Shown in pieces: positions 1-64,000 of a stretch of 64,000 nucleotides of DNA. Origin of the DNA: Vogesella oryzae (lineage in GTDB: Bacteria; Pseudomonadota; Gammaproteobacteria; Burkholderiales; Chromobacteriaceae); contig NZ_CADEPL010000002.1 of assembly GCF_902829295.1 (NCBI RefSeq), forward strand, positions 1-64,000. Reading direction: 5' to 3'. The notes under the pieces were generated by a model. The model was given only the letters and a program-made list of their open reading frames with translations. It ran no database searches and had not been told where the DNA came from. A program made the translations under genes and the position numbers. How positions within the stretch are numbered: the first letter of the stretch is position 1; each line of letters opens with the position of its first letter.

Positions 1-1619
1 GAGACGGTGCCCCCCCCGGCCGGCCCCTCCGGCGACCCGTGGCTCGCCCCCGGCCCCTGGCCGGAGGCGCCGGACGTGCGGCCGTCGGTGACCGGCGCTC
101 CCTGGAGGCCGCGCTCCTGCAGCACGCCCGGCGGGGGGGTCAGCTTGTGCAGTCCCGGCAGGCCGTGGGCACGGGGGCCCGGGAAGCGGATCACCGCCAC
201 AAAGTCTTTTTCCAGCTCGCCGCGCTTGAACGCCGCCAGCAGTTCGTTCTGGTCGTGGAACACCACCGCCGGCGCTTCCACCACGCGATGTTCCGGCTTC
301 ACGGCGGAGACCTTGATCACCGCGCGGCCGATATTGCCGGCCAGCACTTTCAGGCCGCCATCGGCGGAGAACGGGTTGGCCGCGGTACGCAGCACGCTGT
401 CGTCGCCGCTGACGGCCGGCGCCGGACGGAAGGCTGCCTCGCCGTCATTGAGCCAGGCTTCCTGGCTGTGGGCGCGCAGGCCCTTGCCCATGATGGTGGT
501 GACGTCATCGTGCAGCAGGCCGGCATCCAGCAGTTCGCGGATCACGAAGCCCATGCCGCCGGCGGCGTGGAAATGGTTCACATCGGCCTTGCCGTTGGGG
601 TAGGCGCGCACGATCAGCGGCACCACCGCGGATAGCTGGTCGAAATCGTCCCAGTTGATGCTGATGCCGGCGGCACGCGCCATCGCCACCAGATGCATGG
701 TGTGGTTGGTGGAGCCACCGGTGGCCAGCAGGCCGACGATGCCGTTGACGATGGCTTTCTCGTCGATCACTTCGGCGATCGGGGTGAAGCGGCTGCCCTG
801 CGCGCTGATCTCGGCGGCCACGCGCGCGGCCTTGCGGGTCAGCGCCTCGCGCAGCGGGGTATTCGGGTTGACGAAGGCGGCGCCCGGCAGGTGCAGGCCC
901 ATGATCTCCATCAGCATCTGGTTGCTGTTGGCGGTGCCATAGAAGGTGCAGGTACCCGGGCCGTGATAGGAGGCCATTTCCGAGGCCAGCAGCGCGTCGC
1001 GGCCAACCTTGCCCTCGGCAAACAGCTGGCGCACCTTGGCTTTTTCGTCGTTGGCGATGCCGGTGGTCATCGGGCCGGCCGGCACGAACACCGCCGGCAA
1101 GTGGCCGAAGGACAGCGCGCCGATCACCAGCCCCGGCACGATCTTGTCGCACACGCCGAGGTACAGCGCGGCGTCGAACATCTGGTGCGAGAGCGCAATC
1201 GCGGTGCTCATGGCGATCACGTCGCGCGAGAACAGCGACAGCTCCATGCCGTCGAAGCCCTGGGTGACGCCGTCGCACATTGCCGGCACGCCGCCGGCGA
1301 ACTGCGCGGTGGCGCCGGCTTTCAGCGCTTCTTCCTTGATCAGCGCCGGAAAGGTTTCCAGCGGCTGGTGCGCCGACAGCATATCGTTATAGGCAGACAC
1401 GATGGCCAGATTGGGACGCACGCTGTCCTGCAGGTGGATCTTGATGCCGGCCGGCATGGCGGCAAAGGCATGCGCCTGGTTGGTACAGGACAGCTGGGCA
1501 CGTTCGACCTTGCCCTGACGCATCGCGGCGCGAACATGGTTCATATAAGCGGTGCGGGTGGCACGGCTGCGTTCGACGATGCGGTCGGTAACGGCTTGGA
1601 GAACAGGGTGCAGAGTCAT
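1..1619 (-). CDS. edd: 6-phosphogluconate dehydratase, partial (3' end off window)
   Basis: Dehydrates 6-phosphogluconate to KDPG, the first committed Entner-Doudoroff step; IlvD/Edd family, iron-sulfur dependent. I read the frame without a stop from the ATG at 1619-1617 to the window edge (about 539 of the usual ~605 codons). The family motif CDGVTQG followed by [13 protein letters not shown] starts near residue 114, and GGSTNHTMH is present; the SLFSRD context fits Edd better than IlvD. It is divergent from zwf, and a HexR-like operator lies 30 bp upstream of the start. The last ~60 codons (bases 1-185) stay in frame but differ from the invariant C-terminal pattern by many A/T to G/C changes, which looks like poor sequence at a contig end. 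The partner eda is not seen and may lie beyond the edge. Confidence 0.9.
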
Positions 1620-1648
1620 GGTGTTGGCCCGTGTTGCGGTAGTCGAAT

Positions 1649-1663
1649 GGTAGTTTTACTACA
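1649..1663. promoter_or_regulatory. HexR-type operator 1 (edd side)
   Basis: The palindrome GTAGT-TTT-ACTAC with flanks matches the published gammaproteobacterial HexR consensus TGTARTNNNAYTACA at 14 of 15 positions (first base G). It sits 30 bp upstream of edd, and hexR itself is in this window. Binding is inferred. Confidence 0.65.
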
Positions 1664-1825
1664 GTTTGTTGGCAAGGCATTACGCCGCATTCGCCGCAAA
1701 AAAAGCACCACAATCGCCGCAATATTCATATATATCAAGGCATTGATTACGTGTTGGTCGCCGACAACACCCATGCAAGGCAACGAAAAAAGCTGACGGG
1801 CCACATAGACAACGCATCGCTGTTT

Positions 1826-1840
1826 GGTAATATAACTACA
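1826..1840. promoter_or_regulatory. HexR-type operator 2 (zwf side)
   Basis: GGTAATATAACTACA matches TGTARTNNNAYTACA at 14 of 15 positions, with the same first-base deviation as operator 1. It lies 32 bp upstream of the zwf ATG, a position overlapping the expected promoter, which fits repression of the zwf operon. Confidence 0.65.
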
Positions 1841-1872
1841 TCACAACTCTACCGTGCGAGAGAACATTCAGG

Positions 1873-3345
1873 ATGGACAACGCTAATCTGCACACCCCGG
1901 CCTTCGACATGGTGCTGTTCGGGGGCACCGGCGACCTGGTCATGCGCAAACTGCTGCCGTCGCTGTACCAGGCACACGCCGCCGGCCTGCTGAACGAGGA
2001 TGGCCGCATCCTGGCGCTGGGCCGCCGCGACATGGCGCGCGAGGACTACCTGGCGATGGTGGAAAAGAGCGCACGTATCCATATCAAGGAATATTTCTCC
2101 GATGCCGCCTGGCAGGGTTTTCTCGCCCGCGTGGATTACCTCAAGGTAGACGCCGGCACGCCGGAACACTACCCGGCACTGGCGGCAGCGCTGAACCAGC
2201 ACGTTGGCCGCGTGGCAGTGTGCTATCTGGCCACCGCGCCGGACCTGTTCGAAGGCATCTGCGACAACCTGGCCGCCGTCGGCCTCAACCACGACAAGGT
2301 GCGCGTGGTGCTGGAAAAGCCGCTGGGCCACGACCTGGATTCCTCCAACGAGATCAACGAAGCCGTCGCCCGCCACTTCAAGGAAGAGCAGCTGTACCGC
2401 ATCGACCACTACCTAGGTAAGGAGTCGGTGCAGAACCTGCTGTCGATCCGCTTTGCCAACGCGCTGTTCGAACCGCTGTGGCGCCGCGAGTGGATCCACA
2501 ACGTGCAGATCACCATCTCGGAAGACCTCGGCGTCGGCACCCGCGGCGACTTCTACGACAACACCGGCGCACTGCGCGACATGGTGCAGAACCACCTGCT
2601 GCAGCTGCTGTGTATCGTGGCGATGGAGCCGCCGGCCAACCTCGGTGCCGACGCGGTGCGCGACGAGAAGCTGAAGGTACTGAAGGCGCTGCGCCCGTTT
2701 ACCGAGCAGGACGTGGCCGGCAAAACCGTGCGCGCGCAGTACAAGGCCGGCGCGGTGGGCGGCCAGCCGGTAGTGGGCTACCTGCAGGAGCAGGGCATTC
2801 CCGCCGCCAGCCAGACCGAGACCTTCGTCGCCATCAAGGCCGAGATCGACAACTGGCGCTGGGCCGGCGTGCCGTTCTACCTGCGCACCGGCAAGCGCAT
2901 GCAGGAACGCGTGGCCGAGATCGTGATCAACTTCCGCGACGTGCCGCACCACCTGTTCCCCAGCCCGATGGGCCTGAACACCGCCAACCGGCTGGTGATC
3001 CGCCTGCAGCCGGAAGAAAGCATCCGCCTGTACTTCCTGTCCAAGGAACCGGGTGACACCCAGCGCCTGCAACCGGTGCACCTGAACCTGGACTTCCACG
3101 AATCGTTCAAGGCCCGCCGCGCCGACGCCTACGAGCGCCTGCTGCTGGACGTGATCCGCGGCAAGCTGGCGCTGTTCATGCGCCGCGACGAGCTGGTGGA
3201 AGCCTGGCGCTGGGTGGAGCCGATCATGGACCACTGGCAGCACAGCACCACCCCGCCCAAGCAGTACACCGCCGGCACCTGGGGCCCGGCCGCCTCCAGC
3301 GCGCTGCTGTCGCGCGACGGGGTGTCGTGGCACGAAGAGTGCTGA
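1873..3345 (+). CDS. zwf: glucose-6-phosphate 1-dehydrogenase
   Basis: Oxidises glucose 6-phosphate to 6-phosphogluconolactone with NAD(P)+, feeding the Entner-Doudoroff and pentose phosphate routes. The 490-aa length is normal. The N-terminal coenzyme loop reads [16 protein letters not shown] (about residues 13-28), and the active-site signature RIDHYLGKE starts near residue 176, followed by [12 protein letters not shown]. The N-terminus [11 protein letters not shown] matches the family, so the ATG at 1873 is kept although only a weak AGG precedes it. It heads a co-directional set with pgl, glk, hexR and pgi, but a palindromic element separates it from pgl. A HexR-like operator lies just upstream. 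Confidence 0.97.
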
Positions 3346-3390
3346 GCCTTTAGCCAGCCGGCGCGTAAACCGCTATCGCGGCTACAGCCT

Positions 3391-3420
3391 GCGGCCAACC
3401 TGCAGCACCGGGCTGGCCGC
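3391..3420. repeat. imperfect inverted GCGGCCAAC motif pair after zwf
   Basis: GCGGCCAACC and GGGcTGGCCGC face each other across a 9-nt spacer. This is one of many copies of the window-wide GTTGGCCGC motif; it could also form a weak zwf terminator. Confidence 0.5.
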
Positions 3421-3435
3421 AGCGAATAAAAACAA

Positions 3436-3590
3436 GGTGCCTCGAAAAACCCTGGTTTCCAATCGAGATAAGTCTCGGCGAGACAAGACGCGAACGAAAA
3501 ATCCCGACGCCGCATATGACTGATATGTAAGGAGGGATTTTTCGCGAGCAACGCAGTATCGCGACGAAAGCAGGTGTTTTGCGAGGTGCC
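3436..3590. repeat. 155-bp palindromic element, MITE-like
   Basis: The ends are imperfect terminal inverted repeats: GGTGCCTCGAAAAACCCTG at 3436-3454 against CAGGTGTTTTGCGAGGTGCC at 3571-3590. Inside are the arms GAAAAATCCC (3496-3505) and GGGATTTTTC (3534-3543), nested arms CATAT and ATATG around GACTG, and a small hairpin GTCTCG-g-CGAGAC at 3472-3484. No coding capacity is seen. It fills the only large gap inside the zwf-pgl-glk-hexR-pgi set, so it looks inserted. No second copy was noticed in the window. Confidence 0.55.
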
Positions 3591-3612
3591 GAATGACTCA
3601 ACGGATACACAG

Positions 3613-4290
3613 ATGAAGTTGCACGCATTCCCTTCCGCCGCCGCGGCCAGTGCCGCGCTGGCACAGGCGGTCGCCGCCGATCTGGCCGCCGCCATCGCCG
3701 CACGCGGCCAGGCAGTCCTGGCCGTCTCCGGCGGCCGCTCGCCGGTACCGTTCCTGCAGGCGCTGGCCGCAGAGGACATCAACTGGCAACAGGTTACCGT
3801 CACCCTGGTAGACGAGCGCGTGGTGGCGCCGGATCACGCCGACAGCAATGCCGGCCTGGTGCGCGAGCACCTGCTGCAGGGCCGCGCTGCCGTGGCCGCC
3901 TTCCTGCCGCTGGTCAACAGCGGCAGTGACCCGCAGGCGGAGCTGGCCACCGCCAGCACGCTGTGGCGCACGCCGGACGTGGCGGTGCTGGGCATGGGTG
4001 AAGACGGCCACACCGCCTCGCTGTTCCCGGCCGCCAGCAATCTGGCCGAAGGCCTGGCGGCGGCCAACCCCGCCGCGCTGCTGGTGGTGGTGCCGCCGGC
4101 CGCGCCGCACACCCGCATCAGCATGACGCTGGCCGAGCTGCAGCGCAGCGGCAAGCTGTACCTGGCGATTGCCGGCGACAGCAAGCGCCGCGTGCTGGAT
4201 GCCGCCGCAGCCGCCGTCAGCGACACGCTGCCGATCAGCCATTTCCTGACCGCCGCTGCCCGTCCGCTGGACGTGTACTGGTCCGCCTGA
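3613..4290 (+). CDS. pgl: 6-phosphogluconolactonase
   Basis: Hydrolyses 6-phosphogluconolactone to 6-phosphogluconate, between Zwf and Edd. The 225-aa product is of the NagB/DevB type: AVSGGRSPVPFLQAL around residues 37-51, TLVDERVV, GMGEDGHTASLFP with the expected catalytic histidine region, and a C-terminal PISHFL. I chose the ATG at 3613 (MKLHAFPSAA) because it matches family N-termini; the frame is open to an earlier ATG at 3574, but that would begin inside the palindromic element. No clear ribosome binding site is seen, so translation may depend on a transcript from zwf. Confidence 0.93.
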   Translation: MKLHAFPSAAAASAALAQAVAADLAAAIAARGQAVLAVSGGRSPVPFLQALAAEDINWQQVTVTLVDERVVAPDHADSNAGLVREHLLQGRAAVAAFLPLVNSGSDPQAELATASTLWRTPDVAVLGMGEDGHTASLFPAASNLAEGLAAANPAALLVVVPPAAPHTRISMTLAELQRSGKLYLAIAGDSKRRVLDAAAAAVSDTLPISHFLTAAARPLDVYWSA

Positions 4291-4308
4291 GCGAGGGATA
4301 CCGTAACC

Positions 4309-5289
4309 ATGAACAGCCTGCACCCCTACCCGCGCCTGCTGGCCGACATCGGCGGCACCAATGCCCGTTTCGCGCTGGAAACCGCGCCCGGCATCATCGA
4401 GGACATCGATGTACTGCCGTGCAACGATTACCCGACGCTGGCCGATGCCATGCGTGCCTATCTGCAACGTGCCGGCACCCGCTCGGTGAGCCATGCCGCC
4501 ATCGGCATCGCCAACCCGGTGACCGGCGACTTCGTGCAGATGACCAACCACCACTGGGCGTTTTCCATCGAAGCCACCAGGCAGGAACTGGGCTTTGCCA
4601 CCCTGCTGGTGCTGAACGACTTCACCGCGCTGGCACTGGCGCTGCCGCACCTGCCGGCGGCCGAACTGGTCCAGGTCGGCGGTGGCGAGCCGCGCCACGG
4701 CGCCAAGGCGCTGATCGGCGCCGGCACCGGCCTCGGCGTGTCCGGCCTGTTGCCGCACGGCGGCAGCTGGGTGGCGATTGCCGGCGAAGGCGGCCATGTG
4801 TCGTTTGCGCCGGTGAACGACGAAGAGGCCGCCATCCTGCACTACGCGCAGGGTCGCCTCGGCCAGCACGTGTCCTGCGAGCGCTTCCTGTCCGGCCCCG
4901 GCCTGGAGCTGATTCACGACGCACTGGCGGTAGCGGACGGCGAAGCTGCCGGCCAGCTGTCGGCGGCGCAGATCAGCGAGCGCGGCCTGTCCGGTCGCGA
5001 CCCGCGTTGCGTGCGGGTGCTGGAACACTTCTGCGCCATGCTCGGCACCGCCGCCGGCAACCTGGCGCTGACGCTGGGCGCGGTTGGCGGGGTGTATATC
5101 GGCGGTGGTATCGTGCCGCGCTTTGGCGACATGTTCGCCCGCTCCGCCTTCCGCGAGCGCTTCGAAGCCAAGGGCCGCTTCCGCGACTACCTGGCCGCCT
5201 TGCCGGTGTACGTGATTCACAGCGCCTACCCGGCGCTGACCGGCGTGCAGGCCGCACTGGCCGACCACCTGGGGGATAACCATGCTTGA
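4309..5289 (+). CDS. glk: glucokinase
   Basis: ATP-dependent phosphorylation of glucose to glucose 6-phosphate. The 326-aa product belongs to the bacterial Glk family: the phosphate-binding motif LLADIGGTNARFALE at about residues 10-24, the FTALALALP segment, and the second nucleotide-binding motif GAGTGLG near residue 137. Its stop codon overlaps the hexR start by 8 nt, so the two are translationally coupled. In some betaproteobacteria (Burkholderia) Glk and HexR are annotated as one fused protein; here they are separate overlapping frames. Confidence 0.96.
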   Translation: MNSLHPYPRLLADIGGTNARFALETAPGIIEDIDVLPCNDYPTLADAMRAYLQRAGTRSVSHAAIGIANPVTGDFVQMTNHHWAFSIEATRQELGFATLLVLNDFTALALALPHLPAAELVQVGGGEPRHGAKALIGAGTGLGVSGLLPHGGSWVAIAGEGGHVSFAPVNDEEAAILHYAQGRLGQHVSCERFLSGPGLELIHDALAVADGEAAGQLSAAQISERGLSGRDPRCVRVLEHFCAMLGTAAGNLALTLGAVGGVYIGGGIVPRFGDMFARSAFRERFEAKGRFRDYLAALPVYVIHSAYPALTGVQAALADHLGDNHA

Positions 5290-6136
5290 AAAAATCCGCG
5301 CAGACCTCGACAAGCTCTCCGGCGCCGAGCGCCGGGTGGCAGAACTGGTACTGGCCCAGCCCTACACCGTGATGCAGTCGGCAGTGTCCGATATCGCCAC
5401 CAGCGCCGGCGTCAGCCAGCCGACGGTGATCCGCTTCTGTCGCAGCATGGGCTTTAGTGGTCTGTCGGATTTCAAGCTCAAGCTCGCCGGCATCCTGGTA
5501 GGCGGCGTGCCCTATGTGCACTCCAGCGTGCGCCCGGAAGACCCGGTGTCGGAGATCACCGCCAAGGTGTTCGACAACACCGTTACCGCGCTGCTGAAGT
5601 GCCGCAACGACATCAACCCGCAGGCAGTGGACGACGCGGTGGACCTGCTGGCCAATGCCAAGCGCATCGAGTTCTACGGCCTGGGCAACTCCGGCATCAT
5701 CGCCGCCGACGCGCAGCACAAGTTCTTCCGCTTCGGCATTCCCACCGTGTCCTATGCCGACAGCCACATCCAGATCATGGCCGCCGCGGTGCTGGGGCCG
5801 GACGACGTGGTGGTGGCGATTTCCAGCTCCGGCCGTTCGCGCGAACTGATGGACGCGGTAGACATGGCGCTATCCACCGGCGCCAAGGTGATTGCCATCA
5901 CCGTGCCGGACACCCCGCTGGCACACAAGGCCAGCGTGACGCTGGAAGTGGACTCGCCGGAAGACAGCGAAACCTACAGCCCGATGCTGTCGCGCATCCT
6001 GCATCTGGTGCTGATCGACATCCTCACTGTCGGCGTGGCGCTCAAGCGCGGCCCCGGCGTAGTGACGCAGCTGGAAAAAGCCAAGCGCAGCCTGAAGCAG
6101 AAACGGCTGCGCGGCGACGAAGACCATGACGACTAA
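5282..6136 (+). CDS. hexR: HexR-type transcriptional regulator (RpiR family)
   Basis: Repressor of central carbon genes that releases DNA on binding KDPG in characterised homologues. The 284-aa product has an N-terminal RpiR helix-turn-helix ([20 protein letters not shown], about residues 43-62) and a C-terminal SIS sugar-phosphate domain from about residue 120, with [18 protein letters not shown] and the [15 protein letters not shown] loop. Three HexR-like palindromes occur in this window, upstream of edd, zwf and tkt, giving it plausible targets. A lysine/arginine-rich tail ends the protein. Confidence 0.93.
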
Positions 6137-6227
6137 GCCGCCTGCCCGCGCCCCGCGCGGCAAGCGCACACCAGCCAGCCCGCCAGAGGTTGGCCGCAAC
6201 AAGACGACAAAGAGACCCGGAGCCATC

Positions 6228-7877
6228 ATGAGCAAACTGACGCAACTGCCCGCCTGGAACGCCTTGTGGGAGCACTTCGCCGACGCCAAGCAGCTGCACA
6301 TGCGCGAGCTGTTCGAAACCGACCCGCAGCGCGCCGAGCGCTATTCGCTGGAAGTGGGCGGCCTGTTTCTCGACTACTCCAAGAACCGCCTCACCGACGA
6401 CACCCTGAAGGGGCTGATGCAGCTGGCACGCGAAGCCGGCCTGCCGGCGCGCATCAAGGCCATGTTCAAGGGCGAAAAAATCAACAGCACCGAGAACCGC
6501 GCCGTGCTGCACGTGGCGCTGCGCAACCGCACCAACTCGCCGATTCTGGTGGATGGCGAGGACGTGATGCCGAAGGTGAACTCGGTACTGGCGCGCATGG
6601 GCAAGTTCGCCCACGCAGTGCGCAGCGGCGACTGGCTGGGCTACACCCACCAGCCGATCACCGATGTGGTGAACATCGGCATCGGCGGCTCCGACCTCGG
6701 CCCGCTGATGGTATGCAGCGCGCTCAAGCCCTACGGCCACCCGCGCATGAACATGCACTTCGTGTCCAACGTGGACGGCGCGCAGCTGAAGGAAACGCTG
6801 AAGAAAGTACACCCGGAGACCACGCTGTTCGTGGTGGAATCCAAGACCTTCACCACCCAGGAAACGCTGACCAACGCGCTGACCGCGCGCGAATGGTTCG
6901 TGGCGCGCGCCCGTGACGAAAAGGCGGTGGCCAAGCACTTCGTGGCGGTGTCCACCAACAAGAAGGCGGTGGCCGAGTTCGGCATCGATCCGGCCAATAT
7001 GTTCGAATTCTGGGACTGGGTCGGCGGCCGTTACAGCCTGTGGTCGGCCATCGGCCTGCCGATCATGTTGTACCTGGGTGAGGAGAACTTCACCGAACTC
7101 TTGAACGGCGCCCACATCATGGACCAGCACTTCTACAACGCCTCGTACGAAGAGAACATGCCGGTGCTGCTGGCGATGATCGGCATCTGGTACATCAACT
7201 ACTACGGTGGCGGCAGCCATGTGATTGCGCCGTACGACCAGTACCTGCACCGCCTGCCGGCCTTCATCCAGCAGCTGGACATGGAATCCAACGGCAAGAA
7301 GGTGTGCGTGGATGGCAGCACGGTGAACTTCGAGACCGCGCCGATCATCTGGGGCGAAACCGGCATCAACGGCCAGCACGCTTTCTTCCAGCTGCTGCAC
7401 CAGGGCACCCACATTTCGCCGATCGACCTGATCTGCTCGCTGGAAAACCGCACCAGCCTGCCGGGCCACCACGAAATCCTGCTGGCCAACGTGTTCGCCC
7501 AGGCCGAAGCTTTCATGCGCGGCAAGACCGCCGACGAAGTGCGCGCCGAGCTGGCGGCACAGGGGCGGGAAGGCGCGGCGCTGGAGGCGCTGGTGCCGCA
7601 CAAGGTGTTCGACGGCAACCGCCCGACCAACACCCTGCTGATGGACCGCCTCGACCCGCGCAACCTCGGCAGCCTGATCGCGCTGTACGAACACAAGATC
7701 TTCGTGCAGGGCGTGATCTGGGGCATCAACAGCTTCGACCAGTGGGGGGTGGAACTGGGCAAGCAACTGGCCAAGACCATTCACGCCGAGCTGGCCGGCA
7801 AGCTGGCCTCGGCGCCGCACGACAGCTCGACCCGCCTGCTGATCGAACGCTACCGCCGCGCCAACCGCAACCAGTAA
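6228..7877 (+). CDS. pgi: glucose-6-phosphate isomerase
   Basis: Interconverts glucose 6-phosphate and fructose 6-phosphate. The 549-aa product has the family motifs [12 protein letters not shown] near residue 149, the first PGI signature region ([16 protein letters not shown]), and the second near the C-terminus ([18 protein letters not shown]). I chose the ATG at 6228 ([10 protein letters not shown]), which has CGGAG 6 nt upstream; an in-frame ATG at 6126 would add 34 unconserved residues. It is last in the zwf set and is followed by a strong terminator. With no 6-phosphofructokinase here, it may mainly recycle fructose 6-phosphate into the Entner-Doudoroff route. Confidence 0.97.
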
Positions 7878-7894
7878 GCGCCGCGCAGGCAAAC

Positions 7895-7927
7895 AAAAAC
7901 CGGACAGAACATCTGTCCGGTTTTTTT
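7895..7927 (+). terminator. intrinsic terminator of pgi
   Basis: Stem ACCGGACAG / CTGTCCGGT with loop AACAT, followed by seven T. It ends exactly where the next palindromic motif pair begins. Confidence 0.9.
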
Positions 7928-7945
7928 GCGGCCAACGTTGGCCGC
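7928..7945. repeat. 18-bp palindrome GCGGCCAACGTTGGCCGC
   Basis: Two copies of the window-wide motif head to head with no spacer, directly after the pgi terminator and between convergent pgi and ccsB. Identical palindromes occur at 36497-36514 and 40728-40745. Confidence 0.85.
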
Positions 7946-8003
7946 ATGCCAACGCTGATGAAAAATGGCAGGCCGCAGCCTGCCATGTTCTGGTGCTGCC
8001 GGC

Positions 8004-9140
8004 TTACAGCGAGCCGTAGGAATGCAGGCCGGTGAGGAACATATTGACGCCGATGAAGGCGAAGGTAGTCACCAGCAGGCCGATCACCGCCCACCACGCC
8101 AGCGGCTCGCCGCGCCAGCCTTTCACCAGCCGCACGTGCAGCCAGGCGGCGTAGTTCAGCCATACGATCAGCGCCCAGGTTTCCTTCGGGTCCCAGCTCC
8201 AGTAGCCGCCCCAGGCATCCGCCGCCCACATCGCGCCGAGGATGGTGGCGATGGTGAAGAACAGGAAGCCGACCGAGATCGCCTTGTACATCATCTCGTC
8301 GATCACCTCCGGCTTGGGCAGCTTGTCGGCCAGAATGCCGCGCCGCGCCAACAGCTGCGCCACGCCCAGCATCGCCGACAGCGAGAAGGCGCCGTAGCCG
8401 ACAAAGTTGGCCGGCACGTGAATCTTCATCCACCACGATTGCAGCGCCGGGATCAGCGGCTGGATCTGGTGCGCCTGGCGGTCGAAGGTGTACCACAGGA
8501 TGAAGCCGACCGCGGCGCTGATCACCAGCAGCACGAAGGCGCCCAGCTGGCGGGTGGCGAACTTGGCCTCGTAGTACAGGTACATCAGCGCGGTAATCAG
8601 GCAGAACAGGATGAACACTTCGTACAGGTTGGAGACCGGGATGCGGCCAACGTCCGGCGCGATCAGGTAGCTCTCGTACCAGCGGGTGAACAGGCCGGAC
8701 AGCGCGAACGCCGCGGCGGACCAGGTCAGCCCGCTGCCGATGCGCGCCAGCAGTGCGGAGCGCGCGATCAGCCCGCCCCAGTACACCACGGTGGCGAGGT
8801 AGAACAGCGTGCACATCCACATGAAGGCGGTCTGGCTGGACAGCAGGAATTTCAGGCCGAAGCTCTGGCCGGCGCGTGCCAGATCATGGTCGTACAGCTG
8901 GATCGCCAGCAGCGACATGGCACCGGCCAGCGGGAAGAACCAGCGCCAGCTCTTCCAGAACCAGCCCAGCGCGATCAGGCTGACGCTGCTGCCGGCAAGG
9001 ATCAGCTGCTCGTAGTAGTCCATCGCGCTGCCGTACAGGCTGAAGCTGTACCCGGCGGCGGCAATGATCAGCGCGGCAAACAGCCAGTCGCCCGCGGCCA
9101 GTCGCTTGTAGAACGGTTGTTGCAGGGTCATTTCCATCAT
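8004..9140 (-). CDS. ccsB: cytochrome c biogenesis protein CcsB/CcsA (heme handling)
   Basis: Integral membrane component of System II cytochrome c maturation, which exports and presents heme for attachment to apocytochromes. The 378-aa product has about eight hydrophobic segments and the tryptophan-rich WWD-type motif WAADAWGGYWSWDPKETWALIVWL near its C-terminal third, with histidines in flanking segments (KIHVPANFVGYGAFSLS, WLNYAAWLH). The ATG at 9140 overlaps the resB stop as ATGA, with GGGGAG just upstream, so it is coupled to resB. It acts with ResB on substrates such as the adjacent cytochrome c4. Confidence 0.92.
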   Translation of the reverse strand: MMEMTLQQPFYKRLAAGDWLFAALIIAAAGYSFSLYGSAMDYYEQLILAGSSVSLIALGWFWKSWRWFFPLAGAMSLLAIQLYDHDLARAGQSFGLKFLLSSQTAFMWMCTLFYLATVVYWGGLIARSALLARIGSGLTWSAAAFALSGLFTRWYESYLIAPDVGRIPVSNLYEVFILFCLITALMYLYYEAKFATRQLGAFVLLVISAAVGFILWYTFDRQAHQIQPLIPALQSWWMKIHVPANFVGYGAFSLSAMLGVAQLLARRGILADKLPKPEVIDEMMYKAISVGFLFFTIATILGAMWAADAWGGYWSWDPKETWALIVWLNYAAWLHVRLVKGWRGEPLAWWAVIGLLVTTFAFIGVNMFLTGLHSYGSL

Positions 9141-11155
9141 GCTTCTCCCCCCCCGCCTTGCGGCGTGGCGACGATTTGCGCGAAATCGCGATCCAGATCG
9201 TGATTGTGGCGGTTGCTGCTCATCGCCACCCGTACCCGCCCCGGACGCAACACTAGCCACATGCGCACTTCACGGATATAGAACATTAGGATGATGCCGA
9301 TCACCAACAGCAGCGAACCGAGGTAGACCAGGTTCTTGCCGGGCGAGCGCGTCATCTGCAGGCCGGAGGCCTGCACCTGGTCGAAACCGGTGAGCTCCAG
9401 ATACACCGGCGCGACGTAATCGTTGAAGCTGCTGACGGTCACCAGGCTATCGAGCAGGAAGCGGTAGTGCTTCTCGTCCTGCGGCCACGGCTTGAGACCG
9501 GCCTTGTCCTGCGCCACCGCCATCACGTCGACGATGGCGCCCTGCAGGATCTTGATATAGGTCTGCGCGATGGCCTGGCGCTTGTCGGCCGGCACTTTCT
9601 CGTCGAGGAACTGCTCCAGCGCGGCAAAGCCGCCGGCACTGAAGCGGCCCAGCACCCAGCGCACGCTGTCGGCAAACTGCTGCTTCATCGCCGGGCTGAT
9701 GGCCTTGCCCTGCAACGCCTTGTCTGCGGTGCGCTGCGCCATCTCCTGGTACCACGCCGGATTGTTCAGCGCCGCGCGCAGGCGCATGAAGCTGTCGATC
9801 TTCATGTCGTCATCCAGCGGGATGCGCAGGTACTGGAACGGCTGCGATACTTCGCTGCGCACGCCGGCGATCTGGTACATGGCGCCGTCCTGCTGCATCG
9901 GCGACATGTATTGCTGGAATTCGCGCGCCTGACCCTGGCTGTCGCGCAGCTTGAAGGTAATCGACGGGCCGACGTTCTTCAGCTGCTTGTTGTCCTGCTT
10001 CACTTCGCGCGCGTCCTGCATGCGCTGGCCGAGGCTCTTGCTGCCATCCGGCCCCTTGCCCATGTTTTCCACGTTGAACACGCGCAGTTCGCCGAATTCC
10101 AGCTGGTAGTCCTTGCCGTTGGCCTTCAGCGGCTGCGCGGCCAGCGACACGCCCTTGATGTCCACCGGCGCCTGTTGCGGCGCGGCCAGATTCCAGGCGC
10201 GCAGCTGCAGCGGTGAACCACCATCGCCGAAGCTGGCCTGGTAGATGGCGACACCATCGACGATCAGCGGGTGGTTGACCTTGACGGTGGCCGGCGTCTC
10301 CTTGCCGCTGTGCTTGTCGGTCACCACGATGTCGCTGGCAAACAGCTTGGGCATGCCGTTGCTGTAGTAGTCGACGTGGAATTTCTTCAGCGTGACGATG
10401 AACGGCAGCTCCTGCACCAGGTAGCCGTTGCCGCTGTTAAGGAAGATCACGTCGGCGCTCTTGTTCTCGGCCACGGTGACATTGCCGCGGAACGACAGGT
10501 TGGCCGCGGTCAGCCGGCTTTGCGCCGGAATCTGGCTCTGCGGCAGGTCGCGGGTTTCCGGCACGATTTTGCCGAACAGCTCGCCCAGTTTCAGCGGCAG
10601 GTTGCCGTCCATCAGGCCGCCGATACAGATCACCACCAGCGCGATGTGGGCAAAGAAATAACCCAGCTTGTTGGCCGCACCTTTCTTGGCGGCCAGCACC
10701 ACGCTGCCATCGTCGCGTTCGCGGCGTCTGTAGCGCATGCCGCGCTGCTGCAGCAGGGTAATGGCGCCCGCCTCGTCCAGCGCAATGTCCAGCTCGCGGC
10801 TGTGCTTCATCGCCGCCAGCGAGTTGTCGCTGGCCTTCTCGCGGTAGGCGCGCATCTCGTGCAGGAAGCCCGGGCCGTTACGCACGATGCACAAGGTGGT
10901 GGAGGTCACCAGGAAGGCCAGGATGGTGAGGAACCAGGCCGAGTGGTACACGTCGTACAGCCCCAGCAGCTCGAAAGCCTTGAACCAGAACGGGCCGAAT
11001 TCGAAAGCGTAATTGGGATAGGGTTCGTTCTGCTTGAGCACGGTGCCGATCACCGAAGCGATGGCGAGAATGGTCAGCAGACCAATGGCAAAGCGCATCG
11101 AGCTGAACAGTTCGTACAGCTGGTAGCCGGGTGAGGTGCGTTTTTTGCTGGTCAT
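9137..11155 (-). CDS. resB: cytochrome c biogenesis protein ResB (Ccs1)
   Basis: The second half of the System II cytochrome c synthetase; it binds apocytochrome on the periplasmic side. The 672-aa length is typical for beta-proteobacterial ResB. The N-terminus MTSKKRTSPGYQLYELFSSMRFAIGLLTILAIASVIGTVL leads into the first of several membrane segments, with others near residues 75-95 and 165-185, a large periplasmic domain, and a final segment NLVYLGSLLLVIGIILMFY before a basic tail. It overlaps ccsB by 4 nt (ATGA). The cytochrome c4, resB, ccsB order with divergent engB matches Neisseria. Confidence 0.93.
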   Translation of the reverse strand: MTSKKRTSPGYQLYELFSSMRFAIGLLTILAIASVIGTVLKQNEPYPNYAFEFGPFWFKAFELLGLYDVYHSAWFLTILAFLVTSTTLCIVRNGPGFLHEMRAYREKASDNSLAAMKHSRELDIALDEAGAITLLQQRGMRYRRRERDDGSVVLAAKKGAANKLGYFFAHIALVVICIGGLMDGNLPLKLGELFGKIVPETRDLPQSQIPAQSRLTAANLSFRGNVTVAENKSADVIFLNSGNGYLVQELPFIVTLKKFHVDYYSNGMPKLFASDIVVTDKHSGKETPATVKVNHPLIVDGVAIYQASFGDGGSPLQLRAWNLAAPQQAPVDIKGVSLAAQPLKANGKDYQLEFGELRVFNVENMGKGPDGSKSLGQRMQDAREVKQDNKQLKNVGPSITFKLRDSQGQAREFQQYMSPMQQDGAMYQIAGVRSEVSQPFQYLRIPLDDDMKIDSFMRLRAALNNPAWYQEMAQRTADKALQGKAISPAMKQQFADSVRWVLGRFSAGGFAALEQFLDEKVPADKRQAIAQTYIKILQGAIVDVMAVAQDKAGLKPWPQDEKHYRFLLDSLVTVSSFNDYVAPVYLELTGFDQVQASGLQMTRSPGKNLVYLGSLLLVIGIILMFYIREVRMWLVLRPGRVRVAMSSNRHNHDLDRDFAQIVATPQGGGGEA

Positions 11156-11175
11156 TTTTCTAGTTTCGGACGCGA

Positions 11176-11200
11176 CAAAGGGGGCGCGAAGCCCCCTTTG
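11176..11200 (-). terminator. strong hairpin between cytochrome c4 and resB
   Basis: CAAAGGGGGC gcgaa GCCCCCTTTG is a perfect 10-bp stem downstream of the cytochrome c4 gene. There is no U-run, so it may only reduce read-through into resB. Confidence 0.5.
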
Positions 11201-11230
11201 GAATACCGCAGCGCAAAAAAGTTGCGCGGC

Positions 11231-11851
11231 TTAGCGGAGGCCGGAAATGTACTCGGCAACCGCCTTCATTTCGGCATCGCTCATGCGCATGGAGATGTCG
11301 GCCATGATCTGGTTCTTGCGATCGGTACCGGCCTTGAAATCGTTCAGCTGCTTGAGCACATAAGCCGCATGCTGGCTACCCAGCGCCGGGAACTGGTCCG
11401 GAATGCCGCGGCCGGACGGGCCATGGCAGGCCATACAGGCCGGCACCTTGGTGGCCGGATTGCCGGCGGTGTAAATCTTCTTGCCCAGCTCCATCTGGCT
11501 CTTGTCGGCGGCTTCGCGCGGCTTCACCTTCTGGCTGCTGAAATAGGCAGCGACATTACGCATATCGTCCGCCGACAGCGGAGTGGCCATGCCCAGCATG
11601 ATCGGGTTCTTGCGGTCACCCTTCTTGAACGCCGCCAGCTGGTTTTCGATGTACTTGGCATGCTGCCCGGCCAGAGTCGGGTTGGCAGATGCCACGCTGT
11701 TGCCGTCCGCACCGTGACAGGCGGCGCACACCTGGTCCACGATGACTTTGCCCTTTGCCGGATCGGCCTTGGCTGCCGGAGCCGGGGTGGCGGCCATCGC
11801 GCTGGCTGCAAAGCCTGCAGCGGCGATAGCCAACAGCATCTTACGTTTCAT
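11231..11851 (-). CDS. cytochrome c4, diheme
   Basis: Periplasmic, probably membrane-associated diheme electron carrier between the bc1 complex and terminal oxidases. The 206-aa precursor has a signal peptide (about residues 1-21, ending AMA) and two heme c sites: CAACH at 42-46 and CMACH at 139-143. Each half carries a methionine (ML/MA and MR) that could be the axial ligand, consistent with the c4 duplicated fold. AGGAGCG lies 4-10 nt upstream of the start. It is divergent from engB and followed by resB-ccsB, whose products mature it. Confidence 0.93.
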   Translation of the reverse strand: MKRKMLLAIAAAGFAASAMAATPAPAAKADPAKGKVIVDQVCAACHGADGNSVASANPTLAGQHAKYIENQLAAFKKGDRKNPIMLGMATPLSADDMRNVAAYFSSQKVKPREAADKSQMELGKKIYTAGNPATKVPACMACHGPSGRGIPDQFPALGSQHAAYVLKQLNDFKAGTDRKNQIMADISMRMSDAEMKAVAEYISGLR

Positions 11852-11942
11852 GGTCGCTCCTAGTGAGAGATAGCGTAAATATCTGTAAAGGTGGCAATTT
11901 CAAACCTGCTATTCTATATCAATTGACTTTACCCTTACTACT

Positions 11943-12581
11943 ATGTCGATTTTTCAGAAAGCGCAGTTTTTTACCACAGTAAACCATTTGCGGGACCTGC
12001 CGCCCACCCGCTGCGAGGTGGCTTTCGTCGGCCGTTCCAATGCCGGCAAATCCAGTGCCATCAATACCCTGTGCAATCGTACCCGTCTTGCCTTCGTGTC
12101 GAAAACGCCGGGACGCACTCAGCATATTAACTTCTTCGACCTGGGGCAGGAGCGTTTTCTGGTGGATTTGCCGGGCTACGGTTATGCCGAAGTGCCGGAA
12201 GCGATCCGCACCCACTGGGTGGAACTGCTCGGCCGTTACCTGCAGACCCGCGACAGCCTGGTAGGCCTGCTGCTGATCATGGACTCGCGCCATCCGCTGA
12301 AGGAACTGGACTGGAAGATGATCGAATTCTTCCACGTCACCCAGCGTCCGGTGCACATCCTGTTGTCCAAAGCTGACAAATTGTCGCGCCAGGAGCAGCA
12401 AAAGGTTCTGTCCTCGGTCAAGAAACAGCTCGCCGATTACCCGAATATCACCCTGCAGCTGTTTTCCAGCTCGAAAAAGACCGGTACCGAGGAAGTCTCC
12501 CGCGTGGTGGAAGACTGGTTTGCCGCCTGCCCGCTACCGGAAGAAGAAAACTTCGACGATCCGGAAACTTTCGGCGACTGA
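11943..12581 (+). CDS. engB: ribosome biogenesis GTP-binding protein EngB/YsxC
   Basis: Essential TrmE-Era-EngA-type GTPase needed for large-subunit assembly. The 212-aa product shows G1 GRSNAGKS at about residues 30-37, G2 TPGRTQ, G3 DLPGYGYA, G4 LSKADK and a serine-rich G5-like region (SSKKTG). No good Shine-Dalgarno sequence precedes the ATG. The pairing with a divergent cytochrome c4 gene is the Neisseria arrangement. The last ~15 residues are acidic, as in several betaproteobacterial homologues. Confidence 0.95.
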
Positions 12582-12655
12582 ACCGTCAAAGCAGACAGGA
12601 GCAGCACGCTTCTTCCCGCTTCACCTCCCTGAGCGGGAGCCTGCGAAGGCATTCC

Positions 12656-12682
12656 CCCCGGTTACTGCAACCGGGGTTTTTT
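12656..12682 (+). terminator. intrinsic terminator after engB
   Basis: CCCCGGTT actgc AACCGGGG followed by TTTTTTC. A second short hairpin (TCCCGCT / AGCGGGA, 12614-12638) lies just upstream. Confidence 0.9.
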
Positions 12683-12774
12683 CTTGTCCGCGCCGGGTTT
12701 GCGCGCAAGAAACGGATCGCACATCCCGGCCCCGCCACTTACACTGCCGGCATCTCCACCGCTTGCTCGCTGTC

Positions 12775-13644
12775 ATGAAATCCGATCACTGGTTACTGTT
12801 GCTGTTGGCCGCACTGTGGGGCGGCTCCTTCCTGTTCATGCGGGTAGCGGTGCCGTCGCTGGGGCCGTTTGCACTGATCGAGCTGCGGCTGGCACTGGCG
12901 GCGCTGCTCCTGCTGCCGGTGTTGTACTGGCAAGGTGGGCTGGCGCAGTGGCGTAGCCACTGGCGGCGCATCGCCATCTCCGGCGTATTCCTGTCGGCGC
13001 TGCCGTTCTGCCTGATTGCCTGGGCCACGCTGACCCTGCCGGCCGGCGTCGCCTCGGTGCTGAATGCCACCACGCCGTTGATGACCGCGCTGTGGGCGAT
13101 CCCGCTGGCCGGCGAAAGACTCGGCTGGCAGCGCGGCGGTGGCCTGCTGCTGGGTCTGGCCGGGGTAACGGTGCTGATGCTGGGACGCGGCGCCGGTTTC
13201 GACGCCGGAGCGCTGCTGCCGGTGCTGGCGATGCTGGGTGCAACCTGCTGCTACGGCTGGTCCGGCCACATGACCCGCCGCTGGTTGCACGGTGTGCCGC
13301 CGCTGGTGAGCACCACTGGCATGCTGGTCAGCGGCTCGCTGCTGCTGTTGCCGCTGGCGTGGTGGCAATGGCCGGACGGCGTCATTGCGGCCAACGTGTG
13401 GGGCGCGGTGGTGGCGCTGGCGCTGGCCAGCACCGCCTTTGCCTATCTGATTTTCTACCGGCTGATCGCACGGCTGGGTGCCACCCGCGCCAGTGGCGTC
13501 ACCTATCTGGTGCCGGTGTTCGGGGTGCTGTGGGGGGCGATATTTCTGGGCGAGGCCATCAACGCCGGCATGTTGCTGGGCGCGGCGCTGATTCTGGCCG
13601 GGGTGGTGTTGCTGGGCTGGCAGCCGGGCAAGCCGCGGCCGTGA
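12775..13644 (+). CDS. EamA/DMT-family transporter
   Basis: Inner-membrane protein of the drug/metabolite transporter superfamily, probably exporting a small metabolite or amino acid; substrate unknown. The 289-aa product has ten hydrophobic segments in two EamA repeats, beginning LLLLAALWGGSFLFMRVAVP, with the typical GE-containing loops (IPLAGERLGW near residue 110, AIFLGEAINAGML near residue 258). The ATG at 12775 gives the usual N-terminus; the frame is open further upstream across the engB terminator, which makes earlier starts unlikely. It ends 1 nt before the convergent kinase remnant. Confidence 0.88.
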   Translation: MKSDHWLLLLLAALWGGSFLFMRVAVPSLGPFALIELRLALAALLLLPVLYWQGGLAQWRSHWRRIAISGVFLSALPFCLIAWATLTLPAGVASVLNATTPLMTALWAIPLAGERLGWQRGGGLLLGLAGVTVLMLGRGAGFDAGALLPVLAMLGATCCYGWSGHMTRRWLHGVPPLVSTTGMLVSGSLLLLPLAWWQWPDGVIAANVWGAVVALALASTAFAYLIFYRLIARLGATRASGVTYLVPVFGVLWGAIFLGEAINAGMLLGAALILAGVVLLGWQPGKPRP

Positions 13645-13994
13645 TCACAGCGACAGCAAGGGCAGGGTAACCCGCACCTCGAAGCCGCCTTGCGGCGGAT
13701 GGGCAAACTGCAGCTGGCCAGCGTGCTGCTTGACGATGCGCGACACGATGGCCAGCCCCAAACCGCTGCCGCCATCGGTGCCGCGATGTGCGGCCAACCT
13801 TTCGAACGGCGCCAGCGCCGCCTGCTGCAGCGCCGGCGGAATGCCGCTGCCGCTGTCATGCACCCGCAGCGTCACCTGCTGCCCCGCCACTTCCAGCGCC
13901 ACCGCGAACGGCGCCGCACCGTAACGGCGGGCATTCTGCAGCAGATTGGACAGCAGGGGGCGCCGGCCCACCCGCACGCCGGTCCCCGCCCGGG
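13645..13994 (-). pseudogene. remnant of a sensor histidine kinase (HATPase domain only)
   Basis: About 110 codons encode only the ATP-binding domain of an EnvZ-like histidine kinase: the N box NLLQNARRYG, the G1 box DSGSGIP and the G2 box GTDGGSGLGLAIVSRIVKQHAG. The sensor, HAMP and dimerisation/phosphoacceptor segments are missing. The frame continues only a few codons upstream (RAGTGVRVGRRPLLSN) before running into the next gene. No response regulator lies nearby. The simplest reading is a decayed kinase left after a deletion. A GTG at 13977 could start a free-standing HATPase protein, but there is no evidence that it does. Confidence 0.65.
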
Positions 13995-14429
13995 TCAGTG
14001 CCCGGGATAGGCTGCGGCCAACAGCGGGGCAAGATCCAGCGCTGGCGCCAGCTGCTGCACCTGCTGGCTGGCCTCTTCAACGCTGCGCGCGAGGTGGCGC
14101 TGAGAACGGCGCGCCACCCCCGCCATCATCTGGTCCAACATGTGTTTCTGCAGGTTGACCATCGACACGATATTGATGCTGTGCGCCAGCTCGTGGCCCT
14201 CGCACCATTGCATCAGCTCCTGCAGCGGCGGGATCACCTCCGGTCCGCCCAGCTGCCAGTGCCGCAGATCGGTCACCCTGAGCCATGGCCCCGGCCCCAG
14301 CGCCCGTGCCGCCGCCCGCACCGTATCGCGGTAGTGGCAGGCAAACTCGTAATTGATACCGCCAGACACCACGATCCATAGCAAACGGTCAGCGCTGTGA
14401 ATGCTGCATTCGCCGTGTGACCGCATCAT
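13995..14429 (-). CDS. conserved-looking hypothetical protein
   Basis: I do not recognise this protein. It is 144 aa from the ATG at 14429 (MMRSHGE); an earlier in-frame start at 14480 is possible. It is soluble and alpha/beta in character: a strand-like segment RLLWIVVSGGINYEFACHYRDTVRAAARAL, then GPWLRVTDLRHWQLGG, then a helical tail MVNLQKHMLDQMMAGVARRSQRHLARSVEEASQQ split over the last third. The alternation resembles STAS-like single-domain proteins, which is only a guess. It sits immediately upstream of the kinase remnant and may mark the edge of the deletion. Confidence 0.5.
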   Translation of the reverse strand: MMRSHGECSIHSADRLLWIVVSGGINYEFACHYRDTVRAAARALGPGPWLRVTDLRHWQLGGPEVIPPLQELMQWCEGHELAHSINIVSMVNLQKHMLDQMMAGVARRSQRHLARSVEEASQQVQQLAPALDLAPLLAAAYPGH

Positions 14430-14541
14430 GACTCGCTTTTCGTGGAATGGATGCTGCAGTGTAGTCAAAAGCGCCGCCATGCCTCAAACCCGGCCCCGCC
14501 TTTGCGGTATCATCTGCCCCTTGTCATCCAGGAGAGCCGCC

Positions 14542-14730
14542 ATGAGCGACAGCAACGCCACCCCGAAACCCTGTTTCAAGTGCGGGTCCCCCGCCGAAGT
14601 GGTGAAAGCCGGCTCCCGACGCTTCTGGGTGCAGTGCACGCGCTATGCCGGACAAGGCGTCTGCAGTGCCATCGGCCCGCAAGCCGATAACAAGAAAGAG
14701 GCCATCGCCGGCTGGAACAAGCTGCGCTAA
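14542..14730 (+). CDS. small zinc-ribbon protein, Lar-like
   Basis: A 62-aa protein with CFKC at residues 11-14, further cysteines at 32 and 41, and a C-terminal EAIAGWNKLR. This layout (CxxC near the N-terminus, a second cysteine pair, then an EAI..WN tail) resembles the Lar restriction-alleviation family and related phage zinc ribbons. The start is supported by CAGGAGAG 5-12 nt upstream. It stands alone between a hypothetical gene and ftsK. A role in alleviating type I restriction is possible but unproven; a generic zinc-binding protein is the safer call. Confidence 0.7.
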   Translation: MSDSNATPKPCFKCGSPAEVVKAGSRRFWVQCTRYAGQGVCSAIGPQADNKKEAIAGWNKLR

Positions 14731-14958
14731 GAACTTAGTTGACGATCTCGCGGGCTAAGGCGGGACGCGGCGAAAACGGCGGCGGAGGCGGAGTTGGCAT
14801 TAAGTCAATGCGCCCCCCGGAGTCGCAGGCAACGCCGTCTCGCCCGCGCGCCGCAGCGCGTCAGCAGACGCCAAGCGCGGATTTTCCTCCCGGCCGCGGC
14901 CAACCCGGACAACCACCCCAGGCCGCCTGCGCGGCCTGTTCCGTAAGCGAACACAGGC

Positions 14959-17898
14959 ATGGAGCTGTTCAAACTGCTGCACACCCTGGGACAGCGTGTG
15001 CGCGATACCCTGAGCATGGAAACCGGCGACGAGGGCGGCGCAGCCGCCGCAAGCGCCGACGACGACACGACCGGCACGCCGGCGCCAGCGGGCAAGCCGC
15101 GCCGCAACCTGGCCAGCGAGATTCCGGACGCTGCCCTGCACGGCAGCAAGGCACCCGATCCGGCGCTGGAAATCATCACCCTGCCACCGCGGCCAGCCAA
15201 ACCGGCCCCCGCTCCGGCGCCGCAACCGGAAGTGATCCGCGAGCTGCCCAGCCAGCTGCCGCAATACAAGCATGCCGGCCCGCCGCCAGCCGCCGAGCCG
15301 CTGCCGGTCATCGGTCTGGCCGAAGCCCAGCACACCCTGCAACGCGACCTGAAGCGCCGCAGCCAGCGTGGCCAGCCGCAACCGCCGCACGCCAAGCCGT
15401 CACGCGACCTGCCGCTGATCGACCCTTCGGAAGTGCGCGCCAGCCTGCAGCAACTGCACGGCAAGCGCTACCAGCCAACCGACGCGCTACTGGGGCCGCC
15501 GGACGAAGCGCCCGCCTCCAGCCTGGCCGGTTTCTACCCGCCGGACCCGCCGCCACAGTTCGAACCGCCCTTGCCGCAGGACGAGCGCGAACGCGCCGCC
15601 AATGCCCTGTTCGGCCCCAACTCGCGCTTCACCGCCGCCAGGGCCGAGCGCGAGCAGGCCGCAGCGCCGCCGCCAACCGCACCGCAGGAGACTATCGACG
15701 CCGACATCACCGGCGCCGGCGATGACGCCAGCAGCGATGACGGCTGGCAGCCTGCCGCAATGGCAACGCCGTCGCCGGAGTTCGGCCAGCCGCAAGCCAT
15801 CGCGCCACAGACTGAGCCGCCGCAAACCGTGCCATCGCCGACGCCGACCACTGCCGCCGTCCCCTCGCCATGGCAGCACAGCCAGCAGGACAACTGGGCG
15901 GCCAGCGCCACGGTACCGTTGGCCACACGTTTCAGCGCGCCGGCCCAGCAGCCGGCAAGCGGGCAGGGTGCAGCAGCAGCGGCAATGCCGGCCCGCGACA
16001 TTGACGATAATGCGCCGGCCAGCGCCGTGGCCGCCGCCACGCCAGCTGCCAGCCTGCCGCCTGCGGCCAACCTTGAAGTAGCGCCGTCGCTTGTGCCGTG
16101 GGACGAGGCGCCGCCAGCCGCCAGCTGGCAACAGCAACCATCGGCTAATGGCGACATCGTCTGGCACCTGCTGGATGAAGAGACACCGTCGGCAGAAACC
16201 GACGACGTCCGGAGCGCCGCGGCAGCACCGCTCACCAGCGCGAAACCGGCACTGGTCTGGCAGGTGCTGGATGACGGCGACGCGGCGCCGGATAGCGAGC
16301 CCGATGCGCCTCACGCCGCGCCACTGCCGCAGAGCGCGCAGCCGCACACGTTGGCCGCGCCGCAACAACTGCCGCTGATGCCGCCGCCGCGCCACATTCC
16401 GGTGGTGTATGGCGATGTGACGCTGCCGTCGCTGGAGCTGCTGCGTCCGCCCGAGACCCACAAGGCGGTGCAGAGCGAGGATTACCTGATCGAGCGCGGC
16501 ATCCTGATCGAGGAGAAGTGCGCCGAGTTCAAGGTGAAAGTGGCGGTGGTGGATGCCTACGCCGGCCCGGTGATCACCCGCTACGAAGTGGAGCCGGCGG
16601 TGGGCGTGCGCGGCAGCCAGGTAGTGAACCTCAGCAAGGACCTGTCGCGTGCGCTGGGCCTAGCGTCGATCCGCGTGGTGGAAACCATTCCCGGCAAGAC
16701 CTGCATGGGGCTGGAGCTGCCCAACCCGCAGCGGCAGATGATCCGCCTGTCGGAGATTTTCGGTGCCGAGGTGTTCACCCACTCCGCGTCCAAGCTGACA
16801 CTGGCGCTAGGCCACGACATCACCGGCGCGCCGGTGGTGACCGACCTGGCCAAGGCGCCGCACCTGCTGGTGGCCGGCACCACCGGCTCCGGCAAGTCGG
16901 TCGGCGTCAACGCCATGATCCTGTCCATGCTGTACAAGGCCACGCCGGACGAAGTGCGCTTCATCATGATCGACCCCAAGATGCTGGAGCTGTCGGTGTA
17001 CAACGACATCCCGCACCTGCTGGCACCGGTGGTCACCGACATGAAACTGGCGGCCAACGCGCTGAACTGGTGTGTGGGCGAGATGGAGAAGCGCTACCGG
17101 CTGATGAGCCACCTCGGGGTGCGCAATATCGCCGGCTACAACGACAAGGTGCGCGCCGCCGAGGCCGCCGGCCTGCGGCTGACCAACCCGTTCACGCTGA
17201 CGCCGGAAACCCCGGAGCCGCTGACCACGCTGCCGTTCATCGTGGTGGTGGTGGACGAGTTCGCCGACCTGATGATGGTGGCCGGCAAGAAGATCGAGGA
17301 GCTGATCGCGCGCCTGGCGCAGAAGGCGCGCGCCGCCGGCATCCACCTGATCCTGGCCACGCAGCGGCCGTCGGTGGACGTGATCACCGGCCTGATCAAG
17401 GCCAACATTCCCACCCGCGTGGCGTTCCAGGTCTCCAGCAAGATCGACAGCCGCACCATCCTCGACCAGATGGGCGCCGAAAGCCTGCTGGGCCAGGGTG
17501 ACATGCTGTTCCTGCCACCCGGCACCGGCTATCCGCAGCGCGTGCACGGCGCCTTCGTCACCGACGAGGAAGTGCATGCCATCGTGGAATACCTGAAGCA
17601 GTGGGGCGAGCCGGACTACGTGGAAGGTCTGCTGACCGGTGAATCGGTGGCCGACGACGAGCAGGCCGACGCCAAGGGCAAGGCTGCCGCCGGCAGCGAA
17701 GCCGATCCGCTGTACGACGAGGCGGTAGAGATCGTACTGCGCACCCGCAAGGCGTCGATCTCCTCGGTGCAGCGCCAGCTGCGCATCGGCTACAACCGCG
17801 CCGCGCGGCTGATCGAGGACATGGAAGCCGCCGGCATCGTGTCGGCGATGGAAAGCAACGGCAACCGCACGGTGCTGGTGCCGCAGCGGGATTACTGA
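14959..17898 (+). CDS. ftsK: FtsK/SpoIIIE-type DNA translocase without N-terminal membrane domain
   Basis: A 979-aa DNA motor for chromosome segregation or dimer resolution. Residues ~1-460 are proline/alanine/glutamine-rich and show no transmembrane helices, unlike classical FtsK with four. From ~470 comes the alpha domain ([20 protein letters not shown]), then the RecA-like beta domain with Walker A GTTGSGKS at ~640-647 and Walker [12 protein letters not shown] near 757. The C-terminal gamma winged helix ([24 protein letters not shown], ~925-950) would read polar sequences and contact XerD. No in-frame extension upstream encodes a membrane region. It may be a second FtsK paralogue. Confidence 0.92.
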
Positions 17899-17918
17899 GC
17901 CCCACGCCCGACACCGGC

Positions 17919-17952
17919 AGCCGCTCATCCGCAAGGATGGGCGGCTTTTTTT
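17919..17952 (+). terminator. intrinsic terminator after ftsK
   Basis: AGCCGC-t-CATCC gcaa GGATG-g-GCGGCT followed by seven T. Confidence 0.9.
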
Positions 17953-17979
17953 ATCGGCCCGGCCGTGCGATTTGCCGGC

Positions 17980-18007
17980 AAGGTTGGCCGCACGGTGCGG
18001 CCAACCT
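17980..18007. repeat. inverted motif pair between ftsK and argH
   Basis: AAGGTTGGCCGC and GCGGCCAACCT face each other across ACGGT, giving an 11-bp perfect stem with a 5-nt loop. No T-run follows, and a separate terminator lies upstream, so it is probably not simply a terminator. Confidence 0.85.
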
Positions 18008-18057
18008 ATAATCCTTGCCCATAGTCGTCGCACATTTACAACTTTGGGACATCCATC

Positions 18058-19440
18058 ATGCAAGACTCGCACGCCTGGTCCGGCCGTTTCTCGGAACCGG
18101 TTTCCGAACTGGTGAAGAAATACACCGCCTCCGTGAACTTCGATAACCGCCTGGCCGAGTTCGACATCGAAGGCTCGCTGGCCCACGCCGCGATGCTGAA
18201 CAAGTGCGGCGTGCTGTCCGATGCCGATCTGGCGGCGATCCGCCAGGGCATGAGCGAGATCATCGCCGACATCCGCGCCGGCAACTTAGAGTGGAGCGTG
18301 GACCTGGAAGACGTGCACATGAACGTGGAGCGTCGCCTCACCGACAAGATCGGCGACGCCGGCAAGCGCCTGCACACCGGCCGCAGCCGTAACGACCAGG
18401 TCGCCACCGACATCCGCCTGTGGCTGCGCGCGCAGATCGACACCATCGTCGGCTTCATCGCCGAGCTGCAGAGCAGCCTGCTGGATCTGGCCGAGGCCAA
18501 TGCCGACACCGTGATGCCGGGCTTCACCCACCTGCAGGTGGCGCAGCCGGTGACTTTCGGCCACCACATGCTGGCCTACGTCGAGATGCTGGGCCGCGAC
18601 GCCGAGCGCATGACCGATTGCCGCAAGCGGGTGAACCGCCTGCCGCTGGGTGCCGCCGCGCTGGCCGGTACCACTTTCCCAATCGACCGCTTCCACACCG
18701 CTCAGCTGCTGGGCTTCGACGACGTGTGCCACAACTCGCTGGACGCGGTGTCCGACCGTGACTTCGCCATCGAATTCACCGCCGCCGCAAGCTTAGTGAT
18801 GGTGCACCTGTCCCGCCTGTCGGAAGAGCTGATCCTGTGGATGAGCCCGCGCGTCGGCTTCATCGACATCGCCGACCGCTTCTGCACCGGCAGCTCGATC
18901 ATGCCGCAGAAGAAAAATCCGGACGTGCCGGAGCTGGTGCGCGGCAAATCCGGCCGCGTGGTCGGCCACCTGATCGCGCTGGTCACGCTGATGAAGGCGC
19001 AGCCGCTGGCCTACAACAAGGACAACCAGGAAGACAAGGAACCGCTGTTCGACACCGCCGACACGCTGATCGACACCCTGCGCATCTACGCCGACATGAT
19101 GCGCGGCATCACGGTGAAGAAAGAGGCGATGCGCGCCGCAGTGCTGCAGGGCTTCGCCACCGCCACCGACCTCGCCGACTATCTGGTGAAGAAGGGCATG
19201 CCGTTCCGCGACAGCCACGAAGTGGTGGCGCTGACCGTGCGCCATGCCGAATTGCAGGGCGTGGACATCGCCGACCTGAGCCTGGAAAAACTGCGCGAGT
19301 TCAGCACCCTGATCGAGCAGGACGTGTTCACCGTGCTGACGCCGGAAGGCTCGCTGGCGCAGCGCGACCACGTCGGCGGCACCGCGCCGAACCAGGTGCG
19401 CGCGCAGATCGCCCGCCACCGTGCGCGTCTGGCCGGCTGA
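18058..19440 (+). CDS. argH: argininosuccinate lyase
   Basis: Cleaves argininosuccinate to arginine and fumarate, the last step of arginine synthesis. The 460-aa product carries the fumarase/lyase superfamily signature [15 protein letters not shown] near residue 278, the N-terminal WSGRFSEP, the [11 protein letters not shown] region and the [12 protein letters not shown] substrate loop. It stands alone between terminators. The RBS is weak (GGGA 13 nt before the ATG). Confidence 0.97.
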
Positions 19441-19456
19441 CACCTTGGCCGCCAGC

Positions 19457-19486
19457 AAAAAGCCACCGCACGCGGTGGCTTTTTTG
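19457..19486. terminator. bidirectional terminator after argH
   Basis: AAAAAGCCACCGC-ac-GCGGTGGCTTTTTT, with A and T tracts on both sides. It can serve argH and the convergent solute-binding-protein gene. Confidence 0.85.
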
Positions 19487-19500
19487 TTGCCGGCTAGCGC

Positions 19501-20265
19501 TTATTGGCCGTAAGCCGCTCCGCGCTGCAGCAGTAACGCCTCGCGCTGATTGGCGATGTGCTGCCACAGGCATTGCACCTCCTGCGGGTGTTCGGCGGCA
19601 AAACGCCGGCTGAACGGCAGGAAGTAATCCTTGGTACTGATAGCTGGTTGCAAGGCGACCACGTCGTGGCTGCCCTGCAGATAGGCTTCGGCCAGGGTGT
19701 TATGCACCGCATAGGCGGCGATGCGCCCGGCGCGCAGCTTGGCCAGGTTGGCCTCCACCCCCACCGCACCTTCCACCGCAATATCCTTGCGCATCAGGTC
19801 GCTGGCCACCGACCAGCCCAGATCGGTACCGACCTTGCCATCATCCAGCCCCAGCAAATGTTCGCCGTCCCATTGCAGCTTGCTGCCTTTGCGCACAAAG
19901 AAGCTGTAGCTCAGGGTAGCCAGCCGGTAACGGCTGTCCGGCTTGCCGTCACGCAGCGGGTAGTGTGCGAAAGCGGCCCGCTCCGCGTTATACGACAGCA
20001 GCAGGATGGCATCGGCCGCCCCGCTGCGCAGCGCCTGCAACTGGCGCAGGCTGGATTGCCGCTGCAGCTGCAAGTTGACATTGCATGACGTCGCCGCCTG
20101 TTGCAGCAGTTCCACCGCCAGACCCGGCGGCGAGGCCAGCGAAGGCCCCTCGCCGGTGATATAGGGCGCCGCCGGCTGGTCATTGACCAGCACCCGCACC
20201 GGCACGGCCGCCCCTGCCGGCAAGGCAAGCAATAGCAGCAAGCGCAACAGCTTTGAAGCAGCCAT
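19501..20265 (-). CDS. periplasmic solute-binding protein, family 3-like
   Basis: A 254-aa exported protein: a signal peptide of about 19 residues (KLLRLLLLLALPAGAA) followed by a SBP_bac_3-type fold with PYITGEGPSLASPPGLAVELLQQAA, the LRSGAADAILLLSYNAERAA hinge region and VGTDLGWSVASDLMR. No ABC permease or ATPase is adjacent, so it is an orphan receptor. Such orphan proteins may supply distant transporters or sense ligands. Substrate unknown; amino acids are the usual ligands of this fold. Confidence 0.8.
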   Translation of the reverse strand: MAASKLLRLLLLLALPAGAAVPVRVLVNDQPAAPYITGEGPSLASPPGLAVELLQQAATSCNVNLQLQRQSSLRQLQALRSGAADAILLLSYNAERAAFAHYPLRDGKPDSRYRLATLSYSFFVRKGSKLQWDGEHLLGLDDGKVGTDLGWSVASDLMRKDIAVEGAVGVEANLAKLRAGRIAAYAVHNTLAEAYLQGSHDVVALQPAISTKDYFLPFSRRFAAEHPQEVQCLWQHIANQREALLLQRGAAYGQ

Positions 20266-20453
20266 GATGGCCCTATGTCAATTGTTTGAGCGGTCAACTG
20301 TGTGCGACAGACAGCGCCGAGTCAACTGTCATGATGGTGCCAGGATGCCGACAGCGCATGACATTACTGTGACGCCTGTGGCATAAGGATTGCACCGCAG
20401 GCCACGACGGAGCACTATGCAGCTGTCCATCTCCATGTCAGAAAGGAACCATC

Positions 20454-20834
20454 ATGCGCAAACTGTTGTTGCTGGCCGCCCTGGCCTTGACCGCCAGCGG
20501 TGCTTTCGCCGCCGATAATGCCTGTGAAGCCAAAGCCGCCGAGATGAAACTGGCCGGCGCGGCCAAAAGCAGTTTCATGAAGAAATGCGAGAAAGACATG
20601 AAAGGCGCCATGCCGATGGCCGCCGGTGGCGCGACTTGCGAAGCCAAGGCCGCCGAGAAGAAACTGGCCGGCGCGGCCAAGAACAGCTTCGTGCAGAAGT
20701 GCCAGAAAGACATGAAGGCCCAGGCACCGAGTGCCCAGGGCGTGTGCGAGAACAAGGCCGCCGAGAAGAAACTGGCCGGCGCCGCCAAGAAGAGCTTCAT
20801 GCAGAAATGCGTGAAGGATGCCGGCAGCAACTAA
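20454..20834 (+). CDS. PsiF-repeat periplasmic protein with three repeats
   Basis: A 126-aa secreted protein (signal peptide ~1-20, ending AFA/AD) built of three tandem PsiF units with cysteines at 24/45, 62/83 and 98/119, each pair spaced C-x20-C around a KAAEKKLAGAAKxSFxxKC core. PsiF of E. coli is phosphate-starvation inducible and of unknown function, usually with two units. Six regularly spaced cysteines suggest three disulfides. AGAAAGGAACC upstream gives a good RBS. Upstream at 20359-20373, reading the minus strand, two Pho-box-like half sites (GCGTCAC, ATGTCAT) are spaced 11 bp; this is weak evidence. Confidence 0.85.
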   Translation: MRKLLLLAALALTASGAFAADNACEAKAAEMKLAGAAKSSFMKKCEKDMKGAMPMAAGGATCEAKAAEKKLAGAAKNSFVQKCQKDMKAQAPSAQGVCENKAAEKKLAGAAKKSFMQKCVKDAGSN

Positions 20835-20857
20835 GTAGCGACTGCCCGCGCAACAGA

Positions 20858-20890
20858 CAATACCCCGCCGCGGCGGGGTATTGCTTTGCG
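20858..20890. terminator. palindromic terminator after psiF-like gene
   Basis: A perfect 26-bp palindrome CAATACCCCGCCG / CGGCGGGGTATTG lies between convergent genes. The T-tract is short (GCTTTG) on the + strand. Confidence 0.7.
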
Positions 20891-20914
20891 GCCACCGCGG
20901 CGGCAAGACGCAGG

Positions 20915-21118
20915 CTAGCTGCCGCGCGCGCGGCGCACGCTGACACTCTCGCCACCGATGCCCCAGTTGTCGGTGTCCACCTCGTCGATCACCACCACGG
21001 TGGTGGCCGGGTTCTTGCCCAGCACCTGCTGCAACAGGCTGGTCACCCCGGCAATCAACTCGGCCTTCTGCTCGGCAGTAGCCCCCTCGCGGGTAATCTT
21101 GATATTCACGTACGGCAT
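20915..21118 (-). CDS. 4-oxalocrotonate tautomerase family protein
   Basis: A 67-aa member of the tautomerase superfamily. After removal of Met it begins with the catalytic proline (MPYVNIKITREG), and the C-terminal half contains the family stretch VVVIDEVDTDNWGIGGES. GGAG lies 6 nt before the start. The start overlaps the 3' end of the upstream EamA gene by 13 nt, so the two are co-transcribed. Natural substrate unknown; family members tautomerise 2-hydroxymuconate-like enols. Confidence 0.93.
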   Translation of the reverse strand: MPYVNIKITREGATAEQKAELIAGVTSLLQQVLGKNPATTVVVIDEVDTDNWGIGGESVSVRRARGS

Positions 21119-22035
21119 GTTTGCTCCTTGCTGAAAGTATTTGCGGCCAACCTTGTGCTGCCGCCTTGTCCGCTGCGTGCCACCAGCCACGCCCCCACCG
21201 ATACGCACAGTAGCGCCGCCGCCAGCGCGGCATCCAGCGGCTCGCCCAGTAGCGGCACTGCCAGCATGCCGGTCAGCACCGGGATCAGCGCCATCAGCGC
21301 CGACATCCGGGCCGCTCCCAGCGCGTTGACCGCCCGCAGGTACACCAGCATGCCGACAATCGCCGGCACCACGGCATGGAATATCCCCAGCCCGACCACG
21401 GTGCCGAGCGGCACCTGGCCCAGCCCCTTGGGCAGCCACAACAGGTAAACCGGCAGATACAGCACCGCCGATGCCAGGGTAACGAAGGCGGTAAGCTGCC
21501 ACGCCGGCAGCTGCCAGCGCCGGGCCAGCATGCCGTACAGCGCCCACAGCAACGATGCGGCCAGCAGCAAGCCATCGCCCAGCCATTGCTGCGTAGCGGC
21601 CAGCCCCTGCAGCAGCGGTAACGCCAGCAAGCCCACGCCCAGCGCCATCAGCCCATAGCCCGGCCATTGCCGCGCCGGCGGCCAACCCTGGCCGCCGAGC
21701 ACCAGCAACAGCGCCATCAGGAACGGCTGCAGCCCCGGAATCAGCAGCGCCACATGCGCCGCCGGCACCCACTGCACCGCGCTGTAGCACAGCAGGCAAA
21801 ATCCGATGCAGCCGATCAGCGCCAGCAGCCACAGCCGGCCATCGCGCCAGCTGGCCCGCGGCGGCAACCCCAGAAAACACAGCAACAGGCTGGCGATGGC
21901 CAGCCGCAAGCCCAGCACATCATACGGCGTCAGCCCGCTGTGGCCGCCGGCTCGCGCTACCAGCATGAAGCCGCTCCAGATGGCAACGGCGGCGAAGGCG
22001 GCAAGATACCCTTGCCGCAGGGAAAGACTGGTCAT
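21106..22035 (-). CDS. EamA/DMT-family transporter
   Basis: A 309-aa inner-membrane exporter with ten predicted helices in two EamA repeats (LAAFAAVAIWSGFMLVARAG at the N-terminus; GLGIFHAVVPAIVGMLVYLRAVNALGAARMS in the second). The ATG at 22035 (MTSLSLRQ) follows GGAG at a good distance; an open frame upstream to 22083 lacks support. Its tail overlaps the tautomerase gene. It is divergent from a LysR regulator across 103 bp, the typical layout for a LysR-controlled exporter. Substrate unknown. Confidence 0.88.
   Translation of the reverse strand: MTSLSLRQGYLAAFAAVAIWSGFMLVARAGGHSGLTPYDVLGLRLAIASLLLCFLGLPPRASWRDGRLWLLALIGCIGFCLLCYSAVQWVPAAHVALLIPGLQPFLMALLLVLGGQGWPPARQWPGYGLMALGVGLLALPLLQGLAATQQWLGDGLLLAASLLWALYGMLARRWQLPAWQLTAFVTLASAVLYLPVYLLWLPKGLGQVPLGTVVGLGIFHAVVPAIVGMLVYLRAVNALGAARMSALMALIPVLTGMLAVPLLGEPLDAALAAALLCVSVGAWLVARSGQGGSTRLAANTFSKEQTCRT
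21143..21154 (-). repeat. single AAGGTTGGCCGC motif copy
   Basis: An exact 12-mer form of the window-wide motif, read on the minus strand. It lies inside the 3' end of the EamA gene, just upstream of the tautomerase start. Confidence 0.7.
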
Positions 22036-22138
22036 GACAGGCTCCTTGGCAACCACACGATGCGCGCAGTGTGACGCCGCCAAAGCATCCTGAAAAATGA
22101 ATTAATATGATTACATCAATCCCGAAACGAGAACGATC

Positions 22139-23014
22139 ATGGACTTGAGCGATCTGCGCATTTTCCAGGCCGTACTGCAGGAAGGCGGCGTCACCGCCGC
22201 CGCGCGCCGCCTGCACCGGGTGCAGTCCAATGTCACCACCCGCATCCGCCAGCTGGAAGAAAGCCTGGGCGTGCCGCTGTTCGAACGCGAAGGCAAGCAG
22301 CTGCGGCCAACCCTGGCGGCACGGGTACTGCAGGGTTATGCCGGCCGGCTGCTGCAGCTGGCCGACGAGGCGCGCCAGGCCGTCAGCGGCGATACCCCGT
22401 CCGGCGTGTTGCGCCTCGGGGCGATGGAGAACACCGCCGCGGTGCGGCTGCCGCCGCTGCTGGCCGACTTCCACCAGCGCTACCCGCAGGTGCGGCTGGA
22501 GCTGCGCACCGCCCCCACCGCGCAACTGATTGCCGCGGTGCTGGCCGGCGAGCTGGACTGCGCGCTGGTCTGCGGCCCGGTGCTGGAACCGCGGCTGGAA
22601 AGCCAGCCGTTCTGCCGCGAAACCCTGCTGCTGATCAGTGCCCTCGGCCAGCAGGTGACGCCGGGCAGCGGCCCGCACACCCTGCTGGCCTTCGACCGCG
22701 GCTGCGCCTACCGCCAGCGGCTGGAACGCTGGCTGGACGACAGCGGCTGCGTGGTGGACCGGCTGGTGGAGCTGGATTCCTACCACGCCATGATCAGCTG
22801 CGCCGCCAGCGGCATGGGGCTGGCGCTGGTGCCGCAGGCGCTGCTGGCGATCACCCCGGCCGCCGACAATGTGGCCTGCCACCCGCTGCCGCCGCAGCTG
22901 GCCATTGCCGACACGGTGCTGATCCGCCGTCGCGGCCAGCATGCGCCGGCCATCGACGCCCTTGCCGCGCGCCTGCGCGCCGCGACTGACGGCAGTCAAA
23001 AAAATGCTGATTGA
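22139..23014 (+). CDS. LysR-family transcriptional regulator
   Basis: A 291-aa regulator: N-terminal winged helix-turn-helix (GGVTAAARRLHRVQSNVTTRIRQLEESLGVPLFERE, about residues 16-50) and a periplasmic-binding-like effector domain from ~90 (GVLRLGAMENTAAVRLPPLLADFH). It is divergent from the EamA exporter and probably controls it. The intergenic region holds an A/T-rich stretch (22095-22125) suitable for a LysR box. Effector unknown. Confidence 0.9.
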   Translation: MDLSDLRIFQAVLQEGGVTAAARRLHRVQSNVTTRIRQLEESLGVPLFEREGKQLRPTLAARVLQGYAGRLLQLADEARQAVSGDTPSGVLRLGAMENTAAVRLPPLLADFHQRYPQVRLELRTAPTAQLIAAVLAGELDCALVCGPVLEPRLESQPFCRETLLLISALGQQVTPGSGPHTLLAFDRGCAYRQRLERWLDDSGCVVDRLVELDSYHAMISCAASGMGLALVPQALLAITPAADNVACHPLPPQLAIADTVLIRRRGQHAPAIDALAARLRAATDGSQKNAD

Positions 23015-23034
23015 TCAAGGCATTAGCCGGCTAT

Positions 23035-23048
23035 TTGATATGCATCAA
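23035..23048. promoter_or_regulatory. FNR/ANR-type binding site upstream of chemoreceptor
   Basis: TTGAT-ATGC-ATCAA is a perfect match to the FNR/ANR consensus TTGAT-N4-ATCAA. It lies in a 154-bp A/T-rich intergenic region, about 120 bp before the chemoreceptor ATG. Confidence 0.65.
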
Positions 23049-23168
23049 AATATCTCAAAGTCATGGCAATACAATGGCTATCGCTTTGTTTTTAATGAGA
23101 TACATTCTCAAAATACTGTGTTCGCCATTACTGGCTACTGTCGTATCAACCACCCACCGTGACCCGCC

Positions 23169-25187
23169 ATGCCTACCACCCCCAAATCGCTTTCCCTGGC
23201 GCACAAGCTTGGCCTGCTGCTGAGCGCCGCGCTGCTCCTCGTCCTCGGTCTGGCCGGCTTCCTGCTGAGCGACTGGCTCGGCAACCGCATGGAAGCCCGC
23301 GCCATCGGCAATATGCAGACCACCAACCAGCAGGTGATCGACACCATCGACGCCTACGCCCATGTGCTGGAAGACAATGCACAGCAAAGCAGCAGATTGC
23401 TGGCGGCCAACCTGCCGGGCGCGCTGCGTCTGGATGCCTCGGCGCCGGCATCCGCCCCGGCGCTGTACGCCGGTAGCCAGCCGCTGAATGACGATACGGC
23501 GCTGGTCGACAACTACACCCGGGCCACCGGCAACGTCGCGACGGTATTCGTGAAAAACGGCAGCGACTTCCTGCGCATCAGCTCCTCGCTGAAGAAAGAA
23601 GACGGCAATCGCGCCGTGGGTACCACGCTGGATCACGACAATCCGGCCTATGCGCTGCTGGGCAGCGGCCAACCCTATACCGGCCCGGCGCGCCTGTTCG
23701 GCCGCGATTACATGACCCATTACCAGCCGCTGAAGGATGCCGGCGGCCAACTGGTGGGCGCACTGTTTGTCGGCATCGACAACACCGAAGGACTGCAGGC
23801 ACTGAGGCAAAAGATCCTGTCGATCAAGATCGGCGACAGCGGTTACGTGTTCGTGGTGGATGCCCGCCTGCATCCGGGCGATCTGCTGATCCACCCGACG
23901 GCGGAAGGCAAGAACCTGCTGGACAAGACCGATGCCGACGGCAATCCCTTCATCAAGAACATGCTGCAGCAGCAGAACGGCCAGATCAGCTATCTGTGGC
24001 TGGACCCGGGCAGCGACAAGCCGCGCCGCAAGCTGACCACCTTCCAGAGCTATCCGCGCTGGGGCTGGCTGGTGGCCACCGGCGCCTACCAGGACGAGCT
24101 GGTGCGTGAGCCGCGCGAGATGCAGCTCAACATGCTGCTGGGCACGCTGGCGGTGATTGTGCTGCTGTTGCTGATCGTGCACTTTGCCATGCGCTACTGG
24201 GTCAGCCAGCCGCTGGCGCGACTGGTGGCCGTCACCCGCCGCATCGCCACCGGCGACCTGAGCAGCCGCATCGCAGTCGATCGCGGTGACGAGATCGGCC
24301 AGGTGCTGGCGGCCAGCGACCATATGTGCCAGGAACTGCGCCAGCTGATCAGCGAAGTAAACCAGGGCGTGGACGGTCTGGGCCGCAACGCCCACAACGT
24401 GTCGCAGCTGGCCGACGATGTGGCGGAAAGCTCCAGCCAGCAGAGCGAGGCGGTGTCGGCGATGGCCGCCAGCGTGGAAGAAATGACCCACAGCATCAGC
24501 CAGGTCAGCCAGCATGCCGGCAGCGCGCGCGAACTGGCGCTGCAGTCCGACCAGGTCTCGCGCAGCGGCGAGGAAATCGTTGGCCGCACGGTGGAAACCA
24601 TGCGCGAAATCGCCGCCGCCTCCGGCGACACCGCCAATACCGTGACCCAGCTGGGCGAACGCTCGGAGCAGATCAGCCGCGTGGTGACGGTGATCCGCGA
24701 GATTGCCGACCAGACCAATCTGCTGGCGCTGAACGCCGCCATCGAGGCGGCCCGTGCCGGCGAGATGGGCCGCGGCTTCTCGGTGGTGGCCGACGAAGTG
24801 CGCCAGCTGGCCGAGCGCACCACGCAATCGACGCTGGAGATCACCGGCATCGTTGGCCGCATCCAGGACGAGGCACAACTGGCGGTAGCCAGCATGAGCA
24901 GCGCCGCGCTGCAGGTGGAAACCGGGGTGAAGGCCGCCAGCGAGGCCGGCGACAGCCTGCAGGACATCCGCAACGGCGCGCAGCAGGTGGAACAGGCGGT
25001 GGTCGGCATTGCCGATGCACTGCGCGAGCAGAGTACCGCCAGCCTCGACATCGCCCACAACGTGGAACGCGTGGCACAGCAAGCCGACCAGAACCACCAG
25101 AAGGCCCGCGATGCCTCGCTGGCCGCCTGCGAGATGACCGCGCTGGCGCAGCAGCTGCGTCAGGCGGTGGCACGCTTCACCGTCTGA
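23169..25187 (+). CDS. methyl-accepting chemotaxis protein with Cache sensor
   Basis: A 672-aa transmembrane chemoreceptor. TM1 lies at ~13-34 ([20 protein letters not shown]), a periplasmic Cache-type sensor spans ~35-315 (with [13 protein letters not shown] and [13 protein letters not shown], typical of single-Cache folds), TM2 at ~321-341, HAMP at ~342-395, and the cytoplasmic hairpin tip [23 protein letters not shown] near 511-533. No C-terminal CheR/CheB tether pentapeptide is seen. A perfect FNR-type site upstream suggests oxygen-dependent expression. Ligand unknown; Cache receptors often bind organic acids or amino acids. Confidence 0.94.
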
Positions 25188-25192
25188 GCCGG

Positions 25193-25217
25193 AGGTTGGC
25201 CGCTTGCGGCCAACCTT
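25193..25217. repeat. inverted motif pair between chemoreceptor and pilR
   Basis: AGGTTGGCCGC-TT-GCGGCCAACCTT: two 11-bp arms almost back to back, 6 bp after the chemoreceptor stop, at a convergent junction. Confidence 0.85.
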
Positions 25218-25244
25218 GTCACGACGGCAACCCTAAGTCACAAC

Positions 25245-25277
25245 ACAAAACAGGCGCTGCCGTTGGCCGCGCCTGTT
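25245..25277 (-). terminator. terminator of the parC-pilS-pilR operon
   Basis: Read on the minus strand, AACAGGCGC and GCGCCTGTT pair around an 11-nt loop, followed by TTTGTGTTG. It lies 7 bp after the pilR stop. One more GTTGGCCGC copy sits in its loop. Confidence 0.7.
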
Positions 25278-25283
25278 GCCGTT

Positions 25284-26606
25284 TTACTGTTCCTTCATCC
25301 CCAGCCGCTCCAGCCGGTAACGCAGCGAACGAAAGCTCACCCCCAGCAGCTTGGCGGCCTGGGTGCGGTTGCCGCCGCTTTGCGCCAGTGCCGCCTCAAT
25401 CACGCCGCGCTCCACCCGGTCCAGGTAATCCTGCAGCGTTTCGCCGCCGTTGGGCGTCACGCCGGGCGCGTCACTGGCCACGACTCCGCCCAACTGCAGA
25501 TCGGCCGGATCGATCCGGCCATCGCTGCACAACGCCACCGCCCGTTCGAGGATGTTTTCCAGCTCGCGGAAATTACCCGGATAGTGGTAGCCCAGCAGCG
25601 CCTGCACCGCTTCCGCGCTCAGCCGTGGCCGTTCGGCACCGGCGTAGCGTTCCAGCAGGGCGCCGATGAAGCGCGGCAGATCGTCGCGCAGCTCGCGTAG
25701 CGCCGGCATCGCCAGGCTGATCACGTTCAGCCGGTAGTACAGGTCCTGGCGGAAGGCGCCATCGGCCACCAGCTGCGCCAGGTTCTTGTGGCTGGCGGAC
25801 AGGATGCGCACGTCCACCGCTTCTTCCTGCGCCGCCCCCAGCTTGCGCACGGTTTTTTCCTGGATCGCGCGCAGCAGCTTCACCTGCATCGCCAGCGGCA
25901 AGTCGGCGACCTCGTCGAGGAACAGCGTGCCGCCGTGCGCCTGCTGGAAGAAGCCGTCGCGGTCGGCATCGGCACCGGTAAAGGCGCCCTTCTTGCTGCC
26001 GAAGAACTCGCTTTCCACCAGCGTTTCCGGAATGGCGCCGCAGTTCACCGCCACGAACGGCTTGCCGGCACGCGGCCCCTGCTCGTGGATGCTGCGTGCC
26101 GCCTGCTCCTTGCCGGTACCGGATTCGCCGTGGATGAACACCGCCGCCTGGCTGCGCGCCAGCTTGGCGATCAGCCGCTGCACTTCCTGCATCGCCGGCG
26201 ATTCGCCCTGCAAGCGCAGGCCGCCAGCCGGCGCGGCGGCCACGTCGCGCACCCCCAGCGCCGATTTCACCAGCGAGCGCAATGCCGCCAGGCTCAACGG
26301 TTTGGCCAGATAGTCGAACGCGCCGGCCTTCATCGCTGCCACCGCATTCTCGGTGCTGCCGTAGGCGGTAATCACCGCCACCGGCACGTCCAGCCCAGCG
26401 TCGGCAATGTACTGCACCACCTGCAGCCCTTCGCCGTCCGGCAGGCGCATGTCGGTCAGCGCCAGGTCGTAGTGGCTGGCGGCCAACATGCGCTGCGCTT
26501 CGGCGACACTGCCGGCGGTCTCCACCGCCAGCCCCATCTTGCCCAGCGTCAGCGCCAGCAGTTCGCGGATATCCGGTTCGTCGTCAACAATCAGCACTCG
26601 GCTCAT
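25284..26606 (-). CDS. pilR: sigma-54-dependent response regulator PilR
   Basis: Activates RNA polymerase-sigma54 at pilin promoters in type IV pilus systems. The 440-aa product has a receiver domain (VDDEPDIRE; phosphoacceptor in LALTDMRLPDGEG near residue 52), an AAA+ domain with Walker A GESGTGKE, the sigma54-contact loop GAFTGA near residue 205 and Walker B GGTLFLDEVADLP, and a C-terminal Fis helix-turn-helix (NRTQAAKLLGVSFRSLRYRLERLG). It follows the sensor gene by 27 nt. The membrane layout of the partner kinase makes PilR more likely than NtrX or NtrC. Confidence 0.9.
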   Translation of the reverse strand: MSRVLIVDDEPDIRELLALTLGKMGLAVETAGSVAEAQRMLAASHYDLALTDMRLPDGEGLQVVQYIADAGLDVPVAVITAYGSTENAVAAMKAGAFDYLAKPLSLAALRSLVKSALGVRDVAAAPAGGLRLQGESPAMQEVQRLIAKLARSQAAVFIHGESGTGKEQAARSIHEQGPRAGKPFVAVNCGAIPETLVESEFFGSKKGAFTGADADRDGFFQQAHGGTLFLDEVADLPLAMQVKLLRAIQEKTVRKLGAAQEEAVDVRILSASHKNLAQLVADGAFRQDLYYRLNVISLAMPALRELRDDLPRFIGALLERYAGAERPRLSAEAVQALLGYHYPGNFRELENILERAVALCSDGRIDPADLQLGGVVASDAPGVTPNGGETLQDYLDRVERGVIEAALAQSGGNRTQAAKLLGVSFRSLRYRLERLGMKEQ

Positions 26607-26633
26607 GGCGTGTTCTCAATCATCGCGCTGCCC

Positions 26634-28151
26634 TCAGGCAGTGCTTGGCAGGGCCAGGCGGAAACAGCCACCGGGCCCGATATAGTCCAGACGCGCACCG
26701 TTGGCCTCGGCCAGCTCGCGCGCAATATACAACCCCAAGCCGGTACCGCTGCTTTCGGTGGTGAAGAACGGTTCGAACAGCCGGCTTTGCGCCTGCTCGT
26801 CCACCCCCGGACCATCGTCACGCACGCGGATGCTGTCCTCGTCCACCTCCACGCTCACCGCACCGGGCGAGCGGCTGCTGTAGCGCCAGCCATTACTGAT
26901 CAGGTTGGTGAGTATCTGCTGCAGATGGCCGCGGTCGAAACGCACGGTGTGCTCCACCATGACACGGCAGACGATGCCGCCGGCAGCAGCAGGGTTGGCC
27001 AGCAGGAAGTCTTCCACCAGCGCGGCGAGAAACGGCCGCAGCGTGATCGCCTCGGCTTTTACCCGGTCGCGGCGGTTCAGCTGCAGCACTTCCTCGACCA
27101 GGTGGTTGATGCGCCGGCTGTTGGCATGCACCATCGCCGCCAGCCGGCGGCTGCCGTCATCGCTGGCTTCCTCGCCCAGCAGCTCGGCGGCCTGGCTGAT
27201 CGCCGCCAGCGGATTGCGGATCTCGTGCGCGATATTGGCGGTGAGCCGCCCCAGCGCGGTGAGCTTGATGCGCTGCGCCTCGGCCGCCAGCTCGGCCACG
27301 TTCTGCAGGAAGATCACCACCAGCCGCACCTCGCCGACCGCCAGCGGCAGCATGCGCCCCAGCAGCAGCTGGCCGCGCACATTGAGTTCCAGCGTCTGCG
27401 CATGCGACGGACAACCCTGCAAGCGCCAGCGGCGCAGCAGCGGTGCCAGCTCCGGCAGGCTGCTGTCGCGCTGGATGCGGCCAAACACCCGCTCGGCACG
27501 GCTGTTGAAGTGCTGCACCAGGCCGTTGTCGTCCAGTACCACCACCGCCTCGCGCAGCGCCTGCAGCACCAGCGCGTTGACGCGGTTGAGGCTGGCCAGC
27601 TCGCCGCTGCGCACCGCGGCCAACTGTTCCGACACGCGCGCCTTGTTGCCCAGCAGCGAGGTGAGGCCGCTGGTGACAAAGCCGGCAATCGCCAGCATGG
27701 CGGCCTGGAACAGCTCGCGTTGCTGCTGCGATCCGTCGGCGAACCACAGCACACTGCCGAACAGCACCAGTGTCGCCAGCGCGGCATAAAAGGCGGCGAT
27801 CCGCGGTGGCACCAGCATGCTGGCGACCGCCAGGAACGGCAGCAGCAGCATGCCGAAACCGCTCTGCACCCCGCCGTAGTGCTGCATGAAAGTCACCAGC
27901 AGCAGGATGTCGCCGGCGAGCGTCAGCGTCAGCGCCCAGTTCAGCGGCAGCCGCAGGCGCGGCAGCAACATGGCGAAGATGATCAGCCCGCCATACAGCC
28001 ATGCCCAGCCGCCCATCGCCCGCCCCGGCACCAGCATCGGCGATGCCCACTGCGTCATGATCAGCAGCACCGCCACGCACACCGCGCGGAACAGGTTGAA
28101 ATAATGCAGCGCCCGTTTCGGCGACAGCGGAATCAGCACGGGCGCCGGCAT
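26634..28151 (-). CDS. pilS: sensor histidine kinase PilS
   Basis: Membrane sensor paired with PilR for type IV pilin expression. The 505-aa product has six hydrophobic segments in residues ~20-195 (e.g. ALHYFNLFRAVCVAVLLI, WLYGGLIIFAMLL), a PAS-like region (ALREAVVVLDDNGLVQHFNSRAERVFG), the H-box NIAHEIRNPLAAISQAAELL near residue 305, and N/G boxes NLISNGWRY, RDDGPGV and GTGLGLYIARE. In PilS of Pseudomonas the helices sense PilA within the membrane. The gene starts 3 nt after the parC stop, an unusual but tight coupling. Confidence 0.9.
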   Translation of the reverse strand: MPAPVLIPLSPKRALHYFNLFRAVCVAVLLIMTQWASPMLVPGRAMGGWAWLYGGLIIFAMLLPRLRLPLNWALTLTLAGDILLLVTFMQHYGGVQSGFGMLLLPFLAVASMLVPPRIAAFYAALATLVLFGSVLWFADGSQQQRELFQAAMLAIAGFVTSGLTSLLGNKARVSEQLAAVRSGELASLNRVNALVLQALREAVVVLDDNGLVQHFNSRAERVFGRIQRDSSLPELAPLLRRWRLQGCPSHAQTLELNVRGQLLLGRMLPLAVGEVRLVVIFLQNVAELAAEAQRIKLTALGRLTANIAHEIRNPLAAISQAAELLGEEASDDGSRRLAAMVHANSRRINHLVEEVLQLNRRDRVKAEAITLRPFLAALVEDFLLANPAAAGGIVCRVMVEHTVRFDRGHLQQILTNLISNGWRYSSRSPGAVSVEVDEDSIRVRDDGPGVDEQAQSRLFEPFFTTESSGTGLGLYIARELAEANGARLDYIGPGGCFRLALPSTA

Positions 28152-28154
28152 GGC

Positions 28155-30503
<2,349 letters not shown>

Positions 30504-30583
30504 ATATGGGGATCGCAGCCGGCGTGCAGGGCGCACGCCGTGGTATGTTCGGATCACGAAAGTGAAAGTTCGAGGATTGTACT

Positions 30584-31042
30584 ATGGCAAGTCAGGTACG
30601 GTGGCAATGCCACGGGTTTGGCGATTTTTCGGCACGGGCATTGTATGAAGTGCTGCAACTGCGCGATCGGGTATTCGTGCTGGAGCAGCAGTCGCTGTAC
30701 GGCGACATCGACGGCGTGGACCTGGACTGCTGGCACCTGTCCGGCCGCGACGAGCAGGGCCAGCTGGTGGCCTACGCGCGGCTGATCGCCCCCGGGGTGA
30801 AGTATCCGGACGCCAGCGCCATCGGCCGGGTGGTGATCCCGCAGCCGCTGCGCGGCAGTGGCCTGGCCAAACCGTTGCTGCAACAGGCGGTGCAGCATTG
30901 TCTGACGCTGTTTCCGGGCCGCGCCATCATGCTGTCGGCCCAGGCCGACCGCCAGGGTTTCTACCAGAGCTTCGGTTTTGTGCCGGTCTCCGCGCCATAC
31001 GACGATGGCGGCATCCCGCATCTGGACATGCGCCGCGAGTAA
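30584..31042 (+). CDS. elaA: GNAT-family N-acetyltransferase, ElaA-like
   Basis: A 152-aa cytoplasmic acetyltransferase of unknown acceptor. ElaA features are the N-terminal LYEVLQLRDRVFVLEQQSLYGDIDGVDLDCWHL, the acetyl-CoA loop IGRVVIPQPLRGSGLAKPLLQQA, and the terminal FYQSFGFVPVSAPYDDGGIPHLDM. It is divergent from parC across 80 bp. Short and complete. Confidence 0.9.
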   Translation: MASQVRWQCHGFGDFSARALYEVLQLRDRVFVLEQQSLYGDIDGVDLDCWHLSGRDEQGQLVAYARLIAPGVKYPDASAIGRVVIPQPLRGSGLAKPLLQQAVQHCLTLFPGRAIMLSAQADRQGFYQSFGFVPVSAPYDDGGIPHLDMRRE

Positions 31043-31048
31043 GCCGTG

Positions 31049-31074
31049 AAGGTTGGCTGCGTGCGGCCAACCTT
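31049..31074. repeat. inverted motif pair between elaA and membrane-protein gene
   Basis: AAGGTTGGCTGC (one mismatch) and GCGGCCAACCTT face each other across two bases, filling almost the whole 33-bp gap between convergent genes. Confidence 0.8.
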
Positions 31075-31075
31075 A

Positions 31076-31810
31076 TCAGCGCTGCGGCAGCCCGCTGCCG
31101 AACACGTCCTGCCATGCCATGTACACCGCCACGAACATCACCGGCAGCCACAGCAGCAAGCCGAGTCCGAACGGCAGCATGGCGAGGAACAGCAGCGCCG
31201 CCAGCGCCACACCGCACAACAGCACCGCCGGCCAGTTGAGCAAGCCGCCGGCCAGGCTGCGACGCATGGCGCGCAGCGGGTCGAAACCGGCCAACACCAC
31301 CGCCGCCGGCGCAAACCAGTACAGCAACGAGGCCACGAACAGGCCGCCGGCCAGCAACGCCCCGCCCAGCAGCTGCTGCCCCAGCGGCAGCGCCTGCATC
31401 TGTTGCGGGTCGTGCATGCCGCCCACCAGCCCCATCAGCAGCAGCATGAGCAGCAGCATCGCCAGCACCAGCGCGCCGAAATAGCTCAGCCCCAGTCCGA
31501 TCAGCGGGCGGGAAAAGTCCTGGAATGCCGCCAGCACCTCCGCCGGCCGCAGCGTCTCGCCCTTGTCGGCGCGCGCCGCCGCCAGCACGAAGCTGCCGGC
31601 AAACAAGGGCGCCACCATGATGGACAGCAGCTGGCCGATAACCGGCAGCATGCCCAGCAGCAGTTGCAGGCCCAGATAACAGGACGCAAACAGCACCCAG
31701 GTCAGCGGCTGCTCGCGTACCAGGAAAAATGCCTGCTGCACCCAGCGCCAGCCGTTACCCAGCGGCACACGCCGTGGCGCGAAGGCATGGGAAGGGGGAG
31801 ATTCGATCAC
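31076..31810 (-). CDS. BPSS1780-family membrane protein
   Basis: A 244-aa polytopic inner-membrane protein of a betaproteobacterial family of unknown function. After a short basic N-terminus (RRVPLGNGWRWVQQAFFLVREQP) there are about six hydrophobic segments, including LGLQLLLGMLPVIGQLLSIMVAPLFAGSF and VLAMLLLMLLLMGLVGG. I chose a GTG start at 31810 because CGGAGT lies 6 nt upstream; the longer open frame to 31948 would cover the HexR-like site and the tkt promoter region. It ends beside the motif pair next to elaA. Confidence 0.8.
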   Translation of the reverse strand: MIESPPSHAFAPRRVPLGNGWRWVQQAFFLVREQPLTWVLFASCYLGLQLLLGMLPVIGQLLSIMVAPLFAGSFVLAAARADKGETLRPAEVLAAFQDFSRPLIGLGLSYFGALVLAMLLLMLLLMGLVGGMHDPQQMQALPLGQQLLGGALLAGGLFVASLLYWFAPAAVVLAGFDPLRAMRRSLAGGLLNWPAVLLCGVALAALLFLAMLPFGLGLLLWLPVMFVAVYMAWQDVFGSGLPQR

Positions 31811-31855
31811 CAGTTCACTCCGTTTTGGTACCGCCGCGACTACAGCCGGCGGCAA

Positions 31856-31870
31856 AGTAATTTTATTACG
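31856..31870. promoter_or_regulatory. HexR-type operator 3 (upstream of tkt)
   Basis: AGTAATTTTATTACG has the perfect palindromic core GTAAT-TTT-ATTAC and matches TGTARTNNNAYTACA at 13 of 15 positions. It lies 150 bp before the tkt ATG and 46 bp upstream of the divergent membrane-protein start. HexR is known to control gapA and related genes in gammaproteobacteria. Confidence 0.55.
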
Positions 31871-32019
31871 CCGCAAAACCAGCACCGGCGCGGGTTGGCG
31901 AGGTTGCCGCGCTGCGACAAAATCGGCGATAATCCCATGATTTCGCAACGGTTACCCCTGCCGATGGTATTGGCATGACACCGTTGTTCCGGTTCCCTAC
32001 AAGTTGAGGTTTTCCCCGA

Positions 32020-34011
32020 ATGGTCACCCGAACCGAGCTAGCCAATGCCGTGCGCTTCCTGTCCATGGATGCCGTGGAAAAGGCCAAATCCGGTCACCCC
32101 GGCGCCCCGATGGGCATGGCGGATATCGCTGAAGTATTGTGGCGCGATCATCTGAAACACAACCCCGCCCACCCGGACTGGGCCAACCGCGACCGCTTCG
32201 TGCTGTCCAACGGCCACGGCTCGATGCTGCTGTACAGCCTGCTGCACCTCACCGGCTACGACCTGTCGATCGAAGACCTCAAGAATTTCCGCCAGCTGCA
32301 CAGCAAGACGCCGGGCCACCCGGAATACGGCTATGCCCCGGGCGTGGAAACCACTACCGGCCCGCTGGGCCAGGGCATCAGCAACGCGGTGGGCATGGCG
32401 CTGGCAGAAAAGATTCTGGCCGCCGAATTCAACCGCGACGGTTTCCCGATCGTTGACCATCACACCTACGCCTTCCTGGGCGACGGCTGCATGATGGAAG
32501 GCATCAGCCACGAAGCCTGCGCGCTGGCCGGCACCTGGGGCCTGTCCAAGCTGATCGCGTTCTACGACGATAACGGTATCTCCATCGACGGCGATGTGGA
32601 CGGCTGGTTCACCGACGATACCCCGGCGCGCTTCGAAGCCTACGGCTGGCAGGTAATCCGCAACGTGGACGGTCACGACGCGGAAGAAATCCAGACCGCC
32701 ATCGCGACCGCCAAGAAGAGCAGCGACCGCCCGACCCTGATCTGCTGCAAGACCGTGATCGGCAAAGGCGCCCCGAACAAGCAGGGCGGCCACGATGTAC
32801 ACGGCGCGCCGCTGGGCAGCGCCGAAATCGCCGCCGCCCGCGCCAACCTGCAGTGGGCCTACGAGCCGTTCGTGGTGCCGCAACCGATCCAGGAAGCCTG
32901 GGACTGCCGCGCCAAGGGCGCCGAGCTGCAGGCCGGCTGGGACAAGCTGTTCGCCGACTACGCCGCCGCCTACCCGGCACTGGCTGCCGAGTTCAGCCGC
33001 CGCATGGCAGGCGAGCTGCCGGCCGGCTGGGACGCACACGTTGCCGCCAAGATCGCCGCGGCCAATGACAAGGGCGAAACCATCGCCACCCGCAAGGCTT
33101 CGCAGAACGCCATCGCCGCCTTTGCCGAAATCCTGCCGGAACTGGTGGGCGGCTCTGCCGACCTCACCCCGTCCAACCTGACCAACTGGCCGGGTTCGGT
33201 GGCGGTAACCGCAGAAGCCGGTGGCAACTACGTGCACTACGGTGTGCGCGAATTCGGCATGGCCGCCATCATGAACGGCCTGGCCCTGCACGGCGGCGTG
33301 AAGCCGTTCGGCGCCACCTTCCTGATGTTCAGCGAATACGCGCGCAATGCGCTGCGCATGGCGGCGCTGATGAAGATCAACCCGGTATTCGTGTTCACCC
33401 ACGACTCCATCGGCCTCGGCGAAGACGGTCCTACCCACCAGCCGGTGGAACAGATCGCCACCCTGCGCCTGATCCCCAACATGGCGGTATGGCGCCCGTG
33501 CGACACCGTGGAATCGATGGTGGCCTGGGCCGAAGCACTGGCCGCCAAGGATCATCCGTCGTGCCTGATCTTCAGCCGCCAGAACCTGCCGTTCGTCAGC
33601 CGTGACGCCGCGCAGATCGACGGCGTGAAGAAGGGCGGTTACGTGCTGCGCGATGCGGTGGGCCCGCAGGCGGTGCTGATCGCCACCGGTTCCGAAGTGG
33701 AACTGGCGCTGAAGGCACAGGAAGCGCTGGCCGCCGAAGGCATCGCCGTGCGCGTGGTATCCATGCCGTGCACCAACGCCTTCGACAAGCAGGACAAGGC
33801 CTACATCGCCTCGGTACTGCCGGCAGGCGTGCCGCGCGTGGCGATCGAAGCCGGTGTTACCGATGGCTGGCGCAAGTACGTGGGCCTGGAAGGCGAAGTA
33901 GTCGGCATCGACCACTTCGGTGAATCCGCCCCGGCTGGCGTGCTGTTCAAGGAATTCGGCTTTACCGTGGACAACGTGGTCGCCAAGACCAAGAACGTGA
34001 TCCGCGCATAA
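32020..34011 (+). CDS. tkt: transketolase
   Basis: Transfers two-carbon units between sugar phosphates in the pentose phosphate pathway, using thiamine diphosphate. The 663-aa length is standard. The N-terminal substrate histidine region [15 protein letters not shown] is present, as are the TPP-binding motif [13 protein letters not shown] with ..DDNGISIDG (about residues 153-190) and the transketolase motif [17 protein letters not shown] in the middle domain. It leads tkt-gapA-pgk. A HexR-like site 150 bp upstream suggests shared control with the Entner-Doudoroff genes. Confidence 0.97.
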
Positions 34012-34017
34012 CACACA

Positions 34018-34054
34018 GGCCGCCCTCGCATGGCGAGAGGCGGCCGCTTTATTT
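34018..34054 (+). terminator. hairpin between tkt and gapA
   Basis: GGCCGCC-CTCGC and GCGAG-a-GGCGGCC form a 12-bp stem with one bulge, followed by CGCTTTATTT. The weak T-tract suggests partial termination, letting some transcription reach gapA. Confidence 0.55.
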
Positions 34055-34130
34055 CGGTGCCACCAGACCGGCAAAAGCCGGCAGACATGGGCACATTCCG
34101 CTTTCAGACATTTTTCTTGGGAGAGAAAAC

Positions 34131-35144
34131 ATGACCATCCGTATCGCGATCAACGGCTACGGCCGTATCGGCCGCCAGGCGCTGCGCTCCATCTACGAAT
34201 ACAACCTGCGTAACGATTTCCAGATCGTGGCCGTGAACGCCTCCGGCGACCTGGCTACCAACGCGCACCTGACCAAGTTCGACACCGTACACGGCCGTTT
34301 CGACGCCGAAGTCAGCCACGACGAGAGCAACCTGATCGTCAACGGCGACGTGATCCCGTTCTTCTCCACCCGCAACCCGGCCGAACTGCCGTGGGACAAG
34401 CTGCAGGTGGATCTGGTGCTGGAATGCACCGGCTCGTTCACCACCAAGGAAAAGTGCCAGGCGCACCTGAACGCCGGCGCCAAGAAGGTACTGATCTCCG
34501 CCCCGGGCGGCGATGACGTTGATGCCACCATCGTGTACGGCGTGAATCACGGCATCCTGACCGCCGACATGACCGTGGTGTCCAACGCGTCCTGCACCAC
34601 CAACTGTCTGGCCCCGGTGGCCAAGGCGCTGAACGACGCCATCGGCATCAAGAAGGGCCTGATGACCACCATTCACGCCTTCACCAACGACCAGGTGCTG
34701 ACCGACGTGCGTCACAAGGACCTGCGCCGCGCCCGTTCCGCCACCGACAACATGATCCCGACCAAGACCGGCGCCGCCAAGGCCGTCGGCCTGGTGCTGC
34801 CGGAACTGAAGGGCCGTCTGGATGGCTTCTCGGTGCGCGTACCGACCATCAACGTCTCGCTGGTTGACCTGACCTTCACCGCCATGCGCGACACCACCAA
34901 GGACGAGATCAACGAGATCATCCTGAAGGCATCGGAAGGCAGCATGAAGGGCACCCTGGGTTACAACACCCTGCCGCTGGTCTCCAGCGACTTCAACCAC
35001 AGCACCGAAGGCTCCATCTTCGACGCCACCCTGACCAAGGTCACCGGCGGCAATATGGTGAAAGTGCTGGCCTGGTACGACAACGAGTGGGGCTTCTGCC
35101 AGCAGATGCTGAAAACCGCGCGCGCCATGTTCGCCGCGAAGTAA
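34131..35144 (+). CDS. gapA: glyceraldehyde-3-phosphate dehydrogenase, type I
   Basis: Interconverts glyceraldehyde 3-phosphate and 1,3-bisphosphoglycerate with NAD(P). The 337-aa product has the Rossmann start [13 protein letters not shown], the active site [10 protein letters not shown] with catalytic Cys at residue 155, and the conserved C-terminal [17 protein letters not shown] lies 8 nt before the ATG. With the Entner-Doudoroff route likely dominant, it serves both the lower glycolytic and gluconeogenic directions; whether it prefers NAD or NADP cannot be told from the sequence. Confidence 0.97.
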
Positions 35145-35156
35145 ACCGGGACTGTT

Positions 35157-35176
35157 GCGGCCAACCTGCGGGTTGG
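35157..35176. repeat. motif copy with imperfect inverted partner after gapA
   Basis: GCGGCCAACCTGC is followed directly by GGGTTGGCGCC, a degenerate inverted copy, 12 bp after the gapA stop. Confidence 0.55.
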
Positions 35177-35187
35177 CGCCAGCCTGG

Positions 35188-35214
35188 TAGGGTGGGTCGC
35201 CTGCGACCCACGCC
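35188..35214. repeat. REP-like palindrome between gapA and pgk
   Basis: Arms GTGGGTCGC and GCGACCCAC (35192-35200 and 35203-35211) are separated by two bases and preceded by TAGG. The GTAGGGTGGGTCGC...GCGACCCACGC form resembles repetitive extragenic palindromes seen widely in proteobacteria. Only one copy is in this window. Confidence 0.5.
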
Positions 35215-35306
35215 ACTGTTACCCATTTGCCGCTGTCCGGCCTGCCGGCGGCGGCACAATGACACTGGCGGGCAGCATGCCCGCCCTGCCTAGCTGAGGA
35301 GAAAAA

Positions 35307-36479
35307 ATGCAATTCAAAAAACTGACCGACCTGGCCCTGGCCGGCAAACGCGTGCTGATCCGTGTCGACATGAACGTGCCGGTAAAAAATGGCGTGATCG
35401 GTGACGACACCCGCATCCGCGCCAGCCTGCCGTCCATCGAGCACTGCCTCAAGGCCGGTGCCAGCGTGATCCTGATGACCCACCTCGGCCGCCCCACCGA
35501 AGGCGAGCCAAAGCCGGAAGACAGCCTGGCCCCGGTCGCCGTGCGCCTGTCCGAGCTGCTGGGCAAGACCGTGACCGTGTCCGACAACTGGCAGGCCGGC
35601 CTGCAGTTGGCCGCCGGTGACGTGGTGATGCTGGAAAACGTGCGCCTGAACAAGGGCGAGAAAAAGAACAACGAAGAGCTGGGCCGCGCCTACGCCAGCC
35701 TGTGCGACATCTTCGTTAACGATGCTTTCGGCACCGCGCACCGCGCCGAAGCTTCCACCCATGCCGTGGCCAAGTTCGCCCCGGTCGCCTGCGCCGGTGT
35801 GCTGCTGGCTGCCGAGCTGGAAGCGCTGGGCAAGGCGCTGCAGGCACCGGCTCGCCCGCTGGTGGCCATCGTTGCCGGCTCCAAGGTGTCCACCAAGCTC
35901 ACCATCCTGGAGGCGCTGGCCGACAAGGTGGATCAGCTGATCGTTGGTGGCGGCATCGCCAACACCTTCCTGCTGGCCGAAGGCAAGACCATCGGCAAAT
36001 CGCTGGCCGAGGCCGACCTGGTGGAAGAGGCGAAGAAAGTCATCGCCAAGATCCGCGCCCGCGGTGGCAATGTGCCGCTGCCGAGCGATGTGGTGTGTGC
36101 CGGCGAGTTCGCCGAAACCGCCGCCGCCACGCTGAAAAACGTGGCCGAAGTGACCGCCGACGACATGATCCTCGACATCGGCCCGCAATCCGCCGCCGAG
36201 CTGGCCGCCATCGTCGCCCGCGCCGGCACCGTGGTGTGGAACGGTCCGGTGGGCGTGTTCGAGTTCGCGCAGTTCAGCGACGGCACCCGCGTGCTGGGCG
36301 AAGCCATCGCCAAGTCGCCGTCGTTCTCGATTGCCGGTGGTGGCGACACCCTGGCGGCGATCGCCAAGTTCGGCCTCACCGACGACATCAGCTACATCTC
36401 CACCGGTGGCGGCGCGTTCCTGGAATTCCTGGAAGGCAAGGAACTGCCGGCGGTAGCGATTCTGGCCGAGCGCGCCTGA
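35307..36479 (+). CDS. pgk: phosphoglycerate kinase
   Basis: Reversible phosphoryl transfer between 1,3-bisphosphoglycerate and ADP. The 390-aa product has the signature [15 protein letters not shown] near the N-terminus, the substrate-binding HLGRP, the basic patch [15 protein letters not shown], and C-terminal [13 protein letters not shown] with [18 protein letters not shown] good RBS (GAGGAG) precedes the ATG. It sits between gapA and a LysE-type exporter; pyruvate kinase, which often follows in betaproteobacteria, is absent here. Confidence 0.97.
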
Positions 36480-36496
36480 TTGCGCTGACGGTGACT

Positions 36497-36514
36497 GCGG
36501 CCAACGTTGGCCGC
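36497..36514. repeat. 18-bp palindrome GCGGCCAACGTTGGCCGC
   Basis: Identical to the palindromes at 7928 and 40728; located 17 bp after the pgk stop. A further hairpin GCTGCC gctatcat GGCAGC (36539-36558) follows. Confidence 0.85.
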
Positions 36515-36651
36515 AACACCGGCACGCCGCCGTGCCACGCTGCCGCTATCATGGCAGCGGCCGGCGGCGGCACTCGCCGCACAGGATGTAACTTGCCGGG
36601 TACAGGCCTGCAGCCTAGACTCGGCAAGACTGTTTTCAAGGAGCAGCAAGC

Positions 36652-37284
36652 ATGGCGTTCAATACCTGGATGATCTTCGTGGTGACGGTGTTTTTCGTCT
36701 CCGCCACCCCTGGCCCCAACATGCTGCTGGCGATGAGCCACGGCATCCGCTTCGGCTTGCGCGGCGCGCTGCCGACCATGGCCGGGCTGCTGCTGGCACT
36801 GGGGCTGATCATGGGCGGTTCCGCCGCCGGTCTGGGCGCGCTGCTGGCGACGTCCGAGCTGCTGTTCTCCATCGTCAAATATGTCGGCGCCGCCTATCTG
36901 GTGTGGCTGGGCTACCAGGCCTGGCGCGCACCGGTGAAGGCCGAAGCCGAAACCGCCACCGCCGACGCGGATGCCCCGGTCAGTGGCTGGCAACGCTTCC
37001 GCACCGGTTTTCTGGTGGCGATGAGCAACCCGAAAGCCTTTGTATTCTTTACCGCGCTGTTCCCGCAGTTCATGCGTGCCGATGTGCCGCAACTGCCGCA
37101 GCTGCTGGTGCTGGCCGGCACTTTCTACGTGATCGAAAGCAGCTGGCAACTGGTGTACGCCTTTGGCGGCGCCAAACTGAAACACTGGCTCACCAGCCCG
37201 CTGCGCCAGCGGCTGATGAACCGTTTTGCCGGCGGCTCGTTCATGGCGGCCGGCATCGCCCTGAGCACCGTTAACCGCGTGTAG
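36652..37284 (+). CDS. LysE/RhtB-family amino acid exporter
   Basis: A 210-aa inner-membrane protein with about six helices. The N-terminal signature [35 protein letters not shown] is diagnostic of RhtB/LysE transporters, and [22 protein letters not shown] follows in the middle. AAGGAGC gives a clear RBS. Substrate unknown; homoserine, threonine or leucine are typical. It interrupts the pgk-fba glycolytic order, with no obvious functional link to it. Confidence 0.92.
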
Positions 37285-37289
37285 TCGCC

Positions 37290-37302
37290 GCGGCCAACCT
37301 TA
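37290..37302 (-). repeat. single motif copy after the rhtB-like gene
   Basis: GCGGCCAACCTTA, the 12-mer form on the minus strand, 5 bp after the stop codon. Confidence 0.7.
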
Positions 37303-37357
37303 CCCCGCGCCGGCCACGGCCGGCGCGACAAGCATTCAATTACTGGAGACTCATACC

Positions 37358-38422
37358 ATGGCACTCGTTTCGATGCGTCAGCTGCTGGACCACGCAGCAG
37401 AATTCAGCTACGGCCTGCCGGCCTTCAACGTCAACAACCTGGAACAGATGCGCGCCATCATGGAAGCCGCCGACAAGGTAGATGCTCCGGTGATCGTGCA
37501 GGCTTCCGCCGGCGCGCGCAAATACGCCGGCGCGCCGTTCCTGCGCCACCTGATCCTGGCGGCAGTTGAAGAATTCCCGCATATCCCGGTGGTGATGCAC
37601 CAGGATCACGGCACCAGCCCGGACGTGTGCCAGCGCTCGATCCAGCTGGGTTTCTCCTCGGTAATGATGGACGGCTCGCTGAAGTCCGACGGCAAGACCC
37701 CGGCCGACTACGCCTACAACGTCGACGTGACCCGCACCGTGGTCAACTTCGCCCACGCCTGCGGCGTGTCGGTGGAAGGCGAGATCGGCTGCCTGGGTAG
37801 CCTGGAAACCGGCATGGCCGGCGAGGAAGACGGCGTCGGCGCCGAAGGCGTGCTGGATCACAGCCAGCTGCTGACCGACCCGGAAGAAGCCGCCCAGTTC
37901 GTCAAGGACACCGGCGTGGACGCACTGGCGATCGCCATCGGCACCAGCCACGGCGCCTACAAATTCACCAAGAAGCCGACCGGCGACGTGCTGCGCATCG
38001 ACCGCATCAAGGAAATCCACGCCCGCATCCCCAACACCCACCTGGTGATGCACGGCTCCTCCAGCGTGCCGCAGGAATGGCTGCAGATCATCAATGAATT
38101 CGGCGGCGACCTGGGCGAGACCTACGGCGTGCCGGTGGAAGAGATCGTGGAAGGCATCAAGCACGGCGTGCGCAAGGTGAACATCGACACCGACCTGCGC
38201 CTGGCCTCCACCGGTGCCATCCGCCGCTTCCTGGCGCAGAACCCGAAGGAATTCGACCCGCGCAAATACCTGAAGGTCTCCACCGACGCGATGCGCGACA
38301 TCGTGCTGGCGCGCTACGAAGCCTTCGGCGCCGCCGGTATGGCCAGCAAGATCAAGCCGGTGAGCCTGGATGCCATGGCCAACCTGTACCTGAAAGGCCA
38401 GCTGGCGCAGATCGTGAAATAA
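37358..38422 (+). CDS. fba: fructose-bisphosphate aldolase, class II
   Basis: Zinc-dependent aldol cleavage or synthesis of fructose 1,6-bisphosphate. The 354-aa product is of the class II type found in beta-proteobacteria and Calvin-cycle organisms: [17 protein letters not shown], the zinc-ligand region [26 protein letters not shown], and the GTSHGAYKF and VMHGSSSVP phosphate/zinc loops. GGAG lies 10 nt before the ATG. In an organism relying on Entner-Doudoroff catabolism it may chiefly work gluconeogenically. Confidence 0.96.
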
Positions 38423-38438
38423 GCGTCTGCCAGCATGC

Positions 38439-38469
38439 AAAACGCCACTCTGCGGAGTGGCGTTTTTTT
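38439..38469. terminator. bidirectional terminator after fba
   Basis: AAAACGCCACTC tgcg GAGTGGCGTTTTTTT between convergent genes, followed 7 bp later by a motif palindrome. Confidence 0.9.
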
Positions 38470-38475
38470 ATGGCT

Positions 38476-38493
38476 GTGGCCAACGTTGGCCGC
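38476..38493. repeat. 18-bp near-palindrome GTGGCCAACGTTGGCCGC
   Basis: One mismatch from the perfect palindromes elsewhere. It lies between the fba terminator and the stop of the convergent HPP/CBS gene. Confidence 0.8.
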
Positions 38494-38494
38494 A

Positions 38495-39652
38495 TCACGC
38501 CACATGCAGCCGGTCGCGGAACAGCGCGGCAATCAGGTCGGACTGGCTGATCATGCCCACGAGCGTACCGTCGGTACGCAGTACCGGCACATGATGCAGA
38601 CCGCGCTCGGCAAACAGCGGCACCAGCTCCACCAGATGCATGTCCTCGCGCACGCTCACCACCGGGCTGCTCATGATCGCCGCCACGCGGTTGACGGCAC
38701 TGCGTCCGCCCAGCAAGCGCGCCAGCCGCTCGCGCAGCCCCTCCGGCGTGCCGTCCAGCCGCTTGAGGAAATCCACCAACGACACCATGCCCAGCACCTG
38801 GCCGAACTCACCGGTAACCGGCAGCGCCCGCACCTTGTGGTGGCGCAACAGTCGCCACGCTTCCTGCAGACTGGCATCCGGCCGCAAGCGCACCACGTCG
38901 CGGGTCATGAAGTCGCGACAGCGCACATCGCCCAGCCGGCGGCGGTAAGCATGCATCTCGGCCAGCGTCATCACCTGTTCCAGGTCTTCGCGGCTGATAT
39001 CCAGCAGATGGTTGAAGCCCGCCAGTGCTGCACTGACGTCATCGTCGCGGATGCCCATGCGCGCCAGCGGCGACGGGTCGCTGGTCTGGTGGCGGCTGGC
39101 GGCCGGCAGCTGCCGCGGGTAGGGACGGCGCAGCAGGTAGCGGTTAAGCAACAGGGCGAACAGCAACATCAGCAGCGAGTTGCCGGCTACCAGACCGACG
39201 AAACCGAAGCCCATCGCCTGTACTGCCGGGCCGCCGATTACCGCGTTGAGGGCGATGGCGCCACCCGGCGGGTGCAGGCAGCGCAGCAGCATCATGGCAA
39301 AAATGGCCAGCGCCACCGCCAGACCGGCCGCCAGGGCCGGCATCGCCACATAGTGCGCGCACAGCACGCCGATAGTCGCCGACACCAGATGGCCGCCGAC
39401 CAGCGGCCACGGTTGCGCCAGCGGGCTGCCCGGCAACACGTACAGCAGCACCGCGGCAGCGCCCATCGACGCCACCAGCATCGGCGCCGGCCCCAGCAGC
39501 CAGTGCGTGAGCAGCCCGGTCGCGGCAATGGCCAGCAGCGTGGCCAGCGTCACCGCCAGCCGTTCGCGCCGGCTGATCTGCAGCGGCTCCGGCCACCAGC
39601 GCCCGAGTTGGCCGCGCAGCACGGCCGGAAAATGGTTGAGTCTTGCAAGCAT
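38495..39652 (-). CDS. HPP-family membrane protein with tandem CBS domains
   Basis: A 385-aa protein. The N-terminal HPP domain has four membrane segments (~38-185) and the name-giving motif CLHPPGGAIALNAVIG; a linker follows, then two CBS domains (RCRDFMTRDVVRLRPDASLQEAWRLLRHHKVRALPV and VAAIMSSPVVSVREDMHLVELVPLFAERGLHHVPV). HPP proteins include plant nitrite transporters; CBS pairs bind adenine nucleotides and could gate transport. I chose the ATG at 39652 (MLARLNHF). No neighbour points to the substrate. Confidence 0.85.
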   Translation of the reverse strand: MLARLNHFPAVLRGQLGRWWPEPLQISRRERLAVTLATLLAIAATGLLTHWLLGPAPMLVASMGAAAVLLYVLPGSPLAQPWPLVGGHLVSATIGVLCAHYVAMPALAAGLAVALAIFAMMLLRCLHPPGGAIALNAVIGGPAVQAMGFGFVGLVAGNSLLMLLFALLLNRYLLRRPYPRQLPAASRHQTSDPSPLARMGIRDDDVSAALAGFNHLLDISREDLEQVMTLAEMHAYRRRLGDVRCRDFMTRDVVRLRPDASLQEAWRLLRHHKVRALPVTGEFGQVLGMVSLVDFLKRLDGTPEGLRERLARLLGGRSAVNRVAAIMSSPVVSVREDMHLVELVPLFAERGLHHVPVLRTDGTLVGMISQSDLIAALFRDRLHVA

Positions 39653-39753
39653 GCGACCATTGTATTGAAGATGTATTTCAACTGCCACTTAGCTGCCGCA
39701 CCAGCGGCCAGCCGCAACTTGGCCGCGGCCGATGGCTTGCGTACACTGCTGTC

Positions 39754-39900
39754 ATGAGCGAACTGTTCTCCCCCCTGGAATGGGTCTTTGTCATCATCCT
39801 GGCGCTAGTACCGCTGGCCGGCATCGTGCTGCACCTGTGGATCATGCTGCTGCGGCCACCCAAAACGCCGCCGGCTGACGACCAGCAGGCCGACTCCTGA
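39754..39900 (+). CDS. small single-pass membrane protein
   Basis: A 48-aa protein, MSELFSPLEWVFVIILALVP and onward, with one strong hydrophobic helix (~10-33) and a short charged tail ending ADDQQADS. It is only 28 nt upstream of the AIM24-like gene in the same direction, so the two may form an operon. No family recognised. It has no clear Shine-Dalgarno sequence, so it is less certain than its neighbour. Confidence 0.5.
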   Translation: MSELFSPLEWVFVIILALVPLAGIVLHLWIMLLRPPKTPPADDQQADS

Positions 39901-39928
39901 GCCGCCCTGCGCCCGAAAGGAAAACCAC

Positions 39929-40723
39929 ATGAGTATGGACGTGATCGATTACGAGATTTTCGGCGACGACATGCAGTACGTCGAAGTGGAGCTGGACCCG
40001 GGCGAGGCGGCAGTGGGTGAGGCCGGCGCGCTGTACTACATGGAAGACGGTGTCAGCATGGACACCATCTTCGGCGACGGCTCTGCCGGCCAGAGCGGCC
40101 TGTTCGGCAAGCTGCTGGGCGCCGGCAAGCGGCTGATTACCGGCGAATCGCTGTTCACCACCGTGTACCAGAACCAGAGCCAGCAAAAGCGCAAGGTGGC
40201 GTTTGCCGCCAGCTATCCGGGCAAGATCGTGCCGGTGCACCTGCTGGAGCTGGGCGGCACGCTGTATGCGCAGAAAGACAGTTTTCTGGCCGGCGCCAAA
40301 GGCGTGAGCCTGGGGCTGGCGTTCCAGAAAAAGATCGGCACCGGCCTGTTCGGCGGCGAAGGCTTCATCATGCAGAAGCTGGAGGGCGACGGTTATGTGT
40401 TCTTGCATGCCGGCGGCACGCTGACCTGCCGCCAGCTGCATCCGGGCGAGATCCTGCGGGTGGATACCGGCTGCGTGGTGGCCTACCAGCCAAGCGTGGA
40501 TTTCGACATCGAGTATGTCGGCAAACTCAAGAGCGCGCTGTTCGGCGGCGAGGGCGTGTTCTTCGCCCGCCTGACCGGCCCGGGCAAGGTGTGGTTGCAG
40601 TCGCTGCCGCTATCGCGGCTGGCGGATCGCATCGTGGCCGCCAGTCCGCGCGCCGGCGGCCGCAGCAGCGAGCAGGGTTCGATCCTTGGCGGGCTGGGCG
40701 ATCTGATCGACGGCGACGATTAA
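39929..40723 (+). CDS. AIM24/TIGR00266-family protein
   Basis: A 264-aa soluble protein of the AIM24 family (bacterial TIGR00266), built of repeated beta units: YVEVELDPGEAAVGEAGALYYMEDGV, the glycine-rich SGLFGKLLGAGKRLITGESLF, GLAFQKKIGTGLFGGEGFIMQKLEGDG and LKSALFGGEGVFFARLTGPGKVWLQSLP. Function unknown; the yeast relative shapes mitochondrial membranes. AAAGGAAAA precedes the ATG. It is followed by a palindromic motif and a bidirectional terminator. Confidence 0.88.
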   Translation: MSMDVIDYEIFGDDMQYVEVELDPGEAAVGEAGALYYMEDGVSMDTIFGDGSAGQSGLFGKLLGAGKRLITGESLFTTVYQNQSQQKRKVAFAASYPGKIVPVHLLELGGTLYAQKDSFLAGAKGVSLGLAFQKKIGTGLFGGEGFIMQKLEGDGYVFLHAGGTLTCRQLHPGEILRVDTGCVVAYQPSVDFDIEYVGKLKSALFGGEGVFFARLTGPGKVWLQSLPLSRLADRIVAASPRAGGRSSEQGSILGGLGDLIDGDD

Positions 40724-40727
40724 GGCC

Positions 40728-40745
40728 GCGGCCAACGTTGGCCGC
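40728..40745. repeat. 18-bp palindrome GCGGCCAACGTTGGCCGC
   Basis: Four bp after the AIM24-like stop and just before the shared terminator with aroG; the third perfect copy of this palindrome. Confidence 0.85.
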
Positions 40746-40750
40746 CAATG

Positions 40751-40784
40751 AAAAAACCGCCCGTACTCAACGGGCGGTTTTTTT
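40751..40784. terminator. bidirectional terminator between AIM24-like gene and aroG
   Basis: AAAAAACCGCCCG tactcaa CGGGCGGTTTTTTT. Confidence 0.92.
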
Positions 40785-40802
40785 GTCCGGATCGCGTCGG
40801 GC

Positions 40803-41879
40803 TTACTTGCCGCCGACCACACCCAGCTTGCTGCGACGGGCCTTCACCGCATCCGCCAGCGTTTGCAGCGTGGTTTCGGTGTCGTCCCAGCCGATGCAGG
40901 CATCGGTGATGCTTTGGCCGTAGGTCAGCTCGCAGCCCGGTTTCAGGTCCTGACGGCCTTCCACCAGATGGCTTTCCACCATCACGCCAAAGATGTGGGT
41001 ATCACCCGCCGCCAGCTGACCAGCCACGTCCTGGCACACTTCCATCTGCCGCTTGTAGTCCTTGCGGCTGTTGGCGTGGCTGAAGTCAACCATCAGCTTC
41101 TGCGGCAGGCCGACAGCCGCCAGTTCGGCAGCAGCGGCTTTCACGAAGCGCTCTTCGTAGTTCGGCTCCTTGCCGCCGCGCAGGATCACGTGGCAATCCG
41201 GATTGCCGCCGGTTTCCACGATGGCGGAATGACCGGTCTTGGTCACCGACAGGAAATGGTGCGACACGCTGGCTGAGCGGATGGCGTCTACCGCGATCTT
41301 CAGGTTGCCGTCGGTGCCGTTTTTGAAGCCTACCGGGCAGGACAGGCCGGAGGCCAGCTCGCGGTGTACCTGCGACTCGGTGGTACGCGCGCCGATGGCG
41401 CCCCAGCTGATCAGGTCAGCCAGGTACTGCGGGGTGATCATGTCGAGGAATTCGGTGGCGGCCGGCATGCCCATGCTGTTGAGGTTGAGCAGCAGGCGGC
41501 GGCCGATGCGCAGACCGGCGTTGATGTCGTAGGATTCGTCCAGGTGCGGATCGTTGATCAGCCCTTTCCAGCCCACGGTGGTACGCGGTTTTTCAAAATA
41601 CACGCGCATCACCACCACCAGCTCGCCGGCGTACTTGTCGCGCAGCGGCAGCAGGCGGCGGGCATATTCTTCGGCCGCAGCCGGGTCGTGGATGGAACAG
41701 GGCCCGATCACCACCAGCATGCGGTCATCCTCGCCGCGCAACAGGCGGGCGATGTCACGGCGGGTATGGTAGATCAGCTCGGCCGCCTGTTCGTTGATCG
41801 GCAGCTCGTACAGGTGCGCGATCGGGGGCAGCAGTTCCTTGATATCTCGGATTCTTACGTCATCGGTCTGGCGGTGCAT
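40803..41879 (-). CDS. aroG: 3-deoxy-7-phosphoheptulonate synthase (DAHP synthase, class I)
   Basis: Condenses PEP and erythrose 4-phosphate, the first step of aromatic amino acid synthesis. The 358-aa product has the class I motifs VVIGPCSIHDPAAAEEYA, MRVYFEKPRTTVGWKGLINDP and the metal/PEP region GARTTESQVHRELASGLSCPVGFKNGTDG. I chose the ATG at 41879 (MHRQTDDVRIRD), preceded by AAGGA. Which aromatic amino acid inhibits it (AroG, AroF or AroH) cannot be settled by eye. Its substrate erythrose 4-phosphate comes from transketolase. Confidence 0.93.
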   Translation of the reverse strand: MHRQTDDVRIRDIKELLPPIAHLYELPINEQAAELIYHTRRDIARLLRGEDDRMLVVIGPCSIHDPAAAEEYARRLLPLRDKYAGELVVVMRVYFEKPRTTVGWKGLINDPHLDESYDINAGLRIGRRLLLNLNSMGMPAATEFLDMITPQYLADLISWGAIGARTTESQVHRELASGLSCPVGFKNGTDGNLKIAVDAIRSASVSHHFLSVTKTGHSAIVETGGNPDCHVILRGGKEPNYEERFVKAAAAELAAVGLPQKLMVDFSHANSRKDYKRQMEVCQDVAGQLAAGDTHIFGVMVESHLVEGRQDLKPGCELTYGQSITDACIGWDDTETTLQTLADAVKARRSKLGVVGGK

Positions 41880-41960
41880 GATTTTTTTCCTTGCCGGTCT
41901 GGCTATCTCTTTGCATAGCAACATTACCTGCTTGCACCCGTCGTGCCAAGCCTGCCGCGG

Positions 41961-41992
41961 CAAAACAAAAGGGCACCCCGCGGGGTGCCCTT
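41961..41992 (-). terminator. terminator of dksA
   Basis: The perfect 24-bp palindrome AAGGGCACCCCG / CGGGGTGCCCTT, read on the minus strand, runs into TTTTGTTTTG. It also lies 90 bp upstream of aroG. Confidence 0.88.
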
Positions 41993-42011
41993 GTGCTGCG
42001 GCCGACAGCAA

Positions 42012-42422
42012 TCAGTCTGCGTACTGGCGCTTCATGCGCTCGCGGCGTTCCTGTGCTTCCACCGACAGGGTGGCGGTAGGACGTGCCAGCAGGCGCTTGA
42101 GGCCGATCGGCTCGCCGGTATCTTCACAGAAACCATAGGAACCGTCGTCGATCAGACGCAGGGTGGACTGGATCTTTTGCAGCAGTTTGCGCTCACGGTC
42201 GCGAGTGCGCAGCTCCAGTGCGTACTCCTCTTCCAGCGTGGCGCGGTCAGCCGGATCCGGCGTCGCCTCCTGCTCTTGCAGATGGCTGGCCGTGGCATTG
42301 GCGTTGCCCAACAGCTCTTGCTGCATCTGCAGCAGGCGCTCCTTGAAGAACTCAAGGTGGTCGGCGTTCATGTAGTCGTCGCCGGACCAGTTGAGGATGT
42401 CTTGTTCAGTCAGCTTGGCCAT
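42012..42422 (-). CDS. dksA: RNA polymerase-binding protein DksA, zinc-finger residues degenerate
   Basis: Binds the polymerase secondary channel and works with ppGpp in the stringent response. The 136-aa product keeps the coiled coil with its acidic tip (ATPDPADRATLEEEYALELRTRDRERKLLQKI; tip Asp residues in DPAD). Where E. coli DksA has four zinc cysteines, this protein has Cys99, Thr102, Ser120 and Ala123, so it probably folds without zinc, like DksA2 of Pseudomonas aeruginosa. The rest of the globular domain (GEPIGLKRLLARPTATLS) is conserved. Confidence 0.93.
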   Translation of the reverse strand: MAKLTEQDILNWSGDDYMNADHLEFFKERLLQMQQELLGNANATASHLQEQEATPDPADRATLEEEYALELRTRDRERKLLQKIQSTLRLIDDGSYGFCEDTGEPIGLKRLLARPTATLSVEAQERRERMKRQYAD

Positions 42423-42595
42423 GATTTGAGCTTCCAGCTATTAAGAGTTTTGGCAAACAGGCGTGGAAGATTACCGACGGCATAAGGAAAGTGCAACACG
42501 GTAATAGAACATTCACGGAATTATCTATCTATATAGCTCCCGGTGGTATAAAGCTCAAGCCGCCGGACCGCAACTGGCTTGCGCTGGCGCAATAC

Positions 42596-42621
42596 AATAA
42601 AAAAACGGCCCGAAGGCCGTT
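42596..42621 (-). terminator. terminator of the cytochrome c551-like gene
   Basis: On the minus strand AACGGCC ttcg GGCCGTT is followed by TTTTTATTG. Confidence 0.85.
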
Positions 42622-42637
42622 GTCGTTGCGCGGTTTG

Positions 42638-42943
42638 TCATTTGAGTGACAACACCCATTTCACCAGGACTTTGAGGTCGGCATCGCTGACCTGCGGGTT
42701 CGGCGGCATCGGAATGTTGCCCCACACCCCGGCACCGCCCGCTTTCACCTTGGCGAACAGCCGCGCCTCGGCGCCCTTGTCACCGGCATATTTTTTGGCC
42801 ACATCCTTGTAGGCCGGACCGACCACCTTCTGCTCGACGGCATGGCAGGCGGTGCAATTGTATTTCTGTGCCAGCTGGAGGCTGGCAAAAGACGGCGCGG
42901 CCAACAGGCTCCAGGCCAGTGCGGCAAACAGTTTCTTCTTCAT
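42638..42943 (-). CDS. small monoheme cytochrome c (c551/c8 type)
   Basis: A 101-aa periplasmic electron carrier: signal peptide ~1-20 (ending SFA), heme site CTACH at 30-34, axial methionine 79 in NIPMPPNPQVSD, and the typical VVGPAYKDVAKKYAGD loop. It is last in yggS-proC-yggT-cytochrome, 66 nt after yggT. Homologues donate electrons to nitrite reductase or cytochrome c peroxidase; neither is seen nearby. Confidence 0.92.
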   Translation of the reverse strand: MKKKLFAALAWSLLAAPSFASLQLAQKYNCTACHAVEQKVVGPAYKDVAKKYAGDKGAEARLFAKVKAGGAGVWGNIPMPPNPQVSDADLKVLVKWVLSLK

Positions 42944-43009
42944 TGCTTCTCCTCCACAAGAGCAGCCGCCGCATCACGGCCGGCTGCGTTCCAGACCCGG
43001 ATTACACCG

Positions 43010-43594
43010 CTACACCGCGAGTTGCAGCTGGGTCAAAAACACGCCCTCCAGCACCCGCAGCGGCAGCATCTGTATTACCTGGATGATCAGCAGCAGGATC
43101 AGCGGCGACAGGTCCACGCCCCCCACGTTGGCCGCACGGAACGGCTTGAGGTAAGGGCGGGTAAGCGCCTCCAGCACCGGGGACAACGCATTGTACGGGC
43201 TCACCCAGCTAAGAATAGCCTGCACGATCACGGCGCCGGACAACAGGTTCAGCGACTGGCGGAACAACTCCAGTATCGCCAGCAACAGCAGGCCGAACCA
43301 GGTTTGCGGGCTGGAAAAGTCATAGGGCATGGCATTGAGCGCCAGCACCAGCGCCACCACCACCAGCTGTACCAGCAGCGCCAACAGCAACGAGGCGCTG
43401 TCATAGCCGTGCCAGGACGGCACCCGGCGCCGTAGCGGCAACACGGCAAAGTTGGTCACCGCCATCACGAACTGGGTGAACGGATGCTTGTGCGGCGCCC
43501 GTGCCAGCTGCAGGTAGAAGCGCATCAGCAGCACCAGCACCAGCAGGCCGCCCAGAGTCGTCAGCAAAAAGCGTAATGTTTCCTGAATCAGCAT
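43010..43594 (-). CDS. yggT: YggT-family membrane protein
   Basis: A 194-aa inner-membrane protein with two YGGT repeats, each a pair of hydrophobic segments: LLVLVLLMRFYLQLARAPHKHPFTQFVMAVTNFAVLPLRR, and later GAVIVQAILSWVSPYNALSPVLEALTRPYLKPFR with VDLSPLILLLIIQVIQ. Function uncertain; linked to membrane-protein insertion or osmotic tolerance in other bacteria. It starts 3 nt after the proC stop, so it belongs to that operon, a common proteobacterial grouping. Confidence 0.93.
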   Translation of the reverse strand: MLIQETLRFLLTTLGGLLVLVLLMRFYLQLARAPHKHPFTQFVMAVTNFAVLPLRRRVPSWHGYDSASLLLALLVQLVVVALVLALNAMPYDFSSPQTWFGLLLLAILELFRQSLNLLSGAVIVQAILSWVSPYNALSPVLEALTRPYLKPFRAANVGGVDLSPLILLLIIQVIQMLPLRVLEGVFLTQLQLAV

Positions 43595-43597
43595 GGA

Positions 43598-44401
43598 TTA
43601 ATCCCTGGACAGTTCGAGGCCCATTTCCACCGAACGGGCGCGGCAATCCATCGCCCCGGCGATGATGGCCTGTTTCACGCCTTCCGCTTCGAAGCGGAAA
43701 ATCGCGCGCTCGGTAGTACCGCCCTTGGACATCACGTTCTGGCGCAGGGTCGCTACCGGCAGCGGGCTTTGCCGCGCCAGCTCAACCGCGCCATCAAAGG
43801 TAGCCAGCACCAGGCGGCGGGCCTCGTCTTCGGCAAAGCCGGCCTGCACCGCGCCTTCGATCATGCTTTCGATGAAATAGAACACATAGGCCGGGCCGCT
43901 ACCGGAGACGCTGGTGATGTCATCGATTCCGGATTCGGCATCCAGCCAGGTGGTCGTGCCGACCGCCTGCATGATGCGGGTTGCCGCGTCGCGGTCGGCG
44001 GCGCCAACGTTGGCCGCAGCGTACAGGCCGGACACGCCCTTGCCGACCATCGCCGGCGTGTTGGGCATCACCCGCACAATGCGCTCGCTACCCAGCCAGC
44101 GCGTCATTGCCTCGCAGCGGATACCGGCCGCAATCGATACCACCAGCGCGCCGCCCAGCACCGGCGCCAGCGCCAGACAGACATCGCGCAGGCCCTGGGG
44201 CTTGACCGCCAGCACCACCACCTCGTCGGCGGCAAACTGCGTCGGCATCTCGGCGACGGCCTGCACCGCAAACTGTTGTTGTAACTGCTGACGTTTGTCG
44301 GCGTGCAGTTCGACCACGCGGATCTGATGTTCGCCACTGTTGCCCAGCCCGCCGATGATGGCCGAGGCCATGTTGCCGCCGCCAATAAAGGTAATCTGCA
44401 T
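43598..44401 (-). CDS. proC: pyrroline-5-carboxylate reductase
   Basis: Reduces pyrroline-5-carboxylate to proline with NAD(P)H. The 267-aa product has the Rossmann start ITFIGGGNMASAIIGGL, VLAVKPQGLRDVC, VRVMPNTPAMVGKGVSGLYA and the C-terminal signature DDITSVSGSGPAYVFYFIESM with LRQNVMSKGGTTERAI. It sits between yggS and yggT, the usual arrangement. A GTTGGCCGC motif copy within the gene (44007-44017) encodes Ala-Ala-Asn-Val. Confidence 0.96.
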   Translation of the reverse strand: MQITFIGGGNMASAIIGGLGNSGEHQIRVVELHADKRQQLQQQFAVQAVAEMPTQFAADEVVVLAVKPQGLRDVCLALAPVLGGALVVSIAAGIRCEAMTRWLGSERIVRVMPNTPAMVGKGVSGLYAAANVGAADRDAATRIMQAVGTTTWLDAESGIDDITSVSGSGPAYVFYFIESMIEGAVQAGFAEDEARRLVLATFDGAVELARQSPLPVATLRQNVMSKGGTTERAIFRFEAEGVKQAIIAGAMDCRARSVEMGLELSRD

Positions 44402-44451
44402 TACTTAGCCCTTGAAGGTTGAATACATTTGCGGGTACCCGTCACCGCTGC

Positions 44452-45144
44452 CTAGGCAGGGTAGTGACGCGCACCAAAGATAGCCGTACCGACCCTTACC
44501 ATGCTGCTGCCGGCGGCGACCGCCTGCGCCATATCGGCCGACATGCCCATCGACAGGGTATCCAGCACCATGCCCTCGGCCGCCATCTGTTGCTGCAACT
44601 GGCGCAATACGCCAAACCGTGCGGCCAACACTGCCGGATCCGGCGACGGCTCCGGAATGCACATCAGCCCGCGTAACCGCAGACCGGGCAACGTCGCCAC
44701 CGCCCGCAGCAACGCCGGTGCCTCTTGCGGTGCACAGCCGCTCTTGCTGTCCTCGCCGGATACATTGACCTGCACGCAGACATTCAGCGCCGGCATCGCC
44801 GCCGGACGCTGCGCCGACAGCCGCTCGGCAATCTTCAGGCGGTCCACGGAATGCACCCAGTGCGCCAGCTCGGCAACCGTGCGGCTCTTGTTGGACTGCA
44901 ACGGGCCGATGAAATGCCATTCGATGTCCAGATCGGCCAGTTCGGCACATTTGGTCTGCAGCTCCTGCACATAGTTCTCGCCGAAAGCCCGCTGACCGGC
45001 AGCATAGACTTCGCGGATGGCATCCGCCGGAAAGGTCTTGCTGACCGCCAGTAACTGGACATCCTGTGGCGGCCGCCCTGCGGCCAACGCTGCAGCGGCC
45101 AGCTTGTCGCGTACCTGCTGCAATGCCTGTGCGAGTTGCGTCAT
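44452..45144 (-). CDS. yggS: pyridoxal phosphate homeostasis protein (YggS/PLPBP)
   Basis: A single-domain alanine-racemase-like barrel that binds PLP and buffers vitamin B6, affecting amino acid pools. The 230-aa product has the PLP lysine at residue 36 in LLAVSKTFPADAIREVYAAGQRAFGENYVQE, then WHFIGPLQSNKSRTV and the phosphate-binding SMGMSADMAQAVAAGSSMVRVGTAIFGAR. It is first in a four-gene operon with proC, yggT and a cytochrome. In many proteobacteria pilT is directly divergent; here an extra gene lies between. Confidence 0.95.
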   Translation of the reverse strand: MTQLAQALQQVRDKLAAAALAAGRPPQDVQLLAVSKTFPADAIREVYAAGQRAFGENYVQELQTKCAELADLDIEWHFIGPLQSNKSRTVAELAHWVHSVDRLKIAERLSAQRPAAMPALNVCVQVNVSGEDSKSGCAPQEAPALLRAVATLPGLRLRGLMCIPEPSPDPAVLAARFGVLRQLQQQMAAEGMVLDTLSMGMSADMAQAVAAGSSMVRVGTAIFGARHYPA

Positions 45145-45480
45145 ATGACTCTATGGATTGGTTAGATTCGGACCACCGGCCAGCCTGGCGATGCCGCCGT
45201 GCCGGTTGGGCAATGCCGCCGAAAGCGGCCTTCATGTTTACGTGCTGCGGCTTGCCGGTGAAGCAATGCCGATCGCCAACCGGCCACCAGCACCCTCGGG
45301 AATTATATGGATGTGCTGCAGCAAGAGCCAGAAACCCTTAACCGGCATGATTGCGCATACCGGCCTTGCTTGCCGGCATGGTCATCCTGCTGCAGACCGT
45401 CACCCGCCGGCTGCGGCCAACCGCTACAGCAAGCAGGCGACTAGGCTATAAAACGGTAGCAGAGAGTGCAGGAGGTTCAC
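45145..45480. other. divergent intergenic region between yggS and the hypothetical gene
   Basis: 336 bp without a convincing gene. It contains one GCGGCCAACC motif copy at 45413-45422 and a TATAAA hexamer at 45448-45453 that could be the -10 of the rightward gene. Nothing else recognised. Confidence 0.5.
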
Positions 45481-46188
45481 ATGCAGTTCCACGACGACAT
45501 GGCACGTTCCAACCGGCTGCATGAGGTCGAAATGAACAGTGCCAAACATCAGGAGGCTTACCGCCGACTGGAGCACGAGCTTGGCATCGCCGACAACATT
45601 GCCGCGCTGGAAGGCGACCACTACAACGGCATGGCGGTTGAGGTCGCCGCCTTGCGCGAACTGTTTACCGCCAAACGCCGGCCGGAAGACCTGCAGGCAA
45701 AACAGCATAAAAGCTTCGACTACATCGCCACCCGCATCAACAAGCGGCGCAAGGCACTGCGCGAATGCTACTTCGCGGTTGCCGACATCGAACCGCGCAA
45801 GCAGCTGATCCTGCACCGGCGCGCGCCACGGCGCCTGGTGTGCGAGGTCTTGCAAAGCGAGCTGGATAGCGCCCGCCATACATTGCAGACGGTGAAGCAC
45901 ACCGCCCACGCCAAGCCCTGGCTGCTCGGCGCGGCGGCCAGCGCCGGCGCAGTGTTGCTCGGCGCCGGCATCGCCGGTGTCTATGGCGCGCTGGCGGGTC
46001 TGGCCGCCGGCCTGTTTCTTGGCAAATGGCTGGTCGACAGCCATCAGAAGAAAATCCAGCGCCAGACCAGGGCGGCACAATGGCATGTCGACAGCCTGTC
46101 AAACCTGCTGCTGGCCTGCCGGCGCGCGCCGGAATGGTTTACCGAGGCGGAGGAAAACAGCGGCGAACGGGATTTGTACGAAGTGTAA
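45481..46188 (+). CDS. hypothetical membrane-anchored protein, uncharacterised
   Basis: Not recognised. 235 aa from the ATG at 45481, which follows a strong CAGGAGG. Residues ~1-140 are charged and helical (coiled-coil-like, rich in E/R/K/H, e.g. EAYRRLEHELGIADNIAALEG). A glycine/alanine-rich hydrophobic stretch follows at ~145-183 (PWLLGAAASAGAVLLGAGIA.. with GxxxG spacing), enough for two helices in a hairpin, then a basic amphipathic tail (HQKKIQRQTRAAQWHVD). It is placed between yggS and pilT-pilU, co-directional with pilT, which hints at but does not show a pilus-related role. Confidence 0.7.
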   Translation: MQFHDDMARSNRLHEVEMNSAKHQEAYRRLEHELGIADNIAALEGDHYNGMAVEVAALRELFTAKRRPEDLQAKQHKSFDYIATRINKRRKALRECYFAVADIEPRKQLILHRRAPRRLVCEVLQSELDSARHTLQTVKHTAHAKPWLLGAAASAGAVLLGAGIAGVYGALAGLAAGLFLGKWLVDSHQKKIQRQTRAAQWHVDSLSNLLLACRRAPEWFTEAEENSGERDLYEV

Positions 46189-46396
46189 GACCGTAACCTC
46201 CCCCAACGCGCAACCGGTGACGAGCCCCCGGCCGGCGCCAACCGGTGCCGGCAGCGCCGGCATGGAGCCGCCGTTGGCCGCCGTGTATGATTCAGCCAGC
46301 TAGCGCAATAATCCTACGATCAACTGCAGCACGACGGCGCCGCCAGCCCGGGCCCAGCCAGCCGGCACGCCACAGCGAGTACCAGGGGAAAACAAG

Positions 46397-47434
46397 ATGG
46401 AAATTTCGGACCTGCTGGCCTTTACCGTCAAGAACAAGGCCTCGGACCTGCACCTTTCCGCCGGCTTGCCGCCGATGATCCGCGTACATGGCGACATCCG
46501 CCGCATCAACCTGCCGCCGATGGAACACCGTGATGTACACGACATGGTGTACGACATCATGAACGACTTCCAGCGCAAGATTTTCGAAGACTCGCTGGAG
46601 TGCGACTTTTCCTTCGAAGTGCCCAATCTGGCGCGCTTCCGCGTCAATACCTTCATGCAGAACCGCGGCATGGGCGCGGTGTTCCGCGTGATTCCGTCCA
46701 AGGTGCTGTCGCTGGAGGAGCTGAACGCGCCCAAGATATTCCGCGACATTTCCCAGTACCCGCGCGGCATCGTGCTGGTCACCGGGCCGACCGGCTCCGG
46801 TAAATCCACCACCCTGGCGGCGATGATCGACTTCATCAACAACAACGAGTACGCGCACATCCTGACCGCGGAAGACCCGATCGAATTCGTGCACGAGAGC
46901 AAGAAGTCGCTGATCAACCAGCGCGAGCTCGGCACCCAGACCCGCAGCTTTGCCAATGCGCTGAAAAGCGCGCTGCGTGAAGACCCGGACGTGATCCTGG
47001 TCGGCGAAATGCGTGACCTGGAAACCATCCGCCTGGCACTGACTGCGGCGGAAACCGGCCACCTGGTATTCGGTACCCTGCACACCAGCAGTGCTGCCAA
47101 GACCATCGACCGTATCGTCGACGTGTTCCCGGCGGCGGAAAAGGAAATGGTGCGCGCGATGCTGTCGGAAAGCCTGCGCGCGGTGATATCGCAGGCGCTG
47201 CTGAAGACCAAGGATGGCGGCGGCCGTGTGGCGGCACACGAAATCATGATCGGCACCCCGGCGATCCGTAACCTGATCCGGGAAAACAAGCTGGCGCAGA
47301 TCAACTCGATGATCCAGACCGGCCAGCAATATGGCATGCAGACACTGGACCAGTGCCTGCAGGATCTGGTCCGCCGCAATATCGTGTCCGACGAAGAGGC
47401 GCGCGGCAAGGCCACCAATAAGGATCTCTTCTAA
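46397..47434 (+). CDS. pilT: type IV pilus retraction ATPase PilT
   Basis: Hexameric cytoplasmic ATPase that depolymerises type IV pili, driving twitching and DNA uptake. The 345-aa product has Walker A GPTGSGKS at ~131-138, the Asp box (ILTAEDPIEFVHESKKSLINQRE), Walker B VILVGEMRDLETIRLALTAAETGHLVFGTLHT with the His box, and the C-terminal AIRNLIRENKLAQ retraction motif. It is followed by pilU after 12 nt. The region at 46286-46291 (TATGAT) may be its -10 element. Confidence 0.96.
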   Translation: MEISDLLAFTVKNKASDLHLSAGLPPMIRVHGDIRRINLPPMEHRDVHDMVYDIMNDFQRKIFEDSLECDFSFEVPNLARFRVNTFMQNRGMGAVFRVIPSKVLSLEELNAPKIFRDISQYPRGIVLVTGPTGSGKSTTLAAMIDFINNNEYAHILTAEDPIEFVHESKKSLINQRELGTQTRSFANALKSALREDPDVILVGEMRDLETIRLALTAAETGHLVFGTLHTSSAAKTIDRIVDVFPAAEKEMVRAMLSESLRAVISQALLKTKDGGGRVAAHEIMIGTPAIRNLIRENKLAQINSMIQTGQQYGMQTLDQCLQDLVRRNIVSDEEARGKATNKDLF

Positions 47435-47446
47435 GCGGAGCCGGCG

Positions 47447-48586
47447 ATGGAAAAAGAACAGGCGTCAAAATTCATCAACGATCTGCTGGCCCACGCCGTC
47501 AGCAAGAACGCATCGGATATCTTCATCGCCGCGGAATTCCCGCCGGCGATGAAGATCGACGGCAAGATCACCCCGGTATCACCGCAGGTGCTATCCGGGC
47601 AGCACACCAAGGAGCTGGTGCGCTCGGTCATGAACGACCGCCAGACCGAGGAATACGAGGCCAACAAGGAAGCCAACTTTGCCATCAGTCCGCCCGGGGT
47701 TGGCCGCTTCCGCGTCAGCGCCTATGTGCAGCAGGGCAAGGCCGGCATGGTACTGCGCAAGATCAACACCGAGATCCCCACCTTCGATCAGCTGCAGCTG
47801 CCGGAGGTGCTGAAAGACATCGCGATGATCAAGCGCGGGCTGGTGATCTTCGTCGGCGGTACCGGCTCCGGCAAGTCCACCTCGCTGGCCGCACTGGTGG
47901 ACTGGCGCAACAGCAATGCCGCCGACCACATCATCACCATCGAAGACCCGGTGGAATACGTGCATGCGCACAAGAAAAGCATCGTCACCCAGCGCGAGGT
48001 CGGCGTGGATACCGAGAACTGGGATGTGGCGCTGAAGAACACCCTGCGCCAGGCGCCGGACGTGATCCTGATGGGCGAAATCCGCGACCGCGAAACCATG
48101 GGCTACGGCCTGCAATTCGCCGAGACCGGCCACTTGTGCCTGGCGACACTGCACGCCAACAACGCCAACCAGGCGCTGGACCGCATCCTGAACTTCTTTC
48201 CGGAAGAACGTCATCAGCAGGTGCTGATGGACCTGTCGCTGAACATGAAGGCCATCATCTCGCAGCGGCTGGTGCCGATGAAAGGCGGCAAGGGCCGTAC
48301 TGCGGCGATCGAGGTGCTGATCAACAGCCCGCTGATTTCCGACCTGATCTTCAAGGGCGAGGTGGCCAGCATCAAGGAGGTGATGTCCCGCTCGCGCGAA
48401 TCCGGCATGCAGACCTTCGACCAGGCACTGTTCGACCTGTTCGAAGTCGGCAAGATCGGCTACGAGGATGCGCTACGCAATGCCGACTCGGTAAACGACC
48501 TGCGGCTGCAGATCAAGCTGCACAGCGAAACCGCCAAGCACCAGGGCGTCGAGCAGGGCGGGCTGGACCACCTCGACATCATCTAG
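47447..48586 (+). CDS. pilU: PilT-like accessory retraction ATPase PilU
   Basis: Assists PilT in pilus retraction. The 379-aa product has Walker A GGTGSGKS near residue 137, the Asp box TIEDPVEYVHAHKKSIVTQREVG, Walker B VILMGEIRDRETMGYGLQFAETGHLCLATLHANNANQALDRI, and the longer PilU-type C-terminus ending HQGVEQGGLDHLDII. GCGGAG precedes the ATG. It is coupled to pilT and ends at a strong terminator. Confidence 0.95.
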   Translation: MEKEQASKFINDLLAHAVSKNASDIFIAAEFPPAMKIDGKITPVSPQVLSGQHTKELVRSVMNDRQTEEYEANKEANFAISPPGVGRFRVSAYVQQGKAGMVLRKINTEIPTFDQLQLPEVLKDIAMIKRGLVIFVGGTGSGKSTSLAALVDWRNSNAADHIITIEDPVEYVHAHKKSIVTQREVGVDTENWDVALKNTLRQAPDVILMGEIRDRETMGYGLQFAETGHLCLATLHANNANQALDRILNFFPEERHQQVLMDLSLNMKAIISQRLVPMKGGKGRTAAIEVLINSPLISDLIFKGEVASIKEVMSRSRESGMQTFDQALFDLFEVGKIGYEDALRNADSVNDLRLQIKLHSETAKHQGVEQGGLDHLDII

Positions 48587-48604
48587 CCGCCAGCGCCCCG
48601 CGCG

Positions 48605-48637
48605 ATACCGGCCACGACAGTGGCCGGTATTGTTTTA
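48605..48637 (+). terminator. terminator of pilT-pilU
   Basis: ATACCGGCCAC gaca GTGGCCGGTAT followed by TGTTTT. Confidence 0.88.
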
Positions 48638-48638
48638 T

Positions 48639-48680
48639 GCGGCCAACCTTTCGTACTGCGACAGCGATAAGGTTGGCCGC
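48639..48680. repeat. perfect inverted 12-bp motif pair between pilU and gltL
   Basis: GCGGCCAACCTT (48639-48650) and AAGGTTGGCCGC (48669-48680) are exact inverted repeats with an 18-nt loop, at a convergent junction between the two operons' own terminators. Confidence 0.88.
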
Positions 48681-48701
48681 ATCCTTGCCGGCACGGCTTG
48701 C

Positions 48702-48729
48702 AATAAAAAACGCCGCGCAAGGCGGCGTT
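48702..48729 (-). terminator. terminator of the glutamate/aspartate ABC operon
   Basis: On the minus strand AACGCCGC and GCGGCGTT form a stem followed by TTTTATTGC, 20 bp after the gltL stop. Confidence 0.85.
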
Positions 48730-48748
48730 GGCGTGCAATGCGCGACGA

Positions 48749-49489
48749 TCAGTGCTGCAGTATCTTGGACAGGAACTGCTTGGCACGCTCGGAACGGGCA
48801 TCCGGGTTACCGAAGAACTCGTCCTTGCTGCAGTCTTCCACAATGTGGCCGCGGTCCATGAAGATCACACGGTTGGCCACCTTGCGCGCAAAACCCATCT
48901 CATGGGTGACGCACATCATGGTCATGCCTTCCTGTGCAAGCTCCACCATCACGTCCAGCACCTCGTTCACCATCTCCGGGTCCAGTGCCGACGTCGGTTC
49001 GTCGAACAGCATGGCGATCGGGTCCATCGCCAGCGCACGGGCAATCGCCACGCGCTGCTGCTGGCCGCCAGACAGCTGGCCCGGAAACTTGCCCGCATGC
49101 GCCTTCAGGCCGACGCGATCCAGATAGTGCATGCCCTTCTGCATCGCCTCGTCCAGACTACGTCCCAGCACGCGTTGCTGCGCGATGGTCAGGTTTTCGG
49201 TAATCGACAGGTGCGGGAACAGCTCGAAGTTCTGGAACACCATGCCGATGCGGGCGCGCAGTTTCGGCAGGTCGGTCTTGGCATCGCCCACCGAGATGCC
49301 GTCGACGAAGATCTCGCCTTTCTGGAACGGCTCCAGCGCGTTGACGGTCTTGATCAGCGTGGATTTGCCGGAGCCGGACGGGCCGCACACCACCACCACT
49401 TCACCCTTGCTGACCTTGGTAGTGCAGTCGGTAAGCACCTGGAATTCGCCATACCACTTGCTGACGTTCTTGATGGAAATCATGCTCAT
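48749..49489 (-). CDS. gltL: glutamate/aspartate ABC transporter ATP-binding protein
   Basis: Powers amino acid import. The 246-aa product has Walker [10 protein letters not shown], the Q-loop [11 protein letters not shown], signature LSGGQQQR, Walker [16 protein letters not shown] and the H-loop VTHEMGF. The N-terminus [19 protein letters not shown] closely resembles E. coli GltL. The start overlaps the gltK stop (ATGA). It is the last gene of a five-gene operon that also starts with another ATPase gene. Confidence 0.92.
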
Positions 49490-50151
49490 ACTGCCAACCT
49501 CTTTTGCAGACGCTTCACCAGGGTGGACGCGCCGAAACTGATCACAAAGTACACCGCACCGGCAAAAATCAGGAACTCATGCGGCAAACCCACGATGTCG
49601 CCCTTGGAGCGGGCCGTGTTGAGGAAATCCATCAAACCGACAGCATAGACCAGGGATGTATCCTGGAACAGGATGACAGACTGCTGCAGCAGCAGCGGCA
49701 TCATCTTGCGGAATGCCTGCGGCAGGATGATCAGGCGCATCGCCTGGCCATAAGTCATCCCCACCGCGTAGGCCGCATGCAGCTGGCCACGGGGGATGGA
49801 CTGGATGCCGGCCCGGACGATCTCGCAGTAGTAGGCGGCCTCGAACATCATGAACGCCACCAGGCACGAGGTAAACGCGCCCACCGAGACAAACGTGCCG
49901 GTGATCCAGTTCAGCAGCATCGGTACCGCCAGGTAGAACCAGGTGATCACCAGCAGCAACGGGATGGAACGGAAGTAGTTGACGTAGGTCTTGGCCAGCC
50001 CGGACAGCAGCGGGTTGCTGGACAGCCGCATCAGCGCCAGCACGGTACCCAGCGCCACACCGCCGCTGACGGCCAGCACCAGCATCTTCAGTGTCAGCAG
50101 CATGCCTTCCCACAGCGCCGGCATGGCCGGAACAATCTGGGTGAAATCCAT
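49486..50151 (-). CDS. gltK: glutamate/aspartate ABC transporter permease
   Basis: A 221-aa permease with about five helices ([26 protein letters not shown] first), and the EAA loop [39 protein letters not shown] that contacts the ATPase. It overlaps gltJ by 1 nt (TAATG) and gltL by 4 nt, implying tight translational coupling. Confidence 0.92.
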
Positions 50152-50894
50152 TATTTTGCCCCTCCCATCATGCCGGGCACGCGCACCTTGCGCTCAACCC
50201 AGCTCATCAGGCCCATCAGGCTCATGTTGAGCACGAAGTAAATGATGGTCGCAAGGGTAAATGCCTCGAACATATTGGCGGTGAATTCCGCGGTCTGCTT
50301 GGTCTGCGCCAGCAGCTCCATCAGCCCGATCAGCGAGGCCACCGACGAGTTCTTGAAGATGTTGAGAAACTCGCTGGTGAGCGGCGGGATGATGATGCGG
50401 AACGCCTGCGGCAACAGCACGTGGCGGTACATCTGCGCCTGGTTGAAGCCGACCGCCAGCGCGGCGGCACTCTGCCCCTTCGGCAGCGCCTGGATGCCGG
50501 TGCGCACCTGTTCACAGACCCGTGCGGCGGTAAACAGCGCCAGGCACACCACCACCGAGATATAGGCCGAGGTGGTCGGCGCCAGCTCCTGCTTGAACCA
50601 GATCTGTGTCTGTTCCGGCAAGTAGTCCGGTACCAGGAAGTACCACACGAACAGCTGCACCAGCAGCGGCACGTTGCGGAACAGTTCGACATAGCCTGCG
50701 GCAAAGCTGGCAGCCGCCTTGTTCGGCAGGGTACGCATCACCCCCAGAATGGAACCGATGATCAGCGCCACGATCCAGGCCACCAGCGCCACCGCGATGG
50801 TCCAGCCCAGGCCGGAAATGAACCAGTCAAGGTAGATTTCGCTGCCGATACCGGTGGACTTGAAGAAAACGTTCCAGTCCCAGTTGTAATTCAT
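50151..50894 (-). CDS. gltJ: glutamate/aspartate ABC transporter permease
   Basis: A 247-aa permease partner of GltK. From the ATG at 50894 (MNYNWDWNVFFKST) it shows helices at ~28-50 (WTIAVALVAWIVALIIGSILGVM) and onward, and the EAA loop EQVRTGIQALPKGQSAAALAVGFNQAQMYRHVLLPQAFR. It lies 122 bp after gltI, with a hairpin in between, so it is probably expressed at a lower level than the binding protein. Confidence 0.92.
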   Translation of the reverse strand: MNYNWDWNVFFKSTGIGSEIYLDWFISGLGWTIAVALVAWIVALIIGSILGVMRTLPNKAAASFAAGYVELFRNVPLLVQLFVWYFLVPDYLPEQTQIWFKQELAPTTSAYISVVVCLALFTAARVCEQVRTGIQALPKGQSAAALAVGFNQAQMYRHVLLPQAFRIIIPPLTSEFLNIFKNSSVASLIGLMELLAQTKQTAEFTANMFEAFTLATIIYFVLNMSLMGLMSWVERKVRVPGMMGGAK

Positions 50895-50903
50895 TGATGT
50901 CTC

Positions 50904-50934
50904 CAAAGAAAAAGGGGCGCAAGCCGCGCCCCTT
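50904..50934 (-). terminator. intra-operon hairpin between gltI and gltJ
   Basis: On the minus strand AAGGGGCGC ggctt GCGCCCCTT is followed by TTTCTTTGG, 10 bp before the gltJ start. A second stem (AGGGGGA / TCCCCCT, 50945-50960) lies upstream of it. A partial terminator or 3' stabiliser for gltI mRNA is likely. Confidence 0.7.
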
Positions 50935-50967
50935 CGCAAGCGGGAGGGGGAGTTCCCCCTGCCGGTT

Positions 50968-50978
50968 ACGTTGGCCGC
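50968..50978 (+). repeat. single ACGTTGGCCGC motif copy after gltI
   Basis: A motif copy in the gltI-gltJ intergenic region, 38 bp after the gltI stop. Confidence 0.6.
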
Positions 50979-51016
50979 AAGCCGAACTTACCCGCTTGGC
51001 TAGCGATCATGCCTGC

Positions 51017-51913
51017 TTACATCTGCTCCGCAGACTTGTCGGTCGGCTTGGCTACCAGCTCTTTCAGCTCGTCGGACATCGGGAAGTTCAGGTTCAGACC
51101 CTTCGGCGGTACCGGGCTGGTGAACCACTTGCTGTAGATCTTGTTGATTTCGCCGGACTTGTAGGTGGCCTTGATGGCGTCATCGACTACTTTCTTGAAC
51201 GCCGGATCATCCTTGCGCAGCATGCAGCCGTAGATTTCGAACGACTGCGGCTTGCCGGTCACGACCCAGGCAGCCGGGTTCTTGGCCTTGGCCAGTTCGC
51301 CGTACAGCAGCGCGTCGTCCATCATGAAGGCCACGGCGCGGCCGGACTCCAGCATCAGGAACGATTCGCCATGGTCCTTGGCAGAGATGATGTTCATGCC
51401 CATCTGCTTCTCGGCATTCATCGCCTTCAGCAGACGCTCGGAAGTGGTACCGGCGGTGGTCACCACGTTCTTGCCCTTCAGATCCGGGAAATCCTTCACG
51501 CCGGAAGTCTTGGAGGTCAGCAGGCGGGTACCGATTTCGAAGATGCCCACCGAGAAGGCAACCTGCTTCTGACGTTCCAGGTTGTTGGTGGTGGAGCCGC
51601 ACTCCAGATCCACGGTGCCGTTCTGTACCAGCGGGATACGGGTCTGCGAGGTCACCAGGTTGTAACGTACTTGCAGGTTAGGCATCTTCAGCTGTTTTTT
51701 AACAGCCTCAACCACTTTCAGCTGCAGGTCGTGCGAATAGCCCACCGGGGTCTGCCCATCAGCCAGGTAGGAGAACGGAATCGAGGCATCGCGGTGACCC
51801 AGCACAATCACGCCGGATTCCTTGATCTTGTCCAGGGTACCTTCGGCCATGGCCGGAGCGGCAACAGCGGAAGCGATTACGGCAGTAGTCAGCAGTCGTT
51901 TGGTAAAACGCAT
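51017..51913 (-). CDS. gltI: glutamate/aspartate ABC transporter substrate-binding protein
   Basis: Periplasmic receptor. The 298-aa precursor has a signal peptide (RFTKRLLTTAVIASAVAAPAMA) and is very close in character to E. coli GltI: LDKIKESGVIVLGHRDASIPFSY, ECGSTTNNLERQKQVAFS, TTAGTTSERLL and ISAKDHGESFLMLESGRAVAFMMDDALL. I chose the ATG at 51913 because GGAG lies 6 nt upstream (the bases of an alternative ATG at 51925 supply it). It is followed by the hairpin and gltJ. Confidence 0.94.
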   Translation of the reverse strand: MRFTKRLLTTAVIASAVAAPAMAEGTLDKIKESGVIVLGHRDASIPFSYLADGQTPVGYSHDLQLKVVEAVKKQLKMPNLQVRYNLVTSQTRIPLVQNGTVDLECGSTTNNLERQKQVAFSVGIFEIGTRLLTSKTSGVKDFPDLKGKNVVTTAGTTSERLLKAMNAEKQMGMNIISAKDHGESFLMLESGRAVAFMMDDALLYGELAKAKNPAAWVVTGKPQSFEIYGCMLRKDDPAFKKVVDDAIKATYKSGEINKIYSKWFTSPVPPKGLNLNFPMSDELKELVAKPTDKSAEQM

Positions 51914-51996
51914 GAGTTTCTCCATTTTTCTCGGGTTTTTTGCTGCTTGTCCCGGCCGCCCCGGGTAACGGGGCGACCCGAATTGAATGCTTTTTT

Positions 51997-52731
51997 CTAG
52001 TTCATCGGCGTCAGCAACTGACGCAGGAATTGCTTGGCACGATCATGCTGCGGGTTGGTAAAGAAGCTTTCCGGATGCGCCTGTTCGATGATCTCGCCGT
52101 GATCGACAAACACCACACGGTCGGCCACTTCACGGGCAAAACCCATCTCGTGAGTCACCACCATCATGGTCATGCCGGACTCGGCCAGATCCTTCATTAC
52201 CTTCAGCACCTCGCCGATCATTTCCGGGTCCAGCGCAGAGGTCGGCTCATCGAACAGCATCACGCGCGGTTCCATCGCCAGGCCACGGGCAATCGCCACG
52301 CGTTGCTGCTGGCCGCCGGACAACTGCGACGGGAAAGCATCTTTCTTGTGTGCCAGACCAACCTTTTCCAGCAGATTGATGGCCTGCTTTTCGGCGGCCA
52401 CCTTGTCCATGCCTTTTACCTTGATAGGCGAAAGTGTGATGTTTTCCAGTACCGATAGATGCGGGTACAGGTTGAAATGCTGGAACACAAAGCCGACTTC
52501 GGCGCGCAGCGCGTTCAGGTTGGTCTTCGGATCGGTCACATTGACGCCATCAACCCAGATCTCGCCTTCGTTGATGGTTTCCAGCTGGTTCACCGTGCGG
52601 ATCAGCGTGGACTTGCCGGAACCGGACGGCCCGCACACCACCACCACCTCGCCCTGGGTCACTTCCAGGTTGACGCCCTTGAGCACATGCAGGTCCTTGA
52701 ACCACTTGTGCACATTGTTAAATCGGATCAT
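51997..52731 (-). CDS. second amino-acid ABC transporter ATP-binding protein (GlnQ-like)
   Basis: A 244-aa ATPase of the polar amino acid group: Walker [11 protein letters not shown]-loop [19 protein letters not shown], Walker [23 protein letters not shown]. It differs clearly from GltL at the other end of the operon ([23 protein letters not shown] against [19 protein letters not shown]). The ATG at 52731 follows GGGAAG; the open frame upstream to 52809 is not supported. It is first in the operon, 83 bp before gltI. It may be an alternative motor for the same permease pair or serve another transporter. Confidence 0.9.
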
Positions 52732-52846
52732 GACTTCCCTTTTCCCACCGTATGTAGAAGATCCCCGTCGTCGCTTGCGCGCTCTTGTCTGACGGAACGA
52801 ACCCGGCATCCGTGCCGCAGGCTAAACCGCCTGCAGCATGTCACCT

Positions 52847-53620
52847 TTAGCCGGCCAGTGCATTCGCAATGGCCACATATTGCTCCACGCAGAGGTTTTC
52901 GGCGCGCAACCCGGCATCGATGCCCAGTGCGGCCAACTTCTCGTCGTCGATTATGCCCTTGAGGTTGTTGCGCAGTGTCTTGCGACGCTGGGCAAATGCC
53001 TGCGCCACCACCTGCTCCAGCACAACCTCGTCGCGGGCAATGCCGCAACGGCCCGGAACGGGGATCATCCGCACCACCGCCGAGTCAACCTTCGGCGGCG
53101 GGTAGAACGAACCGGGCGGTACCAGCAAGATCTGTTCCATGTCGAAACGGTACTGCAACATCACCGTCAAACGGCCGTAATCCGGGGTGCCGGGTACCGC
53201 CACCATGCGGTCCACCACCTCTTTTTGCAGCATGAAGTGCATGTCGATCACCCGCTCGCCGTAGCTGGCAAGATGGAACAGCAGCGGGGTGGAAATGTTG
53301 TACGGCAGGTTGCCCACCAGCTTGAACTTGCCGTCGGTCACCGTGCCGAAATCGAATTCCAGCGCATCGCCTTCATGGATGGTCAGCCGCTCCGGCGGGT
53401 ATTCGCGCTTCAGGCGCGAGATGATGTCGCGGTCGATCTCGGCGACATGCAAATGGTCTAAACGCTGCAGCAACGGCTTTGTCAGCGCCCCCAGGCCCGG
53501 CCCGATCTCGATCACCACGTCGTCGCGACGGGCGCCAACGGCGTTGACGATATCCTCGATCACCCGCTGGTCCTGCAAAAAGTTCTGGCCGAATCGCTTG
53601 CGCGGTATGTGTTTACTCAT
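52847..53620 (-). CDS. rsmA: 16S rRNA dimethyladenosine transferase (KsgA)
   Basis: Dimethylates two adjacent adenines in the 3' hairpin of 16S rRNA, a late step of small-subunit assembly. The 257-aa product starts [19 protein letters not shown], then has the SAM-binding motif [16 protein letters not shown], the acidic AEIDRDI, and the catalytic [14 protein letters not shown]. The C-terminal part contains [12 protein letters not shown]. It lies 115 bp upstream of the ABC operon, in the same direction. Confidence 0.96.
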
Positions 53621-53714
53621 GAAATGTCCGGATAGCTAACAAAGCACAAAGCCCGCACATCGCTGCGCAGGCAGTTGGCTGAAAAAAACGCGGCCACCGT
53701 GTTCACCTTAAATC

Positions 53715-53736
53715 GTCATGGCCGTTTTGCCATGAC
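53715..53736. repeat. inverted repeat GTCATGGC / GCCATGAC
   Basis: 8-bp perfect arms with a 6-nt spacer (CGTTTT) in the 202-bp gap between rsmA and yqaA. No T-run follows on either strand, so it may be an operator or an mRNA hairpin. Confidence 0.4.
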
Positions 53737-53822
53737 AAAGTGTAACGGCGGCGATGAAAACGCATGCGTACGGAAAACCGGATGGGCAACCCCGCCACCA
53801 TACGCCAGCCCGAATGCCAGGT

Positions 53823-54239
53823 CTAATGCCCGGCAGCCAGTTGCCGCACGCCGGCCACCAGCACGGCATACCGCGCGAACTTGCCCACGCCGATCCAGCA
53901 CAGGCAGGACCACCACGGCAAACGCAGCCAGCCGGCTGCCAGCGGCAGTGCGTCACCGATCACCGGCACCCAGCTCAGCAGCAGGGTCAGCGGCCCGAAA
54001 CGGCCGAACCATGCCGCCACCCGTGGTGACATAGTCCCCGGCGGCACCCGCCGCCCCAGCCAGACACTGCTGAGGCTGCCGGCGGTATTGGCCACCGTCG
54101 CCACCAGCAGCGCCAGCAGCCACAATCCCGGCCGCTGCAGCAACAGCGCGCCCAGCGCCAGCTCGGAGCTGCCGGGCAGCAGGGTAGCCGACAGGAAGGC
54201 CGATGCGGCCAACCCTGCCAGCAACAGCGCGCTGTCCAC
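53823..54239 (-). CDS. yqaA: YqaA-family membrane protein (DedA/SNARE-associated type)
   Basis: A 138-aa inner-membrane protein with the VTT/DedA-like core: ASAFLSATLLPGSSELALGALL, VATVANTAGSLSSVWLGRRVP, then a helix-loop FGPLTLLLSWVPVIGDALPLAAGWLRLPWW and a final IGVGKFARYAVLVAG. The LPG/SE and re-entrant WVPVIGD regions are typical of the family. It starts 2 nt after the cyaY stop, so the two form an operon. Transport or lipid-scrambling role unknown. Confidence 0.88.
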   Translation of the reverse strand: MDSALLLAGLAASAFLSATLLPGSSELALGALLLQRPGLWLLALLVATVANTAGSLSSVWLGRRVPPGTMSPRVAAWFGRFGPLTLLLSWVPVIGDALPLAAGWLRLPWWSCLCWIGVGKFARYAVLVAGVRQLAAGH

Positions 54240-54241
54240 GC

Positions 54242-54559
54242 TTATACGCTAAAGCGGAAAGCCTCGCCGGCGGCCGTGCTGACCCCCTGCGACAGCGTGG
54301 CACCGAACTCGGCGCCGTCGCGGCTGGCAATCCACTGTCCATCGCGACAGGCAAAAGGGAAACCGCCGCTCTTTGCCGCGATCCACAGCTCCTGGTTCGG
54401 CACATGGCGGTTCACCACCACCTTGCCGCCATCCTCGAACTCGATCTCCAGCACGTTGCCGCTGATCACGCAGTCCACATCCAGCCCGGCGTCGTCCAGC
54501 GCATTCTCGATGCGGCGGAAAATATCATCGCTCAGGCGCAGGAATTCGGTTTCGCTCAT
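54242..54559 (-). CDS. cyaY: iron-sulfur cluster assembly protein CyaY (frataxin)
   Basis: Bacterial frataxin; binds iron and modulates IscS-driven cluster assembly. The 105-aa product has the acidic first helix (TEFLRLSDDIFRRIENALDDAGLDVD), then VLEIEFEDGGKVVVNRHVPNQELWIAAKSGGFPF with the N-x5-W signature, and a short C-terminus. It is divergent from lptM, as in enterobacteria, and is followed by yqaA. Confidence 0.95.
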   Translation of the reverse strand: MSETEFLRLSDDIFRRIENALDDAGLDVDCVISGNVLEIEFEDGGKVVVNRHVPNQELWIAAKSGGFPFACRDGQWIASRDGAEFGATLSQGVSTAAGEAFRFSV

Positions 54560-54656
54560 TGCTTCATCCTGTCCAAAAGGGGGGCCGTGCAGCTTGGGAG
54601 AGTCCGCAGCAGCCTGTTAGACTGCCATTTTGCCATAGCTACCCACTGGAATCCGT

Positions 54657-54776
54657 ATGCGTACTGCGCTGCTACTGTCCCTGCTCTGTGCCACCCTGGC
54701 TGCCTGCGGCTATAAAAGCCCGCTGTACCTGCCCAAACCGCCGGCCGACCACGCCACCGCGAGCGCCGCCAAATGA
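54657..54776 (+). CDS. lptM: small LptM-like lipoprotein (YifL family)
   Basis: A 39-aa lipoprotein too short for most ORF searches: MRTALLLSLLCATLAAC, with lipobox LAAC and lipidated Cys17, then GYKSPLYLPKPP, matching the family motif CGxKGPLYxP. LptM helps oxidative maturation of LptD in the outer-membrane LPS export complex. It lies divergent from cyaY, the conserved location. Its stop overlaps the next start as ATGA. In many proteobacteria lysA and dapF follow; here an acetyltransferase does. Confidence 0.85.
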   Translation: MRTALLLSLLCATLAACGYKSPLYLPKPPADHATASAAK

Positions 54777-55252
54777 GCCGGCTGGCCGTACGTGCGGCCA
54801 ACCTGGCCGATGCCGGCGAGCGCGCACTGCTGGTGCGGCTGACCGACGGCTACGCCCGCGACCCGATGGGCGGTGGCGATGGCCTGTCTGCCGCTGCACG
54901 TGAGCAGCTGGCGGATGCGCTGGGCCGCCACCCCGGGCTGTTTGCGGTGATTGCCGAGCTGGATGGCGAGCCGGTAGGGCATGCGCTATGCGTGCTAGGG
55001 TTTTCCAGCTTCTACGCCGCGCCGGTGTGCAATCTGCACGATCTGTCGGTACTGGCCAGCGGCCGCGGTAAAGGCCTGGGCCGGCGGCTGATGCAGGCGG
55101 TTGCCGCCGCCGCCAGCGAACGCGGCTGCGCCAAGGTGACGCTGGAAGTACGCGAAGACAACCATGTCGGGCTGGCGCTGTACCACAGCGAAGGCTTTGC
55201 CCACGCCGGGCTGGGCGGCACCCGCTACCTGATGCTGGAAAAGAAACTGTAA
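54773..55252 (+). CDS. GNAT-family N-acetyltransferase
   Basis: A 159-aa acetyltransferase: LSVLASGRGKGLGRRLMQAVAAAASERGCAKVTLEVREDNHVGLALYHSEGFA contains motif A (R-G-K-G-L-G) and motif B. Acceptor unknown. It overlaps lptM by 4 nt and is therefore probably co-expressed with it. Convergent with the GGDEF gene, with a gap of 25 bp. Confidence 0.9.
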   Translation: MSRLAVRAANLADAGERALLVRLTDGYARDPMGGGDGLSAAAREQLADALGRHPGLFAVIAELDGEPVGHALCVLGFSSFYAAPVCNLHDLSVLASGRGKGLGRRLMQAVAAAASERGCAKVTLEVREDNHVGLALYHSEGFAHAGLGGTRYLMLEKKL

Positions 55253-55277
55253 TTCCTGCCGCCAGGCGGGCCGCCGC

Positions 55278-57035
55278 TTACGGCGCAGCGCTGGTCTGGC
55301 CCGCTTCGTCGTCGCCCGATAGCTGCAGCCGGTTGCGGCCATTGCGCTTGGCGCGGTACAGCGCGACATCGGCGGCGCGCAGCGCTTCGTCCCAGGATTG
55401 TGGACTGTCACACCAGTGCAGGCCGAAGCTGGCGGTGACATGCAGCAGCGGGTGCACCTCCTGCCAGCTGTAATCCATGATCGCCAGCCGCAAGCGCTCG
55501 CAACACACCAGCACGCTCTCCACGGTGGTATCCGCCAGCAACAGCACAAACTCCTCGCCGCCATAGCGCGTCACCAGATCGCTGCTGCGCGTGCGCAGGG
55601 TGATCAGCTGCGCCACCTTGGTCAGCGTCTCGTCGCCGACGGCATGGCCGAAGCGGTCGTTGATGCTCTTGAAGTGGTCCAGGTCCAGCACTACCACCGC
55701 CAGCCCGCCGCCCTCGCTGCCGAGCCGCGCCAGCCGCGCCGGCCCTTCCAGATCCAGTAACCGGCGATTGCCCACCCCGGTCAGCGGGTCGACCAGCGCG
55801 GCTTTTTCCAGCTCGTTCATGCGCGCATCGGCCACCGCTTTTTCCGCCTCCAGCCGCGCCGCCCGCAACCGTTCGCGCTCCGCCTGCAAGCGCTCGCGCT
55901 CGGTCGCCAGCTGCGCGCTGGTGATTTCCAGCTCCTTGCGGATCGCCCAGCCCTGGGTGCTGCTGCGCTGGTTGGCTAGTTCCTGTTCGATGCGGCGCAG
56001 CGCCTCCAGCTCCACCAGTGCCTGCTGGAACTCGCCGCACTCCTTGTACAGCCGGTACAGGCTCTCGTGCGCCAGCACCTTCATGTCGAACTCCAGCACA
56101 TCGTTCTGCGCCAGCAGCGCATGCAACGCCGCGGCCGCCGCCTGGTGCTGGCCGCAGTGATGCAGCAGGGTGGCCTCGGCCAGATCGACATTGCGGCGGA
56201 TATGGGTAAAGTGCCCCTCTTCGGCCAGGGTCTGCGCCCGGGCCAGCGCAGCCTTGCTGTCGGCAAAGTTGCCGAGGTTGGTGTGGATTTCCGCCAGATT
56301 GATCGAGGCCGTCGCCAGCGAATGCAGGTTGTTGCCACTGCGCGCCAGCTGCTCGGCCAGCTCGAACTGGGTGCGCGCCAGCAGGAACAGCCGCTGCGCC
56401 TCGTCGCCATTGCCCAGCACTTCCTGCTGCAGGCCGGCGGCGCGGTACGTCACCCCGAGATTGGTCAGCGCACTGAAACAGGCGACATCGTCCGCGGCCA
56501 ACCTGGCCTGGCTTTCCGCCTGCTGCAGCAGGCCGACGCACTGCTCCAGGTCGCCCAGCGCGGAGAACGAGGCCAGACCGGCACGGTTCAGCGCCCACGA
56601 CAGCAACAGCGGGTCATCGCACAGGCGGGCGCCGCCCAGCGCCTCCAGCGCGTATTTCAACGCGTCCTGGCCCAGCCCCATCTCGTTGCAGGCCATCGAC
56701 ACGGTACACAGCACATCGGCGCGGATGGCGGCGTCGTTGACAAAATCCAGTACCGAGGCGGCTTCCAGCCCGTACTGCACGGCATCGGTCAGCCGCCCCA
56801 GCCGCAACGAGTGCAGCGCCAGCAACACCAGCGCCTCGTCGCGCTGGCGACGAAAGCGCGGCAGGCTGCACAGCGCCAGCGCATCCGCGGCGGCCTGGCA
56901 GCCAAGATGATGCTCGCCATTCTGCCGCGCCCGGCGTGCCTGGCGCAGCAGCAGGGAGATAGTGCGGCTGGTTCCCGGCGTCGTGGCCGGTAGCGGTGAC
57001 TCATGCATGGCGTTAGCCGTGACTCGTGTTGGCAT
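55278..57035 (-). CDS. diguanylate cyclase with N-terminal TPR repeats
   Basis: Makes cyclic di-GMP. The 585-aa product lacks a signal peptide or membrane helices. Residues ~25-370 form helical TPR-like repeats (SLRLGRLTDAVQYGLEAASVLDFV, LGDLEQCVGLLQQAESQARLA and others), a coiled-coil linker (~370-425, ATERERLQAERERLRAARLEAEKAV) follows, then a GGDEF domain with active site GGEEF near 491-495 and an RSSD inhibitory site five residues before it, so product inhibition is expected. TPRs suggest control by a protein partner. Start could be Met1 or Met10. Confidence 0.93.
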   Translation of the reverse strand: MPTRVTANAMHESPLPATTPGTSRTISLLLRQARRARQNGEHHLGCQAAADALALCSLPRFRRQRDEALVLLALHSLRLGRLTDAVQYGLEAASVLDFVNDAAIRADVLCTVSMACNEMGLGQDALKYALEALGGARLCDDPLLLSWALNRAGLASFSALGDLEQCVGLLQQAESQARLAADDVACFSALTNLGVTYRAAGLQQEVLGNGDEAQRLFLLARTQFELAEQLARSGNNLHSLATASINLAEIHTNLGNFADSKAALARAQTLAEEGHFTHIRRNVDLAEATLLHHCGQHQAAAAALHALLAQNDVLEFDMKVLAHESLYRLYKECGEFQQALVELEALRRIEQELANQRSSTQGWAIRKELEITSAQLATERERLQAERERLRAARLEAEKAVADARMNELEKAALVDPLTGVGNRRLLDLEGPARLARLGSEGGGLAVVVLDLDHFKSINDRFGHAVGDETLTKVAQLITLRTRSSDLVTRYGGEEFVLLLADTTVESVLVCCERLRLAIMDYSWQEVHPLLHVTASFGLHWCDSPQSWDEALRAADVALYRAKRNGRNRLQLSGDDEAGQTSAAP

Positions 57036-57382
57036 TTGTTTTTTTATTGGCGGTAAGCTGTAAGCAAACCGCTATTAAACGGAGGCATTTCAATAACGCA
57101 TTGCTTTATATCGCCTATTTCGTCGCCGGAACAGAGGCTACACACGTCATAGCCGGTTTTTTTGCCGCCTGCTGACCGGTCGCGCCACAACTGCTGTCTT
57201 CTTCAAGCAAGCGCATCAAATTTTGAGAAATTCCGCCACCTGCGCTAACAGCTGCCTGCGGCCAGCTGTTGCTGCCATACCACCGCTAGCCACCCGTTTT
57301 TGCCGCTACTGACAGCAGGCTGTCAGTAGCACCTGTCGATACTGGCGACATGCAGCCGTGCTGCCAACCCGAGGAGTCCATC
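57036..57382. other. divergent intergenic region between diguanylate cyclase and VOC genes
   Basis: 347 bp, more A/T-rich than its surroundings, with no convincing gene. It holds the perfect inverted repeat CTACTGACAG cagg CTGTCAGTAG at 57306-57329, about 55 bp before the VOC start, and several T-runs (57041-57048, 57157-57163) near the cyclase start. Promoters for both directions are expected here. Confidence 0.5.
57306..57329. promoter_or_regulatory. inverted repeat CTACTGACAG-N4-CTGTCAGTAG
   Basis: Perfect 10-bp arms with a 4-nt spacer, 54 bp before the VOC gene. It is not followed by T residues, so an operator is more likely than a terminator. The orientation (ACAG..CTGT) is opposite to a LexA box. 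Regulator unknown; the WYL protein three genes on is a candidate. Confidence 0.45.
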
Positions 57383-57751
57383 ATGTCGCCGTTTGTTCAC
57401 TGGTTCGAAATTCCCGTTACCGACTTTGCCCGCGCCGTCACCTTCTACCAGCAAGTGTTCCAGTTGCAGTTGCGGCTGGAACACTTCATGGGCGAGCAAA
57501 ACGCGGTCTTCACCCTGGCGGATGGCAGCAGCCACGGCAGCCTGTTGCACAGCCCGCGACTGCAAGCGGCGGCGCAAGGTTGCCGGCTGTATCTGGATGG
57601 CGGCGCCGATCTGGCCGCGCTGCTGGCCCGCGTCGCACCGGCCGGCGGCCAGGTGCTGATGGAGAAAACCGCACTGCCGGATGGCATGGGCGATATCGGC
57701 CAGTTCGCCGATCCGGACGGCAACATCATCGGCGTGCATAGCGCGCCATGA
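57383..57751 (+). CDS. VOC-family protein (glyoxalase/dioxygenase fold)
   Basis: A 122-aa single-domain vicinal oxygen chelate protein: VHWFEIPVTDFARAVTFYQQVFQLQL at the N-terminus and MGDIGQFADPDGNIIGVHS at the C-terminus, with the usual paired beta-alpha units. The ATG at 57383 follows GAGGAG. Its stop overlaps the EVE gene (ATGA). Substrate unknown; related proteins act on glyoxal adducts or bind small aromatics. Confidence 0.9.
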   Translation: MSPFVHWFEIPVTDFARAVTFYQQVFQLQLRLEHFMGEQNAVFTLADGSSHGSLLHSPRLQAAAQGCRLYLDGGADLAALLARVAPAGGQVLMEKTALPDGMGDIGQFADPDGNIIGVHSAP

Positions 57752-58191
57752 GCCGCTACTGGATCGGCGTTGCCAGCCGCGACCACGTTGGCCGCGGCGT
57801 GGCCGGCGGCTTTGCCCAGCTGTGCCACGGCAAGGCGGGGCCGCTGGCGCGCCTGCAGCCGGGTGACGGCCTGGTGTATTACTCGCCGCGCGAAGTGTTC
57901 GGTACCGACACGCCATGCCAATGCTTCACCGCCATCGGCATCGTGCAGCCGCGCCAGCCGTATCAGGTGCAGATGGCGGCGGATTTCACCCCGTGGCGGC
58001 GCGATGTGCAATTCGTACCCGCCACGGCCGCGGTCATCCGTCCGCTGCTGACCCGGCTGGCCTGTATTCCGGACCCGCAGCACTGGGGCCAGGCATTCCG
58101 CTTCGGCCTGCTGCAGATCAGCGCCGCCGACTTCCGCTTGATTGCGGCGGCGATGGGCGCGACACTGCCCGCTTCCATGCTGACGGAGTAA
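57748..58191 (+). CDS. EVE-domain protein
   Basis: A 147-aa protein consisting of an EVE (PUA-like) domain: YWIGVASRDHVGRGVAGGFAQLCHGKAGPLARLQPGDGLVYYSPREVF and CFTAIGIVQPRQPYQVQMAADFTPWRRDVQFVP. EVE domains bind modified bases in DNA or RNA and are often fused to restriction endonucleases; this one stands alone. It overlaps the VOC gene by 4 nt and is followed by the WYL regulator after 4 nt. Confidence 0.88.
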   Translation: MSRYWIGVASRDHVGRGVAGGFAQLCHGKAGPLARLQPGDGLVYYSPREVFGTDTPCQCFTAIGIVQPRQPYQVQMAADFTPWRRDVQFVPATAAVIRPLLTRLACIPDPQHWGQAFRFGLLQISAADFRLIAAAMGATLPASMLTE

Positions 58192-58195
58192 TGCG

Positions 58196-58909
58196 ATGCG
58201 CCGAGCCGATCGCCTGCTGCAGATCCTGCTGCTGTTGCGCGGCCGCCGTCGCACCACCGCCGCCCAGTTGGCCGCCTGGCTGGAAGTGTCGCCGCGCACC
58301 GTGTACCGCGACATGGCCGACCTGCTGGCCAGCGGCGCGCCGCTCAACGGCGAAGCCGGCGAAGGCTACTGGCTGGAGGCCGGCTTCACCCCGCCGCCGC
58401 TGAGTTTCGGCAGCGACGAGTTGTCGGCGCTGGAAGCCGGCGCCCGCATGCTGGCCGGCTGCGCCGACAGCGATACCGCCGCCGCCGCCCACAGCGCGCT
58501 GGCCAAGATCCATGCCGTGCTGGGCAGCAGCGGACTGACGCCGTCGCCGTTATTCGTGCCGCCGTTGCGGGCACCGGCGCCACAGGCGCTGGCCGCGCTG
58601 CGCCGCGCCTGCGAGCGGCAGCAATGCCTGCAACTGCACTACCGCGATGCCGCCGGCAACAGCAGCCTGCGGGATATTGCCCCGCTGGGGCTATTCTTCT
58701 GGGGCGAACACTGGACGCTGGCGGCATGGTGCCTGCTGCGGCAGGACTACCGCCACTTCCGCACCGACCGCATCGCCGCGCAGCAGGCGGCCAAGCTGCC
58801 GTGGCCGGACGGCATCTCGCTGGATGGCTTTCTGCAGCAGGCGGGCGCCGGTGACGCCGGCCGCCTGCGGCTGCAACAGCAGACGCGCCAGCCCTGGCAC
58901 CGCTCTTGA
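58196..58909 (+). CDS. HTH/WYL-domain transcriptional regulator (YafY-like)
   Basis: A 237-aa regulator: N-terminal HTH_11 (RADRLLQILLLLRGRRRTTAAQLAAWLEVSPRTVYRDMADLLASG), then a WYL domain from ~140 (QCLQLHYRDAAGNSSLRDIAPLGLFFWGEHWTLAAWCLLRQDYRHFRTDRI). WYL domains sense ligands, including nucleic acids in some defence systems. It is probably in the VOC-EVE-WYL operon and may autoregulate it. Confidence 0.9.
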   Translation: MRRADRLLQILLLLRGRRRTTAAQLAAWLEVSPRTVYRDMADLLASGAPLNGEAGEGYWLEAGFTPPPLSFGSDELSALEAGARMLAGCADSDTAAAAHSALAKIHAVLGSSGLTPSPLFVPPLRAPAPQALAALRRACERQQCLQLHYRDAAGNSSLRDIAPLGLFFWGEHWTLAAWCLLRQDYRHFRTDRIAAQQAAKLPWPDGISLDGFLQQAGAGDAGRLRLQQQTRQPWHRS

Positions 58910-58964
58910 ATCCGTAGCGCAATACCTGGTTGGCCGCCGCCACCACCACGCAAGGAGCCGCAAT

Positions 58965-59372
58965 ATGGAAGCCCGACTGAGTTTCATCACCCTCGGCGTC
59001 GCCGATCTGGCGCGCGCCACCGCCTTCTACCGCGACGTGCTGGCGCTGCCGCAGATCGCCATGCCGGAGGGCGCCGGCGTCGCCTTCTTCGAACTGGGCA
59101 AGACCTGGCTGTCGCTGTTCCCGCGCAGCGAGCTGGCACAGGATGCCGGCGTGGCGGACAGCCCGCCGGCAGCGTTTCCCGGTTTTTCGCTGGCGCACAA
59201 TGTGCGCGAACGGTTAGACGTTGATGCGCTGCTGGCCGAAGTCGCCAGCCGGGGCGGCGAGATCGTCAAACCGGCGGCGGATGCCTTCTGGGGCGGACGT
59301 AGCGGCTACTTCCGCGATCCGGACGGCTTCCTGTGGGAAGTGGCGTGGAACCCGCAGTTTCCGCACGTGTGA
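58965..59372 (+). CDS. VOC-family protein
   Basis: A 135-aa VOC protein distinct from the one at 57.4 kb: [49 protein letters not shown] and the C-terminal [28 protein letters not shown] precedes the ATG. It lies 55 bp after the WYL gene, in the same direction. Substrate unknown. Confidence 0.9.
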
Positions 59373-59401
59373 ATCCACTACCGCGTGCCGAGCTGACACA
59401 T

Positions 59402-59412
59402 GCGGCCAACCT
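59402..59412 (-). repeat. single AGGTTGGCCGC motif copy between VOC and GST genes
   Basis: Intergenic copy, 29 bp after the VOC stop, in a 200-bp gap with no other recognised feature. Confidence 0.6.
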
Positions 59413-59572
59413 GTCGGCGACGGCGGCAGCTTGGCCGCCGTCTTGCCCGCCGTACTATTCCGCTGCCGGCAATAATCAATTACCCGCCACGGTCATTCTG
59501 TTCTCCGCCAGGCAGGCGCACAGTGCCGCCATCCGCATCCTGTCGCGATGCGCCACTGCCCCGGAGATCAAT

Positions 59573-60199
59573 ATGGCTCGCCTGCCCGTCAAACTGTATA
59601 CCTTCCCGCTGTCCGGCCACGCCCATCGCGTACGGCTGGCGCTGGCCTTGCTCAAGGTGCCTACCGAGCTGATCGAGGTGGACCTGCGCGCCGGCGCACA
59701 CAAGCAGGCCGATTTCCTGAAGCTGAACGTGTTCGGCCAGGTACCGGTCATCGACGATAACGGCACCATCGTTGCCGACTCCAATGCCATCCTGGTGTAC
59801 CTGGCGCGCCACTACGGCAATGGCGACTGGTTGCCAAACGATGCCGTGGGCGAGGCCGCGGTGCAGCGCTGGCTGTCGGTGGCCGCCGGTCCGCTGGCCT
59901 TCGGCCCGGCCGCGGCGCGGCTGATCACGGTATTTGGTGCCGGCTTGCACGCCGAGGAAGTCATCGCGCGCGCCCACAAGCTGTTCGCGGTGATGGAAAC
60001 GGAACTCACGCGCCAGCCATTCCTCACCGGCGACAAACCCAGCATTGCCGACATCGCCAACTACACCTATACCGCGCACGCGCCGGAGGGCAATGTCTCG
60101 CTGGCCGCTTATCCGCAGCTGCGCGCCTGGCTGGCACGCATCGAAGCCCTGCCGGGTTTTGTCGGCATGCAGCACACGGCTGTCGGCCTGGCCGGCTAA
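59573..60199 (+). CDS. glutathione S-transferase
   Basis: A 208-aa cytosolic GST: a thioredoxin-like N-terminal domain ([73 protein letters not shown], with the cis-Pro VP and the SNAI glutathione-gamma-Glu site) and a helical C-terminal domain ([17 protein letters not shown] with the N-capping S-x-A-D motif). GGAG precedes the ATG at 59573. It probably conjugates glutathione to electrophiles. The next gene starts 26 nt later. Confidence 0.93.
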
Positions 60200-60224
60200 G
60201 CGTCGCACCGGCAAGGAACGCAGC

Positions 60225-61166
60225 ATGCACAGCACCTCTCCCTGGCACCGTGGCGAACGGCTGCTGCAGCAACGGCTGGGCGTTGCCGAGCAGATGGCCG
60301 CCGTCGGCCAGCGCGTGATTCGCGACTACATGCCCGAGCAGCACCGGCAGTTCTATGCCCAGCTACCGTTCTTGCTGCTTGGCGGCGTGGACGCCGCCGG
60401 CTGGCCGTGGGCCGGCATCCTGGAAGGGACTCCCGGCTTTGTGCAGTCGCCCGACCCCCGCCTGCTGACGATAGCCGCCCAGCCGGCACGCGATGATCCA
60501 CTGCGCGCCTGCCTGTCACCCGGCGCCCCGGTCGGCGTGCTGGGCATCGAGCTGCCGACCCGCCGCCGCAACCGCATGAACGGCGAACTGCAAACCGTGT
60601 CGGCTGCCGGACTGACGGTGGCGGTGACACAATCGTTCGGCAATTGCCCGAAATACATCCAGCAGCGTGATGTCAGCCTTGTCCCGCTGCCGGCCGGCGC
60701 TGCGGCGCCGGCCGAACAGCACGGCGCGCTGGATGAAGCCGCGCGGCAGCTGATTAGCGGCGCGGACACGCTGTTTGTCGCCAGCAGCTTTCCCGGCGAT
60801 GCCAGCCAGCCGGCGGCCTCGGTCGATGTGTCGCATCGCGGCGGCAAACCGGGCTTCGTCCGGGTGGAAGGCAACCGGCTGACGATTCCGGATTTTTCCG
60901 GCAACCGCTTTTTCAATACCTTGGGCAACCTGCTGCTCAACCCCAAGGCCGGGCTGCTGTTCATCGACTTTGCCAGCGGCGACCTGCTGCAGCTGACCGG
61001 GCGCACCGAGATCGTCTGGCAGGACGACACCTTGGCCGCATTCGCCGGCTGCGAGCGTGCCTGGCACTTCACGGTCGAACAGATGTGGCGGCGGCGCGGC
61101 GCGCTGGCCTTGCGCGGCCAGTCTCCCCGGCTGTCGCCCAGCCTGCAGCACACCGGCAGCTGGTAA
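60225..61166 (+). CDS. FMN-binding pyridoxamine 5'-phosphate oxidase-like protein
   Basis: A 313-aa split-barrel flavoprotein. The first half reads VIRDYMPEQHRQFYAQLPFLLLGGVDAAGWPWAGILEGTPGFVQSPD; the second has LFVASSFPGDASQPAASVDVSHRGGKPGFVRVEGNRLTIPDFSGNRFFNTLGNLLLNPKAGLLFIDFASGDLLQLTGR, a clear PNPOx-like unit. AAGGA precedes the ATG. It probably forms an operon with the GST gene. Related proteins are fused to ferredoxin reductases or act as general FMN/F420 oxidoreductases; actual reaction unknown. Confidence 0.87.
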   Translation: MHSTSPWHRGERLLQQRLGVAEQMAAVGQRVIRDYMPEQHRQFYAQLPFLLLGGVDAAGWPWAGILEGTPGFVQSPDPRLLTIAAQPARDDPLRACLSPGAPVGVLGIELPTRRRNRMNGELQTVSAAGLTVAVTQSFGNCPKYIQQRDVSLVPLPAGAAAPAEQHGALDEAARQLISGADTLFVASSFPGDASQPAASVDVSHRGGKPGFVRVEGNRLTIPDFSGNRFFNTLGNLLLNPKAGLLFIDFASGDLLQLTGRTEIVWQDDTLAAFAGCERAWHFTVEQMWRRRGALALRGQSPRLSPSLQHTGSW

Positions 61167-61206
61167 CAAGCCGCGCCAGCGCTGCGACTTGCGGCGGCTG
61201 GGCGGC

Positions 61207-62106
61207 TCAGCCCAAATGCTTGTCGGCCCGCAGCCGCTCCACCATCAGGTCGATGAAGCTGCGTACCTTGGCCGAGCCGTACTTGCTTTCCCGATGCACG
61301 ATATGGATCGGCAGCGGGGCGCTTTCATACGCCGGCAGCACGATCTGCAGTTCTCCGGATTGCACCAGCCCGGCTACCTGGTAGGACAGCAGCCGGGTAA
61401 TGCCCAAGCCGGCCCTGGCCGCCTCGATGGCGCTGTCGTTGCTGGTGACCAGCAATCGCGGTTGCAACCTGACGGACCCGGCACCGTCCGCGGCATCGAA
61501 CTTCCACTCCACCGTCGGCGACACGCTGGTGGCGGCAATGGTGGTGTGCGCCAGCAGGTCGGCAGGCTGCGCCGGCACGCCATGCGCGGCCAGATAGCCC
61601 GGTGACGCACACAGCACCCGCCGCACCTCACCGACCTTGATCGCGCGCAGGCTGGAATCCGGCAGCGGGCCGATACGCACCGCCACATCCACGCCTTCCT
61701 CCAGCATGTTCACCACCCGGTCGAGAAACAGCGCCGACACCGTCACCTGCGGATAACGCTGCAGATAGGCCACGATGCCCGGCATCACGAACAGCTTGCC
61801 GAACAGTCCCGGCGCGGTCCCCGCAAGTTGGCCGCGCGGGGCGGCATTGATGCCGGCCACCGCCTCGTCGGCTTCGTCCACCTCCGCCACAATGCGCCGC
61901 GCATCATCCAGATAGCGCTGGCCGGCTTCCGTCACCCGCACATAGCGGGTCGTACGCTGCAGCAGCTTGACCCCCAGCCGGGCTTCCAGGCTGGCAATGG
62001 CACGCGTCACCGCCGGCGGCGACATGCCCAGCCGGCGGGCGGCGCCGGCAAAGCTGCCTTCGTCCCCCACCGCCACAAACACCGTCATCAGGTGCAGTCT
62101 GTCCAT
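61207..62106 (-). CDS. LysR-family transcriptional regulator
   Basis: A 299-aa regulator of the CrgA/AaeR-like LysR subgroup: DRLHLMTVFVAVGDEGSFAGAARRLGMSPPAVTRAIASLEARLGVKLLQRTTRYVRVTEAGQRYLDDARRI (HTH ~18-37), then an effector domain from ~92 with RIGPLPDSSLRAIKVGEVRRVLCASPGYLAAHG. Divergent from the AhpD-like gene across 136 bp, its likely target. Its gene contains one motif copy (61828). Confidence 0.92.
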   Translation of the reverse strand: MDRLHLMTVFVAVGDEGSFAGAARRLGMSPPAVTRAIASLEARLGVKLLQRTTRYVRVTEAGQRYLDDARRIVAEVDEADEAVAGINAAPRGQLAGTAPGLFGKLFVMPGIVAYLQRYPQVTVSALFLDRVVNMLEEGVDVAVRIGPLPDSSLRAIKVGEVRRVLCASPGYLAAHGVPAQPADLLAHTTIAATSVSPTVEWKFDAADGAGSVRLQPRLLVTSNDSAIEAARAGLGITRLLSYQVAGLVQSGELQIVLPAYESAPLPIHIVHRESKYGSAKVRSFIDLMVERLRADKHLG

Positions 62107-62169
62107 GCTTCATTCCCCCAAGTGGAACAATCAATTGCATTGTATGGCTATTCTTCTGGCAAATGAGGT

Positions 62170-62187
62170 CTGTCACAGTGCTGTCAC
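62170..62187 (+). promoter_or_regulatory. direct repeat CTGTCAC-N4-CTGTCAC, Pho-box-like
   Basis: Two exact 7-mers spaced by 4 bp, the geometry and near-sequence of a Pho box (CTGTCAT-N4-CTGTCAT). It sits between the LysR gene and the AhpD-like gene, 55 bp before the latter's ATG. PhoB control or a LysR half-site pair are both possible. Confidence 0.4.
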
Positions 62188-62242
62188 TGGCACCGCAGCC
62201 CGCGATGCGCAGCAACATCCCTCACCCGACAAGGACTTCACC

Positions 62243-62797
62243 ATGAACCGCATCAGCATCCCGACCGTAGAACATGCCCACGCCGCCAGCCAGCCGCTGT
62301 TGGCCGCCGTGCAACAGCAACTGGGCGTGGTGCCCAACCTGATGAAAGTCATCGGCCACAGCCCGGCGGCGCTGGAAGGCTACCTGTCGCTGAATGGCGC
62401 GCTGAACAAGGGCAAGCTGCCGGCAGCACTGCGCGAACGCATCGCGCTGGCGGTGGCGGAATACAACGGCTGCGATTACTGCCTGTCGGCACACAGCTAC
62501 CTCGGCCAGCATGTCGCCAAACTTTCTGCCGCCGAAATCGACGCTGCCCGTGACCACCATAGTGCCGATGCCCGCAGCAACGCCGCACTGCAGTTTGCCT
62601 ACCAGGTCGCCGCCAGGCGCGGCCATGTCAGCGATGCCGAGCTGGCCGCGCTGCGTGCCGCCGGTTTCGACGAGGCAGAAACCATCGAGCTGGTGCTGCT
62701 GGTGGCGCTGAACGTGCTGACCAACTATGTCAACAATGTGGTGCGCACCAGCATCGACTTTCCGGTAGTCACTGCCGGCCAGCACCACGCAGCGTAA
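62243..62797 (+). CDS. carboxymuconolactone decarboxylase / AhpD-like protein
   Basis: A 184-aa protein of the AhpD-like fold with the redox core E73-x3-C77-x2-C80-x3-H84 in [18 protein letters not shown], matching alkylhydroperoxidase AhpD-type proteins rather than decarboxylases. The C-terminus has [31 protein letters not shown] lies 7 nt upstream. Divergent LysR regulator adjacent. It probably reduces peroxides or another thiol-linked substrate. Confidence 0.92.
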
Positions 62798-62910
62798 GCT
62801 GTATGCTCCGGGTGCCCGCGCAAGTGCTGGCACCCGGGCGTTGTTGTCCAAACAGCAGGCTGCCGCTTCACGCCCCGAGCCGCAGCACCTCCCCATTGCC
62901 AGGAACCGTC

Positions 62911-63393
62911 ATGACCCCGATCCCCGAAGCCAGCCGGCCACCATTGCCACCATTCACGCTGGAAACCGCCATCCAGAAAGTCCGTGCCGCCGAAGACGGC
63001 TGGAATAGCCGCGATCCGCAGAAGGTGGCATTGGCATATACCCCGGACAGCCGCTGGCGCAATCGCCACGAGTTTCTGGCCGGCCGGGCCCAGATCGAAG
63101 CCTTCCTGACCCGTAAATGGCAGCGGGAACAGCAATATCGCCTGATCAAGGAAATCTGGGCCTACGGCGAGCAGCGCATTGCGGTGCGCTTTGCCTATGA
63201 ATGGCACGACGCGCAGGGGCAGTGGTTCCGCTCCTACGGCAACGAGAACTGGGAATTCGACGCCAACGGCCTGATGGCAGTGCGCCACGCCAGCATCAAC
63301 GATCTGCCGATCCGCGAGGAGGAACGGCTGTTCCGTTGGCCGCAGGGCCGCCGCCCGGACGATCATCCGGGACTGAGCGCGCTGGGGCTGTAA
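62911..63393 (+). CDS. NTF2-like protein, DUF1348 family
   Basis: A 160-aa protein: [105 protein letters not shown] is characteristic of the DUF1348/nuclear transport factor 2-like family. Function unknown. It follows the AhpD-like gene by 113 bp, with no terminator seen, so co-transcription is possible. Confidence 0.92.
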
Positions 63394-63400
63394 CCCCGCT

Positions 63401-64000
63401 TCAGCCTGCGGATAACGGTAGCTGCATCAGGTACTGGTACAGCGGTTCGCGGCGTGCCCCCAGCGCCAGCAGGGCATCGCCGCCCAGCTGTGGCGCCTGC
63501 AATTGCGGTACCTGCCATGCCAGCGACGGATGCGCCGCCCGCAGCGCCAGCAGCAGCGCGCGGGCAGCCTGCTGGGCCGGCTGGCGATCCACCAGACTCA
63601 GGATCTGGATTCCGTCCGGCTGCGGCACGAACACCAGCTGGGCACTGCCGTGCTGCCAGGCCTGCCACGGCAGCGGCGACACCGCCAGCACCGGGGCGCT
63701 CACCAGCAGCGGCAGCAGCAGGTCATCGGCCTCGGCCGCCGCCAGCCAGTGCTGCGCCGCCTCGCGGCCAAGGTCATGCGGGGCAAGCGCCGCGGGCGGC
63801 AACACAGTATCGGCCGCCAGGGTATAGCCATGCAGCGGCATTACTTCGCCAAAGCCACGGCTGCGGTACAGCCGGGCGGCGCGCTCGTTCTGGGCAAACA
63901 CTTCCAGTTCCAGCGCCTGCAGACCATGTGCGCGGGCACGGGCGATCAGCTCGTCCAGCAACGCCGGCGCCGCGCCGCTGCCGCGAGCCTGCGGCACGGC
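63401..64000 (-). CDS. GNAT-family N-acetyltransferase, partial (5' end off window)
   Basis: The visible 199 codons begin inside the GNAT core: RGSGAAPALLDELIARARAHGLQALELEVFAQNERAARLYRSRGFGEVMPL (motif A R-G-S-G-A and motif B). A C-terminal domain of about 140 residues follows (LPWQAWQHGSAQLVFVPQPDGIQILSLVDRQPAQQAARALLLALRAAHPSLAWQVPQL), suggesting a second, degenerate acetyltransferase-like half. The true start lies beyond 64000. Acceptor unknown. Confidence 0.85.
   Translation of the reverse strand, partial: AVPQARGSGAAPALLDELIARARAHGLQALELEVFAQNERAARLYRSRGFGEVMPLHGYTLAADTVLPPAALAPHDLGREAAQHWLAAAEADDLLLPLLVSAPVLAVSPLPWQAWQHGSAQLVFVPQPDGIQILSLVDRQPAQQAARALLLALRAAHPSLAWQVPQLQAPQLGGDALLALGARREPLYQYLMQLPLSAG

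Follow-up and report, generated by a model that had tools for sequence, protein, structure and literature searches.

A palindrome at constant distance from a -10 element in front of a VOC-EVE-WYL operon of Vogesella oryzae: a predicted activator-dependent promoter of one WYL clade

An operon of four plus-strand genes in Vogesella oryzae, VOC1-EVE-HTH-WYL-VOC2, is preceded by a long palindrome and a -10 element. Comparison of genomes shows, at the level of sequence, the palindrome itself, its constant spacing to the -10 element, the absence of a -35 element, the link to one clade of WYL proteins and the recurrence of the arrangement in front of other genes. We infer that the WYL protein of the operon binds the palindrome and activates transcription, and we think it rather probable that this is an autoregulated chemical-stress operon, in which the HTH-WYL protein would be an activator resembling DriD and PafBC at a promoter without a -35 element. 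The grouping of the genes is of a known kind; the operator, the promoter and the regulon seem to be the new part. A search of the open-access literature, partly swamped by unrelated primer sequences, yielded no description of the operator, and the existence of one is not thereby excluded. A defined operator, a constant geometry and predicted targets make one large clade of WYL proteins directly testable, and the EVE proteins of this class of operon gain a concrete regulatory setting. Below, ‘the window’ denotes the whole stretch of 64,000 nucleotides that was analysed, and its relevant features are as follows.

57306-57329 (+), candidate operator/promoter palindrome of 24 bp, CTACTGACAG-N4-CTGTCAGTAG, an inverted repeat and conserved motif
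57338-57343 (+), -10 hexamer GATACT, 8 nt past the palindrome, with a conserved yAnnnT offset
57371-57376 (+), putative Shine-Dalgarno-like GAGGAG, proposed from its letters
57383-57751 (+), VOC1, a protein of the glyoxalase fold that usually accompanies the WYL gene (PF00903, E 7e-12)
57748-58191 (+), EVE-domain protein with the PUA-like fold of modified-base readers, accessory member (PF01878, E 2e-14)
58196-58909 (+), HTH-WYL (YafY-type) transcription regulator of 237 aa (PF08279 (HTH_11), E 4e-13; PF13280 (WYL), E 7e-19)
58965-59372 (+), VOC2, also of the glyoxalase fold, probably the operon's fourth gene (PF00903; recurs after the WYL gene in the genus)

The operon and its genes in the window and in relatives

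Profile matches from Pfam and NCBIfam bear out the VOC, EVE and WYL identities proposed by the sequence-only reading of this DNA, the EVE protein also matching NF002616 with a score above the model cut-off. The tight coupling described there holds as well, with an ATGA overlap between VOC1 and EVE and a gap of 4 nt between EVE and WYL; VOC2 starts 55 nt past the WYL gene. The structural model of the EVE protein (pLDDT 88.5) has as its closest solved fold PH1033 (Z 16.1), which we take to be an EVE-type protein, and further similarities are to a portion of VcaM4I (Z 12.0) and, at Z about 11, to YTH domains; PDB sequences gave no match at E<=0.001. Pfam and the model agree on the EVE/PUA-like fold, which is that of a modified-base reader, and base binding is predicted. 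The VOC protein had been called an enzyme. Its glyoxalase fold stands, and the status of VOC1 as an enzyme is uncertain: late in the fold, at what is presumably a metal-ligand position, its residue is G, and both VOC2 and 3bqx, which is glyoxalase-related, carry E there. VOC1 may be an enzyme or a binding protein. The only PDB match of VOC1 at E<=0.001 is Rv0577; no usable match named an activity for the VOC proteins, the Fos models hitting VOC2 far below their cut-off.

Co-occurrence of the three genes was confirmed within the genus. EVE adjoins WYL in 10 of 13 genus genomes (our own included), and VOC1 precedes EVE in nine of those ten, the place in G002 lying beyond the contig end; each of the 11 other genus loci with a WYL gene (L030, L032-L039, L051 and L052) has VOC2 behind it. 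The VOC1 homologue of L034 matches in two frames, possibly owing to a frameshift. Some genus operons contain extra small genes, either ABM-like with Cdd1/HHH-like or DUF1801 with HHH-like, several of these Pfam matches falling below the curated cut-off. An EVE match came from 21 of 61 close genomes, our own among them (the match in G025 is weak), and, at E<=1e-10, from 15 of 300 order-level genomes; in seven of these 15 (G000, G006, G017, G073, G059, G133 and G257) no more than 3 kb separates EVE from a WYL homologue. Other EVE genes, judged by eye from translations, adjoin MarR-like and VOC/SRPBCC-like genes, or a GNAT-like gene.

Pairs of YafY or MarR regulators with EVE, accompanied by SRPBCC, EhpR or VOC proteins and predicted to mediate ligand-activated responses, are described in the part of Bell, Wolf and Koonin 2020 (PMC7641849) available to us. 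The association of genes is therefore already known, since the window operon agrees with that account: it combines, in one operon, an EVE gene, an HTH-WYL regulator of the YafY type and adjacent genes for small proteins of a ligand-binding fold, namely VOC1 and VOC2. It differs from the operons in that part of the article in having VOC1 first and VOC2 last, and the same portion of PMC7641849 was not found to describe an operator or promoter for YafY/MarR-EVE-VOC operons.

The intergenic region upstream of the operon is shared with a divergent GGDEF gene (55278-57035, minus strand); L030 and L034-L038 have a homologue of it, likewise divergent, in the corresponding position. Downstream of the operon are GST, PNPOx-like and LysR genes. 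VOC2, the GST gene (59573-60199) and the PNPOx-like gene (60225-61166) lie on the same strand as a small detoxification-type cluster (58965-61166), of which only VOC2 was seen beside WYL in the genus loci.

The palindrome and the promoter geometry

The sequence-only reading had noted a perfect inverted repeat with 10-bp arms. The repeat is real and was under-described: its arms are perfect over 12 bp, GCTACTGACAGC at 57305-57316 and GCTGTCAGTAGC at 57319-57330, with 2 nt between them. One hundred shuffles of the window produced no copy of it, and the organism's own genome holds no second copy with up to three mismatches. Each of the 11 other loci inspected also carries the palindrome ahead of its VOC1 homologue, with an exact core in nine of them and one core mismatch in L031 and L035; it is because of this retention that we do not regard it as a product of chance. 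Transcription is predicted to start at about 57350, and the palindrome, as the predicted binding site of the WYL protein, would cover positions from about -44 to -21 and with them the -35 slot. No consensus sigma-70 promoter was found in a scan of 57000-59600, which fits a promoter without a -35 element.

The geometry becomes clearer when loci are aligned. When 49 WYL-proximal sites, which represent 25 genera, are oriented like the WYL gene and given weights by genus, the consensus is CTRCTGACA-nnAYGn-TGTCAGYAG, after which come 8 weakly conserved bases and a -10 hexamer of the form yAnnnT. (The alignment excludes L002, together with the WYL loci that have no site within two mismatches, L039, L041-L043, L047, L056 and L151-L155; the contig of L039 ends before the expected position.) The window itself matches the combined pattern of palindrome and -10 exactly, at 57306-57343. 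Among the 25 genus representatives, 21 have the A and T of the hexamer at this offset; the best of the other 69 flank offsets reaches 4 of 25. The -35 slot falls within the centre of the palindrome, and there, with spacers of 15-19, the best match to TTGACA reaches 2/6 in 40 of the 49 sites; the mean best match of 2.16 is poorer than that of shuffled sequence (2.70). Thus the palindrome seems to replace the usual -35 signal, and the constant 8-nt spacing together with the absent -35 suggests the site of an activator rather than the operator of a repressor.

The same geometry was observed outside the sample from which it was derived. Among 33 loci around exact cores, nearly all of them away from a WYL gene (L095 adjoins one), every site with both outer arms (9/9) shows the A and T of the -10 together with the central A and G in one and the same orientation; in the other loci, the -10 letters were present in 6 of 24. 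A 38-bp promoter pattern, with one mismatch allowed, was found in 31 of 229 class-level genomes (own included), compared with 0/229 for the reversed pattern. Where the pattern leaves -10 letters free, 40 class-level stretches, drawn from 29 of these 31 genomes, show T in 29/40, T in 23/40 and A in 29/40, which is TATAAT-like. It should be noted that the loci L121 and L165 stem from close relatives and are not independent. A WYL homologue lies within 22 of the 40 stretches, 10 of the 40 matched no query gene, and each of the nine pattern-bearing genomes searched out of the 31 contains a WYL homologue.

The WYL protein and its possible mode of action

To our knowledge, WYL regulators of the YafY type are common and have been little studied. 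The window protein is matched by phmmer to PafBC and CapW, with PafC as the best match, and Foldseek places PafBC, DriD, CapW and BrxR among the closest solved folds to its structural model, which is weak (pLDDT 66.7, below 50 at residues 217-236) and was used for fold matches alone. DriD, a WYL activator of Caulobacter, has sites over the -35 region at a constant distance from the -10, according to the accessible portion of PMC12340889. Going by that portion, the N-terminal HTH followed by a WYL domain, a pseudo-palindromic site over the -35 (predicted for the window), an equal distance to the -10 and a poor -35 are common to DriD and the window, whereas the operator letters, the WCX domain and the DNA-damage regulon of DriD set it apart (PMC12340889). 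PafBC acts by sigma adaptation, as stated in the part of PMC11804915 available, and the consensus for its recA-P1-type promoters is given in the accessible part of PMC5656591 as tTGTCRgtg-8nt-TannnT. The downstream half of the window-type site, TGTCAGYAG-8nt-yAnnnT, resembles it, with TGTC one base further from the -10. Excerpts of the same two papers indicate that mycobacterial PafBC differs in being a heterodimer, in having WCX domains, in recognizing a single motif and in its DNA-damage regulon (PMC5656591, PMC11804915). Another likeness concerns a pair of arginines in the WYL groove: R189 and R192 of the window protein align with R201 and R204 of PafC, two residues on which the binding of ssDNA by PafBC depends (PMC11804915, in part), and in 36 rows of the WYL alignment R192 is invariant and R189 is present in at least 90%.

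SiwR of M. smegmatis is a third comparison, drawn from part of PMC10693628. It is an activator under genotoxic stress and binds a palindrome between -35 and -10, so that the likeness, a WYL activator with a promoter palindrome, is one of position and not of site letters; a glyoxalase-like gene adjoins it in some actinobacteria. It differs from the window protein in that WCX is present and DinB-family genes are regulated (PMC10693628).

One point against a DriD/PafBC-like reading is that the window protein has no WCX, the C-terminal domain that dimerises DriD and PafBC and in PafBC also holds ssDNA, as far as the sources available in part describe it. The WYL match covers residues 131-194 of 237 and the WCX of DriD residues 246-327; as the window protein ends 43 residues after the match, there is no room for such a domain. 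For this reason the protein is taken to work like DriD and PafBC at most, and is not filed as a member of their group.

A possible reading, which we place on the unlikely side, is that the protein is instead an autorepressor of the BrxR/CapW kind, which would block RNA polymerase at the palindrome and release it upon binding a ligand. BrxR and CapW, which are repressors, share the HTH-WYL fold with the window protein and are among its closest solved folds; the palindrome overlaps the promoter, the regulator gene is inside its own operon, and a constant position over the promoter is also possible for a repressor. However, no -35 lies beneath the operator (the best match being poorer, on average, than in shuffled sequence), the 8-nt spacing to the -10 is constant in 21 of 25 genera and the conserved centre is asymmetric, all of which would be expected of an activator-dependent promoter. 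BrxR and CapW also differ in being tied to BREX and CBASS defence systems, as the available parts of the sources have it, and none was found among the four operon proteins and ten neighbouring ones. Activation is preferred because of the DriD geometry and the PafBC-like downstream half-site.

The preferred mechanism can be outlined as follows. The HTH-WYL protein would bind the 24-bp palindrome over the -35 region, 8 nt from the -10; a signal, perhaps a xenobiotic or damage to DNA or nucleotides, would engage the WYL domain, and sigma-70 RNA polymerase would then be recruited. Such recruitment would raise expression of VOC1, EVE, the WYL gene itself and VOC2, and in relatives the same regulator may drive separate detoxification-type genes too. 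The EVE protein would read a modified base tied to the chemical stress. If activation proves true, the DriD mode of binding over the -35 would extend to WCX-less proteins.

The WYL clade, the genes behind other sites and the question of defence

The exact core CTGACA-N6-TGTCAG is present in 22 of 61 close genomes (reversed pattern, 5/61) and in 67 of 300 order-level genomes (reversed pattern, 13/300), the individual sites of the latter search being those among the matches listed. It occurs somewhere in 40 of the 44 genomes with a WYL match at E<=1e-44, as opposed to 27 of the remaining 256 (P is about 4e-27 by Fisher's test, which ignores relatedness). Of the 44 genomes, 33 carry an exact core no more than 1.7 kb upstream of the WYL gene, and 5 more have a core with one or two mismatches there; these counts, made by hand, are the unbiased figure. 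The six remaining genomes have no site near the WYL gene: in G018, G172 and G236 the full motif is located elsewhere, an exact core is missing from G096 and G139, and G185 has one whose position was not assigned. A tree of 71 WYL proteins contains a 100/100 split, and the palindrome keeps to one side of it, accompanying, near-matches included, 50 of 57 ‘MRRADRL’-like and 0 of 14 ‘MSRxxRL’-like proteins; the 57 rows are biased, as L125-L150 were chosen for a site and a WYL gene listed near each other.

VOC1 homologues occur at 43 of the 49 WYL-proximal sites and EVE at 12 of 49. Thus the suggestion that the palindrome is a likely operator gains from the association of site and WYL gene as far as the WYL gene and VOC1 are concerned, and does not hold for EVE. 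A palindrome specific to EVE was considered and ruled out, the site being kept without EVE in the WYL genomes G003, G005, G025, G030 and G034. EVE is found on both sides of the split in the tree, so either EVE and WYL have been joined more than once or EVE has often been lost; we read EVE as an optional member of a chemical-stress regulon. The window WYL clade differs in the tree from that of the other WYL-VOC-EVE loci. A second YafY clade (MSRxxRL), in other genera and alphaproteobacteria, is encoded before VOC-like and EVE genes at L041-L043, L047 and L004-L006, and the operator CTRCTGACA-N6-TGTCAGYAG is absent from the loci of this clade that were examined.

A candidate regulon is formed by the genes immediately behind those sites that are not beside a WYL gene. 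They encode VOC proteins (L116, L163), GST (L089, L198), MlaC (L167), a CecR-type TetR regulator (L107) and ABM-like proteins (L212, L219, L222); an HlyD-type adaptor gene (L161) and a GFA-family gene (L162) follow sites in which one outer arm is incomplete. At class level DUF2461 is a frequent operon partner. The best evidence for EVE as a true member of the regulon is from G360 (86% complete, 6% contamination), where an EVE gene that shares 67% identity with its best-matching EVE query starts about 46 nt past its own -10 and the WYL gene is on another contig; this is a single example, and a second is needed. To judge from the genes concerned, the site-linked set (glutathione, glyoxalase fold, efflux) looks like chemical-stress handling, not phage defence. 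At L120 and L121 a full-length operator and -10 are aimed at a convergent TetR gene followed by an efflux-adaptor-like gene, the latter called by eye from a cut-off piece without a Pfam match.

A wider proposal, rather unlikely as it stands, is that of a class-wide regulon in which short, WCX-less, DriD-like WYL activators would act at CTRCTGACA-N6-TGTCAGYAG promoters, the WYL domain sensing a damage-derived (oligo)nucleotide or modified base, EVE reading the lesion in RNA or DNA, and VOC, GST and efflux proteins removing the cause. We did not meet such a WCX-less WYL regulon in the literature searched.

The earlier suggestion of a role in defence was not borne out. In such a role EVE, under WYL control, would recognise modified bases of phage or other foreign DNA, and in its favour both EVE and WYL are domains met repeatedly in defence (PMC7641849, as far as the available part goes) and the EVE model resembles part of VcaM4I, a restriction enzyme. 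Against it, the operon encodes no nuclease or other effector, EVE is at 12 of 49 sites only, and the genes behind other sites are VOC, GST, ABM-like, GFA, HlyD, MlaC and TetR genes. For the four operon proteins PADLOC returned nothing beyond WYL models and one weak hit to Cas3c (E 0.013), and for ten neighbouring proteins one mad2 cross-match and one weak match (E 0.009), and thus no convincing system; neither a defence effector nor a defence-island neighbourhood was found among these proteins. We have dropped the defence reading on these grounds and consider it very improbable. The mad2 model matches 52847-53620 (minus strand, E 6e-25), by eye a KsgA-like rRNA dimethyltransferase, and is likely a false positive.

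Many of the inspected core sites in genomes without a close WYL match have no outer arms and resemble chance matches or terminators. That the window palindrome is itself a terminator or an unrelated repeat, as a terminator-like core match elsewhere in the same genome might suggest, is scarcely credible and was ruled out, the window site lacking such flanks, having no second copy with outer arms, and standing upstream of a -10 in a register conserved across genera. The match in question, the sole other exact core in the genome (L087, contig C20, 159472-159489), is flanked by AAAAGC and GCTTTT and is likely, from these flanks, to be a bidirectional terminator hairpin.
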